DNA of 64,000 nucleotides. Origin: Nitrospirota bacterium (lineage in GTDB: Bacteria; JACPQY01). Within the stretch, counting starts at the first letter, position 1, and each line of letters begins with the position of its first letter. Below, in pieces: positions 1-64,000 of the stretch. A model generated the notes under the pieces. It made no database searches, had not been told where the DNA came from, and saw nothing but the letters and a program-made list of their open reading frames with translations. Where the stretch lies: NCBI GenBank assembly GCA_016190245.1, contig JACPQY010000083.1, positions 1 to 64,000 of the forward strand, given 5' to 3'. The position numbers and the translations under genes were made by a program.

Positions 1-120
1 CCGGTCGGAGCCGTCAACCCCGAAAGACCCGACGCAGGAGGCGGAGGGTTCACCGCGCCGGATGCGCGGTGCGTCCAGGATGGGACAGGAGGTCATCCGA
101 TCTCCCCAAAACCCATGTAC

Positions 121-471
121 TCAAACTGCAGAGGAACCTTTTTTCGCATCATAGGACATCGGGATCCCGGCTTCGAGCGCCTTGAGATAAGCCTCAATAT
201 ACGTGTCGTCATATACCCGGCCTTCGATGCACTGGGTATCGCCCGAATTGAAAAGACCGAAGTGGCACTCTCTGTAACAATAGGCTTGGGCACCCGGGTC
301 TTTGAGGGTGGAACAGGATGTCGTGTGGGGCCCATTGAATTTCTCAGGGCCAAGGCAAGCGTCGTTCGGATCCCAACTCTTCGTGACCTTACCCCCAAAA
401 ACTGGTCCAGGGATAACCTCACAACTGGGGGTATGATTCCCCGCACTATTGGTGTCAGGTCTTGCATTCAT
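121..471 (-). CDS. Hypothetical cysteine-rich ORF next to transposase relic
   Basis: A 116-residue open frame that I do not recognise. It is rich in Cys (seven) and Gly/Asp and has no obvious signal peptide or known domain. Its apparent ATG lies inside the conserved terminal sequence of the adjacent RAYT element, directly after the transposase stop codon. The first residues therefore come from mobile-element DNA. The body is probably the remnant of a gene whose 5' end was lost when the element inserted. It could also be non-coding. I see nothing supportable in bases 1-120. Confidence 0.3.
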   Translation of the reverse strand: MNARPDTNSAGNHTPSCEVIPGPVFGGKVTKSWDPNDACLGPEKFNGPHTTSCSTLKDPGAQAYCYRECHFGLFNSGDTQCIEGRVYDDTYIEAYLKALEAGIPMSYDAKKGSSAV

Positions 472-473
472 TC
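449..473 (-). repeat. RAYT element terminal repeat, copy 1
   Basis: A 25-bp sequence containing the core GCAAGACCTGACACC on the minus strand. It is identical, base for base, to both ends of the small element at 39655-39800, and it overlaps the stop codon of the transposase relic. A related motif in the same orientation (core GGGGTCAG then TTTGCAC) lies at 879-899 on the far side of the relic. Motifs of this kind accompany REP-associated tyrosine transposases. Confidence 0.7.
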
Positions 474-861
474 ATCTCGTCTTCTCGAACTCCCGCAGCC
501 GCCGGCTCACGGTTGAATAATGAACGCCCAACTGCGCCGCAATCTCGCCCAACGTGTACCCCTCCCGAATATAGGCACGGCCCACCTCCTGCGGCGTCCC
601 CTCCTTCACAATCTCCCCGAGCTCCCGGCGTACCGGCTGCCTCTGCGGCTTGGGAACCTCCCGGATCTCTCCCCCTCCAAACCGACCCGCAAACTCCCGG
701 TCGCCAAAATAGATCTGCCCCACCAACCGGTCCCAAACCTCCTTTCCCAACCCCTCCGCCACGAACCTCCGGTACGCTCGGATCGCCCCTGACCGCCGCC
801 CGTGGAACTGCCCCAGAATCCAGTCCGTCGTAAGCCACTCCGGCCCCTTGTCACGCCCCAC
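472..861 (-). pseudogene. RAYT (REP-associated Y1 transposase) C-terminal relic
   Basis: A 129-residue frame matching the C-terminal region of REP-associated tyrosine transposases: a segment with the WLTTDWILGQF-type motif, then RAYRRFVAEGLG, a linker, and a helix-turn-helix near the end (YTLGEIAAQLGVHYSTVSRR). The N-terminal HUH/Y1 domain with its catalytic His pair and Tyr is absent, because the sequence upstream of 861 does not encode it. The gene is therefore a deletion derivative without nuclease activity. REP-like motifs flank it at 449-473 and 879-899. A second relic with almost the same last residues sits inside the element at 39655-39800. Confidence 0.72.
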
Positions 862-1089
862 CGGGCCCCGAGGCGTTTGGGGTCAGATTTGCACATTGAG
901 TTTCTTTTCGGGTCTGGGGATCGCATGGGTCACGGTTGCCGGATCGCACCGCCACCAGCGGGCTACGCGGGAGTGCCCTCCCTCGCCGGTTGTCTCCAGC
1001 CCCCCCTCGAACAGTCTGCAGCGCATGTTCTCATTCCTTTCATCCCACTGCCCCCCTGGCTCAAAATCACGTATTCCACGCCCCCGGCT

Positions 1090-1494
1090 TCACGGCAGCA
1101 TCACGAAGCCCGCGTCTCGAAAGTCCCGGTCGAAGGCGAACGCCACCCGCAACCCCATCCTTTCCATAGCCACGAAGGAATGGCAATCCACCAGCGATAC
1201 ACCGGCTCCGCTCGACCGGAACCGCCGCCACGCCTCCTTGAGGGCGCCGGCCCCGATCTCCTGGAGCCGGACGCCGGGATTGGAGAGCACCTCCTCGCCC
1301 CACTCGACCGCCACCGCCTTTCCGAGTTTGACCCGCACGAGCCCTGCCGTCTCATGAAAGACCACGTCCGTCGTGTGCAGCACCGCCCCCTCGCCGTCAA
1401 GCCTTTCGAGGGCCGAACGCGCCTGCCGATGGAATTCGTCCCGGCGATCCACGAGGGCGCACCAAGCCGAGGTGTCCACGAACACATCTTTCAT
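1090..1494 (-). CDS. vapC: PIN-domain toxin VapC (pair 1)
   Basis: A PIN-domain endoribonuclease of 134 residues. The N-terminal VDTSAW motif supplies the first acidic residue. Further acidic positions follow in the middle (FHETAG) and near the end (SLVDCHSF, AFAFDRDF), the usual set that binds Mg/Mn for RNA cleavage. It overlaps the upstream antitoxin frame by 4 nt (ATGA), so the two are translationally coupled. The family inhibits translation by cutting tRNA or rRNA; the target here cannot be read from sequence. Confidence 0.85.
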   Translation of the reverse strand: MKDVFVDTSAWCALVDRRDEFHRQARSALERLDGEGAVLHTTDVVFHETAGLVRVKLGKAVAVEWGEEVLSNPGVRLQEIGAGALKEAWRRFRSSGAGVSLVDCHSFVAMERMGLRVAFAFDRDFRDAGFVMLP

Positions 1495-1823
1495 GTCCTC
1501 CGGCCCGCCCTTGACCCCGCGGTGGGCGTCGAGCGCGCGCGCCCCACCGCCCGTTGCCTGCGCGCCGACCCGCCCTCGGCCGTTTCAGCGGTGTACGCGT
1601 CATGGTTCCGCGCGAGGTCGCCGGGTCCCTCCCCTATCCCCAGGATCTTCCTCAGTCGCCGGTATCCCGCGCGCACCCGCTCGTCCGGGGTCCCCCCCAC
1701 GTAGCGTTCGATCGCCCGCCTCGCCACCTCGACCGCGGGCAGGTGCTCGGCTTGGGCCGCGCTGCCCAGAGCCTGGTAGAGGGCCTCGGGCAGGTACAGC
1801 GACATTTTGCGTTCCGTCTTCAT
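1491..1823 (-). CDS. vapB: Antitoxin of VapC pair 1
   Basis: 110 residues. The N-terminus (KMSLYLPEALYQAL) fits a ribbon-helix-helix DNA-binding strand and helix, and the remainder is a charged, basic tail that would wrap the toxin. It lies directly upstream of, and overlaps, the PIN toxin. A strong promoter with -10 TATAGT at 1833-1838 places transcription start about 3 nt before the ATG, with no room for a Shine-Dalgarno sequence, so translation is probably leaderless. Autorepression is expected for this family. Confidence 0.72.
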   Translation of the reverse strand: MKTERKMSLYLPEALYQALGSAAQAEHLPAVEVARRAIERYVGGTPDERVRAGYRRLRKILGIGEGPGDLARNHDAYTAETAEGGSARRQRAVGRARSTPTAGSRAGRRT

Positions 1824-1832
1824 GCCTCTAAC

Positions 1833-1861
1833 ACTATAGAGCTACCGCCTCACGACCTCAA
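1833..1861 (-). promoter_or_regulatory. Promoter of vapBC pair 1
   Basis: On the minus strand: -35 TTGAGG (1856-1861), 17-bp spacer, -10 TATAGT (1833-1838). The predicted start is at about 1826, 3 nt before the ATG at 1823. Confidence 0.65.
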
Positions 1862-1926
1862 GCCTCCGCGGGCTCACTCCACCGTCGGGTGACATCATTC
1901 GCCCCCCACCCTCACCCCGCGGGGGG

Positions 1927-2787
1927 TCAGCCTGCGCCGTCCAGGTTCCTCCTCCAGCGCTCGCCCATCGTCCGGCCCACCCAGGCCAGCAGGCCCGGGG
2001 CCCAACGCTTGGCGTAGTAGATGAGCCAGGCCTCCGCCGCCACGGGCGCAACGGCGCGATTGCGTTGAACCGCCTTGAGAATGTTCTGCGCCACCCGGTC
2101 CGGCGTGTAGTTTCGGCGCTCGTACGTTTGCAACATGCGCTGGATCGCCTCCGGGCGGGCATGGTCGCCCTTCATCCGCGCCGCGCTCGTGATGGGTGTG
2201 TTGATGAGGCCGGGACAGATCGCCGTAACGCCTATCCCCTGGCGATGCAACTCGTCCCGCAACGATTCCGAAAGCCCCACCACGGCGAATTTCGTCGTGC
2301 AGTAGGCACTTAGGGCCTCCGTGCCGGCCAGACCCGCGGCCGAGGCGACGTTCACAACGTGCCCTCCCTTACCCCGTTTCACCATCGGCGGGATGATAAA
2401 GTGGCAGCCATGTACGACGCCCATCAGATTGATACCTACGATCCAATCCCAATCCTCGAGGGAGGTGAACTGGAACCCGCCTCCGATCGCAACACCTGCG
2501 TTGTTCACGAGCAGATCCACGGCCTCGATTCGCCCGTGAACCTCCGCCGCGAACGCCCGCATCGCCTCACGATCGGCCACGTCCACGCGACGCGCGACGA
2601 CCTCCCGCCCCATCGCGCGGAGGTCACCCTCCGCATTCTTCAGCCCCTCCTCGTTCACATCGCAGATCACCAGCGCGGCCCCGCGTCGCCCGCATTCAAG
2701 CGCCGTCTCGCGCCCGATGCCCGACCCCGCACCGGTCACGAGCACCCATTTCCCAGAAAGATCTCTCACGTCCATGGCCGAGTGCAT
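1927..2787 (-). CDS. Short-chain dehydrogenase/reductase
   Basis: Classical SDR of 286 residues with a Rossmann NAD(P)-binding motif TGAGSGIG near residue 20, NNAG near 95, a catalytic Ser in VNVASAAG, and the YCTTK (YxxxK) pair near 165. An Asp in ICDVNEEG at the end of strand 2 favours NAD over NADP. The C-terminal tail of about 30 residues is longer than in minimal SDRs and contains a hydrophobic stretch (LIYYAKRWAPGLLAWV), so membrane association is possible. The substrate cannot be assigned. The start may be the ATG at 2775 instead. Confidence 0.85.
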   Translation of the reverse strand: MHSAMDVRDLSGKWVLVTGAGSGIGRETALECGRRGAALVICDVNEEGLKNAEGDLRAMGREVVARRVDVADREAMRAFAAEVHGRIEAVDLLVNNAGVAIGGGFQFTSLEDWDWIVGINLMGVVHGCHFIIPPMVKRGKGGHVVNVASAAGLAGTEALSAYCTTKFAVVGLSESLRDELHRQGIGVTAICPGLINTPITSAARMKGDHARPEAIQRMLQTYERRNYTPDRVAQNILKAVQRNRAVAPVAAEAWLIYYAKRWAPGLLAWVGRTMGERWRRNLDGAG

Positions 2788-3031
2788 ACCACGCTTCGAT
2801 CTGAGGTCAAGTCTTGAACCGGCTCAGCTTGCCCCACCATCGTTTTACTCGGTCACCCGAACCTTTGCAGACTGTGGACTTGACGAGCTGTCTTGGCGGA
2901 GAATCCAGCGGTTTCGAACGCACCCTCCACGGTTCGCCTCAGCTTCGTCCGACATCCCAGATCCGGCTCTCATCGGTGGCCCCAGGCAGAGAGAGGCTGG
3001 AGGCGGGTCATGTCCCTTGGCGCCCCCTGAC

Positions 3032-4285
3032 TCACAACAACTGCTCCACGCCGAACATGATGCCCGGCCCTTGGGGGCGGTTCAGCGGCCAGGCCAGATC
3101 GAACCTCACGATGCCCTTGTAGGCCCACGGGGGGATGAGCCGCATTCCAACCCCCGCCGAAATCGGTGGGTCTCGTAGCGCTTCCTCGGCCGCGCCCGCG
3201 TACCAGGCACCACCCACGTCGAGCAGCGCCGTGTTCTCCAGCCAGATGAGGCGCCACGTCTTCCACGTGAGCACGCGCACCTCGGAGTTCAGAAGGAGAT
3301 ATCGGGACCCGCGGAACTGGCGGGAATTGAATCCTCTGAAATTGTCGAAACCGCCGAGCGTGAAATCGTTCTGCTTTGCACTGAACTGCTGGAGGCCACC
3401 GGAGAGCCTGACCGCCACCGTCCCGCGCCTCCCCAACGGTAGATAGCCCGTCCCCTTGCCCTCGAACCAAGGGAAGGTGAAATCCGATCCCCATGCGGGC
3501 GAGGCGTAGTCCCACCGCAGTACGGCAAGGCCGCCCGAAAAGACGTGATCCCGGAAGTTGGCCCGGCCCAACTGGAGCTGCGCCCCGAGGCGCGCGGTGT
3601 GGCCGCCGTCTGGGAGTTGCGCGGGGTCCTCGAAGGGCGTCTCATTGTTGAAACCGTTCCGGTCGCGACTCACACGGTAGGCAGGGCCCACCCTCAAGGT
3701 GTCCGAGAACCGGTAGAGAAGCGTCACGTCGTTCCACGTCCGGTCGGAATCGAAGATGAATGTTTTCTCCTGCCCGCCGTAGATCGGCTCCACGATGAAC
3801 TCGCGCGCCCCCTCGGTGTTGAGCTCGAACTTCGTGCCCAGGAGTCGCGGCTCGATGAACCAGTAGCCGGCGATCGGTTCGCCGGTGCGCACCCCCCCCC
3901 AAAGACCAAGGTCCTGGTGGAGGCCCAGGAAGTTCCCGTCTCGCGCGCCGACGCGTATCTCGTAGTCGCCTCCGCCCACCGAGGGTCGGAGCACGGGCAT
4001 GATGGACCACTTGTCTTTCACCCTCACCGTCACCGCGACGCCGCCCTCCAGATCGGGCTCGATCGCGCCCTCCACCTCGCCGAAGATCTGCCAGTTGCGC
4101 AATCGCCGCAGATCCTGTTCGAGCCTGTGGGCGGAGAACGGCTGACCCGGGGCGGTCTCCATCTCGCGCAGGATGACGGCCGAACTGCTCTTCCGATTGC
4201 CCTCCACGCGGATCCTGCCCACGGGCTGACCTTCGTAGGACACCTGCGAGAGAACCGCGGCGAGGATCAGCCACACAGCGCCCAT
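3032..4285 (-). CDS. Omp85-family outer membrane protein (one POTRA plus barrel)
   Basis: 417 residues. A short signal peptide (GAVWLILAAVLS) is followed by a single POTRA-like domain (about residues 20-95, GRIRVEGNRKSSSAVILREM) and a 16-strand-type surface-antigen barrel to the C-terminus. The barrel carries the Omp85 landmark LGGFDNFRGF and alternating aromatic strands, and ends in hydrophobic Leu-Leu. BamA normally has five POTRAs and about 800 residues. This protein is closer in size to small TamA/FhaC-like members, so it is probably not the essential BamA. It marks a diderm cell envelope. It has no obvious operon partner. Confidence 0.8.
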   Translation of the reverse strand: MGAVWLILAAVLSQVSYEGQPVGRIRVEGNRKSSSAVILREMETAPGQPFSAHRLEQDLRRLRNWQIFGEVEGAIEPDLEGGVAVTVRVKDKWSIMPVLRPSVGGGDYEIRVGARDGNFLGLHQDLGLWGGVRTGEPIAGYWFIEPRLLGTKFELNTEGAREFIVEPIYGGQEKTFIFDSDRTWNDVTLLYRFSDTLRVGPAYRVSRDRNGFNNETPFEDPAQLPDGGHTARLGAQLQLGRANFRDHVFSGGLAVLRWDYASPAWGSDFTFPWFEGKGTGYLPLGRRGTVAVRLSGGLQQFSAKQNDFTLGGFDNFRGFNSRQFRGSRYLLLNSEVRVLTWKTWRLIWLENTALLDVGGAWYAGAAEEALRDPPISAGVGMRLIPPWAYKGIVRFDLAWPLNRPQGPGIMFGVEQLL

Positions 4286-4353
4286 TATAGGCGGTTCCGA
4301 GGCCGGTTTCCGTTCCCGAATGGGCCGGGGCGGGAACCTCGGGAAGTGACCGG

Positions 4354-4734
4354 CTAGAGGCGGCCGAGGGCGAGACCGGGCACGCGCTCGAAGTGGGCGC
4401 GGTTTCGGGTGAGGAGGAGGGCCGAGCGGGCCAGGCAGACTCCGGCAATCATGTAGTCCGCCATGGCGAGACCTTTCCCCCTTTGTTCCAGCTCGGCGCG
4501 AACGCCTGACGCGCGCCGTCCCGCCTCCTCGTCAAACGGCAGGATCTGGAGGGCGGCCAGCAGCCGCCCGACCTTCTCGCGCTGAGAAGAGGTGCGGGCT
4601 CCGCTGAGCAACTCGAAAGCGTTGATGGCCGTGGTGGTCAATGCGCCGCCCTCCAACTCCAGCGCGATCCTGGACTTGGAGGGCTCGCGACCCCGCAACG
4701 CGTCGATCAACACATCCGAATCAGCGACGATCAT
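4354..4734 (-). CDS. vapC: PIN-domain toxin VapC (pair 2)
   Basis: 126-residue PIN endoribonuclease. The N-terminal VADSDVLIDAL strand carries two acidic residues. Later positions are NAFELLSGAR (Glu), MADYMIAG (Asp) and a C-terminal TRNRAHFERVPG segment. Length and motif order match VapC. It overlaps the antitoxin by 4 nt (ATGA). Confidence 0.87.
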   Translation of the reverse strand: MIVADSDVLIDALRGREPSKSRIALELEGGALTTTAINAFELLSGARTSSQREKVGRLLAALQILPFDEEAGRRASGVRAELEQRGKGLAMADYMIAGVCLARSALLLTRNRAHFERVPGLALGRL

Positions 4735-4970
4735 CGCCAGCGCGACCGGAGTTGAGTCACCGAGTCGGCGAGGGCGTCCGCATCCGTCGGGTCAAGAGCC
4801 CCCAGGACCTCAAGCGCCGCCCGGACCCGGGCGCTTCGCGTCGCATGCTCCGCCAGATACCGGTCGAGGGCCTCCTGGACGATTCGAGAGAATCCTTTTT
4901 CACGACGCTGCGCGGCCAGTTCAACAAGTTTCGCTCGCTGGGAGTCAGGAATCTCGATCGTCGTCCTCAC
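4731..4970 (-). CDS. vapB: RHH antitoxin of VapC pair 2
   Basis: Ribbon-helix-helix antitoxin: an N-terminal strand (RTTIEIPDSQ), two helices (RAKLVELAAQRREKGFSRIVQEALDRY is the region), then a toxin-binding tail. I chose the GTG at 4970. The ATG at 4979 lies inside the -10 hexamer (4978-4983), and the ATG at 5006 lies in the -35 region. Transcription from that promoter begins at about 4971, one base before the GTG, so translation would be leaderless. A CATGCATG-type palindromic stretch between -35 and -10 is a likely autoregulatory operator. Confidence 0.75.
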   Translation of the reverse strand: MRTTIEIPDSQRAKLVELAAQRREKGFSRIVQEALDRYLAEHATRSARVRAALEVLGALDPTDADALADSVTQLRSRWR

Positions 4971-4977
4971 ATGCGGC

Positions 4978-5006
4978 ATCTTACCATGCATGTGCGTGCA
5001 TGTCAA
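4978..5006 (-). promoter_or_regulatory. Promoter/operator of vapBC pair 2
   Basis: Minus strand: perfect -35 TTGACA (5001-5006), 17-bp spacer, -10 TAAGAT (4978-4983). The spacer is built from repeated TGCATG/CATGCA units that form short palindromes, as expected for an RHH antitoxin operator. Confidence 0.7.
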
Positions 5007-5485
5007 GGATGTTCAATCTCTCTCCGGGTTGAGCGCAAAGGCCCTCCCGATGCGCGCATGCCCCCGACCCCCTCCACGACGAAGAAATGCGGCCTTGCTC
5101 ATCCGCGCAAAGCCGACCGCAGGGTGCACCCCCGGGAGAGGACCACACGAATTCACGACTCCGCGTCCGGCGGGGACCCAACCGTCCTGCCCTTCGTCGT
5201 AGGTCCATTACACGCGCATGCTGAACGCTCGCTTGGCGCGCGGCGCGTCTTCGAGAACTGCAGCAATGGGGGCGGCACGAGGCAGCGGATCCTCTCTCCG
5301 CCCGGTCCACTTGCGGGATAGTTCCGGGCCTGATACCATCCCCGCGAAGTAGGTTGGATCAGTGGTTTCGGTCTCAGCATCTCCCCACATCCGCATCCAC
5401 CGTGCGGGTCTGCGCGTTGGTCGGCGGCCAAGGAGTCGCGAGCTGAAGCGGCCCTGATCAGCGTGTAAGAAAGGAGAGGATACGC
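5007..5485. other. Intergenic region with long leader of RRM gene
   Basis: No credible gene. On the plus strand, a -35 TTGCGG (5311-5316), a 17-bp spacer and -10 TACCAT (5334-5339) would start an mRNA near 5346. This gives the downstream RRM gene a leader of about 140 nt, a length typical of cold-induced RNA-binding protein messages. The 5007-5300 part shows no recognisable element. Confidence 0.4.
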
Positions 5486-5803
5486 ATGGCCACGAGGTTG
5501 TACATCGGGGGGCTCCCCTATTCCACGACGGAGGATGAGCTGAAGAACCTCTTCAGCCAGGCTGGTTCCGTCCAGTCCGTACGCATCATCACGGACAAAC
5601 TCACGGGGAAATCCAGAGGGTTCGGCTTCGTCGAGATGAGCAACGCGGAGGAAGCCAAGAACGCCACGCGTACGCTGAACGGCACGTCCCTTGGGGATCG
5701 GTCCATCACGGTCAACGAGGCGCGCCCACCGCAGGAGCGACCCCAGGGCGGTGGCGGACCCGGCGGCGGAAATCGCCGTCCGGGCGGCCCTCGCCGCTGG
5801 TAG
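5486..5803 (+). CDS. RRM-domain RNA-binding protein
   Basis: 105 residues: a single RNA recognition motif (residues 3-80) with RNP2 (LYIGGL) and RNP1 (KSRGFGFVEM), then a short Gly/Pro/Arg-rich tail. This is the architecture of bacterial glycine-rich, often cold-inducible RNA-binding proteins (Rbp family), which bind single-stranded RNA in the cytoplasm. A strong ribosome binding site (AAAGGAGAGG) precedes the ATG. The long upstream leader suggests post-transcriptional control. Confidence 0.92.
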   Translation: MATRLYIGGLPYSTTEDELKNLFSQAGSVQSVRIITDKLTGKSRGFGFVEMSNAEEAKNATRTLNGTSLGDRSITVNEARPPQERPQGGGGPGGGNRRPGGPRRW

Positions 5804-5898
5804 TCCCCCCGTAGCCCTCCGGAATCACCCGCCCGAGGCCCTCTCGCGGCTCCTTCGAGTCGCCGGACTGTGGTCTGCCCAGACCAGGCGGAAGGGGA

Positions 5899-8028
5899 TC
5901 AGACCACGATCGCGGCCGGCCGATCGGCACCCACCGCCGCGCTCGCGCCCCGCGCGTGCTCCTTGGCCAGAACCTTTCCCACCGCCTCGCCGTCCATCGG
6001 CTTGAAGAAATAGTATCCCTGCGCGTACTCGCAACCGAGCGACTTCAAGTAGGCCAGTTGCTCCGCGGTCTCGACTCCTTCCGCCACCACATCCAGTCCG
6101 AGGCGGTGCGCCAGCGTCACGATCGTGTTGACGAGCTCGGGGCCGTCCCTCCACGTGGCCATGCGGGCCACGAAGGAACGATCGATCTTGAGCGTGTTGA
6201 TGGGGAAGTCCTGCAGGTAGCTCAGCGAGGAATAGCCGGTGCCAAAATCGTCCACCGTGAGGCCGACACCCAGGGACCGGAGCTTCTCCAGAACGCCGAC
6301 CGTAACTTGCGAGTGCTCCATCAAGGTGCTCTCCGTCAGTTCCAGCTTGAGCATCGGAGCCTGAAGGCCGGCCCCCGCCAAAGCAGCCTCTACTTCGGCG
6401 ACAAGGCCTTGGGTCACAAGCTGGCGAGCCGCCAGGTTGACGGCGATCGTTCTCGGTGGATCCTTCGGGAACCGCTGGTGCCAGGATTGCATCTGGCGGC
6501 TGGCCTCGCGCAGCACCCAACTCCCCATCGGGACGATGAGACCAGTTTCCTCGGCAATGGGGATGAACGCGTAAGGGGGCACGAGCCCGCGGCGAGGATG
6601 CTCCCAGCGGATGAGAGCCTCGAATCCGACGATCTCGGCGGTCTCCAGCGAAACGATCGGTTGGTAGTGGAGGATGAACTCACTTGCCTCGATCGCGCGG
6701 CGCAGATCCGTTTCCAAGTGAAGCCGAACCACGGCCTCGTCGTGCATGCCGGCCGTGTAGACCTCGTGACGGGCCCGGCCCAGGGCCTTGGCACGATACA
6801 TCGCGATATCCGCATTCCGGATGAGGTCTTCCGGACGCTCGAAACCGCTGGTGCTGAGGGCAATCCCGATGGAGGCACTCGTGAAGACGAATTGGCCGTT
6901 GAGGTTCATCGGGAGGGCAAGCTGCTTCTGGATCCGCGCCGCAACCTCGCCCGCTTCGTCAACCCCGCGGGTCTCATCCAGCAGGAGAACAAACTCGTCC
7001 CCGCCCAGGTGCGCGACGGTGTCGGAGGCCCTCACGCACTCCTGGAGGCGCCGGGCCACCTCAATCAAGAGTTGGTCGCCGGTGGAGTGACCGAGGCTCT
7101 CATTGAGAACCTTGAACCGGTCCAGATCAAGGAACAGCACGGCGAAGATGTAGTCCTTCCTCCGGCTCGCGCGCCGCGCACACAAGCCGAGGCGGTCCAT
7201 GAACAGGGCGCGGTTGGGCAGCCCCGTGAGGGAGGAGTGGAGCGCATCGTGCAGGAGCTGCTGCTCGGCCTTCTTCCGCTCCGTGATGTCGGTTTGCGAC
7301 CCCGCCATCCGGTGGCATCTCTCTACCCCCCGCCGAACGGCCACGCCCCGCGTCAACATCCACCGGACCGTTCCGTCCCGATGCTGCATCCGATATTCGT
7401 GTTCGAGGTGGGGGGCCTGGCCGTCGAGGTGCCGCGCGATCGCCTTCCGCAGACCCTCCACATCCTCCGGATAGACGCGTTTGAACCACTCGTCCGGGCT
7501 GGTGCCGATCTCGAAATCCTCCCAGCCGAGCATGGCCTTCCAACGTGGCGAGTAGTGGACCGCATTCGAGGACAAGTCCCAGTCCCACAAACCGTCCGTC
7601 GCACCACGCGCGGACAGGGCATACCGCTCCTCGCTCTCCGCCACTCTCGTAAGCTGTTTGACGAGCTGCGTGTTCATCCCATCCAGGCGATCCGCGAGGC
7701 TGCGGGCCATCTGGTAGACCACCTTGAACGCCCAGAGGCTTCCGCTCCCCATCTCCCGTCTGAACTCCTCTGTGCGAATACAGAACGCCACGCCGTCCGT
7801 CAGGGCCTTGACGGAGGCCACGCGCACGGGCTGCTCGAGGAAGAGGATCATCTCACCCACGAGGGCCGGGGCGGAGATCGTATTCAACCGCTGGTCCACG
7901 CCCGCTGCCGTGCGCCGGAGGACTTCGAACTCGCCGTCGGTGACGAAGAAGAAGGAATCCGCCCGATCCCCCTCGCGCATGAGGAAATCTCCCTGCTTGA
8001 AGGTGACCGTGCGGCTGCACGAGAGCAT
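5899..8028 (-). CDS. cNMP-binding/PAS/GGDEF/EAL c-di-GMP regulator
   Basis: 709 residues. The order is: N-terminal cyclic-nucleotide-binding-like domain (about 1-95, FKQGDFLMREGDRADSFFFV), PAS (about 130-255), GGDEF (about 262-425, intact GGDEF near residue 346) and EAL (about 435-680, EALIRW near 473, plus DDFGTGYSS). Both catalytic motifs look intact, so it may make and degrade c-di-GMP. The cNMP fold begins before the annotated ATG: the preceding in-frame codons read LADHPIFAQLSPFELRS, but no ATG, GTG or TTG occurs between them and a TAG stop. The true start may be non-canonical. Membrane segments are absent, so the protein is probably cytosolic. Confidence 0.9.
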   Translation of the reverse strand: MLSCSRTVTFKQGDFLMREGDRADSFFFVTDGEFEVLRRTAAGVDQRLNTISAPALVGEMILFLEQPVRVASVKALTDGVAFCIRTEEFRREMGSGSLWAFKVVYQMARSLADRLDGMNTQLVKQLTRVAESEERYALSARGATDGLWDWDLSSNAVHYSPRWKAMLGWEDFEIGTSPDEWFKRVYPEDVEGLRKAIARHLDGQAPHLEHEYRMQHRDGTVRWMLTRGVAVRRGVERCHRMAGSQTDITERKKAEQQLLHDALHSSLTGLPNRALFMDRLGLCARRASRRKDYIFAVLFLDLDRFKVLNESLGHSTGDQLLIEVARRLQECVRASDTVAHLGGDEFVLLLDETRGVDEAGEVAARIQKQLALPMNLNGQFVFTSASIGIALSTSGFERPEDLIRNADIAMYRAKALGRARHEVYTAGMHDEAVVRLHLETDLRRAIEASEFILHYQPIVSLETAEIVGFEALIRWEHPRRGLVPPYAFIPIAEETGLIVPMGSWVLREASRQMQSWHQRFPKDPPRTIAVNLAARQLVTQGLVAEVEAALAGAGLQAPMLKLELTESTLMEHSQVTVGVLEKLRSLGVGLTVDDFGTGYSSLSYLQDFPINTLKIDRSFVARMATWRDGPELVNTIVTLAHRLGLDVVAEGVETAEQLAYLKSLGCEYAQGYYFFKPMDGEAVGKVLAKEHARGASAAVGADRPAAIVV

Positions 8029-8165
8029 GGAGCGCAGCTCAAAGGGGGAGAGTTGCGCGAAGATGGGGTGATCAGCTAGGTCCGTCCGCGGCTCGATAGT
8101 CTCGTTCGCGGCGGGATTCCGGCCCTCTTCCTCTTCCGATGCGATAGAAGCAACCCCCTCGGACT

Positions 8166-8194
8166 ATTGTACCTAGTGCCGACGCATGCGGCAA
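8166..8194 (-). promoter_or_regulatory. Promoter of c-di-GMP regulator gene
   Basis: Minus strand: -35 TTGCCG (8189-8194), 17-bp spacer, -10 TACAAT (8166-8171). Transcription would begin near 8159, about 130 nt before the first canonical ATG of the regulator. Confidence 0.5.
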
Positions 8195-8282
8195 ACGGCT
8201 CCGCCTGCTCTTGCGTGGCCGACCGGTGGCGCGCGGGCCCCCGCGCGAAGGGGTGGTCCGGCGCCCGCCGGGGGGGGGGAAA

Positions 8283-8298
8283 TGTGACATTCGTCACA
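8283..8298. promoter_or_regulatory. CRP/FNR-type palindromic site
   Basis: A perfect TGTGA-N6-TCACA palindrome, flanked by AAA on one side, matches the CRP consensus half-sites. It lies in the 410-bp gap between the divergent c-di-GMP regulator (itself with a cNMP-binding-like domain) and the hypothetical gene at 8438. I see no other gene in the 8029-8437 gap. A GC-rich hairpin lies near 8229-8246. Confidence 0.55.
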
Positions 8299-8437
8299 TG
8301 GGACTTTCTGTCCACAAGAGGTGTGGTGCCGGTCCCCAGTTGGCGCTAGACCAGAGGGGTGACCCTCTCAATGAACTGTGCCTCCATCCTTTTTCGGGCG
8401 GGTCATGTGGCACGACAGTTGCTCATGTCCATGCGTG

Positions 8438-8896
8438 ATGACAAGCGATGCCTTCATGCCTCGACACACGGTGTGGCCTCCAATCCCAGCCGACCGCCCG
8501 GCCGGCCACTGGTGGAACCCCGTGCCGCTCGAGATCGACTCGCTTCAGTCGGCCGGCCTGGATGTGGCGGAGGCGATCGCGGGCCGAGACGATCCACCCT
8601 GGAAGAAGGATGCCGACGAATTGGTGCGGATCTTCACTCAGGATCTTTCCGAGGCGCGCGGGTTCTTCCTGCGCCTCAGCCGCCGTCTCCCGAATGTTTT
8701 CACACAGATGTCGCGACCGGATGATCTGGTCGGCTACATTCTGCGCAAGCTCGTCTACCTTGCGGCCGACGGCCAGGTCATTCGAGACAAGGACGGCCCG
8801 GAGGCCATCCTGGCCATGCTGGCCCTTCTGAACCTCGATCACCTGAGCCACCCCTCCGAGCTGTCCCGGCTTCTCGACCACTTCCGGAACAGTTGA
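8438..8896 (+). CDS. Hypothetical protein
   Basis: About 152 residues, not recognised. The C-terminal two thirds are helical and amphipathic (DELVRIFTQDLSEARGFFLRL and the region up to LSRLLDHF), with no signal peptide or membrane segment. The frame extends upstream to an ATG at 8378; the ATGs at 8438 and 8456 are equally possible, and none has a clear Shine-Dalgarno sequence. Codon use is like neighbouring real genes. It has no operon partner. Confidence 0.5.
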   Translation: MTSDAFMPRHTVWPPIPADRPAGHWWNPVPLEIDSLQSAGLDVAEAIAGRDDPPWKKDADELVRIFTQDLSEARGFFLRLSRRLPNVFTQMSRPDDLVGYILRKLVYLAADGQVIRDKDGPEAILAMLALLNLDHLSHPSELSRLLDHFRNS

Positions 8897-8944
8897 CGTC
8901 GCCCCGGCAACCGGGCATCCCACGGCCTCCTTCCCCGTGTACGC

Positions 8945-8973
8945 CTGCCAAATGAGGGTCGGGCCTGTATACT
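8945..8973 (+). promoter_or_regulatory. Promoter of metallo-hydrolase gene
   Basis: -35-like CTGCCA (8945-8950), 17-bp spacer, -10 TATACT (8968-8973). The predicted start is at about 8980, 5 nt before the ATG at 8985, which leaves no space for a ribosome binding site. Confidence 0.5.
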
Positions 8974-8984
8974 GCTGGCCACCG

Positions 8985-10064
8985 ATGGGGGCGCCTGGAA
9001 AGTTTGTCTCGATGCTGGTCGCGTCTCTTCTCGCCACGTTCGCATCCGCCGGACCCTCCCGGCCGCCCTCGGATCACTTCGACGGCCGCCGCTTCTTCAA
9101 TCCCGAGGGGGGTCGCGTGGGCGGCGATGTCGCATCCGTCATCAAGTGGGGCCTGACGCGGGAAGCCCCCGAGTGGGATCGCGTTGCCGTTCACCCGGTA
9201 CGTCCCCCCCGCTCGGTGGATGGGGATTCGATCGTCGTCACCTGGATCGGCCACGCCACACTCCTGATCCAGTGGGCCGGGCGGAACATCCTCACGGATC
9301 CGATCTGGTCCGACCGCGCCAGCCCGCTGTCGTGGGTCGGCCCGAAACGATACGCCGACCCCGCGATCGCGTTCGAGGATCTTCCTTTGATCCACGCCGT
9401 CGTCATCAGCCACAACCACTACGATCACCTCGATGAAGCGACCATCCTCCGCCTGGAGGCCGCTCACCGCCCCATCTTCTTCGTCCCCGTGGGACAACGC
9501 CGATGGTTCGAGGATCGGGAAGTCGAGCAAGTGGTGGAACTGGACTGGTGGCAGTCGAATCCCCTCGCGCCCCTCACAGTCCATTGCGTGCCGGTGAAGC
9601 ACTTCTCCGGCCGGTCGCCATTCGATCGGGATCGCACACTCTGGTGCGGGTGGGTGATGGAGGGGCCTGGCGGGAACGTCTTCTTCGCAGGCGACACGGG
9701 CTACACGTCCTCGTTCGCGGAGATTGGGAGGAGGTTCGGTCCGATCCGCCTCGCCGCCCTGCCGATCGGAGCCTACGAGCCGCGATGGTTCATGGCGCCG
9801 GTCCACATGAACCCGGCGGAAGCCGTGCAGGCTCACCTCGACCTCGGCGCGATCACCTCGATGGGCATCCACTTCAACACGTTCCGCCTCACGGACGAGC
9901 CGCAGGACGAACCTCCCCGCGCCGCCCGCGAAGAGCTCCTGAAGAAGAACGTTGATCTCGGATCGTTCTGGACGCCGCAGCACGGCGAGTCGCGCCGGAT
10001 CGAGCCGCTCCACGGCCAGGGAGCGGCGGTCGAGCCGACCACCCGTGCTACAATGGCTCCCTGA
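8985..10064 (+). CDS. MBL-fold hydrolase, NAPE-PLD/UlaG-like
   Basis: 359 residues from the ATG at 8985, which begins a plausible signal peptide (FVSMLVASLLATFASA). The metallo-beta-lactamase zinc motif is HNHYDHLD (HxHxDH), with later ligands in GDTGYT and GIHFNTF. The IGHATLLIQW start of the fold and the YEPRWFMAPVHMNPAEA region are typical of the N-acyl-phosphatidylethanolamine phospholipase D-like branch, so a phospholipid or related phosphodiester is a likely substrate (family inference). The signal peptide suggests a periplasmic or membrane-attached enzyme. It is monocistronic with its own promoter. Confidence 0.85.
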   Translation: MGAPGKFVSMLVASLLATFASAGPSRPPSDHFDGRRFFNPEGGRVGGDVASVIKWGLTREAPEWDRVAVHPVRPPRSVDGDSIVVTWIGHATLLIQWAGRNILTDPIWSDRASPLSWVGPKRYADPAIAFEDLPLIHAVVISHNHYDHLDEATILRLEAAHRPIFFVPVGQRRWFEDREVEQVVELDWWQSNPLAPLTVHCVPVKHFSGRSPFDRDRTLWCGWVMEGPGGNVFFAGDTGYTSSFAEIGRRFGPIRLAALPIGAYEPRWFMAPVHMNPAEAVQAHLDLGAITSMGIHFNTFRLTDEPQDEPPRAAREELLKKNVDLGSFWTPQHGESRRIEPLHGQGAAVEPTTRATMAP

Positions 10065-10084
10065 TGCGTTGCGCTGCTCGTAGG

Positions 10085-10197
10085 AGTTCACCCCCACCCT
10101 CACCCTCCCCCGTCGAGGGGGTGGGGAAAGAATGGGTGGCCGCCTCCCGTCTCATCCCTTCCCCCCTCGTGGGGGAAGGAAAGGATGGGGGGTGCTG
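10085..10197. repeat. CCCTCACCCTCCCCC-type intergenic repeat with hairpins
   Basis: Two C-run/G-run hairpins (CCCCC-GTCGA-GGGGG and CCCCCC-TCGT-GGGGG) joined by a T-poor spacer. A shorter cousin (CACCCTCACCCC-GCGGGG) lies at about 1905-1925. Such elements are scattered in many high-GC genomes. A terminator or mobile-palindrome role is possible. Confidence 0.35.
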
Positions 10198-10210
10198 AAC
10201 GGATACTGCA

Positions 10211-10525
10211 TTGTCACGTTCCGCATGCCGGCGGATCGCCTTGTGCCTGGTGACGCTTTTGGCAACCACAGGCTGCGCGGCCGGCTACCTCGTGCGGGAC
10301 CCGGAGTCCAACGCCTACTACTACTCGGCGACCCGTCCCACCCGTGGGCCCGACGGGGCGGCCAACTTCGTAGACTGTGGGACGGGGCAGGATGTGGAGC
10401 TCGACCACCCCTTCTCCTACCGCTACCTCGATCGCGAGGAATGGAACGGCGCCCTCCAGGGGGCCGCGTTTTGTCGCAGCACCGCCGGACACGCCCAGGG
10501 CTGCGTGTGCGGCGATGCGAAGTGA
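10211..10525 (+). CDS. Small lipoprotein
   Basis: 104 residues from a TTG start. A signal peptide with lipobox (LLATTGC) puts it in the lipoprotein class. The mature part holds five further Cys and a D/Y-rich segment; no domain is recognised. It overlaps the following HupE-like gene by 4 nt (GTGA), so the two are co-translated. It probably serves in the envelope with the HupE-like protein and the propeller lipoprotein that follow. Confidence 0.7.
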   Translation: MSRSACRRIALCLVTLLATTGCAAGYLVRDPESNAYYYSATRPTRGPDGAANFVDCGTGQDVELDHPFSYRYLDREEWNGALQGAAFCRSTAGHAQGCVCGDAK

Positions 10526-12045
10526 CTCCCGCAAGAAACCTCGCCGCCGCCGCACTCACCATCGCCCTGGCCGCCGCGCCTCGAGCAGCCCACGCCCACC
10601 AGCCGGGGATCTCCACCGGCGAAATCCGCCTCGGACTCGACACGATCCGGTGGGAGATCCGGGTCACGTGGGACGACTGGTCGCGCGCCTTTTTCCTCCA
10701 CGGGAGCCCGCTGACCATCCGCACCGAGGCCGATGTCGAAACTGCGCGGCCCGAGATCGAACGGGCTCTGCAGGATCTGATCGGTGTCTCGTCCGATGCG
10801 GGCCCCTGCCCCGGAAACGTTCTGGGGAGCCGCTCCGGCGCGTTCAACGGCCACCCGAGTGTGGCGACCACGATGGAGTTCGCGTGTCCCGCCCCCCCGC
10901 AGTCGCTCACGCTGCGCGCCCCCCTCGCGCAAGCCTTCCTTCCCAACCATCGGCATCTCGCGCTCCTCCGAGGCGTGCGCGAGGAGACGACCCTCCTCTT
11001 CGGGCCGGGCCGGGAGGAGATCCAACTCGAGGACGTGGGAGGCAGGCTCTCGCCGTGGCGCCAAGTCCCCGTCTTCCTTCGGCTCGGTATCGAGCACATC
11101 TTCACGGGGTTCGATCACGTCCTCTTCCTCATCGCGCTCGTCCTCGGCGCGACCGGCCTGCGTTCGCTCGTTGCGATCGTCACCTCCTTCACGGCGGGCC
11201 ACACCGTCACCCTGGCCGCCGCCACGCTGGGATACGTATCGCTGCCGCCTCGCGTGGTGGAACCGCTCATCGCGGCCTCGATCGTCTATGTCGGCATCGA
11301 GAATCTCGTGAAGGTGTCGAAGCGGCGCTGGCTCCTCACGCTGGCGTTCGGCCTCGTCCACGGCCTCGGGTTTTCAAGCGTGCTCGTGGACATGAGGATT
11401 CCGAGACCGCTTCTGGCCACCGCGGTCGCCGGCTTCAACGTGGGCGTCGAGATCGGACAAGTGGCGATCGTCGGCGCGCTCTATCCCGCCCTCCGCGCCG
11501 CCGCGCGATACGCCTGGCACCCGCGGCTCGTCCGCTACGCTTCGGCGGCCGTGCTCCTCGCGGGTTCGTACTGGCTGCTGGAGCGAACGGCCTTCGCCCA
11601 CGCCGAGACCACCTCCTATGCCCGGATTCGGGTGGAAGGGAAAAGCGTACAACTCCAGGCGTGGATCGATCCGTGGCGCCTCCAGCCCTTCGTGGCGGAG
11701 GAGATCGACTTGGCCGCACCTCTCTCAGAGGCCGACCTCGGTAGGATTGGGGCTGACGTCGAGCGCCTCTTTGCTGAAACATTCCTCGTGAAGGCCGGAA
11801 CCCACTACTGCGCTCCGAGGCTCACGTCAGTCCGACAGACGGATCTCTCCGGTCATCCTTACGTGACCGCGAAACTCGCCTACGCCTGCAAGAAGACGGT
11901 CCGCGACCTCACGCTGGATGTCCGCCTGCCACGCCGCTTCGGCGGCTCGCACCGGATGGAGGCCACCCTCGAATGGGGCGAGCGCCGCGAACGCCTCCAC
12001 TTCGACGCGGAGCACGAAACCTGGTCTTCCGGGGGCAAATCTTGA
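10522..12045 (+). CDS. HupE/UreJ-like membrane protein with duplicated periplasmic domain
   Basis: About 507 residues from the GTG at 10522, overlapping the lipoprotein stop. After a signal peptide (AAALTIALAAAPRAAHAHQ) comes a soluble domain (about 30-185), then a HupE/UreJ_2-type membrane core. The core has the hallmark GIEHIFTGFDHVLFL, SFTAGHTVTLA and FGLVHGLGFSS segments (about 190-350) and His-rich helices that suggest metal, perhaps nickel, handling. The C-terminal domain (about 355-507) resembles the N-terminal one: both contain a Cys, then GHP-x-V, then AC followed by LTL. It looks like an internal duplication flanking the membrane core. The substrate is inferred only from the family. 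Confidence 0.8.
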   Translation: MTPARNLAAAALTIALAAAPRAAHAHQPGISTGEIRLGLDTIRWEIRVTWDDWSRAFFLHGSPLTIRTEADVETARPEIERALQDLIGVSSDAGPCPGNVLGSRSGAFNGHPSVATTMEFACPAPPQSLTLRAPLAQAFLPNHRHLALLRGVREETTLLFGPGREEIQLEDVGGRLSPWRQVPVFLRLGIEHIFTGFDHVLFLIALVLGATGLRSLVAIVTSFTAGHTVTLAAATLGYVSLPPRVVEPLIAASIVYVGIENLVKVSKRRWLLTLAFGLVHGLGFSSVLVDMRIPRPLLATAVAGFNVGVEIGQVAIVGALYPALRAAARYAWHPRLVRYASAAVLLAGSYWLLERTAFAHAETTSYARIRVEGKSVQLQAWIDPWRLQPFVAEEIDLAAPLSEADLGRIGADVERLFAETFLVKAGTHYCAPRLTSVRQTDLSGHPYVTAKLAYACKKTVRDLTLDVRLPRRFGGSHRMEATLEWGERRERLHFDAEHETWSSGGKS

Positions 12046-13064
12046 GCCGCGCTCATGTATCCGGCCTCGCCCTCTTGCTGCTCATGAGTTGTGCCGAGGG
12101 CGAGTCGCCCAGGAAGCTGATCCCCGTGATCCGGAACGACGCGTTCAGGAATAACACCGCCATCACTCTCCTCCGGTCTGAAGGTCAACCCCTGAACGAT
12201 CACGGCCTGATCCAAGACTCGCGCGGAACCTGGCATCTGTTTGCCATCGCCAGCAAAACCGACGGTGGCTTCTCCCTCGGAAACTCGCTCGAAAGCGGAC
12301 TGGCCCACGCAACGGCGCCCTCGATCCCGGCCGAAATGGAACGCCATCAGGACGTCCTCATCGCGAAAGAGTTTGACTCATGCAGCGTGTGGGCGCCTCA
12401 CGCCATCGAGCACCAGGAAACCGTGTACCTCTTCTTCACCGACGCCCAGATCTGCGAAAACGCCGCCGCACACGTGTTCAAGATGAAGCTCGCCACGGCC
12501 TCGCCGGACAATCTGTTCGACTGGACTCTCGTGGGAACTGTGTTTGAAGACATCGGCTTCACGCGCGATCCCTTCCTTCTTCGCGATGAAGCCAAGGGGC
12601 TTTGGAGGATCTACTACAACCGCAAGATCGAGCCGGATGTTCCCGGCGGAATGACGGCGGTATCGTTCAAGACCTCTACCGATCTGATCCATTGGTCCGA
12701 AGAAACATTCAACATCATGGACGACATCCCCGATACCCAGATCTTCGCGGGCGCGGCCGAATCCCCGCAGGTCATCTACAACGCCGGCTACTACTATCTG
12801 TTCTTCACACATCCCGCGATGCCCGCGACGGCCGACACCTACACCGAAACGGCGGTCTATCGCTCGCAGGATCCCACGTCCTTCGGCTCCTTCATGGATC
12901 GGATCGCAACGGTGTGGACCCACGCACCCGAAATCCTCCGACTCGGGAACGACTGGTTCATCACGCACACCGGCGATCCCGGCACGATCCCCGGCGGGGT
13001 GCCGGGCTTTCGGGTCCCCGGCGTTGAAATGGCTCCGCTGGATTGGATCCCTGATCCGCGCTGA
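12042..13064 (+). CDS. Beta-propeller lipoprotein (GH43/GH32-like fold)
   Basis: 340 residues from a TTG that overlaps the HupE-like stop by 4 nt. A lipoprotein signal peptide (SGLALLLLMSC) precedes repeated propeller blades with motifs such as SVWAPHAIEH, YLFFTDAQI, FTRDPFLLRD, YYYLFFTHP and WTHAPEILRLGNDWFITHTG, the pattern of five-bladed glycoside hydrolase family 43/32/68-type folds. Acidic residues at blade starts (GFTRDPF, THAPEI) could be catalytic, but I cannot confirm hydrolase activity. It is third in a tightly coupled three-gene envelope operon. Confidence 0.65.
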   Translation: MSRAHVSGLALLLLMSCAEGESPRKLIPVIRNDAFRNNTAITLLRSEGQPLNDHGLIQDSRGTWHLFAIASKTDGGFSLGNSLESGLAHATAPSIPAEMERHQDVLIAKEFDSCSVWAPHAIEHQETVYLFFTDAQICENAAAHVFKMKLATASPDNLFDWTLVGTVFEDIGFTRDPFLLRDEAKGLWRIYYNRKIEPDVPGGMTAVSFKTSTDLIHWSEETFNIMDDIPDTQIFAGAAESPQVIYNAGYYYLFFTHPAMPATADTYTETAVYRSQDPTSFGSFMDRIATVWTHAPEILRLGNDWFITHTGDPGTIPGGVPGFRVPGVEMAPLDWIPDPR

Positions 13065-13164
13065 AGGTCAGGCCGGCAGTTCGTATGACACGTGTTGGCG
13101 AGATCTTCTCCTCATGAGATGGCTTCGCTTGCTACTCTGCGACTATGCTCTGCGACCCGTTCTC

Positions 13165-13311
13165 CATAGCAGTAGTCTGCTACTGCGAAGGGTGAAAGCG
13201 CTACGCATGGCAGAGAGCGCTGCGTAGCACGAGTCGCTCGCAATGACAGGGGAGTGGCGTCATTGCGACGGAGGCCCCGCCATCCGGCGGGGACGACCGA
13301 AGCAATCTCGG
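13165..13311. repeat. Hairpins plus dispersed CGCAATGACA/GAGATTGCTTC repeat
   Basis: 13170-13190 contains a 7-bp stem (GCAGTAG/CTACTGC), and 13200-13228 an 8-bp stem (GCTACGCA/TGCGTAGC). These may terminate the convergent operons. 13236-13311 is a palindromic dispersed repeat running from GCTCGCAATGACA to GAAGCAATCTCGG (in complement). A related copy lies at 23309-23367. Confidence 0.5.
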
Positions 13312-13333
13312 TCCCGAGCTACCCTACAAGCCA

Positions 13334-14725
13334 CTACTCCTTCAGGATCTCGCGCATTTCGCGCTGGACGCGCTTGCCGTCGGGGCTCTCCTCGCCGAAG
13401 AGGGCAATCGATTTCTTGTAGTGCTCGGCCGCCTTCTCCGGTTCGTCGATCGAGAGGTAGTAGCGCGCCAGGGAGTAGTGGGCCGGACCGAGCTTCTCAT
13501 CCCTCCCCAGAAGAACACCGAGCTGATAATTGGCCTCGGACGAATAGGGATTGCGGTCCACGGCCTTCTGGTAGGCGGCGATCGCCTCCTGGGTGAGCCC
13601 CTTCGCCTCGTAGCACCGGGCGAGATAGTGCCAACTCAGGTAATCGTTGGGGAAGAGCCGCGTGGACGTCTGAAGAGTCGGCAGCGCCTGGTCCGGTGCG
13701 CCCATGTCGAGGTAGGCGCGCCCGAGATCGCGCTCGATGTCGGGAAGGGCGCGAAACTCCTCTGACAAGCCCTTGAGCTGTTCGGCCGCCTGCGCCGGTC
13801 GCCCCGCGGCCAACTGCGCGATACCGAGGAGATAGCGTGAGTGATCGCCCGGCTGTTTCTCGGCCTCTTCTCGATAGGCCGCTTGTACCACCTCCGACGA
13901 GGGACTGTAGCGCACACGAATGGTGGTGCGGAACTTCTCGAACGGCAGGGGCGGGCTTTCGGGCGCCGGCGGCCCGTCCTCCGGCGGCGTGGCCGCGGCG
14001 CGAATACGGTCCTCCTCCAGCGGATGGGTAAGGAGGTACGGAGGGAGGTTGGTCGGATTCAGCCGGGTGGCCTGTTTCATCTTCTCGAAGAGCGTCTGGA
14101 TCCCTTTCGGCTTGTACCCCGCGGCCCTCATCATGCGCAGGCCCTCCTTGTCGGCCTCCCGCTCCTGCTGGCGGCTGAAGGCGTACTTGGCCTGGAGGTT
14201 CGCCCCCGCCGCGCCCGCCATGATCCCCATCGCGGCCTTGGGATTGTCCGGGACCAGGAACATGCCGCCGAGCATGGCGGCAAACATGCCGATATCGAGC
14301 AGGCTCCCCTTCGAGAGACTCTGGGAGGCGTGGCGGCGGTTCACGTGGGCGACCTCGTGCGCCATCACCGCCGCCAACTCGTCCGGCGTGTCGATGATCG
14401 AGAGGAGACCCGTGTTGAGATAGATGTAGCCGCCGGGGACCGCAAAGGCGTTGATGTCATCGTCCTCAATCACCACGAACCGGTAGAAGAACGGCTGCGG
14501 CTCGACGGTGCGGACGAGCGAGCCGCCGATCTTCTCCACGTAGTCCTGCACGTCCGGATCCCGACTCAGCCGGAGATATTCGCGCACCTGGGAATGGAAC
14601 CGCCGGCCCACCTGCTCCTCATCAGCCCGCGTCAGCCGGTTCCACCCACCCCACGTCGCCTGGGGAAATAGGCCGGCGGCAAGGGCCATCAGCCCAAGTC
14701 CGCGAAAAAATGAACCGGCCCTCAC
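13334..14725 (-). CDS. M48-family metalloprotease with TPR repeats (BepA-like)
   Basis: 463 residues: signal peptide or N-terminal hydrophobic segment (LGLMALAAGLFP), M48 peptidase domain (about 30-230) with the zinc motif HEVAHVNRRH and a downstream EREADKEGLRMM supplying the third ligand (ExxxD), then TPR repeats (about 280-460). This architecture matches BepA/YfgC-type periplasmic proteases, which degrade misassembled outer-membrane proteins. It ends head-on to the propeller-lipoprotein operon. Confidence 0.9.
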   Translation of the reverse strand: MRAGSFFRGLGLMALAAGLFPQATWGGWNRLTRADEEQVGRRFHSQVREYLRLSRDPDVQDYVEKIGGSLVRTVEPQPFFYRFVVIEDDDINAFAVPGGYIYLNTGLLSIIDTPDELAAVMAHEVAHVNRRHASQSLSKGSLLDIGMFAAMLGGMFLVPDNPKAAMGIMAGAAGANLQAKYAFSRQQEREADKEGLRMMRAAGYKPKGIQTLFEKMKQATRLNPTNLPPYLLTHPLEEDRIRAAATPPEDGPPAPESPPLPFEKFRTTIRVRYSPSSEVVQAAYREEAEKQPGDHSRYLLGIAQLAAGRPAQAAEQLKGLSEEFRALPDIERDLGRAYLDMGAPDQALPTLQTSTRLFPNDYLSWHYLARCYEAKGLTQEAIAAYQKAVDRNPYSSEANYQLGVLLGRDEKLGPAHYSLARYYLSIDEPEKAAEHYKKSIALFGEESPDGKRVQREMREILKE

Positions 14726-14826
14726 GACGATGGATCCCCCTGTGCACGATAGTAGACCATTCCCCTCACCCTGTCACACTCCCTCCCGATTGTGAATACG
14801 GGCCGAGTTGGCACGCTTGGCCGTTC

Positions 14827-15534
14827 TCAGCGTGCGCCCGACCTGCCCTCCGGCCGACCCAGTTCCCGGACGTCGCGGTCAACAAGGCTCGGAATGGGCA
14901 GCAGAGGGGCGAGAGGGCATGCCTCGCAGCGGGGGCGGGAACGGCAGTATTCCTTTCCGACCCGCACGATGAGGGCGTGGTACTCGTTGAAGAGACGGAT
15001 CTCGGCGGGCAGTCCGCCGGCAAAGATTGACTGGAGTTGTGCGTAGTCCGCCTTCGGTCCGGCCCAGCCATGGCGGGCAAAGATGCGCCGCGTGTAGGCA
15101 TCCACGACAAAGATGGGCTTGTCGAGGGCATAGAGGAGAATGCTGTCGGCCGTTTCGGGTCCGACACCGTGTACATCGAGTAGTTCCTGCCGAAGCTCCG
15201 GCAGGGGTTGGCGCGCCATCTTCCTCACGCTCCCACCGTAGCGGGCGACGAAGTAGCGAACGTAGGATCTGAGGCGCCGCGCCTTGACACGGAAGTATCC
15301 CGAGGGGCGGATCAGGGAAGCCAATCGGCCCAGCGGAGCCTCGGCGATCCGCCGCGGGTTCAGCATGCGCGCGCGCTTGAGGTTGGCGATCGCCTTTTCG
15401 ACGTTGCCCCAGTTCGTATTCTGGGTGAGCACGGCTCCGACCATCACCTCGAAGGGCGTCTCCCCGGGCCACCAGTGCTGCGGGCCGAGACGATCAAACA
15501 TCAGGCGGTAGATCTTGAGCAGAGGGGGCTTCAT
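14827..15534 (-). CDS. HhH-GPD endonuclease III-related DNA glycosylase
   Basis: About 235 residues from the ATG at 15534; the frame runs further upstream but the family N-terminus (PPLLKIYRLMFDRLGPQHWWPGE) starts here. The helix-hairpin-helix and GPD loop (LLDVHGVGPETADSILLYAL...FVVDAYTRR, with catalytic Asp in VVDAY) identify a base-excision repair glycosylase, closest to the EndoIII-related group that acts on alkylated bases. The C-terminal iron-sulphur motif is incomplete: only CRSRPRCEAC is present, and the expected fourth Cys is missing. It diverges from queA with overlapping 5' regions. Confidence 0.85.
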   Translation of the reverse strand: MKPPLLKIYRLMFDRLGPQHWWPGETPFEVMVGAVLTQNTNWGNVEKAIANLKRARMLNPRRIAEAPLGRLASLIRPSGYFRVKARRLRSYVRYFVARYGGSVRKMARQPLPELRQELLDVHGVGPETADSILLYALDKPIFVVDAYTRRIFARHGWAGPKADYAQLQSIFAGGLPAEIRLFNEYHALIVRVGKEYCRSRPRCEACPLAPLLPIPSLVDRDVRELGRPEGRSGAR

Positions 15535-15610
15535 CCGGCGCAGATTACCCGGTCCATGGAGTGTGATAAAGAAGAAATCCTCCGGGCCGACGGCGACCCG
15601 CGCCCACATC

Positions 15611-16699
15611 GTGGCCGACCGATCACCTGCAAAGGAACACGGCGGGGAGGACCTCGACTACGTGCTCCCCCGGGAGAGGATTGCCCTGGTCCCGCCCGAT
15701 CGCCGAGAGGACGCCCGTCTCCTGGTGCTCGACCCTCCCACCGGCGCGATCGAGCACGAGGAATTCCCCCGCCTTGTGAACCGGCTGGTCGAAGGGGACG
15801 TTCTCGTGCTCAACGACACGCGCGTCATCCCCGCCCGGCTCCGGGCGCGCAGACCGTCCGGAGGGGCGGCCGAGATTCTCCTGCTTCGGCGCGAGCGCTC
15901 CGAGTCACGATGGTATGCGCTCGCCCGCCCTCGGAACCGCCTTCGGTTGGGCACCACCCTCACGCTCCCGGGCGAGGCATCGGCCCGGGTCGTTGAACGG
16001 GGACCGAGCACGGTCCTGGTCGAACTGGACACAAAGGACCGACCCATCGAGACCTATCTTGACCGGTGGGGCGAGCCCCCGGTGCCTCCGTATGTGCGCC
16101 GGCGTGAGGGCGATCCGAGGATCCAATTGGACCGAGAACGCTACCAGACAGCGTACGCCAAGAACCCCGGCTCCATCGCGGCGCCCACGGCGGGTCTCCA
16201 CTTCACGCCCGAGATCCTCGCGGCCCTCCACGCGAAGGGCGTGGAGACCTGCTTCATCACCCTCCACGTCGGCCGTTCAACGTTCTTGTCCCTCGACGAT
16301 CTGCCGCCCGGCGCGACCACACTCCCCCCCGAGATCTACGACATCCCCGAAGAGACCGCCCACAGCATCGCCCGCGCCGCCGAGGAGGGGCGGAGGGTCG
16401 TGGCGGTGGGCACGACCGTGACGCGCACCCTCGAGGATGCGTTCGCCCACCACGGCTCGGTTCCGCCGGGCCGGGCCGAGGCCTCGATCTTCATCCGACC
16501 GGGCCATCGCTTCAAGGTCGTGAGCGCCCTCCTGACCAACTTCCACCAACCGCGCACGACCGTTTTTGCACTCGCCTGCGCCTTCGCGGGGACGGATTTC
16601 CTCAAACGTGCCTACGCCGAGGCCATCGAGAAGAAGTATCGTTTTCTTTCGTACGGGGATGCCGTGCTCATGCTGCGGCCGCAGGCCGCAGGGCCGTGA
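15611..16699 (+). CDS. queA: QueA, tRNA preQ1-ribosyltransferase-isomerase
   Basis: S-adenosylmethionine:tRNA ribosyltransferase-isomerase, which transfers and rearranges ribose from SAM onto preQ1 in tRNA to give epoxyqueuosine. Recognisable segments: DYVLPRERIALVPPDRRE, DARLLVLD, GDVLVLNDTRVIPARL, the PPYVRRREGD region, AAPTAGLHFTPE, ITLHVGRSTF and LLTNFHQPRTT. I place the start at the GTG at 15611, because the conserved N-terminus begins about 16 codons later; the frame is open to 15515, inside the divergent glycosylase 5' end. The stop codon lies at the edge of the direct repeat beginning at 16696. Confidence 0.92.
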   Translation: MADRSPAKEHGGEDLDYVLPRERIALVPPDRREDARLLVLDPPTGAIEHEEFPRLVNRLVEGDVLVLNDTRVIPARLRARRPSGGAAEILLLRRERSESRWYALARPRNRLRLGTTLTLPGEASARVVERGPSTVLVELDTKDRPIETYLDRWGEPPVPPYVRRREGDPRIQLDRERYQTAYAKNPGSIAAPTAGLHFTPEILAALHAKGVETCFITLHVGRSTFLSLDDLPPGATTLPPEIYDIPEETAHSIARAAEEGRRVVAVGTTVTRTLEDAFAHHGSVPPGRAEASIFIRPGHRFKVVSALLTNFHQPRTTVFALACAFAGTDFLKRAYAEAIEKKYRFLSYGDAVLMLRPQAAGP

Positions 16700-16804
16700 A
16701 CCAAGGAACCCGTGAGCCGGCAGGAGGGTGTCCCGCGTGTTCTCGGATTCACCGGTTCACCAATTCAGCGTCCCTTCCACTGCGCCGGGCGTTTCTGGAA
16801 GGCC
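16696..16804. repeat. Direct repeat copy 1 (enoyl-CoA hydratase 3' end plus hairpin)
   Basis: About 109 bp, similar in the same orientation to 21832-21948. Read on the minus strand, it encodes the C-terminus FQKRPAQWKGR and a stop, matching the last residues of the enoyl-CoA hydratase at 21906 (FQKRPPQWKGR). This is followed by a GTGAACC/GGTTCAC hairpin. The two copies flank the toxin-antitoxin/integron island. Confidence 0.6.
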
Positions 16805-17057
16805 GTCCGCGGCCTTTCAGAAATCGCGTGGACGCAGTTGTCCTGCCTCTCTCTTTTCGGACGAGTGAGACGAGTCCCTGCGTCGTCACTCGTACTTTGA
16901 TGGAGGGAACATCCAGTGGGGACATTTGTGTACGTTCGGGCGCAAGCGCAAACGTCCGCCCGTCTTTCCGTCGGATCAGGACTTTTCCGGAAACTTCGGC
17001 TTTGTCCAGCACGCTGGCGAGTTTCTGTCGAGCTTCGGAATATGTGTAGACCTGCAT
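16749..17057 (-). CDS. Phd/YefM-like antitoxin of VapC pair 3
   Basis: 102 residues. The N-terminus (QVYTYSEARQKLASVLDKA...GKVLIRRKDGRTFAL) is a Phd/YefM-family DNA-binding antitoxin, and the middle (IKVRVTTQGLVSLVRKERG) is its toxin-binding helix. The last ~28 residues read out of frame through the repeat at 16696-16804, so the natural C-terminus has been replaced. It lies downstream of its PIN toxin, the reverse of the usual order. Confidence 0.75.
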   Translation of the reverse strand: MQVYTYSEARQKLASVLDKAEVSGKVLIRRKDGRTFALAPERTQMSPLDVPSIKVRVTTQGLVSLVRKERGRTTASTRFLKGRGRPSRNARRSGRDAELVNR

Positions 17058-17060
17058 GGT

Positions 17061-17453
17061 TCACACCTCCAGAACATGGATGCCCATCTTCCCGGCCGCT
17101 CGTCTGAGCGAGCGATCCAAGGTCAGCAACGGCGCGGCATGTCGTGCCGCGCAGTCCAGGAAGTACGCGTCGTACGCGTACAAGTGGTTTGCATGAGCGA
17201 TGGACACGGCATTCTCCAGATCCACCGCCAAGTAGCGGATGGGGATGGACTGGAAAATGGTCAGCCCCCGCCTGGCCTGTTCAAGACCCAGGCGATGCTG
17301 TTTCAGCATCGCCGAGAACGCGTTTCCGATTTCCCACGGGATGGACCCTGGTCCCACCAGGTTATGTCCCGTAGTGACCTCGACAACACGATCCCGTTCC
17401 GGTTCACCAACCACCACGGCGAGAACGGCTGAGGCATCGATCACAATGTCCAT
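17061..17453 (-). CDS. vapC: PIN-domain toxin VapC (pair 3)
   Basis: About 130 residues from the ATG at 17453, preceded by a good AAGGAG ribosome binding site. PIN-domain acidic set: VIDASAVLA, WEIGNAFSA, YDAYFLDCA, LLTLDRSLR. Toxin first, antitoxin second, 3 nt apart. The promoter at 17483-17510 gives a leader of about 23 nt, so this pair uses a conventional leadered start. Confidence 0.85.
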   Translation of the reverse strand: MDIVIDASAVLAVVVGEPERDRVVEVTTGHNLVGPGSIPWEIGNAFSAMLKQHRLGLEQARRGLTIFQSIPIRYLAVDLENAVSIAHANHLYAYDAYFLDCAARHAAPLLTLDRSLRRAAGKMGIHVLEV

Positions 17454-17482
17454 CACAACTCCTTTTCCATACCACATGGACA

Positions 17483-17510
17483 ATTGTACAATGCAGGGTC
17501 ACGATGTCAA
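17483..17510 (-). promoter_or_regulatory. Promoter of vapC pair 3
   Basis: Minus strand: -35 TTGACA (17505-17510), 16-bp spacer, -10 TACAAT (17483-17488). The -10 sits in a TTGTACAA-type palindrome that could be the antitoxin operator. Confidence 0.65.
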
Positions 17511-17613
17511 TCTCTCTTGGCAAACATTCGCAATCCGGCTGCGACTGGTCATGCCCGGGTTGCCGGCCACTCTTGAAGAGCGTGGATGCCTCTGCTGGAA
17601 TCCGATTGAGACT

Positions 17614-17787
17614 ATGACCGTTTCCGCGCTCGCCCAAACTATCCGCCACCTTCCTACCCCGGACCGGATCAAGCTTTTCGATCGGCTTGGCCCGACGCTG
17701 GAAGACTACCTTCTCACCAAGATAGTCCACGACCGCTTCAGGAAGGCCTCCTACAAGCGGATTCCCTGGGCAGATCTCAAACCCTGA
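17614..17787 (+). CDS. Small RelB-like antitoxin
   Basis: 57 residues from the ATG at 17614 (VSALAQTIRHLPTPDRIKLFDRL...IPWADLKP). Helical, with the length and C-terminal position of small antitoxins found just ahead of RelE/ParE toxins. The following toxin frame is a remnant, so this antitoxin is probably an orphan. The frame is open further upstream, but nothing there looks like protein. Confidence 0.5.
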   Translation: MTVSALAQTIRHLPTPDRIKLFDRLGPTLEDYLLTKIVHDRFRKASYKRIPWADLKP

Positions 17788-17932
17788 GGTTTTGCCAGGT
17801 CGAATTCCTCGAGGAAGCGGCGACTTCCGAATCGTCTACAGCGTGAACGAGAGGACCAAGACGGTCGAAGTTGGAGTCGTCTGCCACAGGTCGCAGGTCT
17901 ACCAAATCGCCCTCCAGCGCCGCCTCGCCTGA
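17786..17932 (+). pseudogene. RelE/ParE toxin relic
   Basis: An in-frame segment ending at TGA 17930-17932 encodes GSGDFRIVYSVNERTKTVEV and VVCHRSQVYQ, the C-terminal core of RelE-type toxins (normally GDYRIVYEID...GHRREVY). The N-terminal half of the toxin is missing, and the frame joins directly to the end of the small antitoxin. It lies immediately outside the last attC site of the integron. Confidence 0.6.
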
Positions 17933-17939
17933 ACCTCCA

Positions 17940-17992
17940 GCCTAACGCTCGGCATCAGCGGCGCGGCGAGCCGCGTCCGCTGCAACCGGTTG

Positions 17993-17998
<6 letters not shown>
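17940..17998 (-). repeat. attC site of BrnTA cassette
   Basis: 59 bp. Minus-strand reading: outer box CGCTAAC (containing the BrnA stop TAA), inner palindromic arms TTGCAGCGGACG and CGCCGCTGATGCC, outer box GTTAGGC. The bounds are the TAAC and GTTA cores. Confidence 0.8.
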
Positions 17999-18521
<523 letters not shown>

Positions 18522-18541
18522 TCATATCATGGGTTCCGTCA

Positions 18542-18599
18542 GGCGAACGCTCGCGATCAGCCGCCGCGATTTGCGGTCGGCTGCATCGCGTGGTTAGAT
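18542..18599 (-). repeat. attC site of RHH-MazF cassette
   Basis: 58 bp. Minus strand: outer box ATCTAAC (contains the MazF stop), palindromic arms GATGCAGCCGACCGC and GCGGCGGCTGATCGC, outer box GTTCGCC, a departure from the GTTRRRY consensus. Confidence 0.78.
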
Positions 18600-18932
18600 T
18601 CCGATGATTTCATTGAGGCCCTCGACGACCTGCGCAATCTCCTCGGGCGAGGCGTGCTTGAGTCTTGCCCCGATGCGCTCGGCGGCAACCGTGCGAATCT
18701 GGCTGATTTTGACCCACGAACGCTTCGGCAGCTTTGGCGCCTGAAGCTCTAGGGTCAGCGGAAAGCCGGCGCGCTGAGGCTGACTCGTCAACGCCACCGC
18801 GATGACGGTCCCCGAGCGCTCGTTGAACACGTCGTGGCTGAGAACCAGCACTGGGCGCAAGCCCGCCTGCTCGCGGCCGCGTACCGGGTTAAGGTCGGCC
18901 CACCGGATCTCGCCCCTCAGTATTCGGGCCAA
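18594..18932 (-). CDS. mazF: MazF/PemK-like toxin (integron cassette 2)
   Basis: 112 residues. N-terminal [19 protein letters not shown] and [18 protein letters not shown] are the MazF/PemK signature, with [11 protein letters not shown] in the middle and an ERIGARL segment. This is a sequence-specific mRNA endonuclease family with a CcdB-like fold. It overlaps the upstream RHH antitoxin by 16 nt. Its TAA stop is embedded in the attC outer box. Confidence 0.9.
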
Positions 18933-19159
18933 GCGTCGATCTCCTGCCCCAAGCCTTCTTCAGCAAGCGCTTTCTCGAAGTTGGGATCCAGCTTTGCACA
19001 TTCGATCGCCAAACGGTCGCGCTCCATCCGCGTGAGCTTTTCGGCCACGGCCGATTGGATGGCCCGGCTACGGTTGGGATAGACCTTTTTTGCAACGAGG
19101 CCATCGACGCGCTCCAACGTTCCGCTGTCGATGGTGATGGCAACTTTGATACTGCTCAT
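18917..19159 (-). CDS. RHH/CopG-type antitoxin (integron cassette 2)
   Basis: 80 residues. Ribbon-helix-helix domain ([21 protein letters not shown], then [15 protein letters not shown]), followed by an acidic tail ([20 protein letters not shown]) that would block MazF. Ribosome binding site GGAGG 6 nt before the ATG. A perfect 7-bp inverted repeat just upstream (19173-19193) is the likely autoregulatory operator. Confidence 0.85.
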
Positions 19160-19172
19160 GGCGCACCTCCAA

Positions 19173-19193
19173 GGTATGACAATTTATCATACC
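19173..19193. promoter_or_regulatory. Operator palindrome of RHH-MazF cassette
   Basis: Arms GGTATGA and TCATACC separated by 7 bp, directly upstream of the antitoxin ribosome binding site. The AT-rich centre could hold a -10 element, so the cassette seems to carry its own promoter. Confidence 0.65.
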
Positions 19194-19212
19194 TCATGGG
19201 CGCGCGCAAGGA

Positions 19213-19274
19213 ATCTAACGCTCCGGTTCAGCGGCGGGCCGCGCAGCGCCGTCCGCTGCATGCTGTTGTTAGGC
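19213..19274 (-). repeat. attC site of HEPN/Ymh cassette
   Basis: 62 bp. Minus strand: GCCTAAC box, arms CATGCAGCGGACGGCG and CGCCGCTGAACCGG, GTTAGAT box. This is the most canonical of the four sites. Confidence 0.85.
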
Positions 19275-19289
19275 CGCGCAACCCGCGCC

Positions 19290-20093
19290 CTATGTTGCCG
19301 CACGGCGCTTTGCCTCCTCCACCCGATAGGCAAGTAGGCTCAAGAGGGAAATGTACTCTATAGCCCTCTGTTCTGGGCCTTCCGGAAACGCGTGACCGCC
19401 AGGGTTCCGAATGCCCAGCACAGCGCCCTCGAACAAGTGCATCATGCCTTCTTGCTCGTCGAGGTCGGTCGGAGTCGCGAGGTCGTTGAAAAACAGAACG
19501 GGGTCCTTCCGCGAGAACACCGCCCGGACAAGTGCCGCTCCGTCGACGTCATGACGACCGGAGCGTTCCTTGACGTAGTTGATCAGGGCCTTTGCACCAG
19601 CAAAGACGGCCTCCCAGGGATGCCCATCAAGAAAAAGGTCACGGGCGACGTCCGCGATCCTTGGATGCAGGTTGAGCTTATCGAAATACGACTTCGGCGC
19701 TGGAACCACACCCTGCTCCAAGTCCTGGCGTTTCTCGTAGAGTCGCGCAATGAGACCGTTCAGGATTCCGATAACCTGAGTACGCCCGCGCTGCTTACCT
19801 TCGACGATCTCGCTCGAATGCATTCCCATGTACAATCCGCCCGCCCAGATATCGATGTGTTCGTGTTCCCGGAACTCTGGCGAGTTGGGGCCGAAGACTT
19901 CGCGGATCGAGTCGCGAACGTTGCTCCTGGCAACATCCACGGCGCCGGTGTCATTGAACACGGCGGCGGGGATGTCCAGCTGCTCCAGTTCTTCGATCCT
20001 CCGTCGGAGTTTCGCGATGCCTCGCTCGATCTCCTCTACGGATCGAAATTCCCGAGGCTCGATCGCCGGAGGCTCTGGTCGTTTCCTTGCCAT
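19290..20093 (-). CDS. TIGR02391/Ymh-type HEPN protein (integron cassette 1)
   Basis: 267 residues. The C-terminal half matches the TIGR02391 (Ymh) family: LHPRIADVARDLFLDGHPW EAV region, DLDEQEGMMHLFEGAVLGI, then RNPGGHAF, which gives the R-x4-H motif of HEPN ribonuclease-type folds. The usual family motif is RNPRAHE; the Gly-Gly version here is a change to note. The N-terminal half starts with a coiled coil (VEEIERGIAKLRRRIEELEQL). HEPN proteins often act in toxin-antitoxin or anti-phage systems, which is an inference here. Single gene in its cassette, 17 nt from the boundary. Confidence 0.75.
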   Translation of the reverse strand: MARKRPEPPAIEPREFRSVEEIERGIAKLRRRIEELEQLDIPAAVFNDTGAVDVARSNVRDSIREVFGPNSPEFREHEHIDIWAGGLYMGMHSSEIVEGKQRGRTQVIGILNGLIARLYEKRQDLEQGVVPAPKSYFDKLNLHPRIADVARDLFLDGHPWEAVFAGAKALINYVKERSGRHDVDGAALVRAVFSRKDPVLFFNDLATPTDLDEQEGMMHLFEGAVLGIRNPGGHAFPEGPEQRAIEYISLLSLLAYRVEEAKRRAAT

Positions 20094-20109
20094 GGTGGAT
20101 GCTCTGTCG

Positions 20110-20277
20110 GCCTAACGCCGGAGCTGACTGGCGGTGGCGCGAATTGCGGGGCCGCAGGCCCCAGCAAGGCGTGCCACCGACCGGTCCAGCGATTCTGTTC
20201 GAGGCGCGCGAGTCAGCGCGCGACGCGAACAGTTCTTATCGCTGGCCGGGCGGAGCCAGGCAGCTCCAGCGTTCGCG
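20110..20277 (-). repeat. Long attC-like site next to attI
   Basis: 168 bp. On the minus strand, outer arms AACGCTGGAGCTGCCTGGC and GCCAGTCAGCTCCGGCGTT are near-complementary, and the recombination box GTTAGGC closes the site. Additional internal stems (GGGGCC/GGCCCC, GGTGGC/GCCACC) make it much longer than the three 58-62 bp sites. No gene fits between it and the attI region, so it is a gene-less cassette or an attI/attC fusion. Confidence 0.6.
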
Positions 20278-20333
20278 GAGCGCGCAGCGCGCCGCGAACA
20301 TCTCCTTTTAACCTTATTCTGCTGCGTGGCTGA

Positions 20334-20362
20334 AGGCTAGGGGAATCAGGCTAGGTTGTCAA
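20334..20362 (-). promoter_or_regulatory. Integron cassette promoter Pc
   Basis: Minus strand: -35 TTGACA (20357-20362), 17-bp spacer, -10 TAGCCT (20334-20339), directed into the cassette array. The 20278-20333 stretch between it and the first attC-like site is the presumed attI. It contains GTTAAAA and a possible 21-codon ORF starting ATGTTCGCG behind AAAAGGAG. Confidence 0.6.
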
Positions 20363-20373
20363 GTCTGATGGTC

Positions 20374-20402
20374 TTGGAAAGAGCATGGGAATGGGGTATT
20401 CT
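20374..20402 (+). promoter_or_regulatory. Integrase promoter
   Basis: -35 TTGGAA (20374-20379), 17-bp spacer, -10 TATTCT (20397-20402). The expected start is near 20409, giving a ~44-nt leader. I see no CTGT-N8-ACAG LexA box in the region. Confidence 0.6.
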
Positions 20403-20452
20403 CTACTTTGTAGTTAGAAATATGTGATTATGCGGAGGCAACCCATTCGTAG

Positions 20453-21748
20453 ATGAGAACTACACTCAAGGGTTTTGAGGTGTATCTGGCACGATCCGGC
20501 ACCGCAACGGCTCATCAGCTCCCCTACTACCTCAAGTGGGTCGCAGACGGCTACACCTTCCTGGAACTGGACGAGAGCGTACCCCTCAACACCGATCAGA
20601 AACGCCGGTTCCTCTCCCACCTCGCCAAGTCTCACGAAGACTGGCAGGTGAGGCAGGCAGAAACGGCCATGCGCCACTACCAGTACTTCCTCAGCGGGCA
20701 GCAGGAGAAGACCCCGGCCGAGGCGGCGGCCTCGGACGAGTGGCAGGCCCTCGAATCGCGCATGCGTGAGGCCCTTCGGCTCCGCCACCGGTCGCTCAGC
20801 ACGGAGAAGACGTACCTCATCTGGCTGCGCGGGTTCAGGTCCTTCCTGCGGACCAAGGACCCCGGGGCGGTGGACGGCAAGGATCTCCAGAACTACCTCA
20901 GCCATCTCGCCGTCGAGAGGAAGGTTTCCGCCTCTACTCAGAACCAGGCGCTGAACGCGATCGTGTTCCTGTTCCGCCATGTGCTCGACCAGAACATCGA
21001 GGGCGAACTCGACGCGGTGCGCGCCTACCCGCGCAGGCGCCTCCCCGTGGTCCTCACGCCGCGCGAATTGCACTCCCTCTTCGACCAGCTCAAGGGATCG
21101 CACAAGCTCATGGCCAGGCTGATCTACGGCTGCGGTCTCCGAATCCAGGAGTGCCTGGATCTCAGGATAAAGGACGTTGATCTCGAACAGAACGTGGTGA
21201 TCGTCCGGGCCGGGAAAGGCGACAAGGACCTGCCTGCCCGCCACAACCGGCACGGCGGGCCTGCCGAAGCGGCGCAGGCAGGCCGCCGGACCGTTCTCCC
21301 CGAGTCGCTGAAGGACGACCTGATCCGGCACATCGCCCAGGTGAGAAGCCTGTACGAAGGGGACCGGGCAAAGGAGCTAAACGGGGTCTATCTGCCCGAG
21401 GCGCTGGAACGGAAATACCCGAATGCCGGAAAGGAGTGGGCGTGGTTCTGGCTGTTCCCTTCGAGGTCTCTTGCCGTCGATCCCCGCGCGAACGTTGTGA
21501 GGCGGCATCACATCCATATCGCGGCGCTCCAGAAGGCGTTCAAGGCGGCCATCGGCAAGGCGGGCATCGCGAAGCACGCAACCGTGCACACGCTGCGGCA
21601 CAGTTTCGCCACGCACCTGCTGGAAAGGGGCTATGACATCCGGACGATCCAGGAGTTGCTCGGGCATCGCAATCTCCAGACGACGATGATCTACACGCAC
21701 GTGGCGACAAAGAACATCCTCGGGGTGAAGAGCCCGCTGGATGGGTGA
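20453..21748 (+). CDS. intI: Integron integrase (tyrosine recombinase)
   Basis: 431 residues. The catalytic domain has the first Arg in [14 protein letters not shown], the His-Arg pair in [15 protein letters not shown], a later His in [11 protein letters not shown] and nucleophile Tyr in MIYTHV. The integron-specific patch is present ([22 protein letters not shown] region, about residues 315-345), which separates IntI from Xer and phage integrases. Two oddities: an extra N-terminal segment of about 100 residues before the core-binding domain ([14 protein letters not shown], near residue 117), and an in-frame insertion of about 20 residues after GKGDKD made of palindromic DNA. The reading frame is intact. 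Confidence 0.93.
21229..21282. repeat. Palindromic in-frame insertion within intI
   Basis: Outer arms CCTGCCTGC and GCAGGCAGG enclose inner arms CCCGCC and GGCGGG. The DNA encodes the extra residues [20 protein letters not shown] between GKGDKD and TVLPESL, where other IntI proteins go directly on. It keeps the frame. Confidence 0.65.
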
Positions 21749-21831
21749 GCGGGAAGGCCCGTCGCGGGGGCAAAGTCTTGCCTTTGCGCGTCCCAGACGG
21801 CGCGATTCGGCGGCCGCCGAATCGTGAGCCC

Positions 21832-21948
21832 GTGACCCAGGGAACCCGTGAACCAGAGAGACTGGTTTCGCGGTCTCGGGATCACGGGTTCACGGCGTCA
21901 CACTTCTACCGTCCCTTCCATTGCGGCGGGCGCTTCTGGAAAAAGGCC
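21832..21948. repeat. Direct repeat copy 2 at enoyl-CoA hydratase 3' end
   Basis: Contains the last ~14 codons of the enoyl-CoA hydratase and the downstream GTGAACC/GGTTCAC hairpin. Similar, in direct orientation, to 16696-16804. The segment between the copies holds toxin-antitoxin genes and the integron. Confidence 0.6.
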
Positions 21949-22703
21949 ATGACCCCTTCCACCATGTCCTCGGCCAAGCCGTTGATCGTGAGCGCACCGT
22001 TCATGTATTCGAGGCCTGACTCAAAATCCATGTCGCTCATGGCGTAGAACGCCCGGCGCCCGAGGCGCAGGATGACGGGACTCTTGGAGGCGAGCTTCTG
22101 CGCGAGTTCCGTCACGGCCTCGTCGAGCTTCTCCGGCGGCACCACCCGGTTGACCAACCCGATGGCCTTGGCTTCGTCCGCGCCGATCCGGTCGCCGGTC
22201 AGCACCAGCTCGAGGAGCTTCTTGCGCGGCACGCTGCGCGAGAGCGTGACCAGGATAACGTAGGGGAACAGGCCGATGTTGATCTCCGGCGTGCCGAACT
22301 GGGAGTTCGACGAGGCCACCACGAGGTCGCATCCCGCCATGAGCCCCAGGCCACCCGCCAGGGCGTATCCGTTCACGCGGGCCACGATCGGCTTGGATAG
22401 ATCGCGCATCTTGAGAAAGAGGCGCACGAACGAACGGCTCATTTCGTGCCGCTGGATCGGCGTGGGCATCTCGCCGGACATCCCCCCCCCCATGAGGTCG
22501 GCCCCGGCGCAGAACGCCTTGTCGCCCGCGCCGGTGAGCACCACCACCCGCACGTCCGGCTGGCGCTCCGCTTCCTCGAAGGCCAGGTTCAGCTCTTCAA
22601 TAACCTTCGGCGAAAGCGCGTTGCGCGCCTCCGGCCGGTTGATGGCGATCGTCGCGATGCCGTCGCGGACGGACCAGAGGAGGGTCTCAAACGTGGTTGT
22701 CAT
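21906..22703 (-). CDS. Enoyl-CoA hydratase/isomerase
   Basis: 265 residues from the ATG at 22703 (the frame is open to 22736). Crotonase fold: INRPEARNALSPKVIEEL, GAGDKAFCAGADL (oxyanion hole and CoA binding), RVNGYALAGGLGLMAGCDL and SSNSQFGTPEINIGLFP. The Glu in PEINIG is the usual catalytic position. The protein sits in beta-oxidation or a related acyl-CoA pathway. It follows the SCP2-domain gene by about 60 nt on the same strand, which supports a lipid/acyl-CoA role. The exact substrate is unknown. Confidence 0.9.
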   Translation of the reverse strand: MTTTFETLLWSVRDGIATIAINRPEARNALSPKVIEELNLAFEEAERQPDVRVVVLTGAGDKAFCAGADLMGGGMSGEMPTPIQRHEMSRSFVRLFLKMRDLSKPIVARVNGYALAGGLGLMAGCDLVVASSNSQFGTPEINIGLFPYVILVTLSRSVPRKKLLELVLTGDRIGADEAKAIGLVNRVVPPEKLDEAVTELAQKLASKSPVILRLGRRAFYAMSDMDFESGLEYMNGALTINGLAEDMVEGVMAFFQKRPPQWKGR

Positions 22704-22764
22704 GGTCACCCAGAAGGCAGACTCCCCCCGCCGCACGGGGGAAAGTCCGCTTCGAAGCCTTCGG

Positions 22765-23205
22765 TCAGCTCGTACCCAGGATGGAGCCGAGCCTCATGGC
22801 CAGGCTCATGTCGCCCTGGATGCGCAGCTTGCCCTGCATGAACGCGGCCTGGGGATTGAGGGTGCCCGCGTTCATGGCCTTCCAGTCGTCGGCCTTCATG
22901 GAAATCGTGCACTGGGCCGGGTCGGGAGTGCCGGACGTGGTCGTCAGGTTTCCATCAGCCAGCTTGATCTGCCACTGGCCACCGCCTTCGCCGTCGATGT
23001 TGAACTGGTAGACGGCCTTCACGCCCTTCAGCTTCTCCGCAGCCTGGGGATTCTTCGAGTATCCATAGGGAAGGATGACCTCGAAGACCTGCTTGGGCGT
23101 GGCATCCTTCGACTTGGCGCGCAGCGCGGCACGGTCCGTGCCGGCACCGTCGATGATCTGTTTGATCTCGTCCGCAGACGATTGGGGGGTAATCACATCA
23201 GCCAT
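22765..23205 (-). CDS. SCP2 sterol-carrier-domain protein
   Basis: 146 residues, a single SCP2 lipid-binding domain: AVYQFNIDGEGGGQWQIKLADG, then CTISMKADDWKAMNAGTLNPQAAFMQGKLRIQGDMSLAMRLGSIL. It binds fatty acyl or sterol-like ligands in a hydrophobic tunnel. It is first in a two-gene unit with enoyl-CoA hydratase. The promoter at 23227-23255 and a GGAGG ribosome binding site precede the ATG. Confidence 0.9.
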   Translation of the reverse strand: MADVITPQSSADEIKQIIDGAGTDRAALRAKSKDATPKQVFEVILPYGYSKNPQAAEKLKGVKAVYQFNIDGEGGGQWQIKLADGNLTTTSGTPDPAQCTISMKADDWKAMNAGTLNPQAAFMQGKLRIQGDMSLAMRLGSILGTS

Positions 23206-23226
23206 GTTGCCTCCTTATCTCGGGCC

Positions 23227-23255
23227 TGACTATCATCGGTCCAAGAGCTTGTCAA
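23227..23255 (-). promoter_or_regulatory. Promoter of SCP2-enoyl-CoA hydratase unit
   Basis: Minus strand: -35 TTGACA (23250-23255), 17-bp spacer, -10 TAGTCA (23227-23232), with an alternative GATAGT overlapping. Confidence 0.5.
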
Positions 23256-23308
23256 GAATCCCGGGCAGGATTCAGAAAGTGCCCCACTTGCACCGATAGC
23301 CCCCTGTG

Positions 23309-23367
23309 GAAATTGCTTCTCCGCCGGCCGGCGGATCGCCATGACGGCTTCTTCTTGTCATCGCGAG
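23309..23367. repeat. Dispersed GAAATTGCTTC...TGTCATCGCGAG repeat
   Basis: Related to the repeat at 13236-13311 in opposite orientation: both run from GA(G/A)ATTGCTTC through a GC palindrome and a CGC-ATGACG box to TTGTCAT-GCGAG. It sits in the 366-bp gap 23206-23571, in which I otherwise see only the SCP2 promoter. Confidence 0.5.
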
Positions 23368-23571
23368 TCAGCCATCGACGGAAAGGGGCAGCCTGTCCGC
23401 CCACTGGCGGATGGCGATCTCAAGTTGGGGAATCTCAGGGCGGGATTGGCCAACCGGACAGATTGACCCGCAGGGGCAGAACGCTTACGATTCCCGCCAG
23501 GAGGCAACGCATGGCCCCCCTCCGCGGCGGAGGCGGGTCGCTGAGGCGGTTTCCCCCAGACCCTTGCACTG

Positions 23572-24807
23572 GTGAAAGTCCTTTATCTCGATTGTTTCTC
23601 CGGCCTGAGCGGCGACATGTTCCTCTCGGGCTTGGTGGATCTCGGCCTTTCCCCTGCCGTGTTGGAGGCTGGGTTGCGCAAACTCAAGCTGGGGCCCTTC
23701 CGGATGCGCTTCCCCCATGTTCACCAGAAAGCCATCCGCGCACGCCGCCTCAACCTCCGGCTCCCACACTCCACTTCAACGCACCACGGTGCAGGCGACC
23801 ATCTCGGGCACACCCACCGCTCGCACCGATCCATCGTAGCCCTGATCCGTCGCAGCGGATTGGCGAAAGGCGTCCAGGAGAAGGCCCTCGCGGTCTTCCG
23901 CGTGCTGGCGGAAGCCGAGGGGAAAGTACACGGACTGGAGCCGCACCGTGTTGAGTTCCACGAAGTGGGAGCGATCGATTCCCTGATTGACATCGTCGGG
24001 GCGGCGATCGGGCTGGAAGAACTCGGGATCGAGAAGGTCTATGCCTCACCCCTCCCGCTCGGCTCGGGGCTGGTGGAAACCCGCCACGGCACATACCCGG
24101 TCCCGGCCCCTGCAACGCTCGAGTTGATGCGAGGCCTGCCCACGCGGAACCACCCCGAGCCGGGAGAGTGGACGACGCCGACGGGCGCCGCGCTCGTTCG
24201 CGCGCTTGCCGAGGTGACCCCCGCTTTTCCCACCTTCCGTATCGAGCGGATCGGATACGGTTCGGGAACGCGGCCGGGACGCGCGCTTCCCAATGTGGTC
24301 CGAATGGTCTTGGGCACCGAACCGGCTCGCCCGGGCGCCACCGACCTCGAACGCGACGAGGTCTGGGTGCTCGAGACGAATCTGGACGATCTCAGCCCGG
24401 AACTGGTCCCCGCCGTCACGGACCGCCTCTTCCAGGAGGGCGCCCTGGACGTGCAGATCTTCTCCACCCACATGAAGCACGGGCGCCCCGGCTTCATGAT
24501 CCAAATCCTGGCCCACGCCGGGGCGCGGGACGCCCTTGCGCAACTCCTGTTGGAGGAAACGCCCACGCTGGGCGTGCGATTCCACCGCGCGGAACGGATC
24601 AAGTTGAAAAGGCGGCACGTGCGCGTCACCACCCGCTTCGGTGAGATCCGTGCCAAGGTTTCGGCGCGAAACGGGGAGATCCTGACGGTGAAGGCCGAAG
24701 TCGAGGACCTCGCGCGGGCGGCCTCCAGTGCCGGTCTCCCGCTGCGGCGGGTGAGGGACGAGGTGGACCGGCTACTCGCGGCGCGCTTCAGTCCCAGGCG
24801 CCCGTGA
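23572..24807 (+). CDS. larC: LarC-like nickel insertion protein
   Basis: 411 residues from a GTG, in one frame (lactobacillar larC is split and joined by frameshifting; this one is not). Signature segments: YLDCFSGLSGDMFLSGLVDLG, the His-rich loop (STSTHHGAGDHLGHTHRSH), HRVEFHEVGAIDSLIDIVGAA, YASPLPLGSG, TPTGAALVRAL and ETNLDDLSPE. The family is a CTP-dependent cyclometallase that installs nickel in the pincer cofactor of lactate racemase and relatives. No larA, larB or larE lies in the window. It overlaps the sensor kinase start by 4 nt. Confidence 0.9.
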   Translation: MKVLYLDCFSGLSGDMFLSGLVDLGLSPAVLEAGLRKLKLGPFRMRFPHVHQKAIRARRLNLRLPHSTSTHHGAGDHLGHTHRSHRSIVALIRRSGLAKGVQEKALAVFRVLAEAEGKVHGLEPHRVEFHEVGAIDSLIDIVGAAIGLEELGIEKVYASPLPLGSGLVETRHGTYPVPAPATLELMRGLPTRNHPEPGEWTTPTGAALVRALAEVTPAFPTFRIERIGYGSGTRPGRALPNVVRMVLGTEPARPGATDLERDEVWVLETNLDDLSPELVPAVTDRLFQEGALDVQIFSTHMKHGRPGFMIQILAHAGARDALAQLLLEETPTLGVRFHRAERIKLKRRHVRVTTRFGEIRAKVSARNGEILTVKAEVEDLARAASSAGLPLRRVRDEVDRLLAARFSPRRP

Positions 24808-27734
24808 GAGCTTCCCCACTTCCCCTCGGCGCGGACCAAGCCATCGCCGCCCGGGTCGCCGTGGCCGTGCGACTCGGCGTGGCCACCGGTATGCTCGGCC
24901 TCTTCTTCCTCGCCCAGGCCGTGCGGATCTCCGGCCTCCCCACGTGGGCCTCCTTCTTCCCCTACTACTACTGCGCCTACGCGCTTGCCCAGCTCTACCC
25001 ACTCAGGTGCTCCCGGCGCGGGCGCCGCCCCCACTCGCTCTTCCAGGCCTTCAACCACACCGTAGACTCGGTCGCCCTGACGCTGCTCGTGTTCTACACG
25101 GGGGGCCTGTACAGCCCGTTCCTGTTCGTCTACATCCTCGGCTACCTCGCCGCGTCCATCCTCGAGCGCGCACGAAGCGCACTGCTCATCGGCCTCGTCC
25201 AAGGCCTTCTCTTCACGCTGATGGGGATCGGTCAGACGTTGGGCTGGTTACCCATCCACGCCCTCCCCAGGGTGGACCCGGAGGCCACGAACGCGCGCAC
25301 GGCCTTTGCCTTTCTGATGGTGTTCTTCCTGGGCGCTGCGAACCTTGTGGTCGTCTATTTGTTCCGCCGGATAAGACTCTCCGAGGCACATAGCACGAGG
25401 CAGTACCAGAAGCTGAACACCCTCTACGCGCTGACCCGCACCCTCCTCGGGGAGCAATCCCTGGCCCAGAAGACGGAACGCATCTGCGAGACGGTGGCCT
25501 CCGGGCTGGGTTTCCAGTTCGGGTGCATCTTTCTCTACAACGAAGAACGCGACACGCTCGACTTCTGCTCCTGCTCGCCCCCTGCCTACAAGGACTGGAT
25601 GGAGGGTGTGCTCGGCATGTCCCTCCCCCGCATGCGCGTGAAGCTGGACCGCACCGACCACCTCCTCGTTACGGCCGTTCAGAACAGGACCTTCTACGCG
25701 ACGCGCGACATGCGCGAGCTCCAGGCGGTGGTCGAGCCCCCGGTGCCCGAGTCCGCCTATGAGGCGCTCCTCAGCGGCCTGGGACGCGCCCAACTCTATG
25801 CGGTTCCTCTCGCCGAAGGCGAGCGTTTGATCGGCGTTCTCGGTTGCATCGGCTCGGATGCGCCCCTGGCGCCCGAGGACCGCGACACGCTGATCTCCTG
25901 CGCCGACGCCGCGGCCCTGGCCATCGGCAACGCCCAGACGATGCACAACCTGCGAACCAGTCATCGGGAACTGGAGGAAAGTCTGGAAGACCTGTGGGTC
26001 ACCACGGACAAGCTCAAGGCGTCCCACGAGCGGATCCATGCCCAGTCCCGCGATCTGGTACGCTCCCAGCATGAGGTGGAGGAATCCGAGCGGGAGTTGG
26101 AGGGGGTGTACCGTTCCCTCGAACTGAAGCACCGGCATTTCCAGTCCGCCGTGGATATCGCGCAGAGCCTCCACGCCCTCACGGACCCCGACCATCTCGC
26201 AGCCGAGTTCGCCACCCTCCTCAGCCGCGTCTTCCCCGGTTGGAAATCCGCCGTGTTCCTGAATCGGAATCACCGATTCGTCCCCGCGGGTGCAGCCGGG
26301 TTCGACGGCCACGCGCTTCCTGAGATCCTTGAATCCGAAGTCCACGAAGCATTGGGGTCCGCACCGACCGGAGAGGTGCTCGAAATCCACGCCGACCAAT
26401 GGAACGGCCGACTCCCCGTGACTCCGGGCACGGATTCCGGGTGCGCGATGCCGATCCGGATCGCCTCCGAATGGATGGGTCTCTTTTATTTCGAGGGCGG
26501 GCAGAAGGCCGAGTGCGGTGAGGACGAAAGGTCGCTCCTCCTCCTTCTGGCCCACCAATTCGGCCTCGCCCTCAAGAACGCCCTTCACCTCGGGCAGGCG
26601 CTCTTCTACAAGAACTACCTCGAGAACCTCCTAGAGAACGCGCGAGCCGTCGTCCTCGTTCTGAACCACCAGGGACGCGTCCAACTCTTCAACCGCTATG
26701 CTGAAGAACAGACCGGCTACCGCCGAGACGAGGTGGTCGGCAAGCACGCCGCGCGGCTGTTCGTCGCAGAGGATCGGCGTGAGGACTTCATGCAGAGGTT
26801 CACGGATCTGGTCCAGGCCAAGTCCCTGGGCACCCTGCAGGGGGAATTCCGGACCAAGAGGGGCCGGACGCGCAAGACCGTCATCACCATCATCCCCGTG
26901 CTCGACGCGCAGGGCGAGGTGCAGCAGACCATCCTCATGGGGGAAGACCTTACGCGCATCCGGGAGCTCGAGCAGCAGGTGATCGAGGCGGGGCGCCTCG
27001 CCGCCCTGGGCCAGCTCGCCGCCGCGGTGGCCCACGATCTGAGCAATCCCATCACGGTCATGAGTTCCCAACTGGAGCTGTTGAAAGACGACGTGGCGGC
27101 ACACCTCCCCAAGGCCTCGGGCCGGATCCAGAAGGCTCAGGCTGCCTCAGAACACGTCCGGCTCCTCATCGACAATCTCATGAGCTACGCGAAGCCCGGC
27201 CTCGAACGCCGCCTCCGCCTCAGTCTCAACGAAGTTGTCCGCGAGGCGCTCGCCTTGTCCGACTACGAGATTCGCCGTGGCGGGGTCAAGATCAAGCCGG
27301 AGCTGGATGAGAGCCTCCCCAGAGTCTCCGGTGTCAAGGGCGAGCTCCAGCAGGTCGTTCTGAATCTGCTCGTGAACGCCAACCGCGCCATCCGCGAGTT
27401 CGCCTCGCAGGCCAGGAAAAACGAACATCACGGGGAGATCGGCGTGAGGACCCGGCGCATGGATGAGGCTCACGTCTGCCTGAGCGTGGAGGACAACGGG
27501 ATCGGCATCAAGGCCGACCTTCTCGAGAGGATTTTCGAGCCGTTCTACACGACGTGGTCCACCGGGGAGGGCAGTGGCCTGGGGCTCGCCGCGGTCCGCC
27601 GGATCGTGGAGCGCCACTCGGGCCGTGTCGAGGTCGAGAGCACCCATCTCAAGGGAAGCCGGTTCGACGTCGTTCTCCCGATCGAAGGCGCCCCGTCGCC
27701 CACCCCTGTTGACAAGCCGGCCGGGGCGGGGTGA
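24804..27734 (+). CDS. Membrane sensor histidine kinase (GAF-GAF-PAS-HisKA-HATPase)
   Basis: 976 residues from a GTG. The N-terminal ~200 residues hold about six membrane segments. A GAF domain follows (about 225-395), then a coiled coil (HRELEESLEDLWVTTDKLKA and on), a second GAF (about 455-600), a PAS domain (about 610-725), HisKA with the H-box AVAHDLSNPI near residue 742, and HATPase_c with N-box LLVNANRAI, G1 VEDNGIGI and G2 GEGSGLGLAAVRRI. No response regulator is adjacent, so the partner is elsewhere. Translational coupling with larC hints at nickel- or metabolism-linked control, which is only an inference. Confidence 0.9.
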   Translation: MRASPLPLGADQAIAARVAVAVRLGVATGMLGLFFLAQAVRISGLPTWASFFPYYYCAYALAQLYPLRCSRRGRRPHSLFQAFNHTVDSVALTLLVFYTGGLYSPFLFVYILGYLAASILERARSALLIGLVQGLLFTLMGIGQTLGWLPIHALPRVDPEATNARTAFAFLMVFFLGAANLVVVYLFRRIRLSEAHSTRQYQKLNTLYALTRTLLGEQSLAQKTERICETVASGLGFQFGCIFLYNEERDTLDFCSCSPPAYKDWMEGVLGMSLPRMRVKLDRTDHLLVTAVQNRTFYATRDMRELQAVVEPPVPESAYEALLSGLGRAQLYAVPLAEGERLIGVLGCIGSDAPLAPEDRDTLISCADAAALAIGNAQTMHNLRTSHRELEESLEDLWVTTDKLKASHERIHAQSRDLVRSQHEVEESERELEGVYRSLELKHRHFQSAVDIAQSLHALTDPDHLAAEFATLLSRVFPGWKSAVFLNRNHRFVPAGAAGFDGHALPEILESEVHEALGSAPTGEVLEIHADQWNGRLPVTPGTDSGCAMPIRIASEWMGLFYFEGGQKAECGEDERSLLLLLAHQFGLALKNALHLGQALFYKNYLENLLENARAVVLVLNHQGRVQLFNRYAEEQTGYRRDEVVGKHAARLFVAEDRREDFMQRFTDLVQAKSLGTLQGEFRTKRGRTRKTVITIIPVLDAQGEVQQTILMGEDLTRIRELEQQVIEAGRLAALGQLAAAVAHDLSNPITVMSSQLELLKDDVAAHLPKASGRIQKAQAASEHVRLLIDNLMSYAKPGLERRLRLSLNEVVREALALSDYEIRRGGVKIKPELDESLPRVSGVKGELQQVVLNLLVNANRAIREFASQARKNEHHGEIGVRTRRMDEAHVCLSVEDNGIGIKADLLERIFEPFYTTWSTGEGSGLGLAAVRRIVERHSGRVEVESTHLKGSRFDVVLPIEGAPSPTPVDKPAGAG

Positions 27735-28020
27735 AATACGCAGGATGGCTGTTCGTATGGATGCCGCCGCTCGCCACGCCCCCACGACGTGAGCATTCCC
27801 TCCCCCCTCGTTTGCGTTCTGTGAAGTCCGCCTACCTCCCGTGCGGGGCAACCCGCATCGTTTCCGTTGATGATGTGCGGTCCGCGGGGTCCCTTCCACA
27901 ACCGGGGGGAAGAGTACGGAGGGCCACGCCCCGTCGTGGACTGGTCGGACGCGACGGAGCGCGTCCATCCAGAAACCCCGGGCACGTCTTTCAGCCCCAC
28001 CGTCGCGCGCGAAATGACTG

Positions 28021-28094
28021 GGGCGATTAGCTCAGTTGGCTAGAGCACTTGCTCGACACGCAAGGGGTCAGAGGTTCAAGTCCTCTATCGCCCA
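28021..28094 (+). tRNA. tRNA-Val (GAC)
   Basis: Cloverleaf: acceptor GGGCGAT/ATCGCCC, D-arm GCTC...GAGC, anticodon stem CTTGC/GCAAG with loop TCGACAC (anticodon GAC, valine), T-arm AGAGG-TTCAAGT-CCTCT, discriminator A. The CCA end is not encoded. No terminator is visible. The 286-bp gap before it holds nothing I can assign. Confidence 0.93.
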
Positions 28095-28192
28095 TCCTCC
28101 GTCGCTCGCCGATCCCGATCGCTCACAGCCGCTCATGAGTCGAACACTTTGAGCACGCCACTCCCGAGCCACAATCGCGTGCGCGTCTGACG

Positions 28193-29971
28193 ATGCCCTC
28201 CACGCCCGAGAAACCCATCTGGCAGGGTGACGTCCAATCCTCCTCGGAGGTGGACACCATGCGCCACAGCACGTCGCACGTGCTGGCCCAGGCCGTCCTC
28301 GCCCTCTACCCCGGCACGCGCCTCGGCATCGGGCCCACGATCGAGAACGGGTTCTACTACGACTTCGATCTCCTGCAACCCATCACGGATGAAGACCTCC
28401 CTCGCATCGAGGCGAAAATGAAGGAGTTCATCGCGCAGGACCTCCCGATCGTCCGGAGCGAGCTCCCGCGCGAGGAGGCCCTCGCCTTTTTCCGCGAGCG
28501 GGGACAGAACTACAAAGTCGAGATCATCGAGAACCTTCCGGACGGCAAGGTCAGCCTTTATCGGCAGGGGGATTTCGTGGATTTGTGCCGCGGCCCTCAC
28601 CTGGCCGGCACGGGCCGCATCGGCGCCTTCAAACTCCTGCACACGGCCGGCGCCTATTGGAGGGGCGACGAGAAGCGCAAGATGCTGCAACGGATCTACG
28701 GCACGGCATTCCCGGCCCAGAAGGAACTGGACACCCACCTCCACCTGCTCGAAGAGGCCCGCCGGCGCGACCATCGCAAGCTGGGCAGGGAACTCGACCT
28801 CTTCAGCATCCACGAGCAGGTCGGCGCGGGGCTCATCCACTGGCACCCGAAAGGCGCGATGGTCCGCATGTTGATGGAAGACTACTGGAAACGGCTCCAC
28901 CTGCGCCGCGGCTACCAGTTCGCCTACACCGCCCACATCGCCAGCGAGGAGCTCTACCGCACAAGCGGCCATCTCGAAGCTTTTTCGAAGGATATGTACG
29001 CGCCCCTCGAGATCGAAGGCCGCCCCTATCGCGTGAGGCCCATGAACTGCCCGGGCCACATCATGATCTACCGGACCGCCAAGCGGTCGTACCGCGAGTT
29101 GCCGCTGCGCCTGGCCGAATTAGGCACGGTGTACCGTTTCGAAAAATCCGGCGTTCTCCACGGCCTGATGCGCGTGCGGGGCTTCACGATCGACGATTCG
29201 CACATCTTCGTCGCGCCGGAGCAACTCCCCGCCGAGCTGGACGCCGTGTTCGGCCTCATGAAAGAGTTCCTCCATGCCTTCGGGTTCGAGCGATTCACGG
29301 TCACCCTCTCGACGCGCCCCGAGACGTCGGTGGGCAGCGACGAGCTTTGGGCGAGCGCCGAGGGCGCCCTTCGGGCCCTGCTCGAGCGGACGCGGACCGA
29401 GCACGTCCTCGACGAGGGCGGCGGGGCCTTCTATGGACCCAAGATCAGCGTCGAGGTGCGGGACGCCCTCAACCGCTCCTGGCAGTGCTCCACGGTGCAG
29501 GTGGATTTCAACCTGCCCGAGCGCTTCGGAATCGAATACGTCGGGACCGACGGCGCAGCCCACCGGCCGATCATGATCCACCGGGCGCTCATGGGCTCGA
29601 TCGAGCGGTTCTTCGGGATGCTCATCGAACACTACGGCGGGGCGTTCCCGGCGTGGCTCGCGCCGGTCCAAGTGAGACTGGCCACCGTCCACCCCGACAA
29701 CGAGCCCTACGCCGAGGGCGTGGCGCGCCGTCTCGAAGCCGCCGGCGTGCGCGTTGAGCGCGGCTTCTCGAACGATACACTCGGCTACAAGGTCCGCGAC
29801 GCGCAACTCATGAAAGTTCCCTACATCGCCGTCATCGGCAAGAAAGAGCAGGCCAACGGAACCGTTCGCCTGCGCGATCGCTCCGGAAAGGACCTGGGCG
29901 AGATCGTCCCGGAGCGCCTGATCGAACGGGTCGGAGAAGGCTCGCCCGACCGACCGGAAAAGGAGGCGTGA
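28193..29971 (+). CDS. thrS: Threonyl-tRNA synthetase, TGS-less
   Basis: 592 residues. The editing domain (MRHSTSHVLAQAVLALYPGT, RLGIGPTIENGFYYDF, GDFVDLCRGPHL) is followed by the class II catalytic core (KDMYAPLEIE, RPMNCPGHIMIY, LMRVRGFTIDDSHIF, GAFYGPKI) and the anticodon-binding domain. The N-terminal TGS domain of about 60 residues found in typical 640-residue enzymes is absent: the protein starts about 20 residues before the editing domain. It heads the operon with infC, and its stop lies 1 nt before the infC start codon. Confidence 0.95.
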   Translation: MPSTPEKPIWQGDVQSSSEVDTMRHSTSHVLAQAVLALYPGTRLGIGPTIENGFYYDFDLLQPITDEDLPRIEAKMKEFIAQDLPIVRSELPREEALAFFRERGQNYKVEIIENLPDGKVSLYRQGDFVDLCRGPHLAGTGRIGAFKLLHTAGAYWRGDEKRKMLQRIYGTAFPAQKELDTHLHLLEEARRRDHRKLGRELDLFSIHEQVGAGLIHWHPKGAMVRMLMEDYWKRLHLRRGYQFAYTAHIASEELYRTSGHLEAFSKDMYAPLEIEGRPYRVRPMNCPGHIMIYRTAKRSYRELPLRLAELGTVYRFEKSGVLHGLMRVRGFTIDDSHIFVAPEQLPAELDAVFGLMKEFLHAFGFERFTVTLSTRPETSVGSDELWASAEGALRALLERTRTEHVLDEGGGAFYGPKISVEVRDALNRSWQCSTVQVDFNLPERFGIEYVGTDGAAHRPIMIHRALMGSIERFFGMLIEHYGGAFPAWLAPVQVRLATVHPDNEPYAEGVARRLEAAGVRVERGFSNDTLGYKVRDAQLMKVPYIAVIGKKEQANGTVRLRDRSGKDLGEIVPERLIERVGEGSPDRPEKEA

Positions 29972-29972
29972 G

Positions 29973-30563
29973 ATCCAAACGAAAGAACCCCGTGTCAATC
30001 ATCAAATCCGCTCCAGCGTGGTGCGGCTCATCGACGAGGCCGGCAAGCAACTCGGAATCCTAACCCTCAGCGAGGCCCTCAAGGAGAGCGAGATAAGGGG
30101 CTACGACCTCGTGGAGGTGGCGCCCGGCGTTCATCCGCCGGTGTGCCGGATCATGGACTACGGACGCTATCGCTACCTCCAAAAGAAGAAGGAGAAGGAA
30201 CAGCTCCGCCACCAGCGGCACGTCCAGCTCAAGGAGATGAAGTTCGGGCTCAAGATCAAGGAGAACGACCTGGCCATCAAGGTGGGCCACGTCCGGCGGC
30301 TCCTCCAGGCTGGTCACAAAACGAAAATTACTGTATATTTCCGCGGTCGCGAAATCGTTCACCCCGAGTTCGGCTACGATGTGGCCAACAAAGTCGTGCA
30401 ACGGTTGAACGATGTCGGGCACGTGGACGTCCCCCCGAAGCTGGAGGGTAAGCTGATCACGATGGTGATCGCGCCGACCGGTCAGGAGGGAGCCAAGCCC
30501 GCCGCGCGTGGTGAGCCGGCGAGGGCCCCCAACGGGGGAACCCCTCCCGCCGCCAACACCTAA
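29973..30563 (+). CDS. infC: Translation initiation factor IF-3, AUC start
   Basis: The IF-3 N-domain motif ([19 protein letters not shown]) begins upstream of the first ATG/GTG. Reading back, the only fitting start is ATC at 29973-29975, six bases after a perfect AAGGAGG that overlaps the thrS stop. Non-AUG starts (AUU/AUC/AUA) are a known trait of infC and let IF-3 repress its own synthesis. The protein is about 196 residues: N-domain, linker helix ([20 protein letters not shown]), C-domain, and an extra Pro/Ala-rich tail of about 25 residues. Confidence 0.93.
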
Positions 30564-30574
30564 GGAGGACGAGG

Positions 30575-30775
30575 ATGCCCAAGATGAAGACGCACCGGGG
30601 AGCGAAGAAACGCTTCCGGGCGACGGGTACGGGCCGACTCAAGCGCGACCACGCATACACGAGCCACATCTTCTCGGGTAAGACGCGCAAGACCAAGCGG
30701 CATCATCGGTCGAGCGCGATCGTGTCCGAGCGCGACGAGGCCCGGATGAAGCGGCTCCTCCCCTACGCAGATTAG
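30575..30775 (+). CDS. rpmI: 50S ribosomal protein L35
   Basis: 66 residues, full length: [45 protein letters not shown]. Ribosome binding site AAGGAGG. Part of the infC-rpmI-rplT operon. Confidence 0.97.
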
Positions 30776-30797
30776 GTGAGGGAGAAGGGAGAGCTCC

Positions 30798-31175
30798 ATG
30801 CCTAGAGCAAAAGGCGGCTACAAGACCCGCCGAAGACGCAAGAAACTTCTTCAACGAGCCAAGGGCTTCTGGGGGCGCCGCAAGAACACCTACAAGGTGG
30901 CCAAGGAGACCGTTCACCGCTCGCTTCGGTACCAGTACCGGGACCGCCGGCGGCGGAAGCGCGAGTTCCGAACGCTCTGGATCCAGCGCATCAACGCCGG
31001 GGCGCGCGGCCACCACATGACCTACGCCCAGCTCATGCACGGCCTCCGCCTGAGCGGATCCCTACTCGACCGGAAGGTGCTGGCCGACCTGGCCGTCAAC
31101 GACAGCGCCGGGTTCCAGAAGCTGGTCGAAAACGCGCGCCAGGCCCTCAAGCTGCCCCCACCCCCCGCCGCCTGA
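30798..31175 (+). CDS. rplT: 50S ribosomal protein L20
   Basis: 125 residues, a few longer than usual because of a Pro-rich end. Typical helix (KTRRRRKKLLQRAKGFWGRR, YKVAKETVHRSLRYQYRDRR) and ARGHHMTYAQLMHGL. In many bacteria L20 represses this operon by binding its mRNA. It follows rpmI by 22 nt. Confidence 0.97.
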   Translation: MPRAKGGYKTRRRRKKLLQRAKGFWGRRKNTYKVAKETVHRSLRYQYRDRRRRKREFRTLWIQRINAGARGHHMTYAQLMHGLRLSGSLLDRKVLADLAVNDSAGFQKLVENARQALKLPPPPAA

Positions 31176-31200
31176 TCGGCGGCCCACCAAAGGACGGAGG

Positions 31201-32217
31201 ATGGAGGAGCGGATCGCGGAACTCCGCCGCCTCGCCGAGCGAGAAATCTCGGCCGCCCCGAGCCTGGACGCGCTCGAAAGACTTCGGATCAAGCTGTTCG
31301 GGCGAAAAGGGGGCGCTTTCACCGAGCTCACCAAGTCCGTCGCGACGCTTCCAGTGGAGGCCCGCCCCCTCAACGGCCGCCTCCTCAACGAGGCGAAGAA
31401 CAGCGTCACGAATCTACTCGAGACGCGGCACCGCGAGTTGAGCCGGGCGCTCGCCACCGGTCCGACGGCGCCCCAGATCGACACGACCTTCCCCGGCCGA
31501 CGCCCGCACATCGGCCGCCGACACCCCCTGACGCTCACGATGGATCTGCTGTGCGATGTATTCCTCCGGATGGGCTTCCAAGTCCGCCAGGGCCCGGAAA
31601 TCGAGACCGACTACCACAACTTCGAAGCCCTCAACATGCCCCCGGACCACCCGGCACGCGACATGCAGGACACGTTCTACATCGCCGACGACAAGGTCCT
31701 GCGGACCCACACCTCGCCCGTCCAGATCCGCACCATGCTCGCCGAGCGCCCCCCCATCCAGATGATCGCTCCCGGCCGGGTCTTCCGCCGGGATTCGGAC
31801 CTCAGCCACTCCCCCGTCTTCCACCAAGTCGAGGGGTTGATGGCCGATCGCGGCATCCACATGGGTCACCTCAAAGGGATCCTCCAGCGCTTCGTGGAAG
31901 ACGTGTTCGGCACGGGACTCGCCCTCCGCTTCCGGCCCAGCTTCTTTCCCTTTGTGGAGCCCGGGGCCGAAGGGGACATGCAGTGCGTTGCCTGCCGCGG
32001 CGCGGGTTGCGGCGTGTGCGGCGGGAGCGGCTGGGTGGAAATCCTGGGCGCCGGCATGGTCCACCCCCGTGTCTTCGAGAACGTCGGCTACGACCCGAAG
32101 AAAATCACCGGCTTTGCCTTCGGCATCGGCGTTGAGCGGATCGCGATGCTCCTTCACAATGTGGGTAACATCCGCCTGTTCTATGAAAATGACATGCGGT
32201 TCCTGGAGCAGTTCTAG
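31201..32217 (+). CDS. pheS: Phenylalanyl-tRNA synthetase alpha subunit
   Basis: 338 residues. N-terminal coiled-coil region, class II core with DTFYI, TSPVQIRTM, GRVFRRDSDLSHSPVFHQVEGL and GFAFGIGVERIAML. A CxxC...CGVC metal-binding-like insertion precedes GWVEILGAGMVHP, as in many bacteria. It forms an (alpha beta)2 enzyme with PheT. The TAG stop codon forms part of the left terminal repeat of the small element at 32215-32371, which separates it from pheT. Confidence 0.97.
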   Translation: MEERIAELRRLAEREISAAPSLDALERLRIKLFGRKGGAFTELTKSVATLPVEARPLNGRLLNEAKNSVTNLLETRHRELSRALATGPTAPQIDTTFPGRRPHIGRRHPLTLTMDLLCDVFLRMGFQVRQGPEIETDYHNFEALNMPPDHPARDMQDTFYIADDKVLRTHTSPVQIRTMLAERPPIQMIAPGRVFRRDSDLSHSPVFHQVEGLMADRGIHMGHLKGILQRFVEDVFGTGLALRFRPSFFPFVEPGAEGDMQCVACRGAGCGVCGGSGWVEILGAGMVHPRVFENVGYDPKKITGFAFGIGVERIAMLLHNVGNIRLFYENDMRFLEQF

Positions 32218-32371
32218 GCTCTGTTTGAAAACGACCATAAGGGGATCGACCATGGGCAGGGCGGTTCCTCGTAGGGGCGGGTCCTTGGACCCGCCCGAGG
32301 GGAGGGAGGGTGCAAGCACCCTCCCCTACAAGGATTGCGGTGGCCGGCGAAGGGTTTTCAAACAGAGCCTA
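32215..32371. mobile_element. Small inverted-repeat element (MITE) between pheS and pheT
   Basis: 157 bp including an 18-bp perfect terminal inverted repeat starting TAGGCTCTGTTTGAAAAC and ending with its complement. The TA at each outer end may be a TA target duplication. Internal palindromes (GGGCGGGTC/GACCCGCCC, GAGGGTGC/GCACCCTC) give strong secondary structure. No ORF. The left repeat supplies the pheS stop codon. The remaining 32372-32508 stretch holds two short palindromes (GTCCGCCTCAGGCGGATC type) and no gene. Confidence 0.72.
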
Positions 32372-32508
32372 AATGGCCATCAGCGGTCAGTCCGCCTCAG
32401 GCGGATCAGCGATCGGCCTCGGACACGGAACCAGATGAGGTCATGGGAGATCTTGTTTCTCATTCTGAAGCCGACAGCCGAACGCGGATGGCTGAAAGCC
32501 TGTTCTAA

Positions 32509-34620
32509 ATGAAAGTCCTCTGGAGCTGGCTGCGCGAACTGGCCGACGTGGAAGCCAGGCCCGATGACGTGGCGCACCGTCTTACCTTCGCGGGCCTGGA
32601 GGTGGAGGAGATCAAGCCGATCGAGGAACCGACTCCGACCGTCCCCGCTGCCCCCCCCCCGGCCGGGCCCGACCACCTTCTCGAGATCAACGTGACCCCC
32701 AACCGCGCCGACTGCCTCTCGGTCTTCGGCCTCGCGCGCGAGGTGCGCGCCCTACTCGGCCGTCCCCCCCGGAACTCCCGCCCCGCGCGGATCGCCGAGC
32801 AGGGCCCCTCCCTCGAAGGCGAGATCGAGGTGAGCGTGGTCCATCCCGACGTCTGCCCAAGGTACATGGGCCGTCTCGTCCTGAACATCCGCGTCGGCGA
32901 GTCGCCCGAATGGCTCCGGTACCGGCTCCGGCACATGGGCCTGCGCCCCATCAACAACGTGGTGGACGTAACGAACTACGTCCTGCTCGAGTATGGACAG
33001 CCGCTCCACGCCTTCGACGCCGATCGCCTCGCGGGCCGCCGCATTGACGTCCGCCGCCAGGAGGGCGAGGGTCACCTCCTCACACTGGACGGACAGCGCC
33101 GCAGCCTGCAGAACGGAGATGTCTTAATCTGCGACGGCGAGCATCCCATCGCCCTGGGCGGGATCATGGGGGGCCTCAACACGGAGATCCACCCCGAGAC
33201 CCGTAGTGTGTTCATCGAGAGCGCGTACTTCGACGCCTCCACGATCCGGCGCACCTCGAAGCGCCTGAAGTTGCAGACGGAATCCTCCTACCGCTTCGAA
33301 CGCGGAGTGGATATTCAGGGCGTTCCGAAAGCCCTCGATCGCTGCGCCTCGCTCATCCGGGAGATCGCCGGCGGGGAGATCGCCCAGGGAAGGATTGACG
33401 CTTACCCGCGCCGCGTCTCCCGACGCAAGATTCTCTTCGACCCCTCCTCCGTCAAGCGCCACACCGGCGTCCGCGCGACGGCGGCCGAATGCGCGGCGAC
33501 CTTCGAGCGGCTCGGCTTCGCCCTGAGGCGCAGGCCGCGCGGGCGGCTGGATGTCGCCGCTCCGAGCTGGAGGGTGGACATCGAACGCGAGATCGATCTC
33601 GTGGAGGAGGTCGTCCGGGTGAAGGGCTTCGAACACATCCCCGCCGTATTGCCCGCGGTTCGCCTCGTACCTCGCGCGCACGCGGCCGAGCCGTCACGAT
33701 CGGCCGAGGGTCTGGTGCGCGACATCCTCGTTTCCGCGGGGTTTCAGGAAGTGGTCTCGCTCCCCTTCGTCTCGGCCCAGATTCTGCACGTATTCGGATC
33801 GGGGGGGGAAACGCCGGCAGGGGCCGTGGGGATCCTCAATCCGCTGAGCGAGGACCTCCACTATCTGAGACCGAGCCTCCTCCCTTCGCTTCTCCAAGCC
33901 CTGGCGACCAACGTACACCACGGCCGCCGCTCGTTGGAAATCTTCGAGGTGGGCTCGATTCATACGGGAGGCACGGGGGCCTCGACGGAGCCCTCGGAAA
34001 TCCCGATGGCGGCGGGCCTCCTCGCGGCCCCCCCCCGCCCGAAACGCGAGGCCTTCCTCGAGGTCAAGGGCTTCGTGGAAACGCTGCTGGAGAGGCTCAA
34101 CACGTCGGATGCGGCGCTCGTCGCGGGGTCTCTCCCGCCCTGGTACGTGGAGGGCGAAGGACTGGTCGTCACGGTGGGGAAAAACCCGATCGGATGGCTG
34201 GGCTCCGTTCGAAGCGAGATCGCCGCGCGCTATGACGCGACGGGCCCCGTTCTCGCTTTCGAACTCCGACTCGAACCGCTTCTGCAAAGGCGCGAGGTGC
34301 CGCGCAAGGCCCGACCCCTCGCTCGCTTCCCCTCGGTCGTTCGCGACCTCTCGTTCATCATCGACGAGGGCACGACCGCCGAATCCATCCGGCAGGGGAT
34401 AGCTTCCCAGAGAATCGCCTGGCTCGAGGAGGCGCAGCCTTTCGACGAGTACCGCGGCCCCCAGATCGGTCCCGGGAAAAAGGGCCTCACCTTCCGTCTG
34501 CGCTTCCAACATCCCGACAAAACGCTGACCGAGGAAGAGGTGAACGGAGCCCTGCTTCAGGTTCGTGAGCACCTGCAGACCATCGGAGCCAGTTTACGTG
34601 AGGCTGAAAGCGGGATATAA
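32509..34620 (+). CDS. pheT: Phenylalanyl-tRNA synthetase beta subunit, short form
   Basis: 703 residues. N-terminal MKVLWSWLRELADVEARPDD and LTFAGLEVEEI pass directly into the B1/B3/B4-type region (LEINVTPNRADCLSV, INNVVDVTNYVL, QPLHAFDAD), so the EMAP/OB tRNA-binding domain of about 100 residues present in the ~795-residue E. coli protein is missing. B5 and catalytic-like domains follow, and the C-terminal ferredoxin-like anticodon-binding domain is complete (PSVVRDLSFIIDEG, LTFRLRFQHPDKTLTEEEVN). A small Pro/Ala linker replaces the missing domain. Confidence 0.95.
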   Translation: MKVLWSWLRELADVEARPDDVAHRLTFAGLEVEEIKPIEEPTPTVPAAPPPAGPDHLLEINVTPNRADCLSVFGLAREVRALLGRPPRNSRPARIAEQGPSLEGEIEVSVVHPDVCPRYMGRLVLNIRVGESPEWLRYRLRHMGLRPINNVVDVTNYVLLEYGQPLHAFDADRLAGRRIDVRRQEGEGHLLTLDGQRRSLQNGDVLICDGEHPIALGGIMGGLNTEIHPETRSVFIESAYFDASTIRRTSKRLKLQTESSYRFERGVDIQGVPKALDRCASLIREIAGGEIAQGRIDAYPRRVSRRKILFDPSSVKRHTGVRATAAECAATFERLGFALRRRPRGRLDVAAPSWRVDIEREIDLVEEVVRVKGFEHIPAVLPAVRLVPRAHAAEPSRSAEGLVRDILVSAGFQEVVSLPFVSAQILHVFGSGGETPAGAVGILNPLSEDLHYLRPSLLPSLLQALATNVHHGRRSLEIFEVGSIHTGGTGASTEPSEIPMAAGLLAAPPRPKREAFLEVKGFVETLLERLNTSDAALVAGSLPPWYVEGEGLVVTVGKNPIGWLGSVRSEIAARYDATGPVLAFELRLEPLLQRREVPRKARPLARFPSVVRDLSFIIDEGTTAESIRQGIASQRIAWLEEAQPFDEYRGPQIGPGKKGLTFRLRFQHPDKTLTEEEVNGALLQVREHLQTIGASLREAESGI

Positions 34621-34665
34621 GGGGATGGAACCGGCTGAGGTTTTTCAGACAAAGGAGGCGCTGAA

Positions 34666-34959
34666 ATGGCTAACACGTTGACCAAAGCGGACCTCATCGA
34701 GGGCATCCACCAGACCGTGGGGTTGGCGCGCAGCGAGTCCGGCCGGATCGTCGAAAAGACGCTGGATGTGATCAAGCGGACGTTGGAAACGGGCGAGAAG
34801 GTCAAGATCTCCGGCTTTGGCACATTCGAAGTTCGTCACAAGAAGGCCCGCAAGGGCCGGAATCCCAAGACCGCCGAGACCATCATCCTGCCCGCCCATC
34901 GCGTGGTGGTGTTCAAGGCCAGCCATGTGCTTCGCAAGTCCCTCAACCGCGCGGCCTGA
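34666..34959 (+). CDS. ihfA: Integration host factor alpha-type HU/IHF protein
   Basis: 97 residues: TKADLIEGIHQTVGL, GEKVKISGFGTFEVRHKKARKGRNP and the C-terminal helix. Position directly after pheT identifies the IHF-alpha branch. It bends DNA and is also a known host factor for site-specific recombination. Ribosome binding site AAAGGAGG. Confidence 0.93.
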   Translation: MANTLTKADLIEGIHQTVGLARSESGRIVEKTLDVIKRTLETGEKVKISGFGTFEVRHKKARKGRNPKTAETIILPAHRVVVFKASHVLRKSLNRAA

Positions 34960-35031
34960 GACACGCGTGCCGTTGCCGCATCCTGAACCGGGCGAACACC
35001 CCCGGGAATAGGCGCCTCGACCGCCGGCACC

Positions 35032-35385
35032 ATGCCCGCCAAGCGTCTGCCGGACAAGATGTTCTACCGCATCGGAGAGATCAGCCGCTACACCGGGCTC
35101 GAGCCTCACGTCCTCCGGTACTGGGAGACGGAATTCGAGCAGCTCGCGCCCAACAAGAGCGGCAGCCGCCAACGTCTCTATCGCAGGCAGGACGTGGATC
35201 TCATCCTCAAGATCAAGGGCCTGCTCTACGATCAGGGCTATACCATCCAAGGCGCCAAGAAAGCCTTGGGCCGGGCACGCGCCCGAAACGCAGACGCCCC
35301 GCCGCTGCCGGAGGCGGTTCGCGAGGATCTGCGCAGCCTGCGCCGCGAGATCGAGAGCCTGGTCGAAATTCTCAAAGAAACGTAG
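35032..35385 (+). CDS. MerR-family transcriptional regulator
   Basis: 117 residues. N-terminal winged helix (FYRIGEISRYTGLEPHVLRYWETEFEQLAPNKSGSRQR region, then YRRQDVDLILKIKGLLYDQG), then a coiled coil ending in LRREIESLVEILKE. No effector domain. The same gene follows pheST-ihfA in many deltaproteobacteria, which supports a conserved but undefined role. Confidence 0.92.
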   Translation: MPAKRLPDKMFYRIGEISRYTGLEPHVLRYWETEFEQLAPNKSGSRQRLYRRQDVDLILKIKGLLYDQGYTIQGAKKALGRARARNADAPPLPEAVREDLRSLRREIESLVEILKET

Positions 35386-35430
35386 TAGAGTCGCCCCACC
35401 TGCCCAGATAGCACATTCGGAGGTACGCGC

Positions 35431-36453
35431 ATGGCGAAAACCAAAATCGGAATCAACGGGTTCGGTCGAATCGGGCGTTGCATCCTGCGCATCCTTTCCA
35501 AGGAGCAGCGGGACATCGAGCTCGTGGCCATCAACGACTTGTTCGACCCCAAGGTCCTCGCGCACCTGCTCAAGTACGACACCGTCCACGGCCGCTTCAC
35601 GAAACCCGTGAAGGCCGAGGCCGACGCGCTTCAAGTGGACGGGAGCCGCATCGCGATCAAAGCCGAGAAGGATCCCGCGCAGATCCCGTGGGGCAAGCTG
35701 GGCGTGGACGTCGTGCTGGAATGCACCGGCCTCTTCACCGGCAAGGACCAAGCGGAAAAACACCTCAAAGCCGGTGCCAAGGCGGTGATCATCTCCGCCC
35801 CTGCCAAGGACCCGGACGGCACCTTCGTGATGGGCGTGAACCACCGCTCGTTCGATCCCGCCAAGCACCGGATCATCTCGAACGCCTCGTGCACCACCAA
35901 CTGTCTCGCCCCCGTGGCGTGGACGCTGCTGAAGAACTTCGGCATCGTGCGCGGCCTCATGACCACCGTTCACTCCTACACCAACGACCAACGCCTGCTC
36001 GACCTGCCACACAAAGACCTCCGCCGTTCCCGCGCAGCCGCAGGCTCCATGATCCCGACGACGACAGGGGCGGCCAAGGCCGTCCACCTCGTGATCCCGG
36101 AGCTGGCCGGCAAGATGGACGGTCTGGCCATCCGCGTCCCCACGATGAACGTCTCGGTCGTGGACCTCGTCGTCGAAACCGAGAAGGACGCGACGGTCGA
36201 GGCGGTCAATCAGGCACTCCGCACCGCGGCGGAAGGCGAGCTCAAGGGGATCATGGGCTACGAGTCGGAACCCCTGGTCTCGGTGGACTTCAACGGCGAT
36301 CCGCGCTCCGCGATCGTGGATGCCTCCTCCACGTTCGTCACCGGCAAGCGGCTGGTAAAGGTGCTCGCGTGGTACGACAACGAGTGGGGCTTCTCCAACC
36401 GCATGGTGGATCTGACGGAACATGTCGCCCATCAAGTATCTGGACGAAATTGA
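35431..36453 (+). CDS. gap: Glyceraldehyde-3-phosphate dehydrogenase, type I
   Basis: 340 residues. [14 protein letters not shown] (NAD binding), catalytic Cys in [12 protein letters not shown], His in the [10 protein letters not shown] loop, and [15 protein letters not shown] at the end. Oxidative phosphorylation of glyceraldehyde 3-phosphate in glycolysis/gluconeogenesis. Its last 32 nt overlap the start of pgk. Confidence 0.97.
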
Positions 36454-37672
36454 GATCAAGGGCGCGCGGGTCCTGATCCGCGCGGACTTGAACGTCCCGG
36501 TGGACGGGAACGGCCGCGTCACGGACGAGTCCCGCATCGTGGCCTGTCTCGACAGCATCCGATACTGTCTCAACCGGCGATGCAAGGTCACCGTGTGCTC
36601 GCACCGAGGCCGGCCGAAGGACGCGCCCGACCCCAAGCTCAGTCTCCTTCCAGCCGCCGACACCATGGCCCGCCTCCTCGGCATTGACATGATCCTGGCG
36701 GATTCACCCGGCGGAGCGGCCGCGCTGCAACAGTCGCTCGCCCTCAAGCCCGAACAGGTCCTCCTTCTCGAAAACCTGCGTTTCCATCCGGGCGAAAAGA
36801 AGAACGACCCCGCCTTTGCCGAAATGCTGGCGAAGTTCGGAGAGGTGTACATCAACGACGCTTTCGGCGTACTTCACCGGGCCCATGCCTCGGTGGTCGG
36901 CGTCACGGGCCTCGCGAAGAAGGCCGTGGGCGGGTTTCTGGTCAAGCGCGAGGTGTACAAACTGGGGCGGCTCCTGGCGGATCCGGAGCGGCCTTATCTC
37001 ACTATCCTGGGGGGCGCCAAGGTGTCCGACAAGATCGGGCTCATCTACAACCTCGCCGAGAAGGTGGATACCATCATGATCGGCGGCGCCATGGCCTACA
37101 CCTTCCTGGCGGCGCAGGGCATCCCCGTGGGGAAGTCACTCGTGGAACAAGACAAGCTGGGCGTCGCCGAAGAGATCATTCACCAATGCCGCCAGCTCGG
37201 GGTAAACGTCCTCTTCCCGGTGGACCACCTCGTTACACCGCGCATCGAGGATCCGGGGAAGGTCGAGGTCACCCGCTCGGCCGACGTGCCGGAGGGCATG
37301 ATCGGCGTAGACATCGGCCCGCGAACCATCGAGCTGTTCTGTCGCCACATCGCGCGCGCCCGCACGGTTTTCTGGAACGGCCCGATGGGCCTTTTCGAGG
37401 TGCAGGCCTACTCTCGCGGATCGGTTTCGGTCGCGCGGCGCATCGCGGAGTGTATGGGCTACACCGTGGGCGGCGGCGGCGATACGCTGGCGGCGATCCG
37501 CCAGGCCGGCATGATGGCATGGTTCACGCACCTCTCGACCGGCGGCGGCGCGGCGCTCGAAATGCTCGAAGGCGCCTCGCTTCCCGGGCTGCTCGCGCTC
37601 GGCGACGCGGCCCAGCGAATGGCCCCACCCGCCACGGAGGAGGCCGCGCTCGCGCGGTCTCGACCGGCGTGA
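36422..37672 (+). CDS. pgk: Phosphoglycerate kinase
   Basis: 416 residues. [76 protein letters not shown] and the C-terminal [10 protein letters not shown] and [13 protein letters not shown] loops are all intact. The substrate-level ATP step after Gap. It starts inside the gap 3' end with a 32-nt overlap, so translation is coupled. Confidence 0.97.
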
Positions 37673-37733
37673 GCCCCACCCCTGTCCTTGACCGCCTAAA
37701 CTGCGACATGATGGCCGACATCCCAGGTGTTGC

Positions 37734-38498
37734 GTGAAACCCGTCCCGCTCGTCTCTGGGAACTGGAAGATGGTCCCCTCGCTCCGGGAATCGTCGGAGC
37801 TCGCGCTCGTCCTCGGCCGATCCGTCCAGGCCGGACTCAAGACCCGGGTGAGCATCCATCCGCCGTTTTCCGCATTGACCGAGGTGAAAACAGCCCTTGC
37901 GGGCGCTCCCATCGCGCTCGGCGCGCAGGACGTCTACTGGGAAGAAAAGGGTGCGTACACCGGCGAGGTCTCCACGGGCATGCTCAAAGAGGCCGGATGC
38001 GAGTACGTCATCATCGGTCACTCCGAACGCCGCCGATATTTCGGCGAGACGGATGAAACGGCCTCGCGAAAAGTTCGGGCCTGCGCGGCGCGCGGGCTCG
38101 TCCCCATCCTCTGCGTCGGCGAAACGATGGAGGAGCGCAAACGCGGCCAGACCCTCGGGCGCGTGGAGTCCCAACTGCGCGGCGGGCTCCAGGGCCTGCC
38201 GGGGAACGGCACGCCTTTCGTCATCGCCTACGAGCCCGTATGGGCGATTGGCACCGGTGTCACGCCGACGCCGGAGGAGGTTCAGGAGGTGCACGCCATG
38301 ATTCGGCGCACCCTTTCGAGCATCGTGGGCAGCGGTGCCGGTGAGGTGCCGATCCAGTACGGCGGCAGCGTCACTCCGGAGAACGCCTCAACCCTCTTGG
38401 CCCTCGCCGACGTGAACGGCGCCCTGGTCGGCGGGGCCAGTCTGAAGGCCGAGGGCTTCATGAAGATCATTCGGGCCGCCGAGGAGAACGCTGCATGA
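37734..38498 (+). CDS. tpiA: Triosephosphate isomerase
   Basis: 254 residues from GTG. SGNWKM (catalytic Lys), GHSERR (His), AYEPVWAIGTG (Glu) and QYGGSVTPENA (phosphate loop) are intact. It follows pgk by 61 nt and overlaps secG by 4 nt. Confidence 0.97.
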   Translation: MKPVPLVSGNWKMVPSLRESSELALVLGRSVQAGLKTRVSIHPPFSALTEVKTALAGAPIALGAQDVYWEEKGAYTGEVSTGMLKEAGCEYVIIGHSERRRYFGETDETASRKVRACAARGLVPILCVGETMEERKRGQTLGRVESQLRGGLQGLPGNGTPFVIAYEPVWAIGTGVTPTPEEVQEVHAMIRRTLSSIVGSGAGEVPIQYGGSVTPENASTLLALADVNGALVGGASLKAEGFMKIIRAAEENAA

Positions 38499-38920
38499 CC
38501 GCTGTACTGATCACCATTCACGTCCTTTCGGCCATCCTGCTCGTGCTCAGCATCCTTCTTCAACCGGGCCGCAGCTCCGGCTTCAGTCTCACCTTCAGCG
38601 AGACCGCAACCGCCATCTTTGGCGGGCGCGGTGCGCTCAGCTTCCTGGAGAAGTTCACCGCCGGCGCGGCCACGCTTTTCGTCATCACGTCGCTTTTTCT
38701 TGCGATGCGCTTCGGGCACGGGGGTGGCGGTACCGTCATGAAAGAGGTGCCTGCGCCTGAGGCGGAAGTCGGGCCCGCCGAGACCGCGCCCCCGCTGCCG
38801 CCTGCAACGGAATCCGCGCCAAGCCCGGCCCCCACGCCGGCGCCGTCCGGCGCTCCCCGCGAGGCCGCTCCACCGTCCACCGTCCCGCTTCCCCCGCCGC
38901 AGGAAACCAAGACGCCCTGA
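38495..38920 (+). CDS. secG: Preprotein translocase subunit SecG
   Basis: 141 residues. Two membrane helices (VLITIHVLSAILLVLSILLQ and AATLFVITSLFLAM) bracket the conserved GRSSGFS...FGGRGALSFLEKFT loop. A long Pro/Ala/Glu-rich C-terminal tail of about 60 residues is an extension over the usual ~75-110-residue protein. Accessory subunit of the SecYEG channel. The tpiA-secG order is widespread. Confidence 0.93.
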   Translation: MTAVLITIHVLSAILLVLSILLQPGRSSGFSLTFSETATAIFGGRGALSFLEKFTAGAATLFVITSLFLAMRFGHGGGGTVMKEVPAPEAEVGPAETAPPLPPATESAPSPAPTPAPSGAPREAAPPSTVPLPPPQETKTP

Positions 38921-38924
38921 CGCG

Positions 38925-39635
38925 GTGGCGCCTTCGGGTGGCGGAATCACATCCGGCAGCACCCCCGCCTGCCGACCGGTCCGCGCCATCGTCTTCGATC
39001 TCGACGGCACGCTCATAGACTCCCGCGAAGACCTCGCCAACGCGGTCAACCACACCATCGAGCACTTCGGATACCGGCCCCTTTCCCCGGAGACCATCTA
39101 CGGGTTCATCGGGCGCGGCGTGGGCCCTCTCCTCCAGGACACACTCCAAACCGCAGGCGTGGATCTCTCCCGCGTGGACGGGGCGCTCATCGAACAGGGC
39201 CGAACCGTCTTCCTCGACTACTACTCGCGCCACCTTCTCGATCACACCCAGCTCTATCCCGGCGTGAGGGAAGTGCTCGACCACTTCAGCTCGAAAACGC
39301 TGGCCGTGCTCACCAACAAGCCGGAGGAGCAGTCCAGAAAAATCCTCGAGGGACTCGGTGTGGCGCAACGTTTCTCAAGGATCTTCGGCGGCGACACCCT
39401 GCCCTATCGAAAGCCCGATCCCGAAACTCTCCTGGAGGCGCTGAGAATCCTCGGCCATGCGCCGGGCGACGCGGCCTTCATCGGCGACAGCCTCATCGAT
39501 CTCGAGACCGGGCGCCGGGCCGGGGTGTTCACTTGCCTCGTGTCCTACGGCCTGGGCGCCCGCGAGGATCTGGTGAAAGGCAACCCGGACCTGATGGTTG
39601 AAAAGCCCCTCGACTTGATCCACTACCTCGCATAG
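38925..39635 (+). CDS. gph: HAD phosphatase, phosphoglycolate phosphatase-like
   Basis: 236 residues from GTG. HAD motif I DLDGTLIDS, motif II LTNKP, motif III with Lys in RKPDPETL and motif IV FIGDSLIDLETGRRAG. The alpha-helical cap fits the Gph/PGP group that clears 2-phosphoglycolate; substrate assignment is by similarity. End of the glycolysis operon: 4 nt after secG. Confidence 0.85.
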   Translation: MAPSGGGITSGSTPACRPVRAIVFDLDGTLIDSREDLANAVNHTIEHFGYRPLSPETIYGFIGRGVGPLLQDTLQTAGVDLSRVDGALIEQGRTVFLDYYSRHLLDHTQLYPGVREVLDHFSSKTLAVLTNKPEEQSRKILEGLGVAQRFSRIFGGDTLPYRKPDPETLLEALRILGHAPGDAAFIGDSLIDLETGRRAGVFTCLVSYGLGAREDLVKGNPDLMVEKPLDLIHYLA

Positions 39636-39654
39636 AGACCCGCCGGGAGGGCGC

Positions 39655-39800
39655 TTGGTGTCAGGTCTTGCATTCATTCATCGGTGAGAGCGGTAGGATG
39701 TGCTCAGGGCGAGGCCGTCGCGTGCTTATTGTTCGACCGTGAGCCGACGGCTACGGGAGTTCGAGAAGGCGAACTGAATGAATGCAAGACCTGACACCAA
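39655..39800. mobile_element. 146-bp deletion derivative of RAYT element with perfect TIRs
   Basis: Perfect 25-bp terminal inverted repeats (39655-39679 and 39776-39800), each identical to the end at 449-473. Between them, on the plus strand, 39730-39777 encodes the last residues of a RAYT transposase (STVSRRLREFEKAN and stop), almost the same as the end of the relic at 472-861. It is therefore a non-autonomous remnant. It abuts a truncated PIN gene on its right side. Confidence 0.72.
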
Positions 39801-39989
39801 CAGCTCGCGCTTGTGGCGCCCCTCGACTTGTCCCTGTGCTCCTATCTTGAGGGGCCCTTTGAGATGCATGACGCGCTGATCGTGGCCACTGCCAAGAGAG
39901 TATCCTACGAAATAGGCCGCCCCGTTGCCGTGGTCACGCGCGACCGTGAGATCACAGAGTCCGGCGCGGTCGATGTCCTGTGGGCGTGA
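39801..39989 (+). pseudogene. PIN-domain toxin C-terminal relic
   Basis: The frame following the element encodes LEGPFEMHDALIVATAKR, VAVVTRDREI and TESGAVDVLWA, the C-terminal third of a PIN toxin (Asp in MHDALIVA and TRDREI). The N-terminal part, with its first catalytic Asp, is absent, and the element replaces it. Confidence 0.65.
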
Positions 39990-40060
39990 CTGACTCGTTT
40001 CGACCTCCTCGGGCGACACGAGCACGGCCGAGGGCCTGCCGTTGCGCGTGATGATCGCGC
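39990..40060 (-). pseudogene. Phd-type antitoxin relic
   Basis: Minus-strand frame reads IITRNGRPSAVLVSPEEVET, nearly the same as a segment of the intact antitoxin at 49465-49719 (IITRNGRPSAVLVSPEEIET). The N-terminal and C-terminal parts are lost. Confidence 0.6.
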
Positions 40061-40120
40061 TCTGTCAGCCGCAAGCGGACGGGGCCCTGCGGGTGAACCG
40101 GTGTCGGAAAGATTGATGAT

Positions 40121-40312
40121 TCAGGCAGCGCGCAGAAGTCGGCGCTGAAGGGGTCTGACGACCTGCTTCAACTCCCGGGAGGCGTTCAGTATCTCGACTC
40201 CCGGAAGCCGACCCTTGGAGTCCGGTTCAAGCGAAATGCCTGGGGCCACCTCGACCGCCTCGTGCTCAACCCCGGAGCGAGCGAGGTAAAGAACGTCCTC
40301 GCGCTCGTCGCA
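40121..40312 (-). pseudogene. DUF2283-like small protein, 5' end broken
   Basis: The frame ending at 40121 encodes DEREDVLYLARSGVEHEAVE, VAPGISLEPDSKGRLPGVEI and LNASRELKQ, the full core of the DUF2283 family of ~60-70 residue proteins often paired with DUF4258-type partners. No start codon lies between this frame and an upstream stop at about 40334. An ATG at about 40320 is in another frame, so a frameshift has probably killed the gene. Confidence 0.55.
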
Positions 40313-40532
40313 GTGAACATTCCTTCTTCGATCCTATGCCCATCTTCCTGATGCCACTCTATTCTCCCTCTGACCGGTCCTCGACAGATGCCCTGATCCC
40401 AGCTTGATCCCTTCCCGGCTCCCCCTTGCCTTGCCTCGAATCGGCCCATGGGATCGGAGTGACCCACCGCACACCTGGGACACTGCCTGTCCAGGTAGCC
40501 TGGTAGGGTGGTGCACAGAAGGAGGTGATTCG

Positions 40533-40892
40533 ATGAAACGAGGGATCATGATGATCGCAGTGGCGGTGCTCGCGGCGGCGTGCGTCTCCTGGCCCCGCGG
40601 CAAGGTCTACAAGACCGCCCCGCAGCGCTGGGACTACGAGGAATTGGGGCCGGTCAAGGACACCGGATTCGGCTGGACGAGGGAACAGGCCGTCAACCGC
40701 GCCGCGCTCGACCTGTACCACAAGTCCGTGGACAGGGGCGGTGATGGTGTGGTCGCAACCGAACTCGGGGAGCCGAGGTGCTACTACTTCTGGTCCACAC
40801 TGCTCTCGGCTCTCATTTTCCCGCCCTGCTGGGTGGAGGCAAGAGGCGTGGCCGTTTCGTTCAAGAGCAAGGGAGGTGACCGTGAAGAATAG
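40533..40892 (+). CDS. Small lipoprotein, start of envelope operon
   Basis: 119 residues from the ATG at 40533 with a strong AAGGAGGTGA site. Lipobox VLAAAC after a short signal peptide. The mature part is unrecognised; it includes a hydrophobic Cys-containing stretch (CYYFWSTLLSALIFPPC). It overlaps the following TPR gene by 11 nt. First of a co-directional run reaching 48850. Confidence 0.7.
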   Translation: MKRGIMMIAVAVLAAACVSWPRGKVYKTAPQRWDYEELGPVKDTGFGWTREQAVNRAALDLYHKSVDRGGDGVVATELGEPRCYYFWSTLLSALIFPPCWVEARGVAVSFKSKGGDREE

Positions 40893-41646
40893 GGCGAACG
40901 CCAGCGCGGGAGAGAGGAAAAGCGTCGCCGATATGCGTGAATGCATCCAGAACGGAGAGATGCTGCGGCGCGTCGGCAAGGCCCAGTTGGCGATGCACAC
41001 CTTTGCAAGGGGAGCCCGGGAATTTCCGGACGCGCGCTGGCAATTCCTGTACTACATGGGTTCCTGCTGCCTGGATCTCGGCAAGTACGAAAAGGCGGCG
41101 AAGTTCTACTTGCAGGCATGGACGCTCAATCCTGGCTGCGCTGGTGTCTGGGCCGCCGTGGCCGAGTGTGCGATCCACTTCAACCAATTGGAGGAGGCCG
41201 TGGAGATGATCTCGCACGCGCTCCGGCTCGATGAGCGATGCGCCAACGCCTGGATTGCGTGGGGCGAGCTCCATGAGGCGCGGGAGGAGTTCGAGAAGGC
41301 GGCGAAATGCCACGAGACGGCTCTCAAAGTGGACCCCGACTGCACGCGGGCGCTGGCAAGGGCTGGTTTTGCCCTCCGAAGTCTTGGGCTCGCTACCGGC
41401 GATAGAGGCTGCTTCGAGCGAGCCGAGACAATGTTTCGGGCCTACCTGGAGCATTGGCCCGGGGATGAATCACAGCTTTTCAACCTGGGGCTCGTGTATG
41501 GGAACCTCGGGCGGTTCAAGGAGGCCGCCGAGACGTTCGCGAAGATTATCGAACTGAACCCGGAGGACCTTGAGGCGAAGAAGTACCAGGACCTGTCCCT
41601 CCAGGATCTTGCCCAAATTGAGGCGGGCCATGTTTCCAATGTTTAG
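40882..41646 (+). CDS. TPR-repeat protein
   Basis: 254 residues from the GTG at 40882, which has a good GGGAGGTGACC site inside the preceding gene. About six tetratricopeptide repeats (GKYEKAAKFYLQAWTLNP, NQLEEAVEMISHALRLD, EEFEKAAKCHETALKVDP, GRFKEAAETFAKIIELNP). No signal peptide, so it is cytosolic. A protein-interaction scaffold; the partner is unknown. Confidence 0.82.
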   Translation: MKNRANASAGERKSVADMRECIQNGEMLRRVGKAQLAMHTFARGAREFPDARWQFLYYMGSCCLDLGKYEKAAKFYLQAWTLNPGCAGVWAAVAECAIHFNQLEEAVEMISHALRLDERCANAWIAWGELHEAREEFEKAAKCHETALKVDPDCTRALARAGFALRSLGLATGDRGCFERAETMFRAYLEHWPGDESQLFNLGLVYGNLGRFKEAAETFAKIIELNPEDLEAKKYQDLSLQDLAQIEAGHVSNV

Positions 41647-41668
41647 GCGTGGTTGTACCGATGGTTCC

Positions 41669-42124
41669 ATGCGCATCTGTGCCTGGACCGCTGCGGTTTT
41701 CGCAGTGGCCGGTTGCAACAGTGCCTTTTGGGACGGGTACTACCGGACCGACGAATCGGCTTACTCCACTCCCCCTCCGCATACGGCGACATCGGCTGAA
41801 AAAGAGTACCGGGTGCATCGTGTGATGGACGGGGCGACGCTGGAGGTCTGGAACAAGGGGCGGATCGAGACCGTGCGGTTGGAGGGTGTCGTAACCGCGC
41901 CGACCGACACCACCTGGGGCAAGAGCGCAAGGGACGCGCTCCGGTATCTGGAGGGGAAGTCGGTGACCATCGACGCCTGCCCCAAGAAGGATCGGGAAGG
42001 GCGGACCGTGGGCGGGGTCTTCTACAAGGGGGAGAACATCGCTGAAAAACAGCTCAAGAAAGGGAGGGTGGGGCCGGATAGGTCCTCCCGACCGTGCTCA
42101 CTGAGCAACCAAGCTCTCAAATAG
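41669..42124 (+). CDS. Staphylococcal nuclease-like lipoprotein, degenerate active site
   Basis: 151 residues from the ATG at 41669, which begins a lipoprotein signal (TAAVFAVAGC). The mature domain has the SNase-fold pattern YRVHRVMDGATLEVW, VRLEGV, ARDALRYLEGKSVTI and DREGRTVGGVFYKGENIAEKQLKKG. The segment that should carry the catalytic Glu (after RLEGV) reads VTAPTDTTWG, so catalysis is doubtful. A structural or binding role is more likely. An alternative start at 41630 would lose the signal peptide. Confidence 0.65.
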   Translation: MRICAWTAAVFAVAGCNSAFWDGYYRTDESAYSTPPPHTATSAEKEYRVHRVMDGATLEVWNKGRIETVRLEGVVTAPTDTTWGKSARDALRYLEGKSVTIDACPKKDREGRTVGGVFYKGENIAEKQLKKGRVGPDRSSRPCSLSNQALK

Positions 42125-42142
42125 TGGAAAGGAGGATGTATC

Positions 42143-42421
42143 ATGAGTAGTTGGAAAGCAATCGTTCCGATTCTCTTCTCCCTGTTGACCGTAACCGGGG
42201 TTGATTTCGTGTCCTGTGGGGAGGATTCGGACAAATCGGAGTGTGAGAAAGCATGCAGCCGAATGTTTGACCTGTGCGGGGAGGCCGTCAAGAACGAGTA
42301 TGGAAATGTGCGGAATTGTGCGGCTGATTGTGAGGACGACAGCGACGGCGATACGGGCACACCTGAGGAATTGATCTGTATTCAGGCAGCGAACTCCTGC
42401 TCCGATGCTGCCAGGTGTTGA
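42143..42421 (+). CDS. Small secreted cysteine-rich protein
   Basis: 92 residues with signal peptide (AIVPILFSLLTVTGVDFVSC). The mature part has nine Cys in a CEKACSRMFDLC ... CAADCEDD ... CIQAANSCSDAARC pattern, suggesting disulphides in the periplasm or outside. No family recognised. Strong ribosome binding site GAAAGGAGG. Confidence 0.65.
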   Translation: MSSWKAIVPILFSLLTVTGVDFVSCGEDSDKSECEKACSRMFDLCGEAVKNEYGNVRNCAADCEDDSDGDTGTPEELICIQAANSCSDAARC

Positions 42422-42615
42422 GAGTGAATCTCGGAGGTGGCGTTGACCACTCGGCTGGTAGCCCGGGAGTGACCGCGTTCCACTTGACCACCGCGTGGAG
42501 GATCGTGATCTGGCCGATCAAACTCTTACTCTGGGCGACCGGCCTTTACCTGATCTGGCGCGGCATCACGGGCTGCGGCGATCGGACGGAAAAGGGGGGT
42601 GTCGTGTGGCCGTGA
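42415..42615 (+). CDS. Small single-pass membrane protein
   Basis: 66 residues from a GTG overlapping the preceding gene. One hydrophobic helix (IVIWPIKLLLWATGLYLIW). Unrecognised. Co-directional between the Cys-rich gene and the WYL regulator. It may be chance. Confidence 0.4.
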   Translation: MLRVNLGGGVDHSAGSPGVTAFHLTTAWRIVIWPIKLLLWATGLYLIWRGITGCGDRTEKGGVVWP

Positions 42616-42677
42616 CAAGCCGACATTCTGTATTGCAAAGATCGGAACACCGCCCTACGCTACGGCCCATAGCGAAC

Positions 42678-43649
42678 ATGCGGATGGCGAAACCTGCTCT
42701 GGAAAGATTCCTGTACATCGACCAGAAGCTGCGGTCCGGGGTGTACCCCTCCACCTCGGAACTCGGGCAGGAGCTCGGGAAATCCTACAAGACGATCCAG
42801 CGGGACATTGACTTCATGCGCGACCGGCTCTCCGCACCCATTGACTACGATGTTTCGCGCAAGGGCTGGTACTACACGGAGCGGGCCTACGCCTTCCCCT
42901 TTCCCAAGTTGACGGAATCCGATGCGAGGACGATCCAGGCCGCGGCGGCGGTCCTGGATGGGCTGGGACCGCTTCCCGGCCTCGAGGGCTTCATGCAATT
43001 GGCCCGGGGCCTCCGGGCGGCGGCGGAAGAACCTTCATCGGCGGTCTCTGTCGGATTCGGCCCTCAGAGGATACCGGCACCACGAGTCCTTCCCATGATC
43101 CAGAAAGCCATCGAGAGGCGGGAGACCTTACGGGTCCGGTACCGGAAGCGGCCGCAGGCGGTCCCGGAGGATAGGTTGATGGACCCCTTGCACCTTCGAT
43201 TCCAGGGAGGCGACTGGTTCCTGGCCGCAAGGGACCACCGCTCCGGTCAAGTAAGGGTCTTCGCCGTCCACCGGATGATGAGCGCCGAGACAACCGGAAA
43301 TGCCTTCACCCCTGCGCCGCAGTTCTCATCGAAAACATTTTTCGGTGACGGGATCGGGATCGAACGCGGGAAGAAAGGCCACAGGGTTGTGTTGAAACTG
43401 ACGGGCTTCGCGGCCCAGATCGCCCAGGAGACCAGCTTCCATCCGAGCGAAAAGAGAACTCTGTGCAAAGACGGTTCCGTCCGGCTCGAAATGACCGTCT
43501 CCGGCCTCACCGACGTCGCCATGTGGGCGATGGCCCGTGGCCCCGAGGTGGAAGTGTTGGAACCGAAGGGCTTGAGGCAGATGGTGGCAGATGAACTGAC
43601 GAGGGCGGCGACGCTATACCGGAGGAGGTCACGTGGCACACGCAATTGA
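42678..43649 (+). CDS. WYL-domain transcriptional regulator
   Basis: 323 residues from the ATG at 42678 (MRMAKPALERFLYIDQKLRS). N-terminal DeoR-type helix-turn-helix (TSELGQELGKSYKTIQRDID), then the WYL sensor domain (IERRETLRVRYRKR, DPLHLRFQGGDWFLAARDH) and a C-terminal WCX-like domain (MWAMARGPEVEVLEPKGLRQMV). WYL regulators often control anti-phage or DNA-repair loci through nucleic-acid or nucleotide ligands. It overlaps the nuclease gene at 43633 by 17 nt. Its last ~40 codons recur as a relic at 46099-46234. Confidence 0.87.
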   Translation: MRMAKPALERFLYIDQKLRSGVYPSTSELGQELGKSYKTIQRDIDFMRDRLSAPIDYDVSRKGWYYTERAYAFPFPKLTESDARTIQAAAAVLDGLGPLPGLEGFMQLARGLRAAAEEPSSAVSVGFGPQRIPAPRVLPMIQKAIERRETLRVRYRKRPQAVPEDRLMDPLHLRFQGGDWFLAARDHRSGQVRVFAVHRMMSAETTGNAFTPAPQFSSKTFFGDGIGIERGKKGHRVVLKLTGFAAQIAQETSFHPSEKRTLCKDGSVRLEMTVSGLTDVAMWAMARGPEVEVLEPKGLRQMVADELTRAATLYRRRSRGTRN

Positions 43650-44790
43650 AATTGAAATAGATCAAAAGGGAGAAGCCATATGCCAGTCTCTTCCGTACAA
43701 GGACGAGGCGGAACTTCAGAAACTCCTGGCAGACCACCCGTCCATAATCCCGGTCGGCCAGATTTGGCGGCATTCCAGTGCGCTCTGCTTGGTCGAGAGA
43801 GAACAGGAGACCGGGGCAGGTCCTGTGGATCTAACCTTTGTTGATGAAAACGGTCGGATTCTTGTCGTCGAGTGCAAACTCGCAAGCGATGGTCGAGCTC
43901 GGAGGGAGGTTGTCGCTCAAGGGTTGGAGTATGTCGCGCACCTAGTGCGGCAGGGACCTGCAGGGATCTTGGGAAAGCAAGAAACCGCCTCTCGCGGGCA
44001 GGAGAGTCTTCTAGCCAGGTTTTGGCAGCGCGGCCTGGACACCCATCAAAAGTGGGTCGAGAGATTCGACAGCCGTGAAGCCTGGACCAGGGTTTTCAAG
44101 AAGAACATGGAGATGTACTTGCGAGACCCCGAAAAACTTGTGGATCGCCAGGGTGTAGCACTCCTGCTGGCGGCAGATTCCGTTCCGGATTCCGCTCTGG
44201 TGCTGTCCGATTTTGTAAATATCCTCTGTCGGCGTCGGAAACGTCCTCTTGTTTACTGCATGGAAGTTCGCAAGTTTCTCATTGGAGACCGACAGGTATG
44301 CGTGGCAAACGTCCGCGCGGCGGCCCTCCTGAAGGTGGAACCCGTTGCTCAGGAACAGTTCAGTCTCGAAGACTGGCTCCTCGGCAACGTGGACGACGAA
44401 GATAGCCAGAAGTATGTTGAACTGCGGCGGAAGATCCATGAGGCCCTGGTTCAAATCGCATCCGAGAAGAGGCACTCAGTGGAAGTTGAAATGGGGACGA
44501 AAGTTCTGATGCTGAAGTGGAGAATTGGCCCGGAAACAAAGACGCTGGCTTGCTTCGATCAGGTGGGACTCGACATGGTGCTGGCCTCCTGGTCGCACAC
44601 GCTTGCAATACCTTCAGAAATCGAAGCGCTGCTGGCCGACCTTTCCGACAGTTGCGGCTTGAGGTTCGAGAGAGGTAAACACCGTTCGATCGCGCACTAC
44701 GAATCGTTCAGGGACCATACCAATGCCGTAGGAGCGCTGAGGGATGCGCTCGACCGCTTCATGACACGACTTGAGAACCGGCGGTCATGA
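43633..44790 (+). CDS. PD-(D/E)XK nuclease-like protein (type A, DUF91/NucS-like)
   Basis: 385 residues from a GTG behind GGAGG inside the WYL gene. N-terminal half: EAELQKLLADHPSIIP, then VDLTFVDENGRILVVECKL, an Asp...ECK pair typical of PD-(D/E)XK nucleases, then REVVAQGLEYVAHL with the helix that follows the active site. The C-terminal half is unrecognised. It is predicted to bind or cut DNA. It lies between the WYL gene and a broken copy of the TM0106-type nuclease, the same position as the unrelated nuclease at 46231. Confidence 0.72.
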   Translation: MAHAIEIEIDQKGEAICQSLPYKDEAELQKLLADHPSIIPVGQIWRHSSALCLVEREQETGAGPVDLTFVDENGRILVVECKLASDGRARREVVAQGLEYVAHLVRQGPAGILGKQETASRGQESLLARFWQRGLDTHQKWVERFDSREAWTRVFKKNMEMYLRDPEKLVDRQGVALLLAADSVPDSALVLSDFVNILCRRRKRPLVYCMEVRKFLIGDRQVCVANVRAAALLKVEPVAQEQFSLEDWLLGNVDDEDSQKYVELRRKIHEALVQIASEKRHSVEVEMGTKVLMLKWRIGPETKTLACFDQVGLDMVLASWSHTLAIPSEIEALLADLSDSCGLRFERGKHRSIAHYESFRDHTNAVGALRDALDRFMTRLENRRS

Positions 44791-44818
44791 TCACGCTTAC
44801 CAAGGAGAGAGACCCTTG

Positions 44819-44917
44819 ATGAAGAACCGTGTGTCCCCTGACGACCTAGTCCGCCGCGCGACAGGCGGGAAGAGTCTGGACAAAGACCGGATGCTCCGGC
44901 CGTCCATGACCTACCAT
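44819..44917 (+). pseudogene. 5' fragment of TM0106-type nuclease gene
   Basis: Encodes DLVRRATGGKSLDKDRMLRP then SMTYH, matching residues ~12-36 of the intact nuclease at 47052 (DLLRRATGEKRLDRTRMFRP then SMTYH). Similarity stops abruptly after TYH. The open frame runs on to 45022 with unrelated residues. A truncated duplicate. Confidence 0.7.
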
Positions 44918-44970
44918 GGAATACTGGTTCCAGCCGGCCAAAGGGTAATCTGTGAAGCGAAGGAGGGACC

Positions 44971-46056
44971 ATGGGATTCAGATTCTTTCAGAGCGTCGGT
45001 ATTGGCAAGCACCTCCGGGTGAACCTCGGCAAGAGTTTGCTCCCGTCTCTTACCGGGCACGCAAAAGGCATCAGTCTGAACGTAGGGAAATCGGGGTTAC
45101 GCGTCATAGGCACCATTCCGGGGATGGGTATTGGTTATTCCGTCACGACCAAAGGCCTTACTCGAACATTTAAGAAAGTAGGAAAGCAGCTCGCGCGTGA
45201 CTGGGCAGATCTGGGCAAGGGAGGGGTGAGCGCCGCAAAATGGCTTGTCGAAAAAGCCGCGCAGCAGAGCCAAGTCCCGGCAGCCACGACTCTTCAGACG
45301 CCCAAGGCAAGCGTGGTTGACCCTCAAACCTCGGTCTTCCAAACGGCGCTCGAACTGTTTTCCAAGAAAGAGTTCGGTCTTTCGTTGGGCAAGCTAAGTA
45401 CGTTACAGGATCATCCCGATGCGTTGTTCTTGGCGGGACTCATTCAGTACCATTCGGGGAAGTATGACGCAGCAAAGAAGAGCCTCGACAGGGCGCTTTC
45501 GGGTGCCGACCACGGCTCGCTGTTCTCGAAGGTCGGCGCGGGAATCGCGGTTGAAATACCGCTAACCCCCGAAATCGGCGCTGAAGTCGCGCCGACGACG
45601 GCGGGCCTGAAGCTCATGCTGGTGGAGGTACTACAGGCATCGGGCGAATTCGAAGGCGCTCTCGGTCTCCTGCGCGCCCTACAGCAAGAGCTACCCGAAA
45701 GCCCTGTCGTGAAATTGTCCCTCGCGGAACTTCTGGCCATAGGCAGTCAGCACAAGGAAGTCGTCAACGTCCTTGAAGGCGTCCAGAACAACGGCCCCGT
45801 CGAAACCGCCTGCTTGCTTTACCGGGGTCGCGCCCTGAAGGCCCTCCGCCTGAATGACGCCGCTTATCAAACCTTCGCTCCCGCCCTTTATCGGACGAAG
45901 GACAGGCCACCGAGCCTTCTGCGGGACATCCGCTACGAGAAGGCCGTCTGTGCCGAGGAGCTTGGGAAGAAGGCGGAGGCGAAGAAAGAGTTCGAGCGCA
46001 TCTACGCCGAGGACCCGCGCTTCAAGGACGTGAAGGCGCGGCTGGACCTTGCATGA
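44971..46056 (+). CDS. DUF4236 domain plus TPR-like protein
   Basis: 361 residues. N-terminal DUF4236 segment (MGFRFFQSVGIGKHLRVNLG, GISLNVGKSGLRVIGTIPG, GIGYSVTTKG), about 60 residues. Then a linker and TPR-like helical repeats (SVFQTALELFSKKEFGLSLG, YHSGKYDAAKKSLDRALSG, GEFEGALGLLRALQQELPES, GKKAEAKKEFERIYAEDP). Function unknown. It sits between the two partial copies of the WYL/nuclease locus, so it may be cargo inserted there. Confidence 0.75.
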   Translation: MGFRFFQSVGIGKHLRVNLGKSLLPSLTGHAKGISLNVGKSGLRVIGTIPGMGIGYSVTTKGLTRTFKKVGKQLARDWADLGKGGVSAAKWLVEKAAQQSQVPAATTLQTPKASVVDPQTSVFQTALELFSKKEFGLSLGKLSTLQDHPDALFLAGLIQYHSGKYDAAKKSLDRALSGADHGSLFSKVGAGIAVEIPLTPEIGAEVAPTTAGLKLMLVEVLQASGEFEGALGLLRALQQELPESPVVKLSLAELLAIGSQHKEVVNVLEGVQNNGPVETACLLYRGRALKALRLNDAAYQTFAPALYRTKDRPPSLLRDIRYEKAVCAEELGKKAEAKKEFERIYAEDPRFKDVKARLDLA

Positions 46057-46098
46057 GGCTGCGAAGAGGGTGTCCCAATCCATGCGTGGTGACAACGC

Positions 46099-46234
46099 CG
46101 GATGACGGCACGATGTGGGCGATGGCGCGGGGGCGGAGGTCGAAGTGCTCGCACCGTCGGCGTTGCGGGAAATGGTGCCTCGAGAACTGGGTCAAGCGGT
46201 GAAGCTCTACCGAAAAGGAGGCAAGAGGAAATGA
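46099..46234 (+). pseudogene. WYL regulator 3' fragment
   Basis: Encodes GTMWAMARG, then, after a 1-nt frameshift in a G run, EVEVLAPSALREMVPRELGQ and AVKLYRK. This matches the end of the WYL protein at 42678-43649 (VAMWAMARGPEVEVLEPKGL and so on). Its TGA overlaps the next gene by ATGA, as the intact WYL gene overlaps its own partner. Confidence 0.7.
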
Positions 46235-47055
46235 AACAGGATTCTGACAGTGGACTTGCGCATGTGGTCAATCCTCGGATCGAGGTCTCTTGGTTCGAGG
46301 TTGGCGCGAAAGACGTAATGAGTAGGGTTGAGCCGCCCACCGCGGTCAAGCCCGACGAAATCGTGAAGTTCACATCATCGGAGGGCGAACTCACGGAGGT
46401 CATCGCGAAGAACGGCAAGGCCTTGTTCAACATTGATCTCAAGCTGAGAAGCGCGGATCCGAAGGGAAGCGGAGGTGCCGACATCGTTTGGATCGGCCCT
46501 GACCATCGCAAGTGGCTTTGCGAGTTGAAGGCGGGATGGGTCACTGCGCCGGTTGTGGGGCAGGCCGTGGGCTACCTCTTCGAACACATGCCAAGGGACG
46601 GCAAGAAGCCGAGTCACTATCAGATCCTAGCCGGAGGATTCCGTGTGAATCACCAGGCGTGCGGGCTTGCGGATCTTCTCACCTCGTCGGGTCTCTCGAT
46701 CGTGATATTCGAGCTGGCTGAGAGAAAAAGGGAAAAAGACGGTGAGAGATTGCTCAGACTACGAGTGTTCCGTTTCGATGGGAAGGGAATAAGAGCGAAC
46801 TTCAAGCCGGGCATGGTCTTGTATGACGCCATCAATGTGAACTGGGCGGGTCACACAGGATACCTCGAGATCCAGAACATTGGCCCGAGGGGAGAGTGCG
46901 GCGTGCAGATGGTGAAGGAGGAGAAGGGGAGCGAGGGGAGCCCCGGCGCCTTCAAGCCTGCACATGAGATCAAGATGGCGTCGACACTCGTGCACCTGGA
47001 GGTTGTTCCCCGGTCCAGCAAGACCGGAGGCAACGAACCGAAAGAGGGAGGGTGA
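46231..47055 (+). CDS. PD-(D/E)XK nuclease-like protein (type B)
   Basis: 274 residues from the ATG at 46231. Core: GSGGADIVWIGPDHRKWLCELKAG, an Asp followed by ELK at the spacing of PD-(D/E)XK nucleases, then VVGQAVGYLFEHM. The rest is unrecognised and has no clear similarity to the type A protein at 43633, although both occupy the slot between a WYL 3' end and a TM0106-type 5' end. It overlaps the next nuclease gene by 4 nt (GTGA). Confidence 0.65.
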   Translation: MKQDSDSGLAHVVNPRIEVSWFEVGAKDVMSRVEPPTAVKPDEIVKFTSSEGELTEVIAKNGKALFNIDLKLRSADPKGSGGADIVWIGPDHRKWLCELKAGWVTAPVVGQAVGYLFEHMPRDGKKPSHYQILAGGFRVNHQACGLADLLTSSGLSIVIFELAERKREKDGERLLRLRVFRFDGKGIRANFKPGMVLYDAINVNWAGHTGYLEIQNIGPRGECGVQMVKEEKGSEGSPGAFKPAHEIKMASTLVHLEVVPRSSKTGGNEPKEGG

Positions 47056-48551
47056 GGACTCCGTTGCTGAAACCCGATGCAGGCGACCTGCTACGCCGGG
47101 CGACTGGCGAGAAACGTCTCGATCGGACACGGATGTTCAGGCCGTCCATGACCTATCATCTCCTGAAGGACCCTTTCTGGATCTGGTGCGGGTACCATGC
47201 GCCGAGGGAGGAGGCCGTGGAGGAGGAGTCCCGCTACGACGAGATGAAGATGCAGCGCGGCTCGGAATATGAGGAGGCCTGGGTCAAGGAGCACTACCCC
47301 AACGCCGTCAAGGTGCAGCCCGAGTTCGGACTCGCCGCACTTCAAGATACGATCCGTCTCATGCTCGAAGGCACACCTGCCATCTACCAGCCACAGCTAT
47401 GGCACCTTCGCGGCGAAATGTATGGGAAGGGCGACCTTCTCGTTCGCGACGATTCGCGCCCCTCAGACCTGGGCGACTTCCACTATCGAGTGAAGGAAAT
47501 CAAGCATTCGAAGAAACTTCAGCCGTACCACACGCTTCAGGGGGCCTGCTACAACTGGATGCTGGGAGTCATCCAGGGGTACAAGCCCGAGACTGTGACC
47601 GTGGTCCTCAAGGAGACTGAAGAGGCGGTGTCCTATGAGCGCGCGCGTGAGGATCTCGAAAGCCACCTTTCGACGTGGTCCGATCTGCGTGACGGCAAGC
47701 TGCGCCCGGGCCCCACAGCGATGGACTGCACGGACTCGCCCTGGCGCGTGTACGCAAACAAGCTCCTGCTTGAGAAGCTTGACCTTACGCTTCTTCCCGG
47801 TGTGGGCCCGGCCGGTCGCGAGCACCTCCGGGCGGCTCTCGGCGTGACCGGCATCCGCGAGCTCTACGAGTTCTCGCTCGACCACCTGCGCCGCGCGCTC
47901 GGGGAGAAATCGGGGACCGACATCTACCGACACGCCCAATCCTACAAACTCGGCCGTCCCATCCCGAGGAACAACTACCCGTTTCACGTCCCGCGTGCCA
48001 AACGCAACATTCACTTCGATTTCGAGACGTCGGACGAGGTCCATCCCTCGGAGCCGCCGCATATCTACCTCATCGGCGCGTTCGACGAGGAACGCGAACG
48101 CTTCGCGTACTTCCTGGGCAAGGGGGCGGCGGAAGAGGAGAAGATCTTCCACGACTTCCTCGAATACGCGGGCGACCCCCGCGACGTCTGCCTCTATCAC
48201 TGGACCGACTTCGAGATCGGTGAGATCAAGGGCGTGGAGAGGCGCTATCCCCTTCTTGCAGGCCGGCTCGAGGCCCTCCGTGGATCCTGCGTGGACCTCA
48301 AGGAGGCCGTGCGGCAGCAGTTCTACCTAGCCGTGCCGACCTACTCCATCAAGTCCGTCGCGCCCTTTCTCGGATTCAACTGGCGGCAGAAGGACGTCGG
48401 TGCATTCGAGTCCATGGTCCTCTACTGGGACTACCTGGAGGGCGACAACGAGGGCATCAAGAAAGCCATCATGTACAACGAGGACGACGTGCTGGCCATG
48501 GTCCACATCCTGCGAGTGCTCTCAGGACTTCGCCCCGGCGCGCTGCGATGA
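47052..48551 (+). CDS. TM0106-type nuclease: RecB/Cas4-like plus DEDD exonuclease
   Basis: 499 residues from GTG. The N-terminal RecB-like domain (about 1-190) has GKGDLLVRD (Asp) and YRVKEIKHSKK (E-x-K), then YHTLQGACYNWML. A helix-hairpin-helix (TLLPGVGPAGREHLRAALGV) near 240 is followed by an RNase H-like 3'-5' exonuclease domain with HFDFETSDEV (D-E), a central CLYHWTDFE and YNEDDVLAMVHIL (DEDD set) at the end. The family is linked to DNA processing and is found near defence genes. No iron-sulphur Cys cluster of the Cas4 kind is evident. Last large gene of the locus. Confidence 0.82.
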   Translation: MRTPLLKPDAGDLLRRATGEKRLDRTRMFRPSMTYHLLKDPFWIWCGYHAPREEAVEEESRYDEMKMQRGSEYEEAWVKEHYPNAVKVQPEFGLAALQDTIRLMLEGTPAIYQPQLWHLRGEMYGKGDLLVRDDSRPSDLGDFHYRVKEIKHSKKLQPYHTLQGACYNWMLGVIQGYKPETVTVVLKETEEAVSYERAREDLESHLSTWSDLRDGKLRPGPTAMDCTDSPWRVYANKLLLEKLDLTLLPGVGPAGREHLRAALGVTGIRELYEFSLDHLRRALGEKSGTDIYRHAQSYKLGRPIPRNNYPFHVPRAKRNIHFDFETSDEVHPSEPPHIYLIGAFDEERERFAYFLGKGAAEEEKIFHDFLEYAGDPRDVCLYHWTDFEIGEIKGVERRYPLLAGRLEALRGSCVDLKEAVRQQFYLAVPTYSIKSVAPFLGFNWRQKDVGAFESMVLYWDYLEGDNEGIKKAIMYNEDDVLAMVHILRVLSGLRPGALR

Positions 48552-48850
48552 AGCGGGTCACAATCCTCGTGCCAGACACGATCCGTCTTACCCAGGGCGG
48601 CTTCCGTTCAAGTAGGACGTGTGATGTCCCTGTTTCAGGTGAGGCCATCACAAACGCTCTGGAGATAGTCGACTATCACGAGCAATATTCCTTCGCGCAG
48701 GGGTCCGTGTTCGTGGAGCAGATCGAGGAGTTGGATGTCGGGGCCGGCGATGAGAACATGAAGCTCTGGGAGCAGTTGGAGAAGAAGGCCTCAGACTCGC
48801 GTTTTGTTCCAAGTCGTCCCGATAATCCGTCCGCAACAAGGAAAACCTGA
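48548..48850 (+). CDS. Small hypothetical protein coupled to TM0106-type nuclease
   Basis: 100 residues, starting in the nuclease stop (ATGA overlap). N-terminal strand KRVTILVPDTIRL, then ALEIVDYHEQYSFAQGSVFV and an acidic/charged tail. Not recognised. The tight coupling suggests that it works with the nuclease, possibly as a small regulator or antitoxin-like partner. Confidence 0.55.
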   Translation: MKRVTILVPDTIRLTQGGFRSSRTCDVPVSGEAITNALEIVDYHEQYSFAQGSVFVEQIEELDVGAGDENMKLWEQLEKKASDSRFVPSRPDNPSATRKT

Positions 48851-49013
48851 GTCGGGCGGACCTCGGTGCGTCATTTTGGCGCTGGGGAAGAGGCGGGCCT
48901 CCATGCCCGCCTCAGAGTCAGGAAAGAAACGTCACCACCGGGCGCGGAACCGGCGGGCGGGTCGGACGGGGGTGGCGGCTGTTGATGCTGTCGGGCTGAC
49001 GCGCGCGGCCGGA

Positions 49014-49196
49014 TCAAACGCGATAGACCTCGCGCCGATGGCCGACGGTCAAGACCAGTACCGTGTTGAACAAGTCTTGGAGCAGATCGAAAAAGGGCAG
49101 GTTCTCGTCAACACGGTACATACGCCCCGCCCCTATTCGGGAATTCGAACGGAGAGCGGGGCTACCGCACGGCGACAGAGCCGGAAACTGCTCCAA
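49014..49196 (-). pseudogene. RelE-type toxin relic
   Basis: Minus-strand frame ends with MYRVDENLPFFDLLQDLFNT then VLVLTVGHRREVYRV. The last motif is the RelE/ParE signature, and MYRVDEN is a scrambled form of the usual YRVVYEVDDE, so the gene is a truncated, mutated relic. In the 495-bp gap 48851-49345 I see otherwise only a GAGGCGGGC/GCCCGCCTC hairpin near 48890-48915. Confidence 0.5.
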
Positions 49197-49345
49197 GAAC
49201 TCATCAACGCCGTACTAGGACCAGCAATTCGGATTTTCTGATCTTGTACTGGCCTTTGGCACATTTGTTTGAGCGTAACACCTTGACATGACACGGATCG
49301 TTCAATATCGCACCGATCCCATCCGGCAAGGGATCGAAACGAAAT

Positions 49346-49468
49346 TCAGGACGCGGGCATAAAGCCCGCGACTACAGCCTGTGTCTTCCGGACGCGCTCC
49401 TTGACCGGTCCATCGAGCCTGCGGATCCGCCGTGCCGCCTCCTCCGCGTACAGAACGCGGTAGGTCAC
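49346..49468 (-). pseudogene. RelE-type toxin truncated by dispersed repeat
   Basis: Starts with GTG overlapping the antitoxin stop by 4 nt. Encodes VTYRVLYAEEAARRIRRLDG, PVKERVRKT, the first ~30 residues of a RelE/ParE toxin, then runs into the widespread CGCGGGC-TTTAT-GCCCGCG palindrome (about 49351-49379) and stops. The remaining two thirds of the toxin are missing. Confidence 0.65.
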
Positions 49469-49719
49469 CTGAAAACGGCTTCGTGCTCCACCAAACGCCC
49501 CGCACGCTCCTCCTCCTCGGCCCTCAGAAGGGAAAGCATCAGTCTCTTGTCGGCGAGGATCTCGAGAGTTTCGATCTCCTCGGGGGACACGAGCACGGCG
49601 GACGGCCTGCCGTTGCGCGTAATGATCACCCGCCCTCGTTTCTTTCTGCCGAGATCGGCCACCAAGGAGGGAAGGTGCGCGCGCACGTACGATACCGGAA
49701 GGATTCTATCCATTCGCAT
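49465..49719 (-). CDS. Phd/YefM-family antitoxin
   Basis: 84 residues. LPVSYVRAHLPSLVADLGRK, then RGRVIITRNGRPSAVLVSPEEIETLE: a Phd/YefM DNA-binding domain, then a toxin-binding helix. SD GGAGG. Promoter-like TTGGCA-18-TACCAT lies upstream (about 49732-49761) with a TGTACA palindrome as a possible operator. Its toxin is truncated, so it is now an orphan. Confidence 0.82.
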   Translation of the reverse strand: MRMDRILPVSYVRAHLPSLVADLGRKKRGRVIITRNGRPSAVLVSPEEIETLEILADKRLMLSLLRAEEEERAGRLVEHEAVFR

Positions 49720-49813
49720 GAACCTCCGACAACATGGTACGGAACTATGTACATGTGTGCCAACCCGTTTCGTCCTTGAAAAAATGCCCGACCTGGCCCA
49801 CCATCTTCCCCTG

Positions 49814-50740
49814 ATGAACGAACGCAAAGTGGTCATCATCGGATCTGGCTGCGCCGGCCTCTCCGCGGCCATCTACTCCGCGAGGGCCAACCTGAGCCCG
49901 CTCGTGATCGAAGGCATCCAACCGGGCGGCCAACTCGGGACGACCACCACCGTCGAGAACTACCCCGGCTACGAGCACGGCGTCCAAGGGCCGGACCTCA
50001 TGGCCATCATGAAGGCGCAGGCGGCACGGTTCGGCACGGAGTTCCTCATGGACGAGGTGACCGCCGTCCGGCTCGACCGCCGCCCCTTCGAGATCGAGGT
50101 CGGCGGTCAGACCCTTCGCACCGCGAGCCTCATCATCGCCACCGGTGCCTCCGCACGCATGCTCGGCCTGCCCAACGAAGCCAAGCTGATCGGCCGAGGC
50201 GTCTCCACGTGTGCCACGTGCGACGGCGCCTTCTTCAAGGGGCGCCGGATCGTCCTCGTCGGGGGGGGGGACTCGGCCATGGAGGAAGCCCTCTTCCTGA
50301 CCCGCTTCGGGGAATCGGTGAGTGTCGTTCACCGCAGGGACAAACTCCGGGCCTCCCGCATCATGCAGGATCGCGCGCTGAAAAACCCCAAGATCAGGTT
50401 CGCGTGGTACAGCGTGATCGAGGAGATTCTCGAGAAGGACGGGAAGGTCGGCGGGGTCGTGCTCCGCAACGTGCAGACGGGCGAGAAGACCGAGTTGCCC
50501 TGCGAGGGCCTTTTTGTCGCCATCGGCCACGAGCCCAACACCAAGCTCTTCCGAGGCGCCCTCGACACGGACGAGGTGGGTTATCTCAAGACGGTCAATG
50601 GGACCACGGCGACGAAAATCCAGGGCGTTTTCGCCTGCGGGGACGCGGTGGATCACCGCTACCGCCAGGCGGTGACCGCGGCAGGCAGCGGCTGCATGGC
50701 CGCGATCGACGCCATCCGCTACCTGGAAAGCCTGGAGTAA
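49814..50740 (+). CDS. trxB: Thioredoxin reductase-like flavoprotein
   Basis: 308 residues from the ATG at 49814; an ATG at 49784 is also possible. FAD-binding IIGSGCAGLSAAIYSARANL, active-site CATC in STCATCDGAFF, NADPH-binding VLVGGGDSAMEEALFL, and GVFACGDAVDHRYRQAVTAAGSG for FAD. Reduces thioredoxin with NADPH. No thioredoxin gene is adjacent. Confidence 0.93.
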   Translation: MNERKVVIIGSGCAGLSAAIYSARANLSPLVIEGIQPGGQLGTTTTVENYPGYEHGVQGPDLMAIMKAQAARFGTEFLMDEVTAVRLDRRPFEIEVGGQTLRTASLIIATGASARMLGLPNEAKLIGRGVSTCATCDGAFFKGRRIVLVGGGDSAMEEALFLTRFGESVSVVHRRDKLRASRIMQDRALKNPKIRFAWYSVIEEILEKDGKVGGVVLRNVQTGEKTELPCEGLFVAIGHEPNTKLFRGALDTDEVGYLKTVNGTTATKIQGVFACGDAVDHRYRQAVTAAGSGCMAAIDAIRYLESLE

Positions 50741-50767
50741 ACGCGTTATCTTCCGAGCATCGGCTCC

Positions 50768-51637
50768 ATGCAGGTAGCGACCAAACGGGTAGCCTTCTTC
50801 GGCGAGGCAGGGAGCTTCGCTCATGCCGCGGCGGTCCGGCGTTTTGTGGGCGCAGGCCGGTCGGCGGAACTGCTGCCCGGACACACCGTTTGGGAAACCC
50901 GCCGGATGATGGTGGAGCACCGGGCAGATTTTGCCGTCGTCCCATTCGAAAACACAACCGGCGGGCCGATCGACGAGAGCCTGGAGATGTTCATGAGGCC
51001 GGATTTCGGGAGACACGGGGAAACCATTTGCGAGTTGCTGGTCTATCCGGTGGTGCTGAGCCTGCTGGCGAATTGTCCCAGGAGCGATATCCGCCGCGTT
51101 TACTCGCATCCCTTCGCCGCGGGCAAGGCGGCTCCCTGGCTGGAGGAGCATCTGCCTGGGGCCAAGATCGTGGAGGTCTTGTCCACTGGAACCGCCGCCA
51201 GAAAAGCCGTCAAACTGCGTCGCGCAGCCGCCGTGGCGGGCGCGCACGCGGCGAAACTCTATGGCCTGCGCGTCCTGGCCACGGATCTGGGTGGGTTGCG
51301 CCGGGGCAGGCCCAACTACACCATCTTCGCGGTCCTCGGGAATCACCCGTCGGAACTCCACAACGGGCGAGGCGAATGGAGGACATCACTCGTCGTCCGC
51401 CTCCGTCACAGAGCGGGATCACTCTACAAGGCCATCAACCCGATCGGACAATTGGGGATCAACCTGACGAAGATCATGTCCTTTCCGATTGCCGAGAAAC
51501 CCAGCGAATACCGATTCCTGCTGGAGATGGCGGGATCGACGCGAGAGCGCGAGGTCCAACTCGCCGTTCGCAAGGTGAAAGCTCAGTCCCTCGAACTCAA
51601 GCTCTTGGGCTCCTACCCGTTCTACGTGCTGAAGTAG
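50768..51637 (+). CDS. pheA: Prephenate dehydratase-like protein with altered TRF motif
   Basis: 289 residues. Periplasmic-binding-like PDT domain: VAFFGEAGSFAHAAA, DFAVVPFENTTGGPIDESLE, then a C-terminal ACT domain (SLVVRLRHRAGSLYKAINPI...NLTKIMSFPI) that would bind phenylalanine. In known dehydratases the Thr-Arg-Phe triplet near the end of the PDT domain is needed for catalysis. Here the equivalent segment reads RPNYTIFAVLG, so the Arg is replaced by Ile. Activity on prephenate is uncertain. Probably one transcription unit with trxB. Confidence 0.8.
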   Translation: MQVATKRVAFFGEAGSFAHAAAVRRFVGAGRSAELLPGHTVWETRRMMVEHRADFAVVPFENTTGGPIDESLEMFMRPDFGRHGETICELLVYPVVLSLLANCPRSDIRRVYSHPFAAGKAAPWLEEHLPGAKIVEVLSTGTAARKAVKLRRAAAVAGAHAAKLYGLRVLATDLGGLRRGRPNYTIFAVLGNHPSELHNGRGEWRTSLVVRLRHRAGSLYKAINPIGQLGINLTKIMSFPIAEKPSEYRFLLEMAGSTREREVQLAVRKVKAQSLELKLLGSYPFYVLK

Positions 51638-51640
51638 GCC

Positions 51641-54610
51641 TCAGTCGCAGGTCTTCCCGTCTGCGCGGCGGATGTCGGGGGCGATGTTCGGAGGGGTCCA
51701 GCCGTCGCCCTCGAGATCGAGATAGATCGGACCCGTCACGGCGAACGGAATGGCGCCGGGATAGACGGGATCGAGCGTGTTGGCCGCCTCCGTGCCCGCC
51801 CGCGCCCGGGCCTCGATGTTGTACCAACTGTCCACTTTCGGATTGACGAGGGACCCTGAACAGTCGTAGCGAACCACGTTGCTTCCTGCGCCCACGGCAC
51901 ACCCGAGCTTCGAAGCGTCGGCCGTTGAATACAGAACCTTTCCGTTCTCGTTCACCCGGAAGTCCAGGGGGCCCATCCAGCTCGGCGCAAGGATCTGAAA
52001 ACTGAGCCCGGCAAAGCGAGCCTTGACCGTCTCCCCAATCCCCTTGCGGTTGCCGAAGGAGTCGGTGGCCTCGGCCCGGATGAAGGGCCCGCCGGAGATC
52101 ACGATATTGCCCCTCTTGATGGCCGCGGCCAGTGCGTCCCCATTGAAGGCCGGCACGTTGGCCACGGACGGCTCCACGCCGATGTAGGTTCGACCGTATC
52201 CCGGCTCGTCGTCCAGCCGCTGGTGGCTGTCACTCACGCCGACGCCCCCGACCGCCCGCCCGAAGTTGAGGTGCCCATACCAGATCGTGAGCTCGCTGTT
52301 CCAGTTGTCCTTGCCCTTCCCGTTGATGATCTCCATGAGATCGTAGTCGGCGGAATACTTCGGATCGGCCGCCGTGTTCGCGGCCGGGTCGTACTGCCGC
52401 CAGCAGAAATAGCCGTCGTCGCCGCCGTGATTGATCTGCACCAGCTTGGCCTGAAGTTTCTCCCGCGCGTACTTGAAGATGCGAGCCGGATCCCACTCGG
52501 GTTTCCACCAAGGCGGAGCGCCTGCGTTGACCACGCCGCCGAGCGGGACGACCGGGAAGGGATTGAAGTGGCCGTTGAACTCCTTGGGTTCGCCGTTCAC
52601 CTCGCCGAATCCCGCCGTCGAGATCTCCACGCTGGGAAACGCCACGATCCGCTCCTTGAGCCCGAGTGCGTCGAGGATGCTCCCGTAGTCGGTCACGATG
52701 TCGTGGTCGCTCGAGGCGAAGGCGAAGAGCCCTTCGGCGAGGTTCGTGATGACGGAATCCTCCACGCGCGTCTCCCCGTGGTTGCTCGGTGCGGCGTGAC
52801 GGTGGGAATCTATCGAGACGTAGACCCACTTGCCGCTCATGTCCTTGAGCTCGATCGCGCGCTTAAGCGTGAAGGTGAGATCGTAGGACTGGCCACCTTC
52901 GAAGGTGAGCGTCTGGCTGTCCGTTTCGTACTCGAACCCCTGGGATGCCGTCACGACGTACTCGCCGACTTCGATCTGGGTCTGAAAACTCCCGTCCGTC
53001 GTCCAAACGACTTTCTCCGTATTGGGGTACGGCGTCTTTACCCAGAGCTTCGCGCGCCGCTTGGCCTCCTCTTCGTCCACCTTTGGCGACTTGGCGTAGC
53101 GGAAACTGATCTTTGAGGGGAGCGCGGTCCCTTGGGAATCCTTGACCGTCCCCTTGAGGGCGGCAGCGGGTTTGACAGCGAGATCCTGCGTCGCGCCGCC
53201 GCCCGCCGGAACGTTCACGGCCGCCTCCTCGCTTGCCCCGTATCCAAGGGCGAGGCGGCTCACGAAGGAATAGCCGGGCGGGTACATGATGTCTTCCCCC
53301 TCGCCGTCGCCGGTTGCGACCACACGCCAGTCACCCGCCGAGAGATTCATGGAGTAGGCCCCGTCGGAGTCGGACACGGCCATGGAGCCGTACTTCCCCT
53401 CAGAGTCCAGAGCGTGAACGCGGGCGCCGGCCACGGCCGGTCCGCCCTCCCCGGCGCGAACGGTGCCCGAGAGCGTGCCCATTTCCGCCCCTGCCCCCTC
53501 CAGCCGCGACGCGTTCACTTCCGCCACGTCTTTTCCCACCGCGAGATAGCGCACGAAGGTCTTCTCCTCGCCCGGCTCCAGCTCGATCGCGGCCGTGTAA
53601 GCTGCGTAGATCATGAAGTCGCCGGTAGTGCCGGGCCCGACCAGCACGTTGATCGGCTCGCCCCCACCTTGAAAGTAGCCGTACGCCACCTCGTTGCGCT
53701 CGCCGACGGCCCCGAGCATCGCCGTGGTATTGGACGGTGTCTCTGCGCCCGCCGTCAGGAGGCTGACGATCCCCGGGATGTTCGTGATCTCCTTCCGGTC
53801 GAATCCCACACCGAGCATGTAGGGATCGGCTGCGTGGTCGGTGAAGATGAGGGCGTCGCCCACGGTGCGCTTGAGCGTCTCGGTCCCCGCCAGGGTGGCC
53901 ACTGCCCGGCGCAACGCCAGCCGCTCAGGCCCACCAAAGAACGTCTGGAGCATTTGGAGCAAGGAGGTGATCTCGATCGGCCGCGGCCAGTGCTCGCTCC
54001 CACCGTTCTTCACCACCGTTTCGATCTTGAGGGCGTTCTTGGAGGGCTCGAGAATGTAGCGCGTCGTCACTTCCAGCTTTTGAGAGCGGGAGAGATCGAG
54101 AGCCGTGAAGAGCGACGCCAACCCACCCGCCGTGGCTCCCAAGGCGGCCGCAAACTCCACTGTGCCATCGCTCCCCGTGGCTTCCACGATGGCCGCCCGC
54201 CCCGGCCCCCCGGCATCCACCACTTTCACTTTCTTGACCTCGTGCAGGCGCAAGAGCCCGAAGATCGGCGAGTGCTCCTTGATCATGTCCTGCCCCGGCT
54301 CGCCCTCCGGCCGAACGAGATCGGCGTCCACGATGGCGCCGCCGTTCTGGACGTAGCCGTCCGACGGTTTCTCGTTGTGAATCACGAAGGCCACCCGCTC
54401 GTTGTAGATCTTGAAGTCGCCCACCGCCGACTCGGCGGCCGGCCCACCCACGAGCGCCGCGTCGCTCGTGATAAGGCCCGCGCGGACTTCGCCCGGTTGC
54501 GCGGCCTGGGCCGTATCTATAGTGGGCACCGCGGTCTCGCCATCGCCGTCGCCGTTGCAGGCCGCGACGGCGAGCGTCAGAAAGGTCCCGATCAGCCTCC
54601 GGCTCGTCAC
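51641..54610 (-). CDS. CehA/PHP-type metallohydrolase lipoprotein, large
   Basis: About 989 residues from the GTG at 54610, which begins a lipoprotein signal (RRLIGTFLTLAVAAC). The N-terminal ~430 residues are beta-rich and unrecognised. Two carboxypeptidase-regulatory-like beta sandwiches follow (TLSGTVRAGEGGPAVAGARV and ALKGTVKDSQGTALPSKISF). A PHP-type metal-dependent hydrolase domain (YVSIDSHRHAAPSNHGETRV, FAFASSDHDIV, LVQINHGG, VGVSDSHQ) resembles CehA/McbA carbaryl hydrolases. It is an outer-membrane or periplasmic hydrolase; the substrate is unknown. The promoter is leaderless-type. Confidence 0.8.
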   Translation of the reverse strand: MTSRRLIGTFLTLAVAACNGDGDGETAVPTIDTAQAAQPGEVRAGLITSDAALVGGPAAESAVGDFKIYNERVAFVIHNEKPSDGYVQNGGAIVDADLVRPEGEPGQDMIKEHSPIFGLLRLHEVKKVKVVDAGGPGRAAIVEATGSDGTVEFAAALGATAGGLASLFTALDLSRSQKLEVTTRYILEPSKNALKIETVVKNGGSEHWPRPIEITSLLQMLQTFFGGPERLALRRAVATLAGTETLKRTVGDALIFTDHAADPYMLGVGFDRKEITNIPGIVSLLTAGAETPSNTTAMLGAVGERNEVAYGYFQGGGEPINVLVGPGTTGDFMIYAAYTAAIELEPGEEKTFVRYLAVGKDVAEVNASRLEGAGAEMGTLSGTVRAGEGGPAVAGARVHALDSEGKYGSMAVSDSDGAYSMNLSAGDWRVVATGDGEGEDIMYPPGYSFVSRLALGYGASEEAAVNVPAGGGATQDLAVKPAAALKGTVKDSQGTALPSKISFRYAKSPKVDEEEAKRRAKLWVKTPYPNTEKVVWTTDGSFQTQIEVGEYVVTASQGFEYETDSQTLTFEGGQSYDLTFTLKRAIELKDMSGKWVYVSIDSHRHAAPSNHGETRVEDSVITNLAEGLFAFASSDHDIVTDYGSILDALGLKERIVAFPSVEISTAGFGEVNGEPKEFNGHFNPFPVVPLGGVVNAGAPPWWKPEWDPARIFKYAREKLQAKLVQINHGGDDGYFCWRQYDPAANTAADPKYSADYDLMEIINGKGKDNWNSELTIWYGHLNFGRAVGGVGVSDSHQRLDDEPGYGRTYIGVEPSVANVPAFNGDALAAAIKRGNIVISGGPFIRAEATDSFGNRKGIGETVKARFAGLSFQILAPSWMGPLDFRVNENGKVLYSTADASKLGCAVGAGSNVVRYDCSGSLVNPKVDSWYNIEARARAGTEAANTLDPVYPGAIPFAVTGPIYLDLEGDGWTPPNIAPDIRRADGKTCD

Positions 54611-54617
54611 GTGTCGG

Positions 54618-54646
54618 ATACTAACTCTGCCCGCGCGAAGCGTCCA
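54618..54646 (-). promoter_or_regulatory. Promoter of CehA-like gene
   Basis: Minus strand: -35 TGGACG (54641-54646), 17-bp spacer, -10 TAGTAT (54618-54623). The predicted start is at about 54611, one base before the GTG at 54610. Confidence 0.5.
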
Positions 54647-54669
54647 CCAGGCGACGCAGGAGCCCCCGC

Positions 54670-55992
54670 TCACCCGCCCCGGCGCTCTCCAATCGGCACG
54701 TAGGAGCGCTGATCCGGGCCCGTGTACACCTGGCGCGGGCGCGCGATCTTCTGCTCCGCGTCGGTCAGCATCTCCTCCCATTGGGCCAGCCAGCCGGGCG
54801 TGCGCCCGATGGCAAAGAGGACAGGGATCATCGAGACCGGGAACCCCATGGACTGGTAGATGAGGCCCGAGTAGAAGTGGACGGTGGGGAACAGCCGGCG
54901 CGAGACGAAGTAGTCGTCGTTCAGGGCGAGCCGTTCGATTTCGAGCGCGATGTCGAGCAACGGGTTCTTCCCCGTGACTTCGAAGACTTCGTCGGCGAGC
55001 TTGCGGACAATCTTCGCGCGCGGATCGTAGTTGCGGTAGACACGGTGCCCGAACCCCCAGAGGAGCTCCTCACCGGTCTTCACGCGCCGGATGAAATCGG
55101 GGACGCGATCCCGGGAGCCGATCTGCGTGAGCATCCTGACCACGCCCTCGTCGGCGCTCCCCTGGAGTTGGCCGTAGAGCGCCGCGCAGCCGCCGGCGAT
55201 GGCGGAATACGGGTCCGCGTGCGAGCTCCCGATTCCGCGCACGGCCGTCGTGCTGCAATTCTGCTCGTTGTCCGCATGGAGCACGAACAGGCTGTCCAGC
55301 ACCCTTTCGAACACCGGGTCTGGACGATAGCCGTGATCGCCGACGTTGAACATCATGTTGAGCAGATTGCCGGCATAGGAAAGGTCATCGCCAGGGTAGA
55401 CATAGGGAAGACCTGCGGCGTGGCGGTAGGCAAACGCTGCGAGCGTGGGCATTTTCGCCAGGACCCGAACCATGTGGCGCCGGCGCTCAGCCGGATCGCG
55501 AATCTTCTTCGCCTCGGGGTAGAACGTGGATAGCCCCGCCACCGTACCGACAAGAATGCCCATAGGGTGCGCGTCGTGGCGGAAGCCGTCTATGAATTTC
55601 TTCAGGTTCTCGTGGATGAAGGCGTGCGACAGAACGTCGCCGGTCCAGGCTTTCAGTTCCGCGCGGCTCGGGAGCTCTCCATGGATGAGAAGGTAGGCCG
55701 TCTCGAGAAACGTGCTGTGGGTCGCCAGTTCCTCGATGGGGTATCCGCGATAGCGAAGGATGCCTCGTTCCCCATCGAGAAACGTGATCCGGCTTCGGCA
55801 CGAGGCGGTGTTGGAGAACGCCGGGTCGTAGCACATGAGCCCAAAGTCATCCTCCGAGACTTTGAGTTTCCGCAGTTCGCCGGCGGGAATGCCCGCGCTT
55901 CGATCGGGGTAGGTGCCGTACTGGATGGGGATTTCAATGGCTTTTCCGGTCCTGTTGTCCCGGATCGTCAACGTGTCCTTGCGATCGGTCAT
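54670..55992 (-). CDS. Citrate synthase homologue lacking two catalytic residues
   Basis: 440 residues from the ATG at 55992. Citrate-synthase fold throughout: GLMCYDPAF, GILRYRGYPIEELA, LHADNEQNCSTTAVRGIGSS, LLWGFGHRVY, AIGRTPGWLAQW, RPRQVYTG. In E. coli GltA the catalytic residues are His264 (GPxHGGA), His305 (GHxxY) and Asp362 (NVDFYSG). Here the first segment reads YGQLQGSADE (His to Gln) and the third reads TVHFYSG (Asp to His); only the second His remains. The oxaloacetate-binding Args appear kept. The reaction may differ, or the protein may be regulatory. No frame problem. Confidence 0.85.
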   Translation of the reverse strand: MTDRKDTLTIRDNRTGKAIEIPIQYGTYPDRSAGIPAGELRKLKVSEDDFGLMCYDPAFSNTASCRSRITFLDGERGILRYRGYPIEELATHSTFLETAYLLIHGELPSRAELKAWTGDVLSHAFIHENLKKFIDGFRHDAHPMGILVGTVAGLSTFYPEAKKIRDPAERRRHMVRVLAKMPTLAAFAYRHAAGLPYVYPGDDLSYAGNLLNMMFNVGDHGYRPDPVFERVLDSLFVLHADNEQNCSTTAVRGIGSSHADPYSAIAGGCAALYGQLQGSADEGVVRMLTQIGSRDRVPDFIRRVKTGEELLWGFGHRVYRNYDPRAKIVRKLADEVFEVTGKNPLLDIALEIERLALNDDYFVSRRLFPTVHFYSGLIYQSMGFPVSMIPVLFAIGRTPGWLAQWEEMLTDAEQKIARPRQVYTGPDQRSYVPIGERRGG

Positions 55993-56054
55993 GGTCGGCA
56001 ACGTGTCTCTTCTACCCCCCGCGGCTTGACGAATCAACCTCTTTCCGATGGGGT

Positions 56055-56285
56055 ATGCGGCTAGTGAAGCTGACCGTTCTCGCGAAGCCCGGCGCGCGCG
56101 AAACCCGCGTGGAGCGCGTGGACGAAAGGACGGTCCGCGTCTGGGTCCGGGAGCGCCCGGAAGGGGGCGAGGCCAACCGTGCCATCGTCCGGGCGCTGGC
56201 CGTATTCATGGATGTCGCTCCATCACGACTGACGATCCTCTCAGGCCACACCTCCCGCCGGAAGATCATTCAGGTCGGGGACTAG
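56055..56285 (+). CDS. DUF167/YggU family protein
   Basis: 76 residues: VLAKPGARETRVERVDE, RPEGGEANRAIVRALAVFMD, LSGHTSRRKII. Small conserved protein of unknown function. Divergent from the citrate synthase homologue with about 60 bp between. Confidence 0.9.
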   Translation: MRLVKLTVLAKPGARETRVERVDERTVRVWVRERPEGGEANRAIVRALAVFMDVAPSRLTILSGHTSRRKIIQVGD

Positions 56286-56349
56286 CCCTCCGAAGAAGAC
56301 TCCGCGGCGAGCGAACCCGACCCTCCCCGCTTATGCACGGCCCTCCGCA

Positions 56350-57459
56350 CTACACCAACTTTTCCAAATACCGCGCGGCCGGCGCGACGCGGATCCCCTC
56401 CGGGCTCACGTAGTCCTTCGTGCCCGTCGCGGAAATCTGCCAGGCCTCCGCCTGGGGAAACCTCGCCTTCAAGTACTTCAGACCCGTCGCGAGGGGTGCG
56501 TCGGACCATTTCGCTTCAATCAGGGCCAGAGGCCGCCCCCCCTCCAGGATGACGAAATCCACTTCGCGGCCGTCCACATCCCGAAAATAGCGCAAGTCCA
56601 AGTCGCGCCCTCGGGAGTCCGACTCGAAGTGCACCCCCTTGAGAAGGTGCATGGCCACCAGGTTCTCGAACCGCTCGCCCTCCCGCGGAACGAGGCTCCA
56701 GTCGAACTGATAGTGCTTGCGCTCCTTCTTGACCGCCCTCAAGCGCGGCGCGCCAAACGGCGGCAGGCGGACAATGGCGTACAGACGCTCCAGGATGTCG
56801 AGCCACGTCGAGACGGTCTTGTGGCTGACCTGGAGATCCTCGCACAAGGCGTTGACCGAGAGGGGGCTGCCGACGAGTTCGGGCAGCCTCAGCATCAGCA
56901 GCTCGATCCTTCCCAGGTCCTGCACTCTCTCAAGGCTCACCAAATCGTCGCGGATCAGGCGTGTGCGATACTCGCGCGACCATCTTCGGGCCTGCGTCTC
57001 CGAGCCGCCCAGGAACGGTTCAGGGAAACCCCCAAGCCTCAGCAAGTCCTTCAGGGTGTGTCCTCCTTTCGCCCCGAGCTCCGCCAGGGACAAGGGGTGC
57101 AGGCGCAGGAGGTGGTACCGACCCTGGAGGGACTCCCCTCCAAATCGGTAGAAATCGAGTCGGGCGCTCCCCGTGACCAGGATCTTCACGTGTTCACCCC
57201 GCAGGTCGTACAATCCCTTCAGGTAGTTGCGCCAAGCCCGGTACTTGTGGATCTCGTCGAACACGAGCAGCGGGGCATCGGGCAGTTCCCGCTTGAGGAT
57301 CCTCTCCCGGTGCTCCGCCGCGTCCCAGTTCAGGTATCCGCCCCGGTTGCGCAGCACCTGCAGCGCCAACGTGGTCTTGCCGACCTGCCGGGGTCCCGCC
57401 ACGAACACCATCTTGCGCCGAAGGTCTCGGCGAACCTGCCCGAGAAGGTATCTCTCCAT
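56350..57459 (-). CDS. AAA ATPase with DUF4143 domain
   Basis: 369 residues. Walker A GPRQVGKTTLALQ, Walker B LLVFDEIHKYRAW, sensor-1 LVTGSARLDFYR, then the C-terminal DUF4143 domain (SVNALCEDLQVSHKTVSTWLDILERLY, DLRYFRDVDGREVDFVILEG). The last segment resembles a nuclease fold (VDFVI...LIEAKW, D and E-x-K). A widely scattered accessory family, possibly defence-related. Confidence 0.88.
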   Translation of the reverse strand: MERYLLGQVRRDLRRKMVFVAGPRQVGKTTLALQVLRNRGGYLNWDAAEHRERILKRELPDAPLLVFDEIHKYRAWRNYLKGLYDLRGEHVKILVTGSARLDFYRFGGESLQGRYHLLRLHPLSLAELGAKGGHTLKDLLRLGGFPEPFLGGSETQARRWSREYRTRLIRDDLVSLERVQDLGRIELLMLRLPELVGSPLSVNALCEDLQVSHKTVSTWLDILERLYAIVRLPPFGAPRLRAVKKERKHYQFDWSLVPREGERFENLVAMHLLKGVHFESDSRGRDLDLRYFRDVDGREVDFVILEGGRPLALIEAKWSDAPLATGLKYLKARFPQAEAWQISATGTKDYVSPEGIRVAPAARYLEKLV

Positions 57460-57641
57460 TTCCCGAGCATACGGGCATTTTCACCTTCAGTCAAAAGGCC
57501 ACGCTCCTCTTTTCGACCCTTGTGGAAAATACCCGCACAGCTCGGCCCCGTGCCGGCCCCTCCCACCCGCCCGTGGGCCATCGAGGCCCCGCCCCCGCCA
57601 CAGGGAGCGCCGTCCGCTGCCTGGCCTCGTCCGCGCATGCG

Positions 57642-57671
57642 TTGACAGACATAAGTCGTAATGCGTAAATA
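57642..57671 (+). promoter_or_regulatory. Promoter of RHH-MazF pair
   Basis: -35 TTGACA (57642-57647), 18-bp spacer, -10 TAAATA (57666-57671). The predicted start is at 57678, the A of the ATG. Confidence 0.6.
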
Positions 57672-57677
57672 TGCTAT

Positions 57678-57896
57678 ATGAGAATCACGCTCTCCATACC
57701 CGATCAGGTTGCCAAGCGTTTCCAGTCGGCCGTGCCACCGCGGCAAAGGTCGCGGCTCGTGACCGAGTTGATCGCCCGGGAACTGAGGCGCAAGACCCAC
57801 GCCTTGGAGGCGGCATGCAAGGCCGCCAACCGAGACAAGACGGTGGAGAAAGAGATTGACCAGTGGCAAGCCTTTGAGGATGGGACCGGAGATTGA
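57678..57896 (+). CDS. MazE-like RHH antitoxin
   Basis: 72 residues. RHH strand and helix (RITLSIPDQVAKRFQSAV, RSRLVTELIARELRRK), then an acidic tail (EKEIDQWQAFEDGTGD) to bind the toxin. The ATG coincides with the predicted transcription start, so it is leaderless. 4-nt overlap with the toxin gene. Confidence 0.82.
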   Translation: MRITLSIPDQVAKRFQSAVPPRQRSRLVTELIARELRRKTHALEAACKAANRDKTVEKEIDQWQAFEDGTGD

Positions 57897-58228
57897 ACAC
57901 GACTGGAATCCGACGCGGCGACATCTGGTGGGTCAACCTCGATCCCACCCAGGGATCGGAGATCAAGAAGACGAGACCTTGCTTGGTCCTGACCTCGGAC
58001 ACGCTGAATCGTTTGCGCAAGACCGTCGTCGTCATCCCGCTCTCGACGGCCGCCAAGTCCCATCCCCCCATCACGATTCCGATAGCGTGCAAAGACCGGC
58101 CCACCGTCGCGATTATGGATCAGGTGCGCGCCGTGGGGAAACATCGCCTCCGGACCCGGATCGAGTCCGCATCCGCCGAGGCCATGAATTCCGTCGGAAA
58201 GGCCCTCTCCACCATCCTGGAGCTCTGA
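57893..58228 (+). CDS. mazF: MazF/PemK toxin
   Basis: 111 residues from a TTG overlapping the antitoxin stop. GIRRGDIWWVNLDPTQGSE, RPCLVLTSDTLNRLRKTVVV, AIMDQVRAVGKHRL: full MazF/PemK mRNA endonuclease. Same toxin family as, but a different branch from, the integron cassette copy at 18594. Confidence 0.93.
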   Translation: MNTTGIRRGDIWWVNLDPTQGSEIKKTRPCLVLTSDTLNRLRKTVVVIPLSTAAKSHPPITIPIACKDRPTVAIMDQVRAVGKHRLRTRIESASAEAMNSVGKALSTILEL

Positions 58229-58456
58229 GCCCGCTTTCGGAGGCCCCTTCTCCACGCCTCTCGGTCGCCGATAGGGATAGCCACCTGTTTCGGCCTGAAC
58301 TCCATCGTGGTGGTTCAAGAATCAAGGTCTGACCCTCATTCCACAAGGGCCTCCGTGTTCTCCGCGACCCAACCTCGACCCCCAAAGTGGGCGGATTTTC
58401 GGATTGACGGAAATGCGGAACCGTGGGATACTGCGGGAGGAAGAAGAGTGGAAGGC

Positions 58457-58738
58457 ATGAACACCAGACAGGTGGCTCTTGGAAAGCGCAATCAGATCAC
58501 ACTGCCGCGGGAGTTCACCCCGAAGGGAATCTCCTTGTTCCAATGCGAAAAACAGGAGGACGGCACCATCCTGCTGGTTCCCCAGGTGACCGTGCCGGCC
58601 AACCAGGCGTACTTCTGGTCCAAGCGGTGGCAGGAGGGAGAGGACGGCGCCTCGGAGGATATCCGCGCCGGGAGGTTGCGCAGGCACGGCTCCGCGCGTG
58701 AGTTGATCGGGCGGCTCGATCGAAAGCGTGGGGCGTGA
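58457..58738 (+). CDS. AbrB-type antitoxin
   Basis: 93 residues from the ATG at 58457. N-terminal swapped-hairpin-like AbrB motif (ALGKRNQITLPREFTPKG), then a Trp/Arg-rich tail (FWSKRWQEGEDGASEDIRAG). AbrB antitoxins often pair with RelE/ParE or PIN toxins. Here a ParE-like frame follows at once. At about 58316-58336 a CAAGGTCTGACCC motif resembles RAYT-associated REPs. Confidence 0.72.
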   Translation: MNTRQVALGKRNQITLPREFTPKGISLFQCEKQEDGTILLVPQVTVPANQAYFWSKRWQEGEDGASEDIRAGRLRRHGSARELIGRLDRKRGA

Positions 58739-58741
58739 CAC

Positions 58742-59035
58742 CTGGCTGTCCGGTTCAGGCTGGTCACTACGGAACATTTCGAAAAGCAGGCAACTGGACT
58801 TCCGGACCCGGTGTACAGACAACTCAAGAGCAAGCTTCGCTTCCTCGAGACCAATCCGAGACACCCGTCCTTGGAATCCCACGCGGTAGAACGCACAACC
58901 GGGGACTTCGGCGGGAAAGTATTCGAATCGTACGTCACTGAAAAGTACCGGATGACGTGGGAGTATGGGCCCTCCAAGGGCGAAATCACGCTTCGGAACG
59001 TGGATAACCACGATGAGTGTTTGAAGCGTCCATAG
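58742..59035 (+). CDS. ParE/RelE-like toxin, unusual start codon
   Basis: 97 residues if read from CTG at 58742, 3 nt after the antitoxin stop: VRFRLVTTEHFEKQATGLPD forms the first strand and helix, then LKSKLRFLETNPRHPSLE, KVFESYVTEKYRMTWEY and ITLRNVDNHDECLK. The domain is complete only if it starts at CTG or an adjacent non-standard codon; the first ATG/GTG (58811) removes the N-terminal strand. Otherwise it may be a decayed toxin. Confidence 0.6.
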   Translation: MAVRFRLVTTEHFEKQATGLPDPVYRQLKSKLRFLETNPRHPSLESHAVERTTGDFGGKVFESYVTEKYRMTWEYGPSKGEITLRNVDNHDECLKRP

Positions 59036-59116
59036 TAAAGTCTGCGGCGTAGTTCTTGCCCCTGTCGAATGATGTCACCCCGCCCCGGTCTGGGCGGGCG
59101 CGAGGCGCAACGCACA

Positions 59117-60340
59117 TCACAGCGTGATCTGGCTGAGTTGAAGGATGGGCAGGAGGATCGAGAGGAGCAGGAAGACGATCACACCGGCCATCACGACGAT
59201 CATCATGGGCTCGAGGAGCGTCACGAGGCCGTTGATCTTCGTCTCCGTTTCGAGTTCGTAGCTCTGCGCCACCTTGAGGAGCATCTCCTCGAGGGCGCCG
59301 CTGCGCTCCCCCACCGCCACCATGTGGATGAGGATCGGCGGGAAGAGGCGGCTCTGGCGCAACGGCTCGTGCAGCGAAGCCCCCTCGGACACGCGCTTGC
59401 GCGCCTCGTCAATCGCCCCTTCCAGGATGATGTTGTTCACGACCGGCTTGGAGATTTCGAGGGCCTGGAGGATCGTGACGCCGCTCGAAAGCAGCGTGCT
59501 CAGCGTGCGGGAGAAACGCGCCACCGCGAGGTTGCGGAGGATCTTTCCGAAGAGCGGGAGCATAAGGAGGAAACGATCCACCATCAACCGGCCTCGATGC
59601 GTGCGGCGGAACCGGCGCAGCGACTCGACCCCGGCCGCCACCGCGATCACAGCCACCCACCAGAACCGGCTGAATGCCCGCGATAGCGTGAGCAACACCC
59701 GCGTCATAAGCGGGAGCGTCATCTCCATCTCCTCGAAGATCGTCAGGATCCGCGGGAGGAGAAACGTGAAGATCAGGAAAATGAAGACGGTGCCCACCGC
59801 CGTCATGAACACGGGGTAGTACATGGCCTTCTTCACGCGGTTCTGCACGGCAACCTGGTTCTCGAGGAACTCCGCGAGGCGCAGCAGAACCGAGTCCAAC
59901 GCTCCGCTGGCCTCCCCCGAGCGCACCATGTTCACGTAGAGCAGGTTGAAGATCTGGGGGAAAACCTGGAGCGAATCCGCCAGCGATTTTCCTTCGTTCA
60001 CGCTCTGGCGCACCTGCGTGAGTGTCTTCTTCATGCGCGCCTCGTCCACCTGTTCGATGAGGGCCGTCAGGGACTCGAATACCGTGAGTCCAGCCCCCAG
60101 GAGGGTGGCCAACTGCCGGGTGATGGCGGCGACTTCCTGGATGTTCACTCTCCTGAACGGCAGCGAGATCCCTTTGCTCAGCAGGGGCCGGACCTCCCTC
60201 AGGAGTCCCTCACGCAACTCCGTAGCATAGACGCCGTCGCGCTTGAGCTTGAGGCGGGCCACGCGGGCGGTGTCGGCCTCGACGACGCCGGACATCGTCT
60301 TGCCGTCTTCGCGGTATCCCCGGTATTCGAAAAGGGGCAT
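59117..60340 (-). CDS. gspF: Type II secretion / type IV pilus inner membrane protein GspF
   Basis: 407 residues. Two T2SF repeats (ATLLGAGLTVFESLTALIEQ and LSTLLSSGVTILQALEIS) with membrane helices near 170-195, 220-240 and the C-terminus (IVVMAGVIVFLLLSILLPIL). Platform protein that GspE acts on. It is transcribed after gspE with a 183-bp repeat-filled spacer. Confidence 0.93.
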   Translation of the reverse strand: MPLFEYRGYREDGKTMSGVVEADTARVARLKLKRDGVYATELREGLLREVRPLLSKGISLPFRRVNIQEVAAITRQLATLLGAGLTVFESLTALIEQVDEARMKKTLTQVRQSVNEGKSLADSLQVFPQIFNLLYVNMVRSGEASGALDSVLLRLAEFLENQVAVQNRVKKAMYYPVFMTAVGTVFIFLIFTFLLPRILTIFEEMEMTLPLMTRVLLTLSRAFSRFWWVAVIAVAAGVESLRRFRRTHRGRLMVDRFLLMLPLFGKILRNLAVARFSRTLSTLLSSGVTILQALEISKPVVNNIILEGAIDEARKRVSEGASLHEPLRQSRLFPPILIHMVAVGERSGALEEMLLKVAQSYELETETKINGLVTLLEPMMIVVMAGVIVFLLLSILLPILQLSQITL

Positions 60341-60344
60341 CAGG

Positions 60345-60520
60345 ATCGGGAGGCGGCAGTCGGGAGGCGGCAGTCGGAGAAGCCGTGAAGCCGGGAGGAC
60401 GGGAGGCGGGAGGCGTCGAAAAGCGAGACCGGGAGGTCGGGAGATCGTGAAGACGAGGGAGACTGAGCCGCCGGTTCGACCCCGTGCTTTCTCACGATTT
60501 CACGACCTCACGATTCCGCA
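60345..60520. repeat. GGGAGGCGGCAGTC and CGTGAA-type repeats between gspE and gspF
   Basis: Near-tandem units GGGAGGCGGCAGTC (two), GGGAGGACGGGAGGCGGGAGGC, then GATCGTGAAGAC opposed by CACGATTTCACGACCTCACG, an imperfect palindrome. Irregular spacing rules out CRISPR. Inserted within the operon. Confidence 0.45.
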
Positions 60521-60523
60521 ACG

Positions 60524-62230
60524 TCACGCGAGTTCCAACACTTCCTCTTGGGTCACGCGGAGGATCTCCTCCACCGTCGTCTGCCCCGCCAGCACGCGGC
60601 GCGCGCCGTCTTCGCGCAGCGTCTGCATGCCCCTCGATCGGGCCAGTCGGCGGATGACGTTGGCGTCCGTCTTCTGAACGATGGCTTCCTGGATTTCCGG
60701 CCCTACGACCAGCAGCTCGAAGATGCCCGTCCGGCCGCGAAAGCCGGTGAACAGACACTCGGGACACCCCTTGCCACGGTAGAACTGCACGCCGCCCGAG
60801 GCGGAATGGGACACGCCCAATTCCACCACCTGCGAGGCGGACGGCTCGTACGGCTCCTTGCAGGACAGGCAGATCGTGCGCACCAGGCGCTGGGCCAGAA
60901 CGGCCACGAGCGAGGACGAAATCAGAAACGGCTCGGTGCCCATGTCGATCAGGCGCGTGAGGGCGCCCGGCGAATCGTTCGTGTGGAGGGTGGAAAAGAC
61001 GAGGTGCCCCGTGAGCGAGGCCTGGATCGCGATCTCCGCCGTCTCCACGTCGCGAATTTCGCCGACGAGGATCACGTCCGGGTCCTGGCGCAGAATGGAG
61101 CGCAGCGCGCTGGCGAACGTAAGCTCGATCTTGGGATTCACCTGGATCTGGCCGATCCCGCGGATCTGGTACTCGATGGGATCCTCGACGGTGATGATGT
61201 TCTTGTCCGGGGAGTTGATCTTCGAGATGGCGCCGTAGAGGGTGGTCGTCTTGCCCGATCCCGTCGGCCCGGTCACGAGGATGATCCCGTTGCTCCGCAC
61301 GATGAGCTTGTGGACGGTCTCCAGCTCCTTCCCATCGAGGCCAATTTCCTCGAGATGAAGGAGGCGCAGGCTCTTGTCGAGCAAACGCATGACGATCCGC
61401 TCCCCGAAGGCGGTGGGCACGGACGAGACGCGGATGTCCACGTCCTTCCCCGCGATGAGCAAGCGGATGCGGCCGTCCTGCGGGAGACGCTTCTCGGCGA
61501 TGTTCATCCCGGCCATCACCTTGACGCGCGAGGTGATCGTCGGCTGGGCGGCCTTCGGAGGCGTGAGCACGTTGTAGAGGATGCCGTCGATCCGATAGCG
61601 GATGACCAGATCCCGCTCGAACGGCTCCACGTGAATGTCCGTGGCGCGCTGCTTGATCGCGTTGTAGAGGAGCGAGTTCACGAGCCGGATGATGGGCTGC
61701 TCGTCCGTCACGTCGAGGAGGTCTTCCGCCTCCGGGAGGGCCTCGGCATCGATCCCCAGCGAGTCCTCCTTGAGCCCCTCCATGGTCCGTCCCGAGGCCG
61801 CGAGCTTGTCGTAGATCTGGTTGATGAGGGCGACGATGCGCTCCTTCTCGGCGAGGCGCAGATCGAGCGGGCTTTCGAGGACGAGCCCGAGGTCGTCAAT
61901 CCCCTCCAGGTCCAGCGGATCGTGCATCACGGTCAGAACACTCCCGTTGAGCCTCTTCAGGGGGATGATGTGGTGCTGCTTCACGAACTGGATCGGGATC
62001 TTCTCGGCCAGCGACACATCGAGGTCGTCGGGCGGCCGCTGGAGGAGGGGGATGTCGTATTGGCGGGCGAGCGCCTGGATGAGAAGGGTCTCCGTGATCG
62101 CCTTCTGCTTGAGCAGGATCTCCCCCACGCGCCCGCCTTTGGCGCGCTGGGTTTCGAGAGCCGCCTCAATGGCGTCGGGCGCGACCCCGAACTCTTCGGT
62201 CAGGATCTCGCCCAGCCGCCTGGCCGTCAC
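60524..62230 (-). CDS. gspE: Type II secretion ATPase GspE (PilB-like)
   Basis: 568 residues from GTG. N-terminal MshEN c-di-GMP-binding-type domain (ILTEEFGVAPDAIEAAL, LLQRPPDDLDVSLAEKIP), then the ATPase: Walker A TGPTGSGKTTTLYG, Asp box ITVEDPIEYQ, Walker B ILRQDPDVILVGEIRD, His box GHLVFSTLHTND, and a zinc CLSC...CPEC motif. Powers pilin or pseudopilin assembly. It overlaps gspD by 4 nt. The MshEN domain may couple it to the c-di-GMP enzyme at 5899. Confidence 0.94.
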   Translation of the reverse strand: MTARRLGEILTEEFGVAPDAIEAALETQRAKGGRVGEILLKQKAITETLLIQALARQYDIPLLQRPPDDLDVSLAEKIPIQFVKQHHIIPLKRLNGSVLTVMHDPLDLEGIDDLGLVLESPLDLRLAEKERIVALINQIYDKLAASGRTMEGLKEDSLGIDAEALPEAEDLLDVTDEQPIIRLVNSLLYNAIKQRATDIHVEPFERDLVIRYRIDGILYNVLTPPKAAQPTITSRVKVMAGMNIAEKRLPQDGRIRLLIAGKDVDIRVSSVPTAFGERIVMRLLDKSLRLLHLEEIGLDGKELETVHKLIVRSNGIILVTGPTGSGKTTTLYGAISKINSPDKNIITVEDPIEYQIRGIGQIQVNPKIELTFASALRSILRQDPDVILVGEIRDVETAEIAIQASLTGHLVFSTLHTNDSPGALTRLIDMGTEPFLISSSLVAVLAQRLVRTICLSCKEPYEPSASQVVELGVSHSASGGVQFYRGKGCPECLFTGFRGRTGIFELLVVGPEIQEAIVQKTDANVIRRLARSRGMQTLREDGARRVLAGQTTVEEILRVTQEEVLELA

Positions 62231-64000
62231 GGGCCTTTCTCCGGGGCGGGGGGCTCGATGTCCGGCGGTGGCGGCTCCGCGGGACCGGGCTCCGCGGGCG
62301 GCGGTTCGGGAGGCGCCGGCGGCGCCGGGGGGGGGGCCTGAGGCCCAGGCGGGGCCGCCTCAGGCGGCGGAGGAGTCTCCCGCGGGTAACGCCCCCTCCG
62401 TTCGGGAGGTACCTCTTGCGTCCGGATCTTCTCCTGGATTTTCTCCGCCGCCTTGCGGTGCTCCTTGGTCGCCCGCTCGAGCGTGCGCTGGATCTCCTGG
62501 CTCTTGCGAATGGCGATGTCCTGCAACTCCTCGGGCGTGGTGACGATGTACGGCGTGAGGAAAATCAGAAGGTTCGTCTTGAGGAGTCGCTTCTTCGAGG
62601 AGCGGAACAGCCAGCCGATGATCGGGATATCGCCCAGGATCGGCACCTTGCTCTCGCTCACACTCGTCGTGTCCTCGATCAGGCCGCCGATAACGACGGT
62701 CTGGCCGTTTTCCACCACCACGGTGTTCTTCACCGATCGCTTGCGCGTGATGAGCCCCTGCTGGCCCACCTGGAAGCCCGTGGGTACCTGCTCGCTCACC
62801 GCGGAGATTTCCTGGGCAATCGTGAGCCTCACGGACCCGCCCTCGCTGATCTGCGGCGTGACCTTGAGATTGATGCCCACGTCGCGCCGCTCGATGTTCT
62901 GGATGATAGGCGCTCCCGCCAGGGTGGACTGCTGGGTCTGCGTGATGAAGGGAATGTTGGAGCCGACGACGATCTCGGCGTCCTCGTTGTCCACCGTCAG
63001 AATCTGCGGCGTGGAGAGAATGTTCACGTCCTCGTCGGCCGCGAGCGCGTTGAGGAACGCCCCAAAGGTGGGGAACTTCACTTTCGACCCGCCGACATCC
63101 AGCTCAAACCCCTCGCCGAGGATGCCCACGAACATCCCGGGCTTGGCGAAGGTGGCCAGCCCGCCGCCCGCCGCCCCACCCGCGGCGCCGAGCGGAACGA
63201 GCGTACTGGCACCGCCCAGGTTCGTGCCGCCGAACGTGATCGTGCCGTCGGCGTTCGCCTTTCCCACGTGGGCCACGATCCCGAAGTCCTTGCGCCGGTC
63301 GAAAGAGATCTCGAGGATGGCCCCCTCCACGAACACCTGCCGGCGCCGCACGTCCAGCATCTCGATGACGTCCTCGATCGTGTCGTAGTCCTTCTGCGAG
63401 GCGATGATGATGAGTGAGTTGGTGGCCTTGTCCGCGGTGATCTTGATGTTCCCTTCGAGCGTCACGGACGGGGTTATGGCCCCCGCGGCCGGCCCGGCCG
63501 TTCCGCCCGGCGGCTTGGCCCCCGGCTGCTGGCGCGTGGGGAGCCCCGCCACGAGGTTGGCCAGCACCTGCGCCAGTTCCTCGGCGTCGGCAAAACTCAG
63601 GCCGCGCACGTGGATGCGCCCCCCCCCGGCCTCGAGCGGCCGGTCCAGCTCGGCCACGAGCTGTCGGAGCTTCTCGATCTCCAGCCTCGGGCCCACCACG
63701 ATGAGGAAGTTGAGCCGGTCGTCCGGAATGATCTTCGTGATCCCCGTTCCCGCCCCCTGCTGGGGCGTGGTGCCCGGCCGCGGTCGCCGCTGGCGCCCCG
63801 TCTGCTCCACGAAAATCTGCGAGACCTGCTGCGCCAGCACCGTCACATCCGCGAAACGAACAGGGATGATCTCCACCACGTCCTCGAAGCCGGGAATGTC
63901 GAGCGTCTCGATGATCTGCATCATCCGGCGGATGTTGGCGGACGTGTCGATAAAAATGAGGATGTTGGTCGGGGCGTAGGACTTGACCACGCCGTTGCGG
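62227..64000 (-). CDS. gspD: Secretin GspD, 5' end beyond window
   Basis: At least 587 residues; the frame is open through the window edge at 64000, so the N0 and signal region are missing. N1-N3-type domains (VEIIPVRFADVTVLAQQVSQ, VNLVAGLPTR region, ITADKATNSLIIIASQKDYD) then the secretin core (VFVEGAILEISFDRRKDFG, VVVENGQTVVIGGLIED, VPILGDIPIIGWLFR, LLIFLTPYIV). A Pro-rich tail of about 50 residues at the C-terminus is unusual. Forms the outer-membrane gate. Confidence 0.94.
   Translation of the reverse strand, partial: RNGVVKSYAPTNILIFIDTSANIRRMMQIIETLDIPGFEDVVEIIPVRFADVTVLAQQVSQIFVEQTGRQRRPRPGTTPQQGAGTGITKIIPDDRLNFLIVVGPRLEIEKLRQLVAELDRPLEAGGGRIHVRGLSFADAEELAQVLANLVAGLPTRQQPGAKPPGGTAGPAAGAITPSVTLEGNIKITADKATNSLIIIASQKDYDTIEDVIEMLDVRRRQVFVEGAILEISFDRRKDFGIVAHVGKANADGTITFGGTNLGGASTLVPLGAAGGAAGGGLATFAKPGMFVGILGEGFELDVGGSKVKFPTFGAFLNALAADEDVNILSTPQILTVDNEDAEIVVGSNIPFITQTQQSTLAGAPIIQNIERRDVGINLKVTPQISEGGSVRLTIAQEISAVSEQVPTGFQVGQQGLITRKRSVKNTVVVENGQTVVIGGLIEDTTSVSESKVPILGDIPIIGWLFRSSKKRLLKTNLLIFLTPYIVTTPEELQDIAIRKSQEIQRTLERATKEHRKAAEKIQEKIRTQEVPPERRGRYPRETPPPPEAAPPGPQAPPPAPPAPPEPPPAEPGPAEPPPPDIEPPAPEKGP

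Follow-up and report, generated by a model that had tools for sequence, protein, structure and literature searches.

A small chromosomal integron in a Nitrospirota genome and a long integrase with a second core-binding domain

A 64,000-nucleotide stretch of a Nitrospirota genome (contig JACPQY010000083.1, positions 1 to 64,000; the window) carries what is very probably a genuine small chromosomal integron of a long-integrase type. An IntI-family integrase that bears the integron-specific patch, tandem attC sites in one orientation (the fourth of them weak), and an attI site and cassette promoter (Pc) beside intI are all present. Family scores, an attC covariance model, the conservation of attI and Pc, and the integrase tree all speak for a complete integron, and this reading withstood both refutations proposed in an earlier note. 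The limits of 16696-21948 that the note gave for the integron mark a flanking direct repeat; the array proper covers 20299-17940 and intI 20453-21748. In our view, the existence of a clade of integrases with a duplicated DNA-binding domain is a weightier point than the toxin-rich array.

The identity of the integrase was established by computation. The intI gene (20453..21748, plus strand; 431 aa) scores 391 bits with the integron-integrase model TIGR02249, against a cut-off of 265, whereas the XerC and XerD models give 137 and 136 bits, about 200 bits under their cut-offs of 335 and 330. Among PDB entries, Vibrio IntIA (2a3v) matches best (E 5e-72), and the catalytic residues and the integron-specific patch align with it, in agreement with the earlier note. 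A phylogeny, proposed there as a check between XerC/D and IntI, groups the protein away from Xer, with weak support (64) for that one branch. The genome is rich in dispersed palindromic repeats, and an XerC/D-type or phage integrase lying among ordinary intergenic palindromes might be mistaken for an integron; we consider this extremely improbable, as it is refuted by the family scores, the tree, and the rarity, clustering and covariation of the attC sites described below. A search of IMG/VR for a viral carrier of IntI found none, returning distant recombinases only. LexA-box patterns of several kinds were sought upstream of intI and none was found; an SOS box of another type may be present.

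The same note had described the integrase as long and unlike class 1-3 enzymes; the length is borne out and the extra N-terminus accounted for. IntI is long because it carries tandem core-binding domains: an extra N-terminal domain (aa 1-84) precedes the canonical one (about aa 103-182; PF13495 at 103-182) and the catalytic domain with the integron patch (about aa 200-430; PF00589 at 200-419). The duplication was computed from the homology of the extension to the canonical core-binding domain. Tandem core-binding domains are common to a 39-member IntI clade spanning several phyla; the second domain separates this IntI from class 1-3 enzymes and was inherited by the whole clade. Integron-like recombinases have been classed as "simple", without an extra domain (PMC8138268), and we found no description of a tandem-core-binding IntI clade in the searchable literature. 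An extra N-terminal part before the core-binding domain is likewise present in TnpR/Tn4401, TnpA/Tn554 and tyrosine recombinases with an arm-binding domain (PMC8138268); unlike in those enzymes, however, the extra domain here is a core-binding (SAM-like) domain itself. A role may be proposed for it: a second clamp might alter the grip of the synapse on attI or folded attC, and the long IntIs might then represent a distinct cross-phylum integrase class and a mechanistically different type of integron. We offer this proposal tentatively and regard it as rather doubtful. Expressing a long IntI would allow the effect of the extra domain on attI/attC recognition to be tested directly.

A 54-nt in-frame insertion in intI (approximately 21227..21282, plus strand) is a copy of a dispersed palindromic repeat that matches further places in the genome at E < 1e-4. 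It adds 18 aa to the active-site hairpin, four residues past the catalytic K255, is missing in 28/28 other aligned long IntIs, and may weaken or impair this enzyme. It is a real possibility, somewhat short of an even chance, that the repeat has inactivated or weakened IntI and that the array, kept in place by its toxin-antitoxin (TA) modules, is now a frozen relic. The position of an insertion found in only 1 of 29 long IntIs would fit such immobilisation, as would the low confidence of loop 259-274 in the structure model, two other intI copies in the genome that are clearly broken, and relic TA genes beyond the last attC. Nevertheless, the insertion keeps the frame, all remaining catalytic and patch residues are intact, and the frame is still open across 431 codons despite 30-35% divergence from the nearest relatives. 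Recombination by IntI is predicted from homology. The genome also contains decayed integron copies and a second complete integron, in which another long IntI accompanies cassettes of restriction type. These integrons, the 18-aa insertion and the empty site described below are absent from the earlier note.

The recombination sites were likewise identified computationally. A covariance model (R1), trained on 11 attCs all from outside the window, detects three minus-strand attCs in the window (E 3e-8 to 1.5e-7): attC2 (19213..19274; 62 nt, 40.6 bits, E 1.5e-7), attC3 (18542..18599; 58 nt, 43.4 bits, E 3e-8) and attC4, at the array end (17940..17998; 59 nt, 42.8 bits, E 4e-8). The attC alignment contains 29 compensatory cells, a number equalled in 0/500 shuffles, and matches are rare genome-wide, grouping beside integrase genes or remnants of intI. 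Four attC-type sites of 58-168 bp had been claimed, with a covariance model as the check; three of the four score well with a model derived from other loci (E < 2e-7, one orientation), and the fourth is weak by the model but strong by its fold. This fourth site, attC1 (20110..20278, minus strand; 168-169 nt; inner variant 20203-20110), scores near background with R1 (13-20 bits), which counts against the integron reading. It is, however, strongly palindromic, ends in a perfect GTTAGGC, and its bottom strand folds at -71.3 kcal/mol, with a z score of -9.35 (about -9.4) against shuffles. Rfam has no attC model, and an Rfam search of the window gave one tRNA only. The attI site, AGAATAAGGTTAAAAGGAGATGTTCGCG (20293..20320, minus strand), has its crossover at the GTT at 20299-20297 and was defined by alignment with the attI regions of related loci (L043, L044, L045, L046, L047, L048 and L050) and of the second integron. 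Pc (20334..20362, minus strand) consists of a -35 TTGACA (20362-20357), a 17-nt spacer and a -10 TAGCCT (20339-20334); its -35 TTGAC is invariant and its spacing likewise kept in related integrons. Pc and attI are conserved across nine integrons, which bears out the cassette promoter proposed earlier. Deviations in the boxes of attI (GTTCGCG) and attC3 (R' box GTTCGCC) count against the integron reading.

Cassette families, and their occurrence in other integrons, were computed by profile and identity searches, and the three gene cassettes reported earlier, BrnTA, RHH-MazF and HEPN/Ymh, were all matched. Next to attI is a geneless, attC-only first cassette (about 20298-20115), nearly all of it attC1. 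The HEPN/Ymh RNase-type gene (19290..20093, minus strand; 267 aa) is assigned by profile (PF09509, E 4e-27; TIGR02391) and by its R-x4-6-H motif; the motif (RNPGGH, R-x4-H, with R229 and H234) is intact and is also kept in homologues of two further phyla. As the earlier note had it, there is no obvious antitoxin: the cassette (20115-19219) holds no second gene and is not of the HEPN-MNT kind. No homologue of the protein was found in phage records, nor was a paraMORC, AbiJ-NTD or AbiTii fusion partner, of the sort typically joined to Ymh proteins of defence, detected in it. In the next cassette, MazF/PemK (18594..18932, minus strand; PF02452, E 9e-30) is 81%, 71% and 71% identical to MazF of L095, L077 and L069, and lies adjacent to an RHH antitoxin (18917..19159, minus strand; RHH_8 below cut-off) that shares 55% identity with the RHH neighbour of mazF in L095 and L077. 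A palindrome, GGTATGATAAATTGTCATACC (19173..19193, minus strand), precedes the RHH gene as a putative operator; the same cassette and palindrome are present in three other integrons, a conservation that suggests autoregulation, and the toxicity of MazF is predicted by homology. The last cassette encodes a BrnT toxin (18225..18506, minus strand; PF04365, E 3e-25) and an overlapping BrnA-like antitoxin (17993..18241, minus strand), which had no match in Pfam and is assigned by position and by 55% and 36% identity to the stretches after brnT in L077 and L105. BrnTA cassettes, like those of RHH-MazF, thus far described, also occur in other integrons; this recurrence is an indirect sign of cassette recombination, and no strain pair shows a cassette gained or lost.

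The integrase appears built to recombine folded single-stranded attC with attI and would thereby insert cassettes next to Pc. In the order read from Pc along the minus strand, the array would comprise the attC-only unit, a solitary Ymh-family HEPN RNase, an autoregulated RHH-MazF pair and BrnTA. Each of the two TA modules probably has its own promoter. These modules most likely persist because addiction makes their loss costly, and abortion of phage infection may also contribute; the likeliest role of the HEPN product is that of an RNase active under certain conditions, serving defence or dormancy. Such roles are predicted from homology. Both are plausible, and both stabilisation by TA cassettes (PMC11551772) and the involvement of solitary HEPN RNases in defence or dormancy (PMC3710099) have previously been proposed. 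The claim that every gene cassette is toxin-type stands as a count (3/3) but not as an unusual trait. TA cassettes are frequent among the related integrons surveyed, where toxin genes outnumber every other kind of cassette gene that can be identified, and TA systems, BrnTA included, are over-represented in integrons generally (PMC7370490); a toxin-rich array is ordinary for integrons. Small integrons from deep environmental lineages share this character, with TA cassettes of the same kinds circulating among them.

Past the last attC, the segment 17933-16749 has no attC of its own; it contains a PIN/Phd pair and what is left of a truncated ParE/RelE module. The remnant module (17614..17932, plus strand) is a short ORF with a truncated ParE/RelE (ParE_toxin profile 61-89 only, below cut-off). 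The PIN-domain (VapC-type) toxin (17061..17447, minus strand; PF01850, E 8e-11) is accompanied by a Phd/YefM-type antitoxin (16749..17057, minus strand; PF02604, residues 1-40 only), whose C-terminus runs into the left flanking direct repeat. This repeat (16694..16800, plus strand) contains a fossil enoyl-CoA hydratase 3' end and is 74% identical to the right repeat (21830..21941, plus strand), which ends in the 3' end of an intact enoyl-CoA hydratase gene; the two match at E 6e-11 in a whole-genome search. Computed comparison with the nearest related genome (G001) shows that it lacks the insertion, with about 0.3 kb between queA and SCP2 as against 6 kb here. One alternative treats everything from 16694 to 21943 as an integrative or transposable unit that has an integration mechanism of its own and carries the integron as cargo; in its favour are the direct repeat of about 110 bp present at either end, of which the right copy covers the 3' end of a gene, and the empty site. 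We think this unlikely: the segment contains no transposase or second integrase, the repeats are only 74% identical and include a genome-dispersed palindrome, and the enoyl-CoA hydratase gene is missing from the empty site too. The insertion is therefore larger than the repeat-bounded segment. An intact queA-enoyl-CoA hydratase neighbourhood in G001 was ruled out, the hydratase gene lying elsewhere there.

As a chromosomal integron, the locus shares with the Vibrio cholerae superintegron and its IntIA (2a3v) the IntI catalytic residues and patch, attC hairpins and a divergent Pc, and TA cassettes are likewise scattered through the array (PMC11551772). It differs in having four cassettes rather than 179, attCs that are diverse in length and sequence, and an integrase enlarged by the additional core-binding domain and by the 18-aa insertion. 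Its HEPN gene shares the R-x4-H motif and solitary state with the Ymh family (PF09509/TIGR02391) and with an integron-cassette HEPN (PDB 3jrt), which is of a different HEPN family (PMC3710099); the integron context of HEPN genes has already been described (PMC3710099). Further close counterparts are the long-IntI integrons of Nitrospirota, Desulfobacterota, Myxococcota and Planctomycetota MAGs, for example Nitrospirae RBG_16_64_22 (L044), DeMMO6_17 (L043) and Brocadia pituitae (L047). These carry other cassettes and lack an insert in the hairpin of the active site, but share the integrase architecture (about 61-69% identity), the attI/Pc layout, the attC type and TA-rich cassettes.

The element in the window is a real integron, and its array adds a new member to a known kind. 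It is small and complete, with queA (ending at 16699) on one side and the minus-strand gene of an enoyl-CoA hydratase (22706-21906) on the other, in a draft genome of 3.3 Mb that is 84.8% complete; the cassettes diverge from intI (20453-21748, plus strand) and lie on the minus strand. The integrase scores 391 bits with TIGR02249 (cut-off 265) and 137 and 136 bits with the XerC and XerD models, about 200 below their cut-offs. Among solved structures Vibrio IntIA comes closest (E 5e-72), and the alignment of the two covers both the integron-specific patch and the residues of the active site. On the question of whether phylogeny would place the protein with XerC/D, a 60-row tree puts it on the IntI side, the branch splitting IntI from Xer having a support of only 64; it falls inside a 39-row clade (support 99), where its neighbour, joined at a fork with support 95, is an IntI from Nitrospirae RBG_16_64_22.

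An attC covariance model was made by aligning 11 attCs from other integrons (85% paired cells and 29 cells changed on both sides, with no shuffle as high). Run on the window, this model recovered three minus-strand sites (E 3e-8 to 1.5e-7) and, weakly, a fourth. This weak site, attC1, is a 168-nt palindrome (z -9.35). Folded alone, attC2 was no better than shuffles, so the case for this site rests on the model. The Pc promoter (TTGACA-17-TAGCCT) and attI (AGAATAAGGTTAAAAGGAGATGTTCGCG) agree with the same positions in related integrons, and the first cassette is therefore almost nothing but attC1. The earlier note's proposal of a complete integron is thus upheld by the IntI family score, the attC sites and the matching Pc and attI.

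The same note held that every gene cassette is of toxin type. The HEPN/Ymh gene matches PF09509 and keeps its RNPGGH motif in homologues of two other phyla; Ymh is a recognised HEPN RNase family, and integron HEPN cassettes have been proposed to be dormancy RNases (PMC3710099). The RHH-MazF pair recurs in three other integron loci (L095, L077 and L069; MazF identity 71-81%), adjoins a detected attC in L095 and L069, and is preceded in all three and in the window by an operator-like palindrome (GGTATGAT...ATCATACC). The BrnTA cassette has relatives in L077 and a further integron locus, L105. The toxin-type content thus stands, but it is not special: among 55 delimitable cassette intervals in related integrons, the commonest identifiable toxin families were ParE, PemK, BrnT, Gp49/HigB and HicA, and toxin cassettes made up an estimated 14-15 of about 43 gene-bearing ones, counted by hand from listed proteins. 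On these figures, an array of three such gene cassettes is nothing out of the ordinary, and published catalogues of integrons likewise show an excess of TA and defence genes (PMC7370490). Past the end of the array, the plus strand carries the remnant of a truncated ParE gene; a PIN/Phd pair is also found there, and neither has an attC belonging to it. Most likely, IntI would capture cassettes at attI, the TA cassettes would be kept by addiction under self-regulated promoters, and the HEPN RNase would act as a conditional effector; what the analysis shows is anatomy and homology, and an active integrase, toxicity, addiction and defence against phage are inferred.

A 107-bp repeat flanks the element (16694-16800 versus 21830-21941; 74% match), and its first copy includes both a dispersed palindrome and a fossil remnant of the 3' end of the enoyl-CoA hydratase gene. 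A GTGAACCCGTGATCCCGAGA-like dispersed intergenic palindrome occurs at 21832-21901 and on contigs C29, C31 and C76. In the one same-family genome compared, an SCP2 gene follows queA after about 290 bp, with neither the integron nor the enoyl-CoA hydratase there; the block was therefore either inserted in the present lineage or lost in the other. An orthologue of the hydratase (67% identity) occurs at a different locus of that genome (contigs C7 and C11), so the gene beside the integron either moved or came in with it.

The genome has a second complete integron at the end of contig C31 (L033:1-3136), with an intact long IntI of 436 aa (55% identical over the alignment to that of the window). Its first cassette encodes an Mrr restriction endonuclease (attC L033:786-727, 53 bits); the next one, which the contig end truncates, weakly matches a type II restriction enzyme. 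Two further loci are decayed: on C83 (L140:5238-5515), intI residues 6-49 are joined to 384-431, with two attCs and a SnoaL-type cassette, and on C39 (L139:4890-4982) an intI fragment accompanies two attCs and a BrnT-like/CopG cassette. On C12, one attC adjoins a BrnTA pair. Since the tree does not join the two intact integrases as sisters, the genome probably acquired them in at least two independent events. In several Desulfobacterales or deltaproteobacterial loci (L059, L063, L094, L096 and L103), the attC sites are downstream of intI and share its strand, so that the integrase is in inverted orientation; L059 and L094 share attI-like motifs after intI. Such an orientation is reported for Treponema.

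Residues 260-277 of the window integrase (18 aa) have no counterpart in any of the other 28 long IntIs. They come after the catalytic lysine K255 (K160 of IntIA by alignment) and are encoded by an in-frame copy (21227-21282) of a dispersed palindromic repeat, which recurs at about nine more places in the genome at E below 1e-4. This insertion in the active-site hairpin may weaken the enzyme.

The integrase is long, as the earlier note claimed, owing to a 90-residue extension common to its clade, whose full-length-coverage members align from the N-terminus and come from records named Nitrospirota, Thermodesulfobacteriota, Myxococcota, Planctomycetota and Spirochaetota. Scanned alone, 26 of 29 extensions matched Phage_int_SAM_4 at E up to 1 (best 8e-9); individually checked ones gave E 0.002-0.08, the match covering the extension itself. 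A profile of the extensions aligned, at 95% probability, with a profile of these proteins' own canonical core-binding domain. AlphaFold2 models the extension as a domain of four helices (pLDDT 85), and its top Foldseek matches were the core-binding domains of archaeal XerA, Vibrio IntIA and Cre, with weak E values (0.05 and above) and probabilities mostly of 0.8-1.0. We conclude that the enzymes of this clade have core-binding domains in tandem. A text search of the literature, covering papers outside subscription, found no description of this duplication, and the window integrase belongs to a structural variant that seems to be undescribed in the searchable literature. In a published classification, integron-like recombinases count as simple, and it is other groups that are given extra N-terminal domains (PMC8138268); the extra domain of the window IntI is itself a core-binding domain.

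Follow-up and report, generated by a model that had tools for sequence, protein, structure and literature searches.

Among the closest described relatives of the locus reported here are gene sets in which a WYL-domain regulator accompanies defence genes. BrxR and CapW regulate BREX and CBASS, respectively (PMC9122601, PMC9122588); the gene for CapW lies upstream of its defence operon, on the other strand (PMC9122588). Inverted repeats are bound by BrxR, and the same paper allows for homologues that lack obvious repeats (PMC9122601). WYL regulation in response to single-stranded DNA is described for PafBC (PMC11804915). Nucleases of the TM0106 family, whose genes are widespread, turning up in 40 of the 386 genomes sampled, were named in no paper found in the literature searched, the coverage of which was incomplete. 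Here, we analysed a locus that holds both kinds of gene, within a window of 64,000 nucleotides (the whole stretch of DNA that was analysed) from a Nitrospirota bacterium, contig JACPQY010000083.1. An earlier note on this DNA had proposed that the locus combines a constant WYL regulator and nuclease with a swappable middle gene (X), and had suggested a defence-system search; with PADLOC-DB 2.0, the locus was not called as the gene set of any known anti-phage system.

The locus comprises eight parts, all on the + strand and spanning 42678-48850, each of them noted earlier and confirmed here, and the whole lies inside a larger insertion, as listed here.

39636-49810, no strand assigned: lineage-specific insertion of 10.2 kb that separates the HAD phosphatase gene from trxB and contains the whole locus (empty syntenic site in sister genome G001)
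42678-43649, + strand: intact WYL-domain transcriptional regulator of unit 1, wHTH-WYL-WCX (Pfam WYL 61.9 bits, WCX 55.2 bits; PADLOC WYL model 113 bits; GC3 77.5%)
43633-44790, + strand: middle gene A, predicted PD-(D/E)XK nuclease of NucS_C / PDC-S11 kind (NucS_C 23.0 bits; PDC-S11 29.3 bits; GC3 61.7%)
44819 to about 44926, + strand: 5' remnant of the unit-1 TM0106-type nuclease (65% over 37 columns against the intact copy; shuffle test)
44971-46056, + strand: DUF4236-TPR protein gene (DUF4236 26.5 bits, cut-off 27; TPR_19 38.9 bits; GC3 69.1%)
About 46104 to 46234, + strand: 3' remnant of the unit-2 WYL gene, with one frameshift (matches to WYL residues 279-316 spread over two frames; alignment score 81, best shuffle 46)
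46231-47055, + strand: middle gene B, predicted PD-(D/E)XK protein of NucS_C / PDC-S18 kind (relative L132, 1.6e-10, matches NucS_C and PDC-S18; GC3 70.9%)
47052-48551, + strand: intact TM0106-type nuclease with a Cas4/Dna2-like domain, a helix-hairpin-helix and a DEDD-type 3'-5' exonuclease domain (TIGR03491 181.2 bits; RNase_H_2 91.4 bits; GC3 80.4%)
48548-48850, + strand: small gene of 100 aa coupled to the nuclease (ATGA overlap with the nuclease; GC3 66.3%)

Comparison with G001, the sole other genome of the same family compared, indicates that the surrounding region is a lineage-specific insertion, because the phosphatase and trxB genes lie 10.2 kb apart in the window and are separated by only 96 bp in the sister genome (contig C29, phosphatase ORF ending at 24753 and trxB starting at 24850). 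G001 keeps the order phenylalanyl-tRNA synthetase, gap, pgk, tpiA, HAD phosphatase, trxB, and prephenate dehydratase, with synteny on both sides (gap, pgk, and trxB were named from their own sequences); with two genomes compared, the difference may alternatively reflect loss from G001. Near both ends of the insertion lies a 60-bp direct repeat (39997-40056 and 49568-49627, 92% identical), of which the left copy, a piece of a Phd/YefM antitoxin gene, adjoins a sequence resembling the 3' end of a PIN-toxin gene. The right copy falls within a Phd antitoxin gene that is itself intact (49465-49716, minus strand) and that adjoins an apparently broken RelE/ParE-like toxin gene. A perfect, MITE-like 24-nt inverted repeat, GGTGTCAGGTCTTGCATTCATTCA, occurs at 39657-39680 and 39775-39798, and the same sequence was found at 11 places in this genome with at most two mismatches (reversed control, 0). 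Upstream of the WYL gene, the insertion also carries a gene with an SNase-like (thermonuclease) domain (41624-42124).

Within the locus, neighbouring genes are closely packed. The WYL gene and A overlap by 17 nt, the stop of the WYL 3' remnant overlaps the start of B (ATGA), and B and the intact nuclease overlap as well (GTGA), and these overlapping start and stop codons suggest an operon structure. The earlier note had described matching overlaps at the flanks of the middle genes, which holds except between A and the nuclease 5' remnant, where there is a 28-nt gap. The surviving genes, the DUF4236-TPR gene included, may by now be transcribed together as a composite unit. The small terminal gene had no Pfam, PADLOC, or NCBIfam match and no plasmid relatives.

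The history of the locus turns on its two truncated pieces, which had been read as fragments of a WYL and a nuclease gene and proved to be genuine homologues of the intact copies beside them. The nuclease piece has an ORF open over 44819-45022, of which only the first ~33 codons, to ~44917, are homologous to the intact copy (60 of 77 nt identical; tblastn 1.3e-11). The WYL piece shares 56 of 75 nt with the intact WYL gene, at protein level 59% over 29 aa in one frame and 8 of 10 aa in the next, and what had been taken for a simple 3' fragment is more exactly a frameshifted remnant that requires one frameshift. Chance similarity was rejected by shuffle tests, in which both pieces beat all 300 codon shuffles run for each (local alignment scores of 105 against a maximum of 49 for the nuclease piece and 81 against 46 for the WYL piece), and among the relatives compared the best match of each piece is the intact copy beside it.

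Because both pieces are genuine homologues of their neighbours, two WYL-X-TM0106 units, each with its own middle gene, appear to have stood at this locus. The DUF4236-TPR gene sits where the remainder of the first nuclease and the start of the second WYL gene would be; in the history we propose, nuclease 1 would have lost its 3' part and WYL 2 its 5' part, with the DUF4236-TPR gene gained in their place, so that a single regulator and a single nuclease would remain beside two X genes on one strand. The duplication, if it happened here, would be old, given that piece and copy are only 59-65% identical. For the same reason, and since no intermediate was found, no crossover could be mapped, so recombination at the conserved flanks, by which the locus had been supposed to diversify, is plausible without being localised. 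We regard it as somewhat better than an even bet that the locus derives from two adjacent, diverged WYL-X-TM0106 operons, now partly lost, in a lineage-specific island, with an exchangeable X and a role in WYL-controlled nuclease defence.

The middle genes themselves encode distinct proteins (pairwise BLASTP E = 0.09), but the earlier view that they are unrelated does not wholly hold, because both carry D-x13-E-x-K followed by Q-x3-Y. In A, residues E57, D66, E80, K82, Q96, and Y100 are invariant across an 8-sequence alignment, and in B, D84, E98, K100, Q111, and Y115 are invariant across three sequences. A scored just under the Pfam cut-off of 24 for NucS_C, and its PADLOC matches were weak (PDC-S11/S18), the PDC-S11 match covering residues 17-112 and failing at full length. 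B had no direct match to Pfam NucS_C or to any PADLOC model, and its relative L132 matched NucS_C at 21 bits and also PDC-S18. On these profile matches, A is close to the NucS_C type directly and B by way of L132, and both are predicted PD-(D/E)XK proteins with the pattern seen in NucS-like candidate defence proteins. A single-sequence structure model of B was unusable (pLDDT 33), and an alignment scan of viral contigs found no relatives of B. Base composition also sets the middle genes apart: GC3 is host-like in the WYL gene (77.5%), the intact nuclease (80.4%), and the two short remnants (75-76%), and is lower in A (61.7%), B (70.9%), the DUF4236 gene (69.1%), and the small gene (66.3%). Confidence ranges are disjoint for A and for B against the nuclease and overlap for B against WYL, a pattern that fits, without proving, a foreign origin of the middle genes between older flanks.

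The intact nuclease belongs to the TM0106 family of RecB-like proteins (TIGR03491, residues 77-486, cut-off 97.45 bits), and its predicted PD-(D/E)XK and DEDD catalytic residues are intact, with D128, K151, Q163, Y167, D323, E325, and D479 invariant across 29 sequences. Foldseek searches with its AlphaFold model (pLDDT 94.8) returned Cas4 and Dna2 for one part and family B polymerase 3'-5' exonuclease and TREX1 for the other, the split into halves being taken from Pfam and TIGR positions; against the PADLOC Cas4 model the protein scored 17 bits. The window WYL protein has a wHTH-WYL-WCX architecture, with WYL and WCX above cut-off and a weak HTH_11 match (16 bits). Its best solved-structure match is PafBC (53.7 bits), and it resembles the solved CapW only weakly in sequence (24 bits). 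Across the locus, PADLOC returned only WYL models, with partial matches to Cas3c and AbiEii, besides the weak matches on A and the Cas4 match on the nuclease.

We then looked for the WYL-X-TM0106 order elsewhere, and the strict order was found in no other genome searched. Single-protein scans of genome and viral contigs returned no relatives of the nuclease, and a scan with a three-sequence alignment yielded 49 genome loci, the closest at 54% identity, none of which had a WYL gene nearby, with many of these contigs short; four close relatives (L069-L072) lacked both a WYL gene and a defence-type neighbour. A sample of 40 TM0106 loci across other genomes included one with an adjacent WYL gene (G084) and one with a partial WYL gene ~6 kb away. 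The former (L041), co-directional with its nuclease, was not counted, as the two genes are ~600 nt apart with no gene recognised between them and the WYL protein is very divergent. Neighbourhoods of A and B relatives held neither WYL nor TM0106 genes.

The pairing of the two families, as distinct from the strict order, does recur on plasmids. Among the 60 best-listed plasmid TM0106-helicase genes, 27 had a divergent WYL neighbour, usually 80-130 nt away, and a Shinella locus (L012) brings the plasmid WYL/TM0106-helicase loci to 28, all of them in Alphaproteobacteria and all with the nuclease fused to a helicase; no published name for this pair was found in the literature searched. The possibility that the window WYL groups with these alphaproteobacterial WYLs was rejected, as they form a clade of their own (100/99 support), the placement of the window WYL in the tree being unsure owing to long branches. 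Since the alphaproteobacterial WYLs form one clade without it, the WYL-TM0106 link was probably made separately.

Partner genes around TM0106 differ from place to place. Downstream of the plasmid TM0106-helicase gene, the loci examined carry a McrBC-like ATPase and nuclease, an AAA ATPase, DUF4357 then DUF3883, an exonuclease-ATPase pair, a sacsin-type protein, DUF4258 then PD-(D/E)XK, or, at some loci, nothing obvious. On the Rhizobium etli 8C-3 plasmid (L162:4926-10790), the pair lies immediately before multiubiquitin, ThiF, and DUF6527 genes, an arrangement that may tie a ubiquitin-like system to a TM0106 nuclease. On plasmid p123 of Vibrio tubiashii, near brxL, a full-length PDC-S11 gene lies 7 nt before a TM0106-type gene; the tight series after brxL (L013:2061-12046) reads SMEK, unknown, PDC-S11, TM0106-helicase, and TrlF. 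In two MAGs (L068 and L074), Tiamat-like ATPase genes with NOV_C lie 16-20 nt before the nuclease, which in L068 is 54% identical to that of the window (ATPase families were scanned on the L068 copy). Both loci (L068:4264-11467 and L074:1785-10093) read SWIM zinc-finger gene, Tiamat-like 1900-aa ATPase with NOV_C, TM0106-type nuclease, possibly a three-gene variant, and the L074 nuclease is split over two frames. As the neighbours differ among the plasmids, Vibrio, and these MAGs, TM0106 genes appear to have exchanged partners in several lineages, not at the same position.

Taken together, the proposed chassis with a swappable middle stands as far as two units, different X genes, an X composition unlike that of the flanks, and linkage and partner exchange elsewhere are concerned; what did not emerge is the same gene order in a second genome, whether near the 49 and 40 nuclease loci or near A and B relatives. 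A broader reading, which we put forward tentatively and judge possible though short of even chances, is that WYL and the TM0106-type nuclease constitute a modular defence core, as yet undescribed, that was put together on more than one occasion (here co-directional and without a helicase, on alphaproteobacterial plasmids divergent and with one) and that accepts unrelated sensor or effector genes, such as NucS-like, sacsin/DUF3883, McrBC-like, and ubiquitin-like genes. Were TM0106-type nucleases repeatedly linked both to WYL regulators and to changing defence genes, a role for them as the DNA-degrading partner common to these genes could be put to the test, and plasmid defence modules beyond the PADLOC models used here would come into view.

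As for function, the operon on the 10-kb island is probably an anti-phage module, a reading that rests on the neighbours of its homologues. We infer regulation by the window WYL, joint action of X and the nuclease, and an anti-phage role. The WYL protein would keep the operon low and respond when a nucleic acid signals infection or DNA damage, either as BrxR and CapW act on BREX and CBASS or through single-stranded DNA as for PafBC; X would sense, recognise, or nick foreign DNA; and the nuclease, with its Cas4/Dna2-like and 3'-5' exonuclease domains, would degrade that DNA from its ends.

Two other accounts were weighed. The locus could be mere defence-island clutter, with WYL, NucS-like, and TM0106 genes, all of them frequent in such islands, gathered by repeated insertion and the duplication a one-off rearrangement without modular logic, and the lack of WYL genes near close TM0106 relatives, the solitary relatives of A and B, and the toxin-antitoxin pieces with a common 60-bp repeat that bracket the island all lean that way; we nonetheless hold it unlikely, since the two units share an order and homologous flanks around different X genes, overlapping start and stop codons suggest operons, and WYL-TM0106 adjacency recurs at 27-28 of 60 listed plasmid loci. 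The chief functional rival to defence, a DNA-repair or stress module in which WYL senses single-stranded DNA like PafBC or DriD, the nuclease processes damaged ends, and X genes are NucS-like mismatch or branch cutters, would accommodate the PafBC match at 53.7 bits, the NucS_C-type domains of A and (via L132) B, the Dna2 and TREX1 fold matches, one plasmid WYL-TM0106 pair that neighbours SOS and translesion genes, and the TM0106 relatives without a defence-type neighbour, but it sits poorly with a lineage-specific insertion and with defence-type neighbours at most plasmid loci examined, and we consider it improbable.

The locus resembles several described systems in part. As with BrxR and CapW (PMC9122601, PMC9122589, PMC9122588), the gene for a wHTH-WYL regulator adjoins genes for a nuclease or other defence functions; unlike CapW, this regulator is co-directional, first in its operon, and overlaps A rather than lying on the opposite strand, and unlike the BrxR case, no inverted repeat of at least 8 nt was found upstream of it (42400-42720). 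Shield shares a nuclease-type defence gene often accompanied by a BrxR-like WYL gene, and differs in that its effector is a membrane RmuC protein and not a TM0106-type nuclease (PMC10270631). The candidate single-gene defence proteins PDC-S11 and PDC-S18 (PADLOC) share the NucS_C-like PD-(D/E)XK domain, and a strong PDC-S11 precedes TM0106 in Vibrio, whereas A matches PDC-S11 only in part and B matches no model directly. The Tiamat-like ATPase (PADLOC TmtA, with NOV_C/DUF3883) stands directly 5' of close relatives of the nuclease and is absent from the window. Finally, the alphaproteobacterial plasmid pair shares a WYL-WCX regulator adjoining a TM0106-type nuclease with changing partners; there, the WYL gene is divergent and of another clade, the nuclease carries a fused helicase, and partners are found downstream, not in between as in the window.
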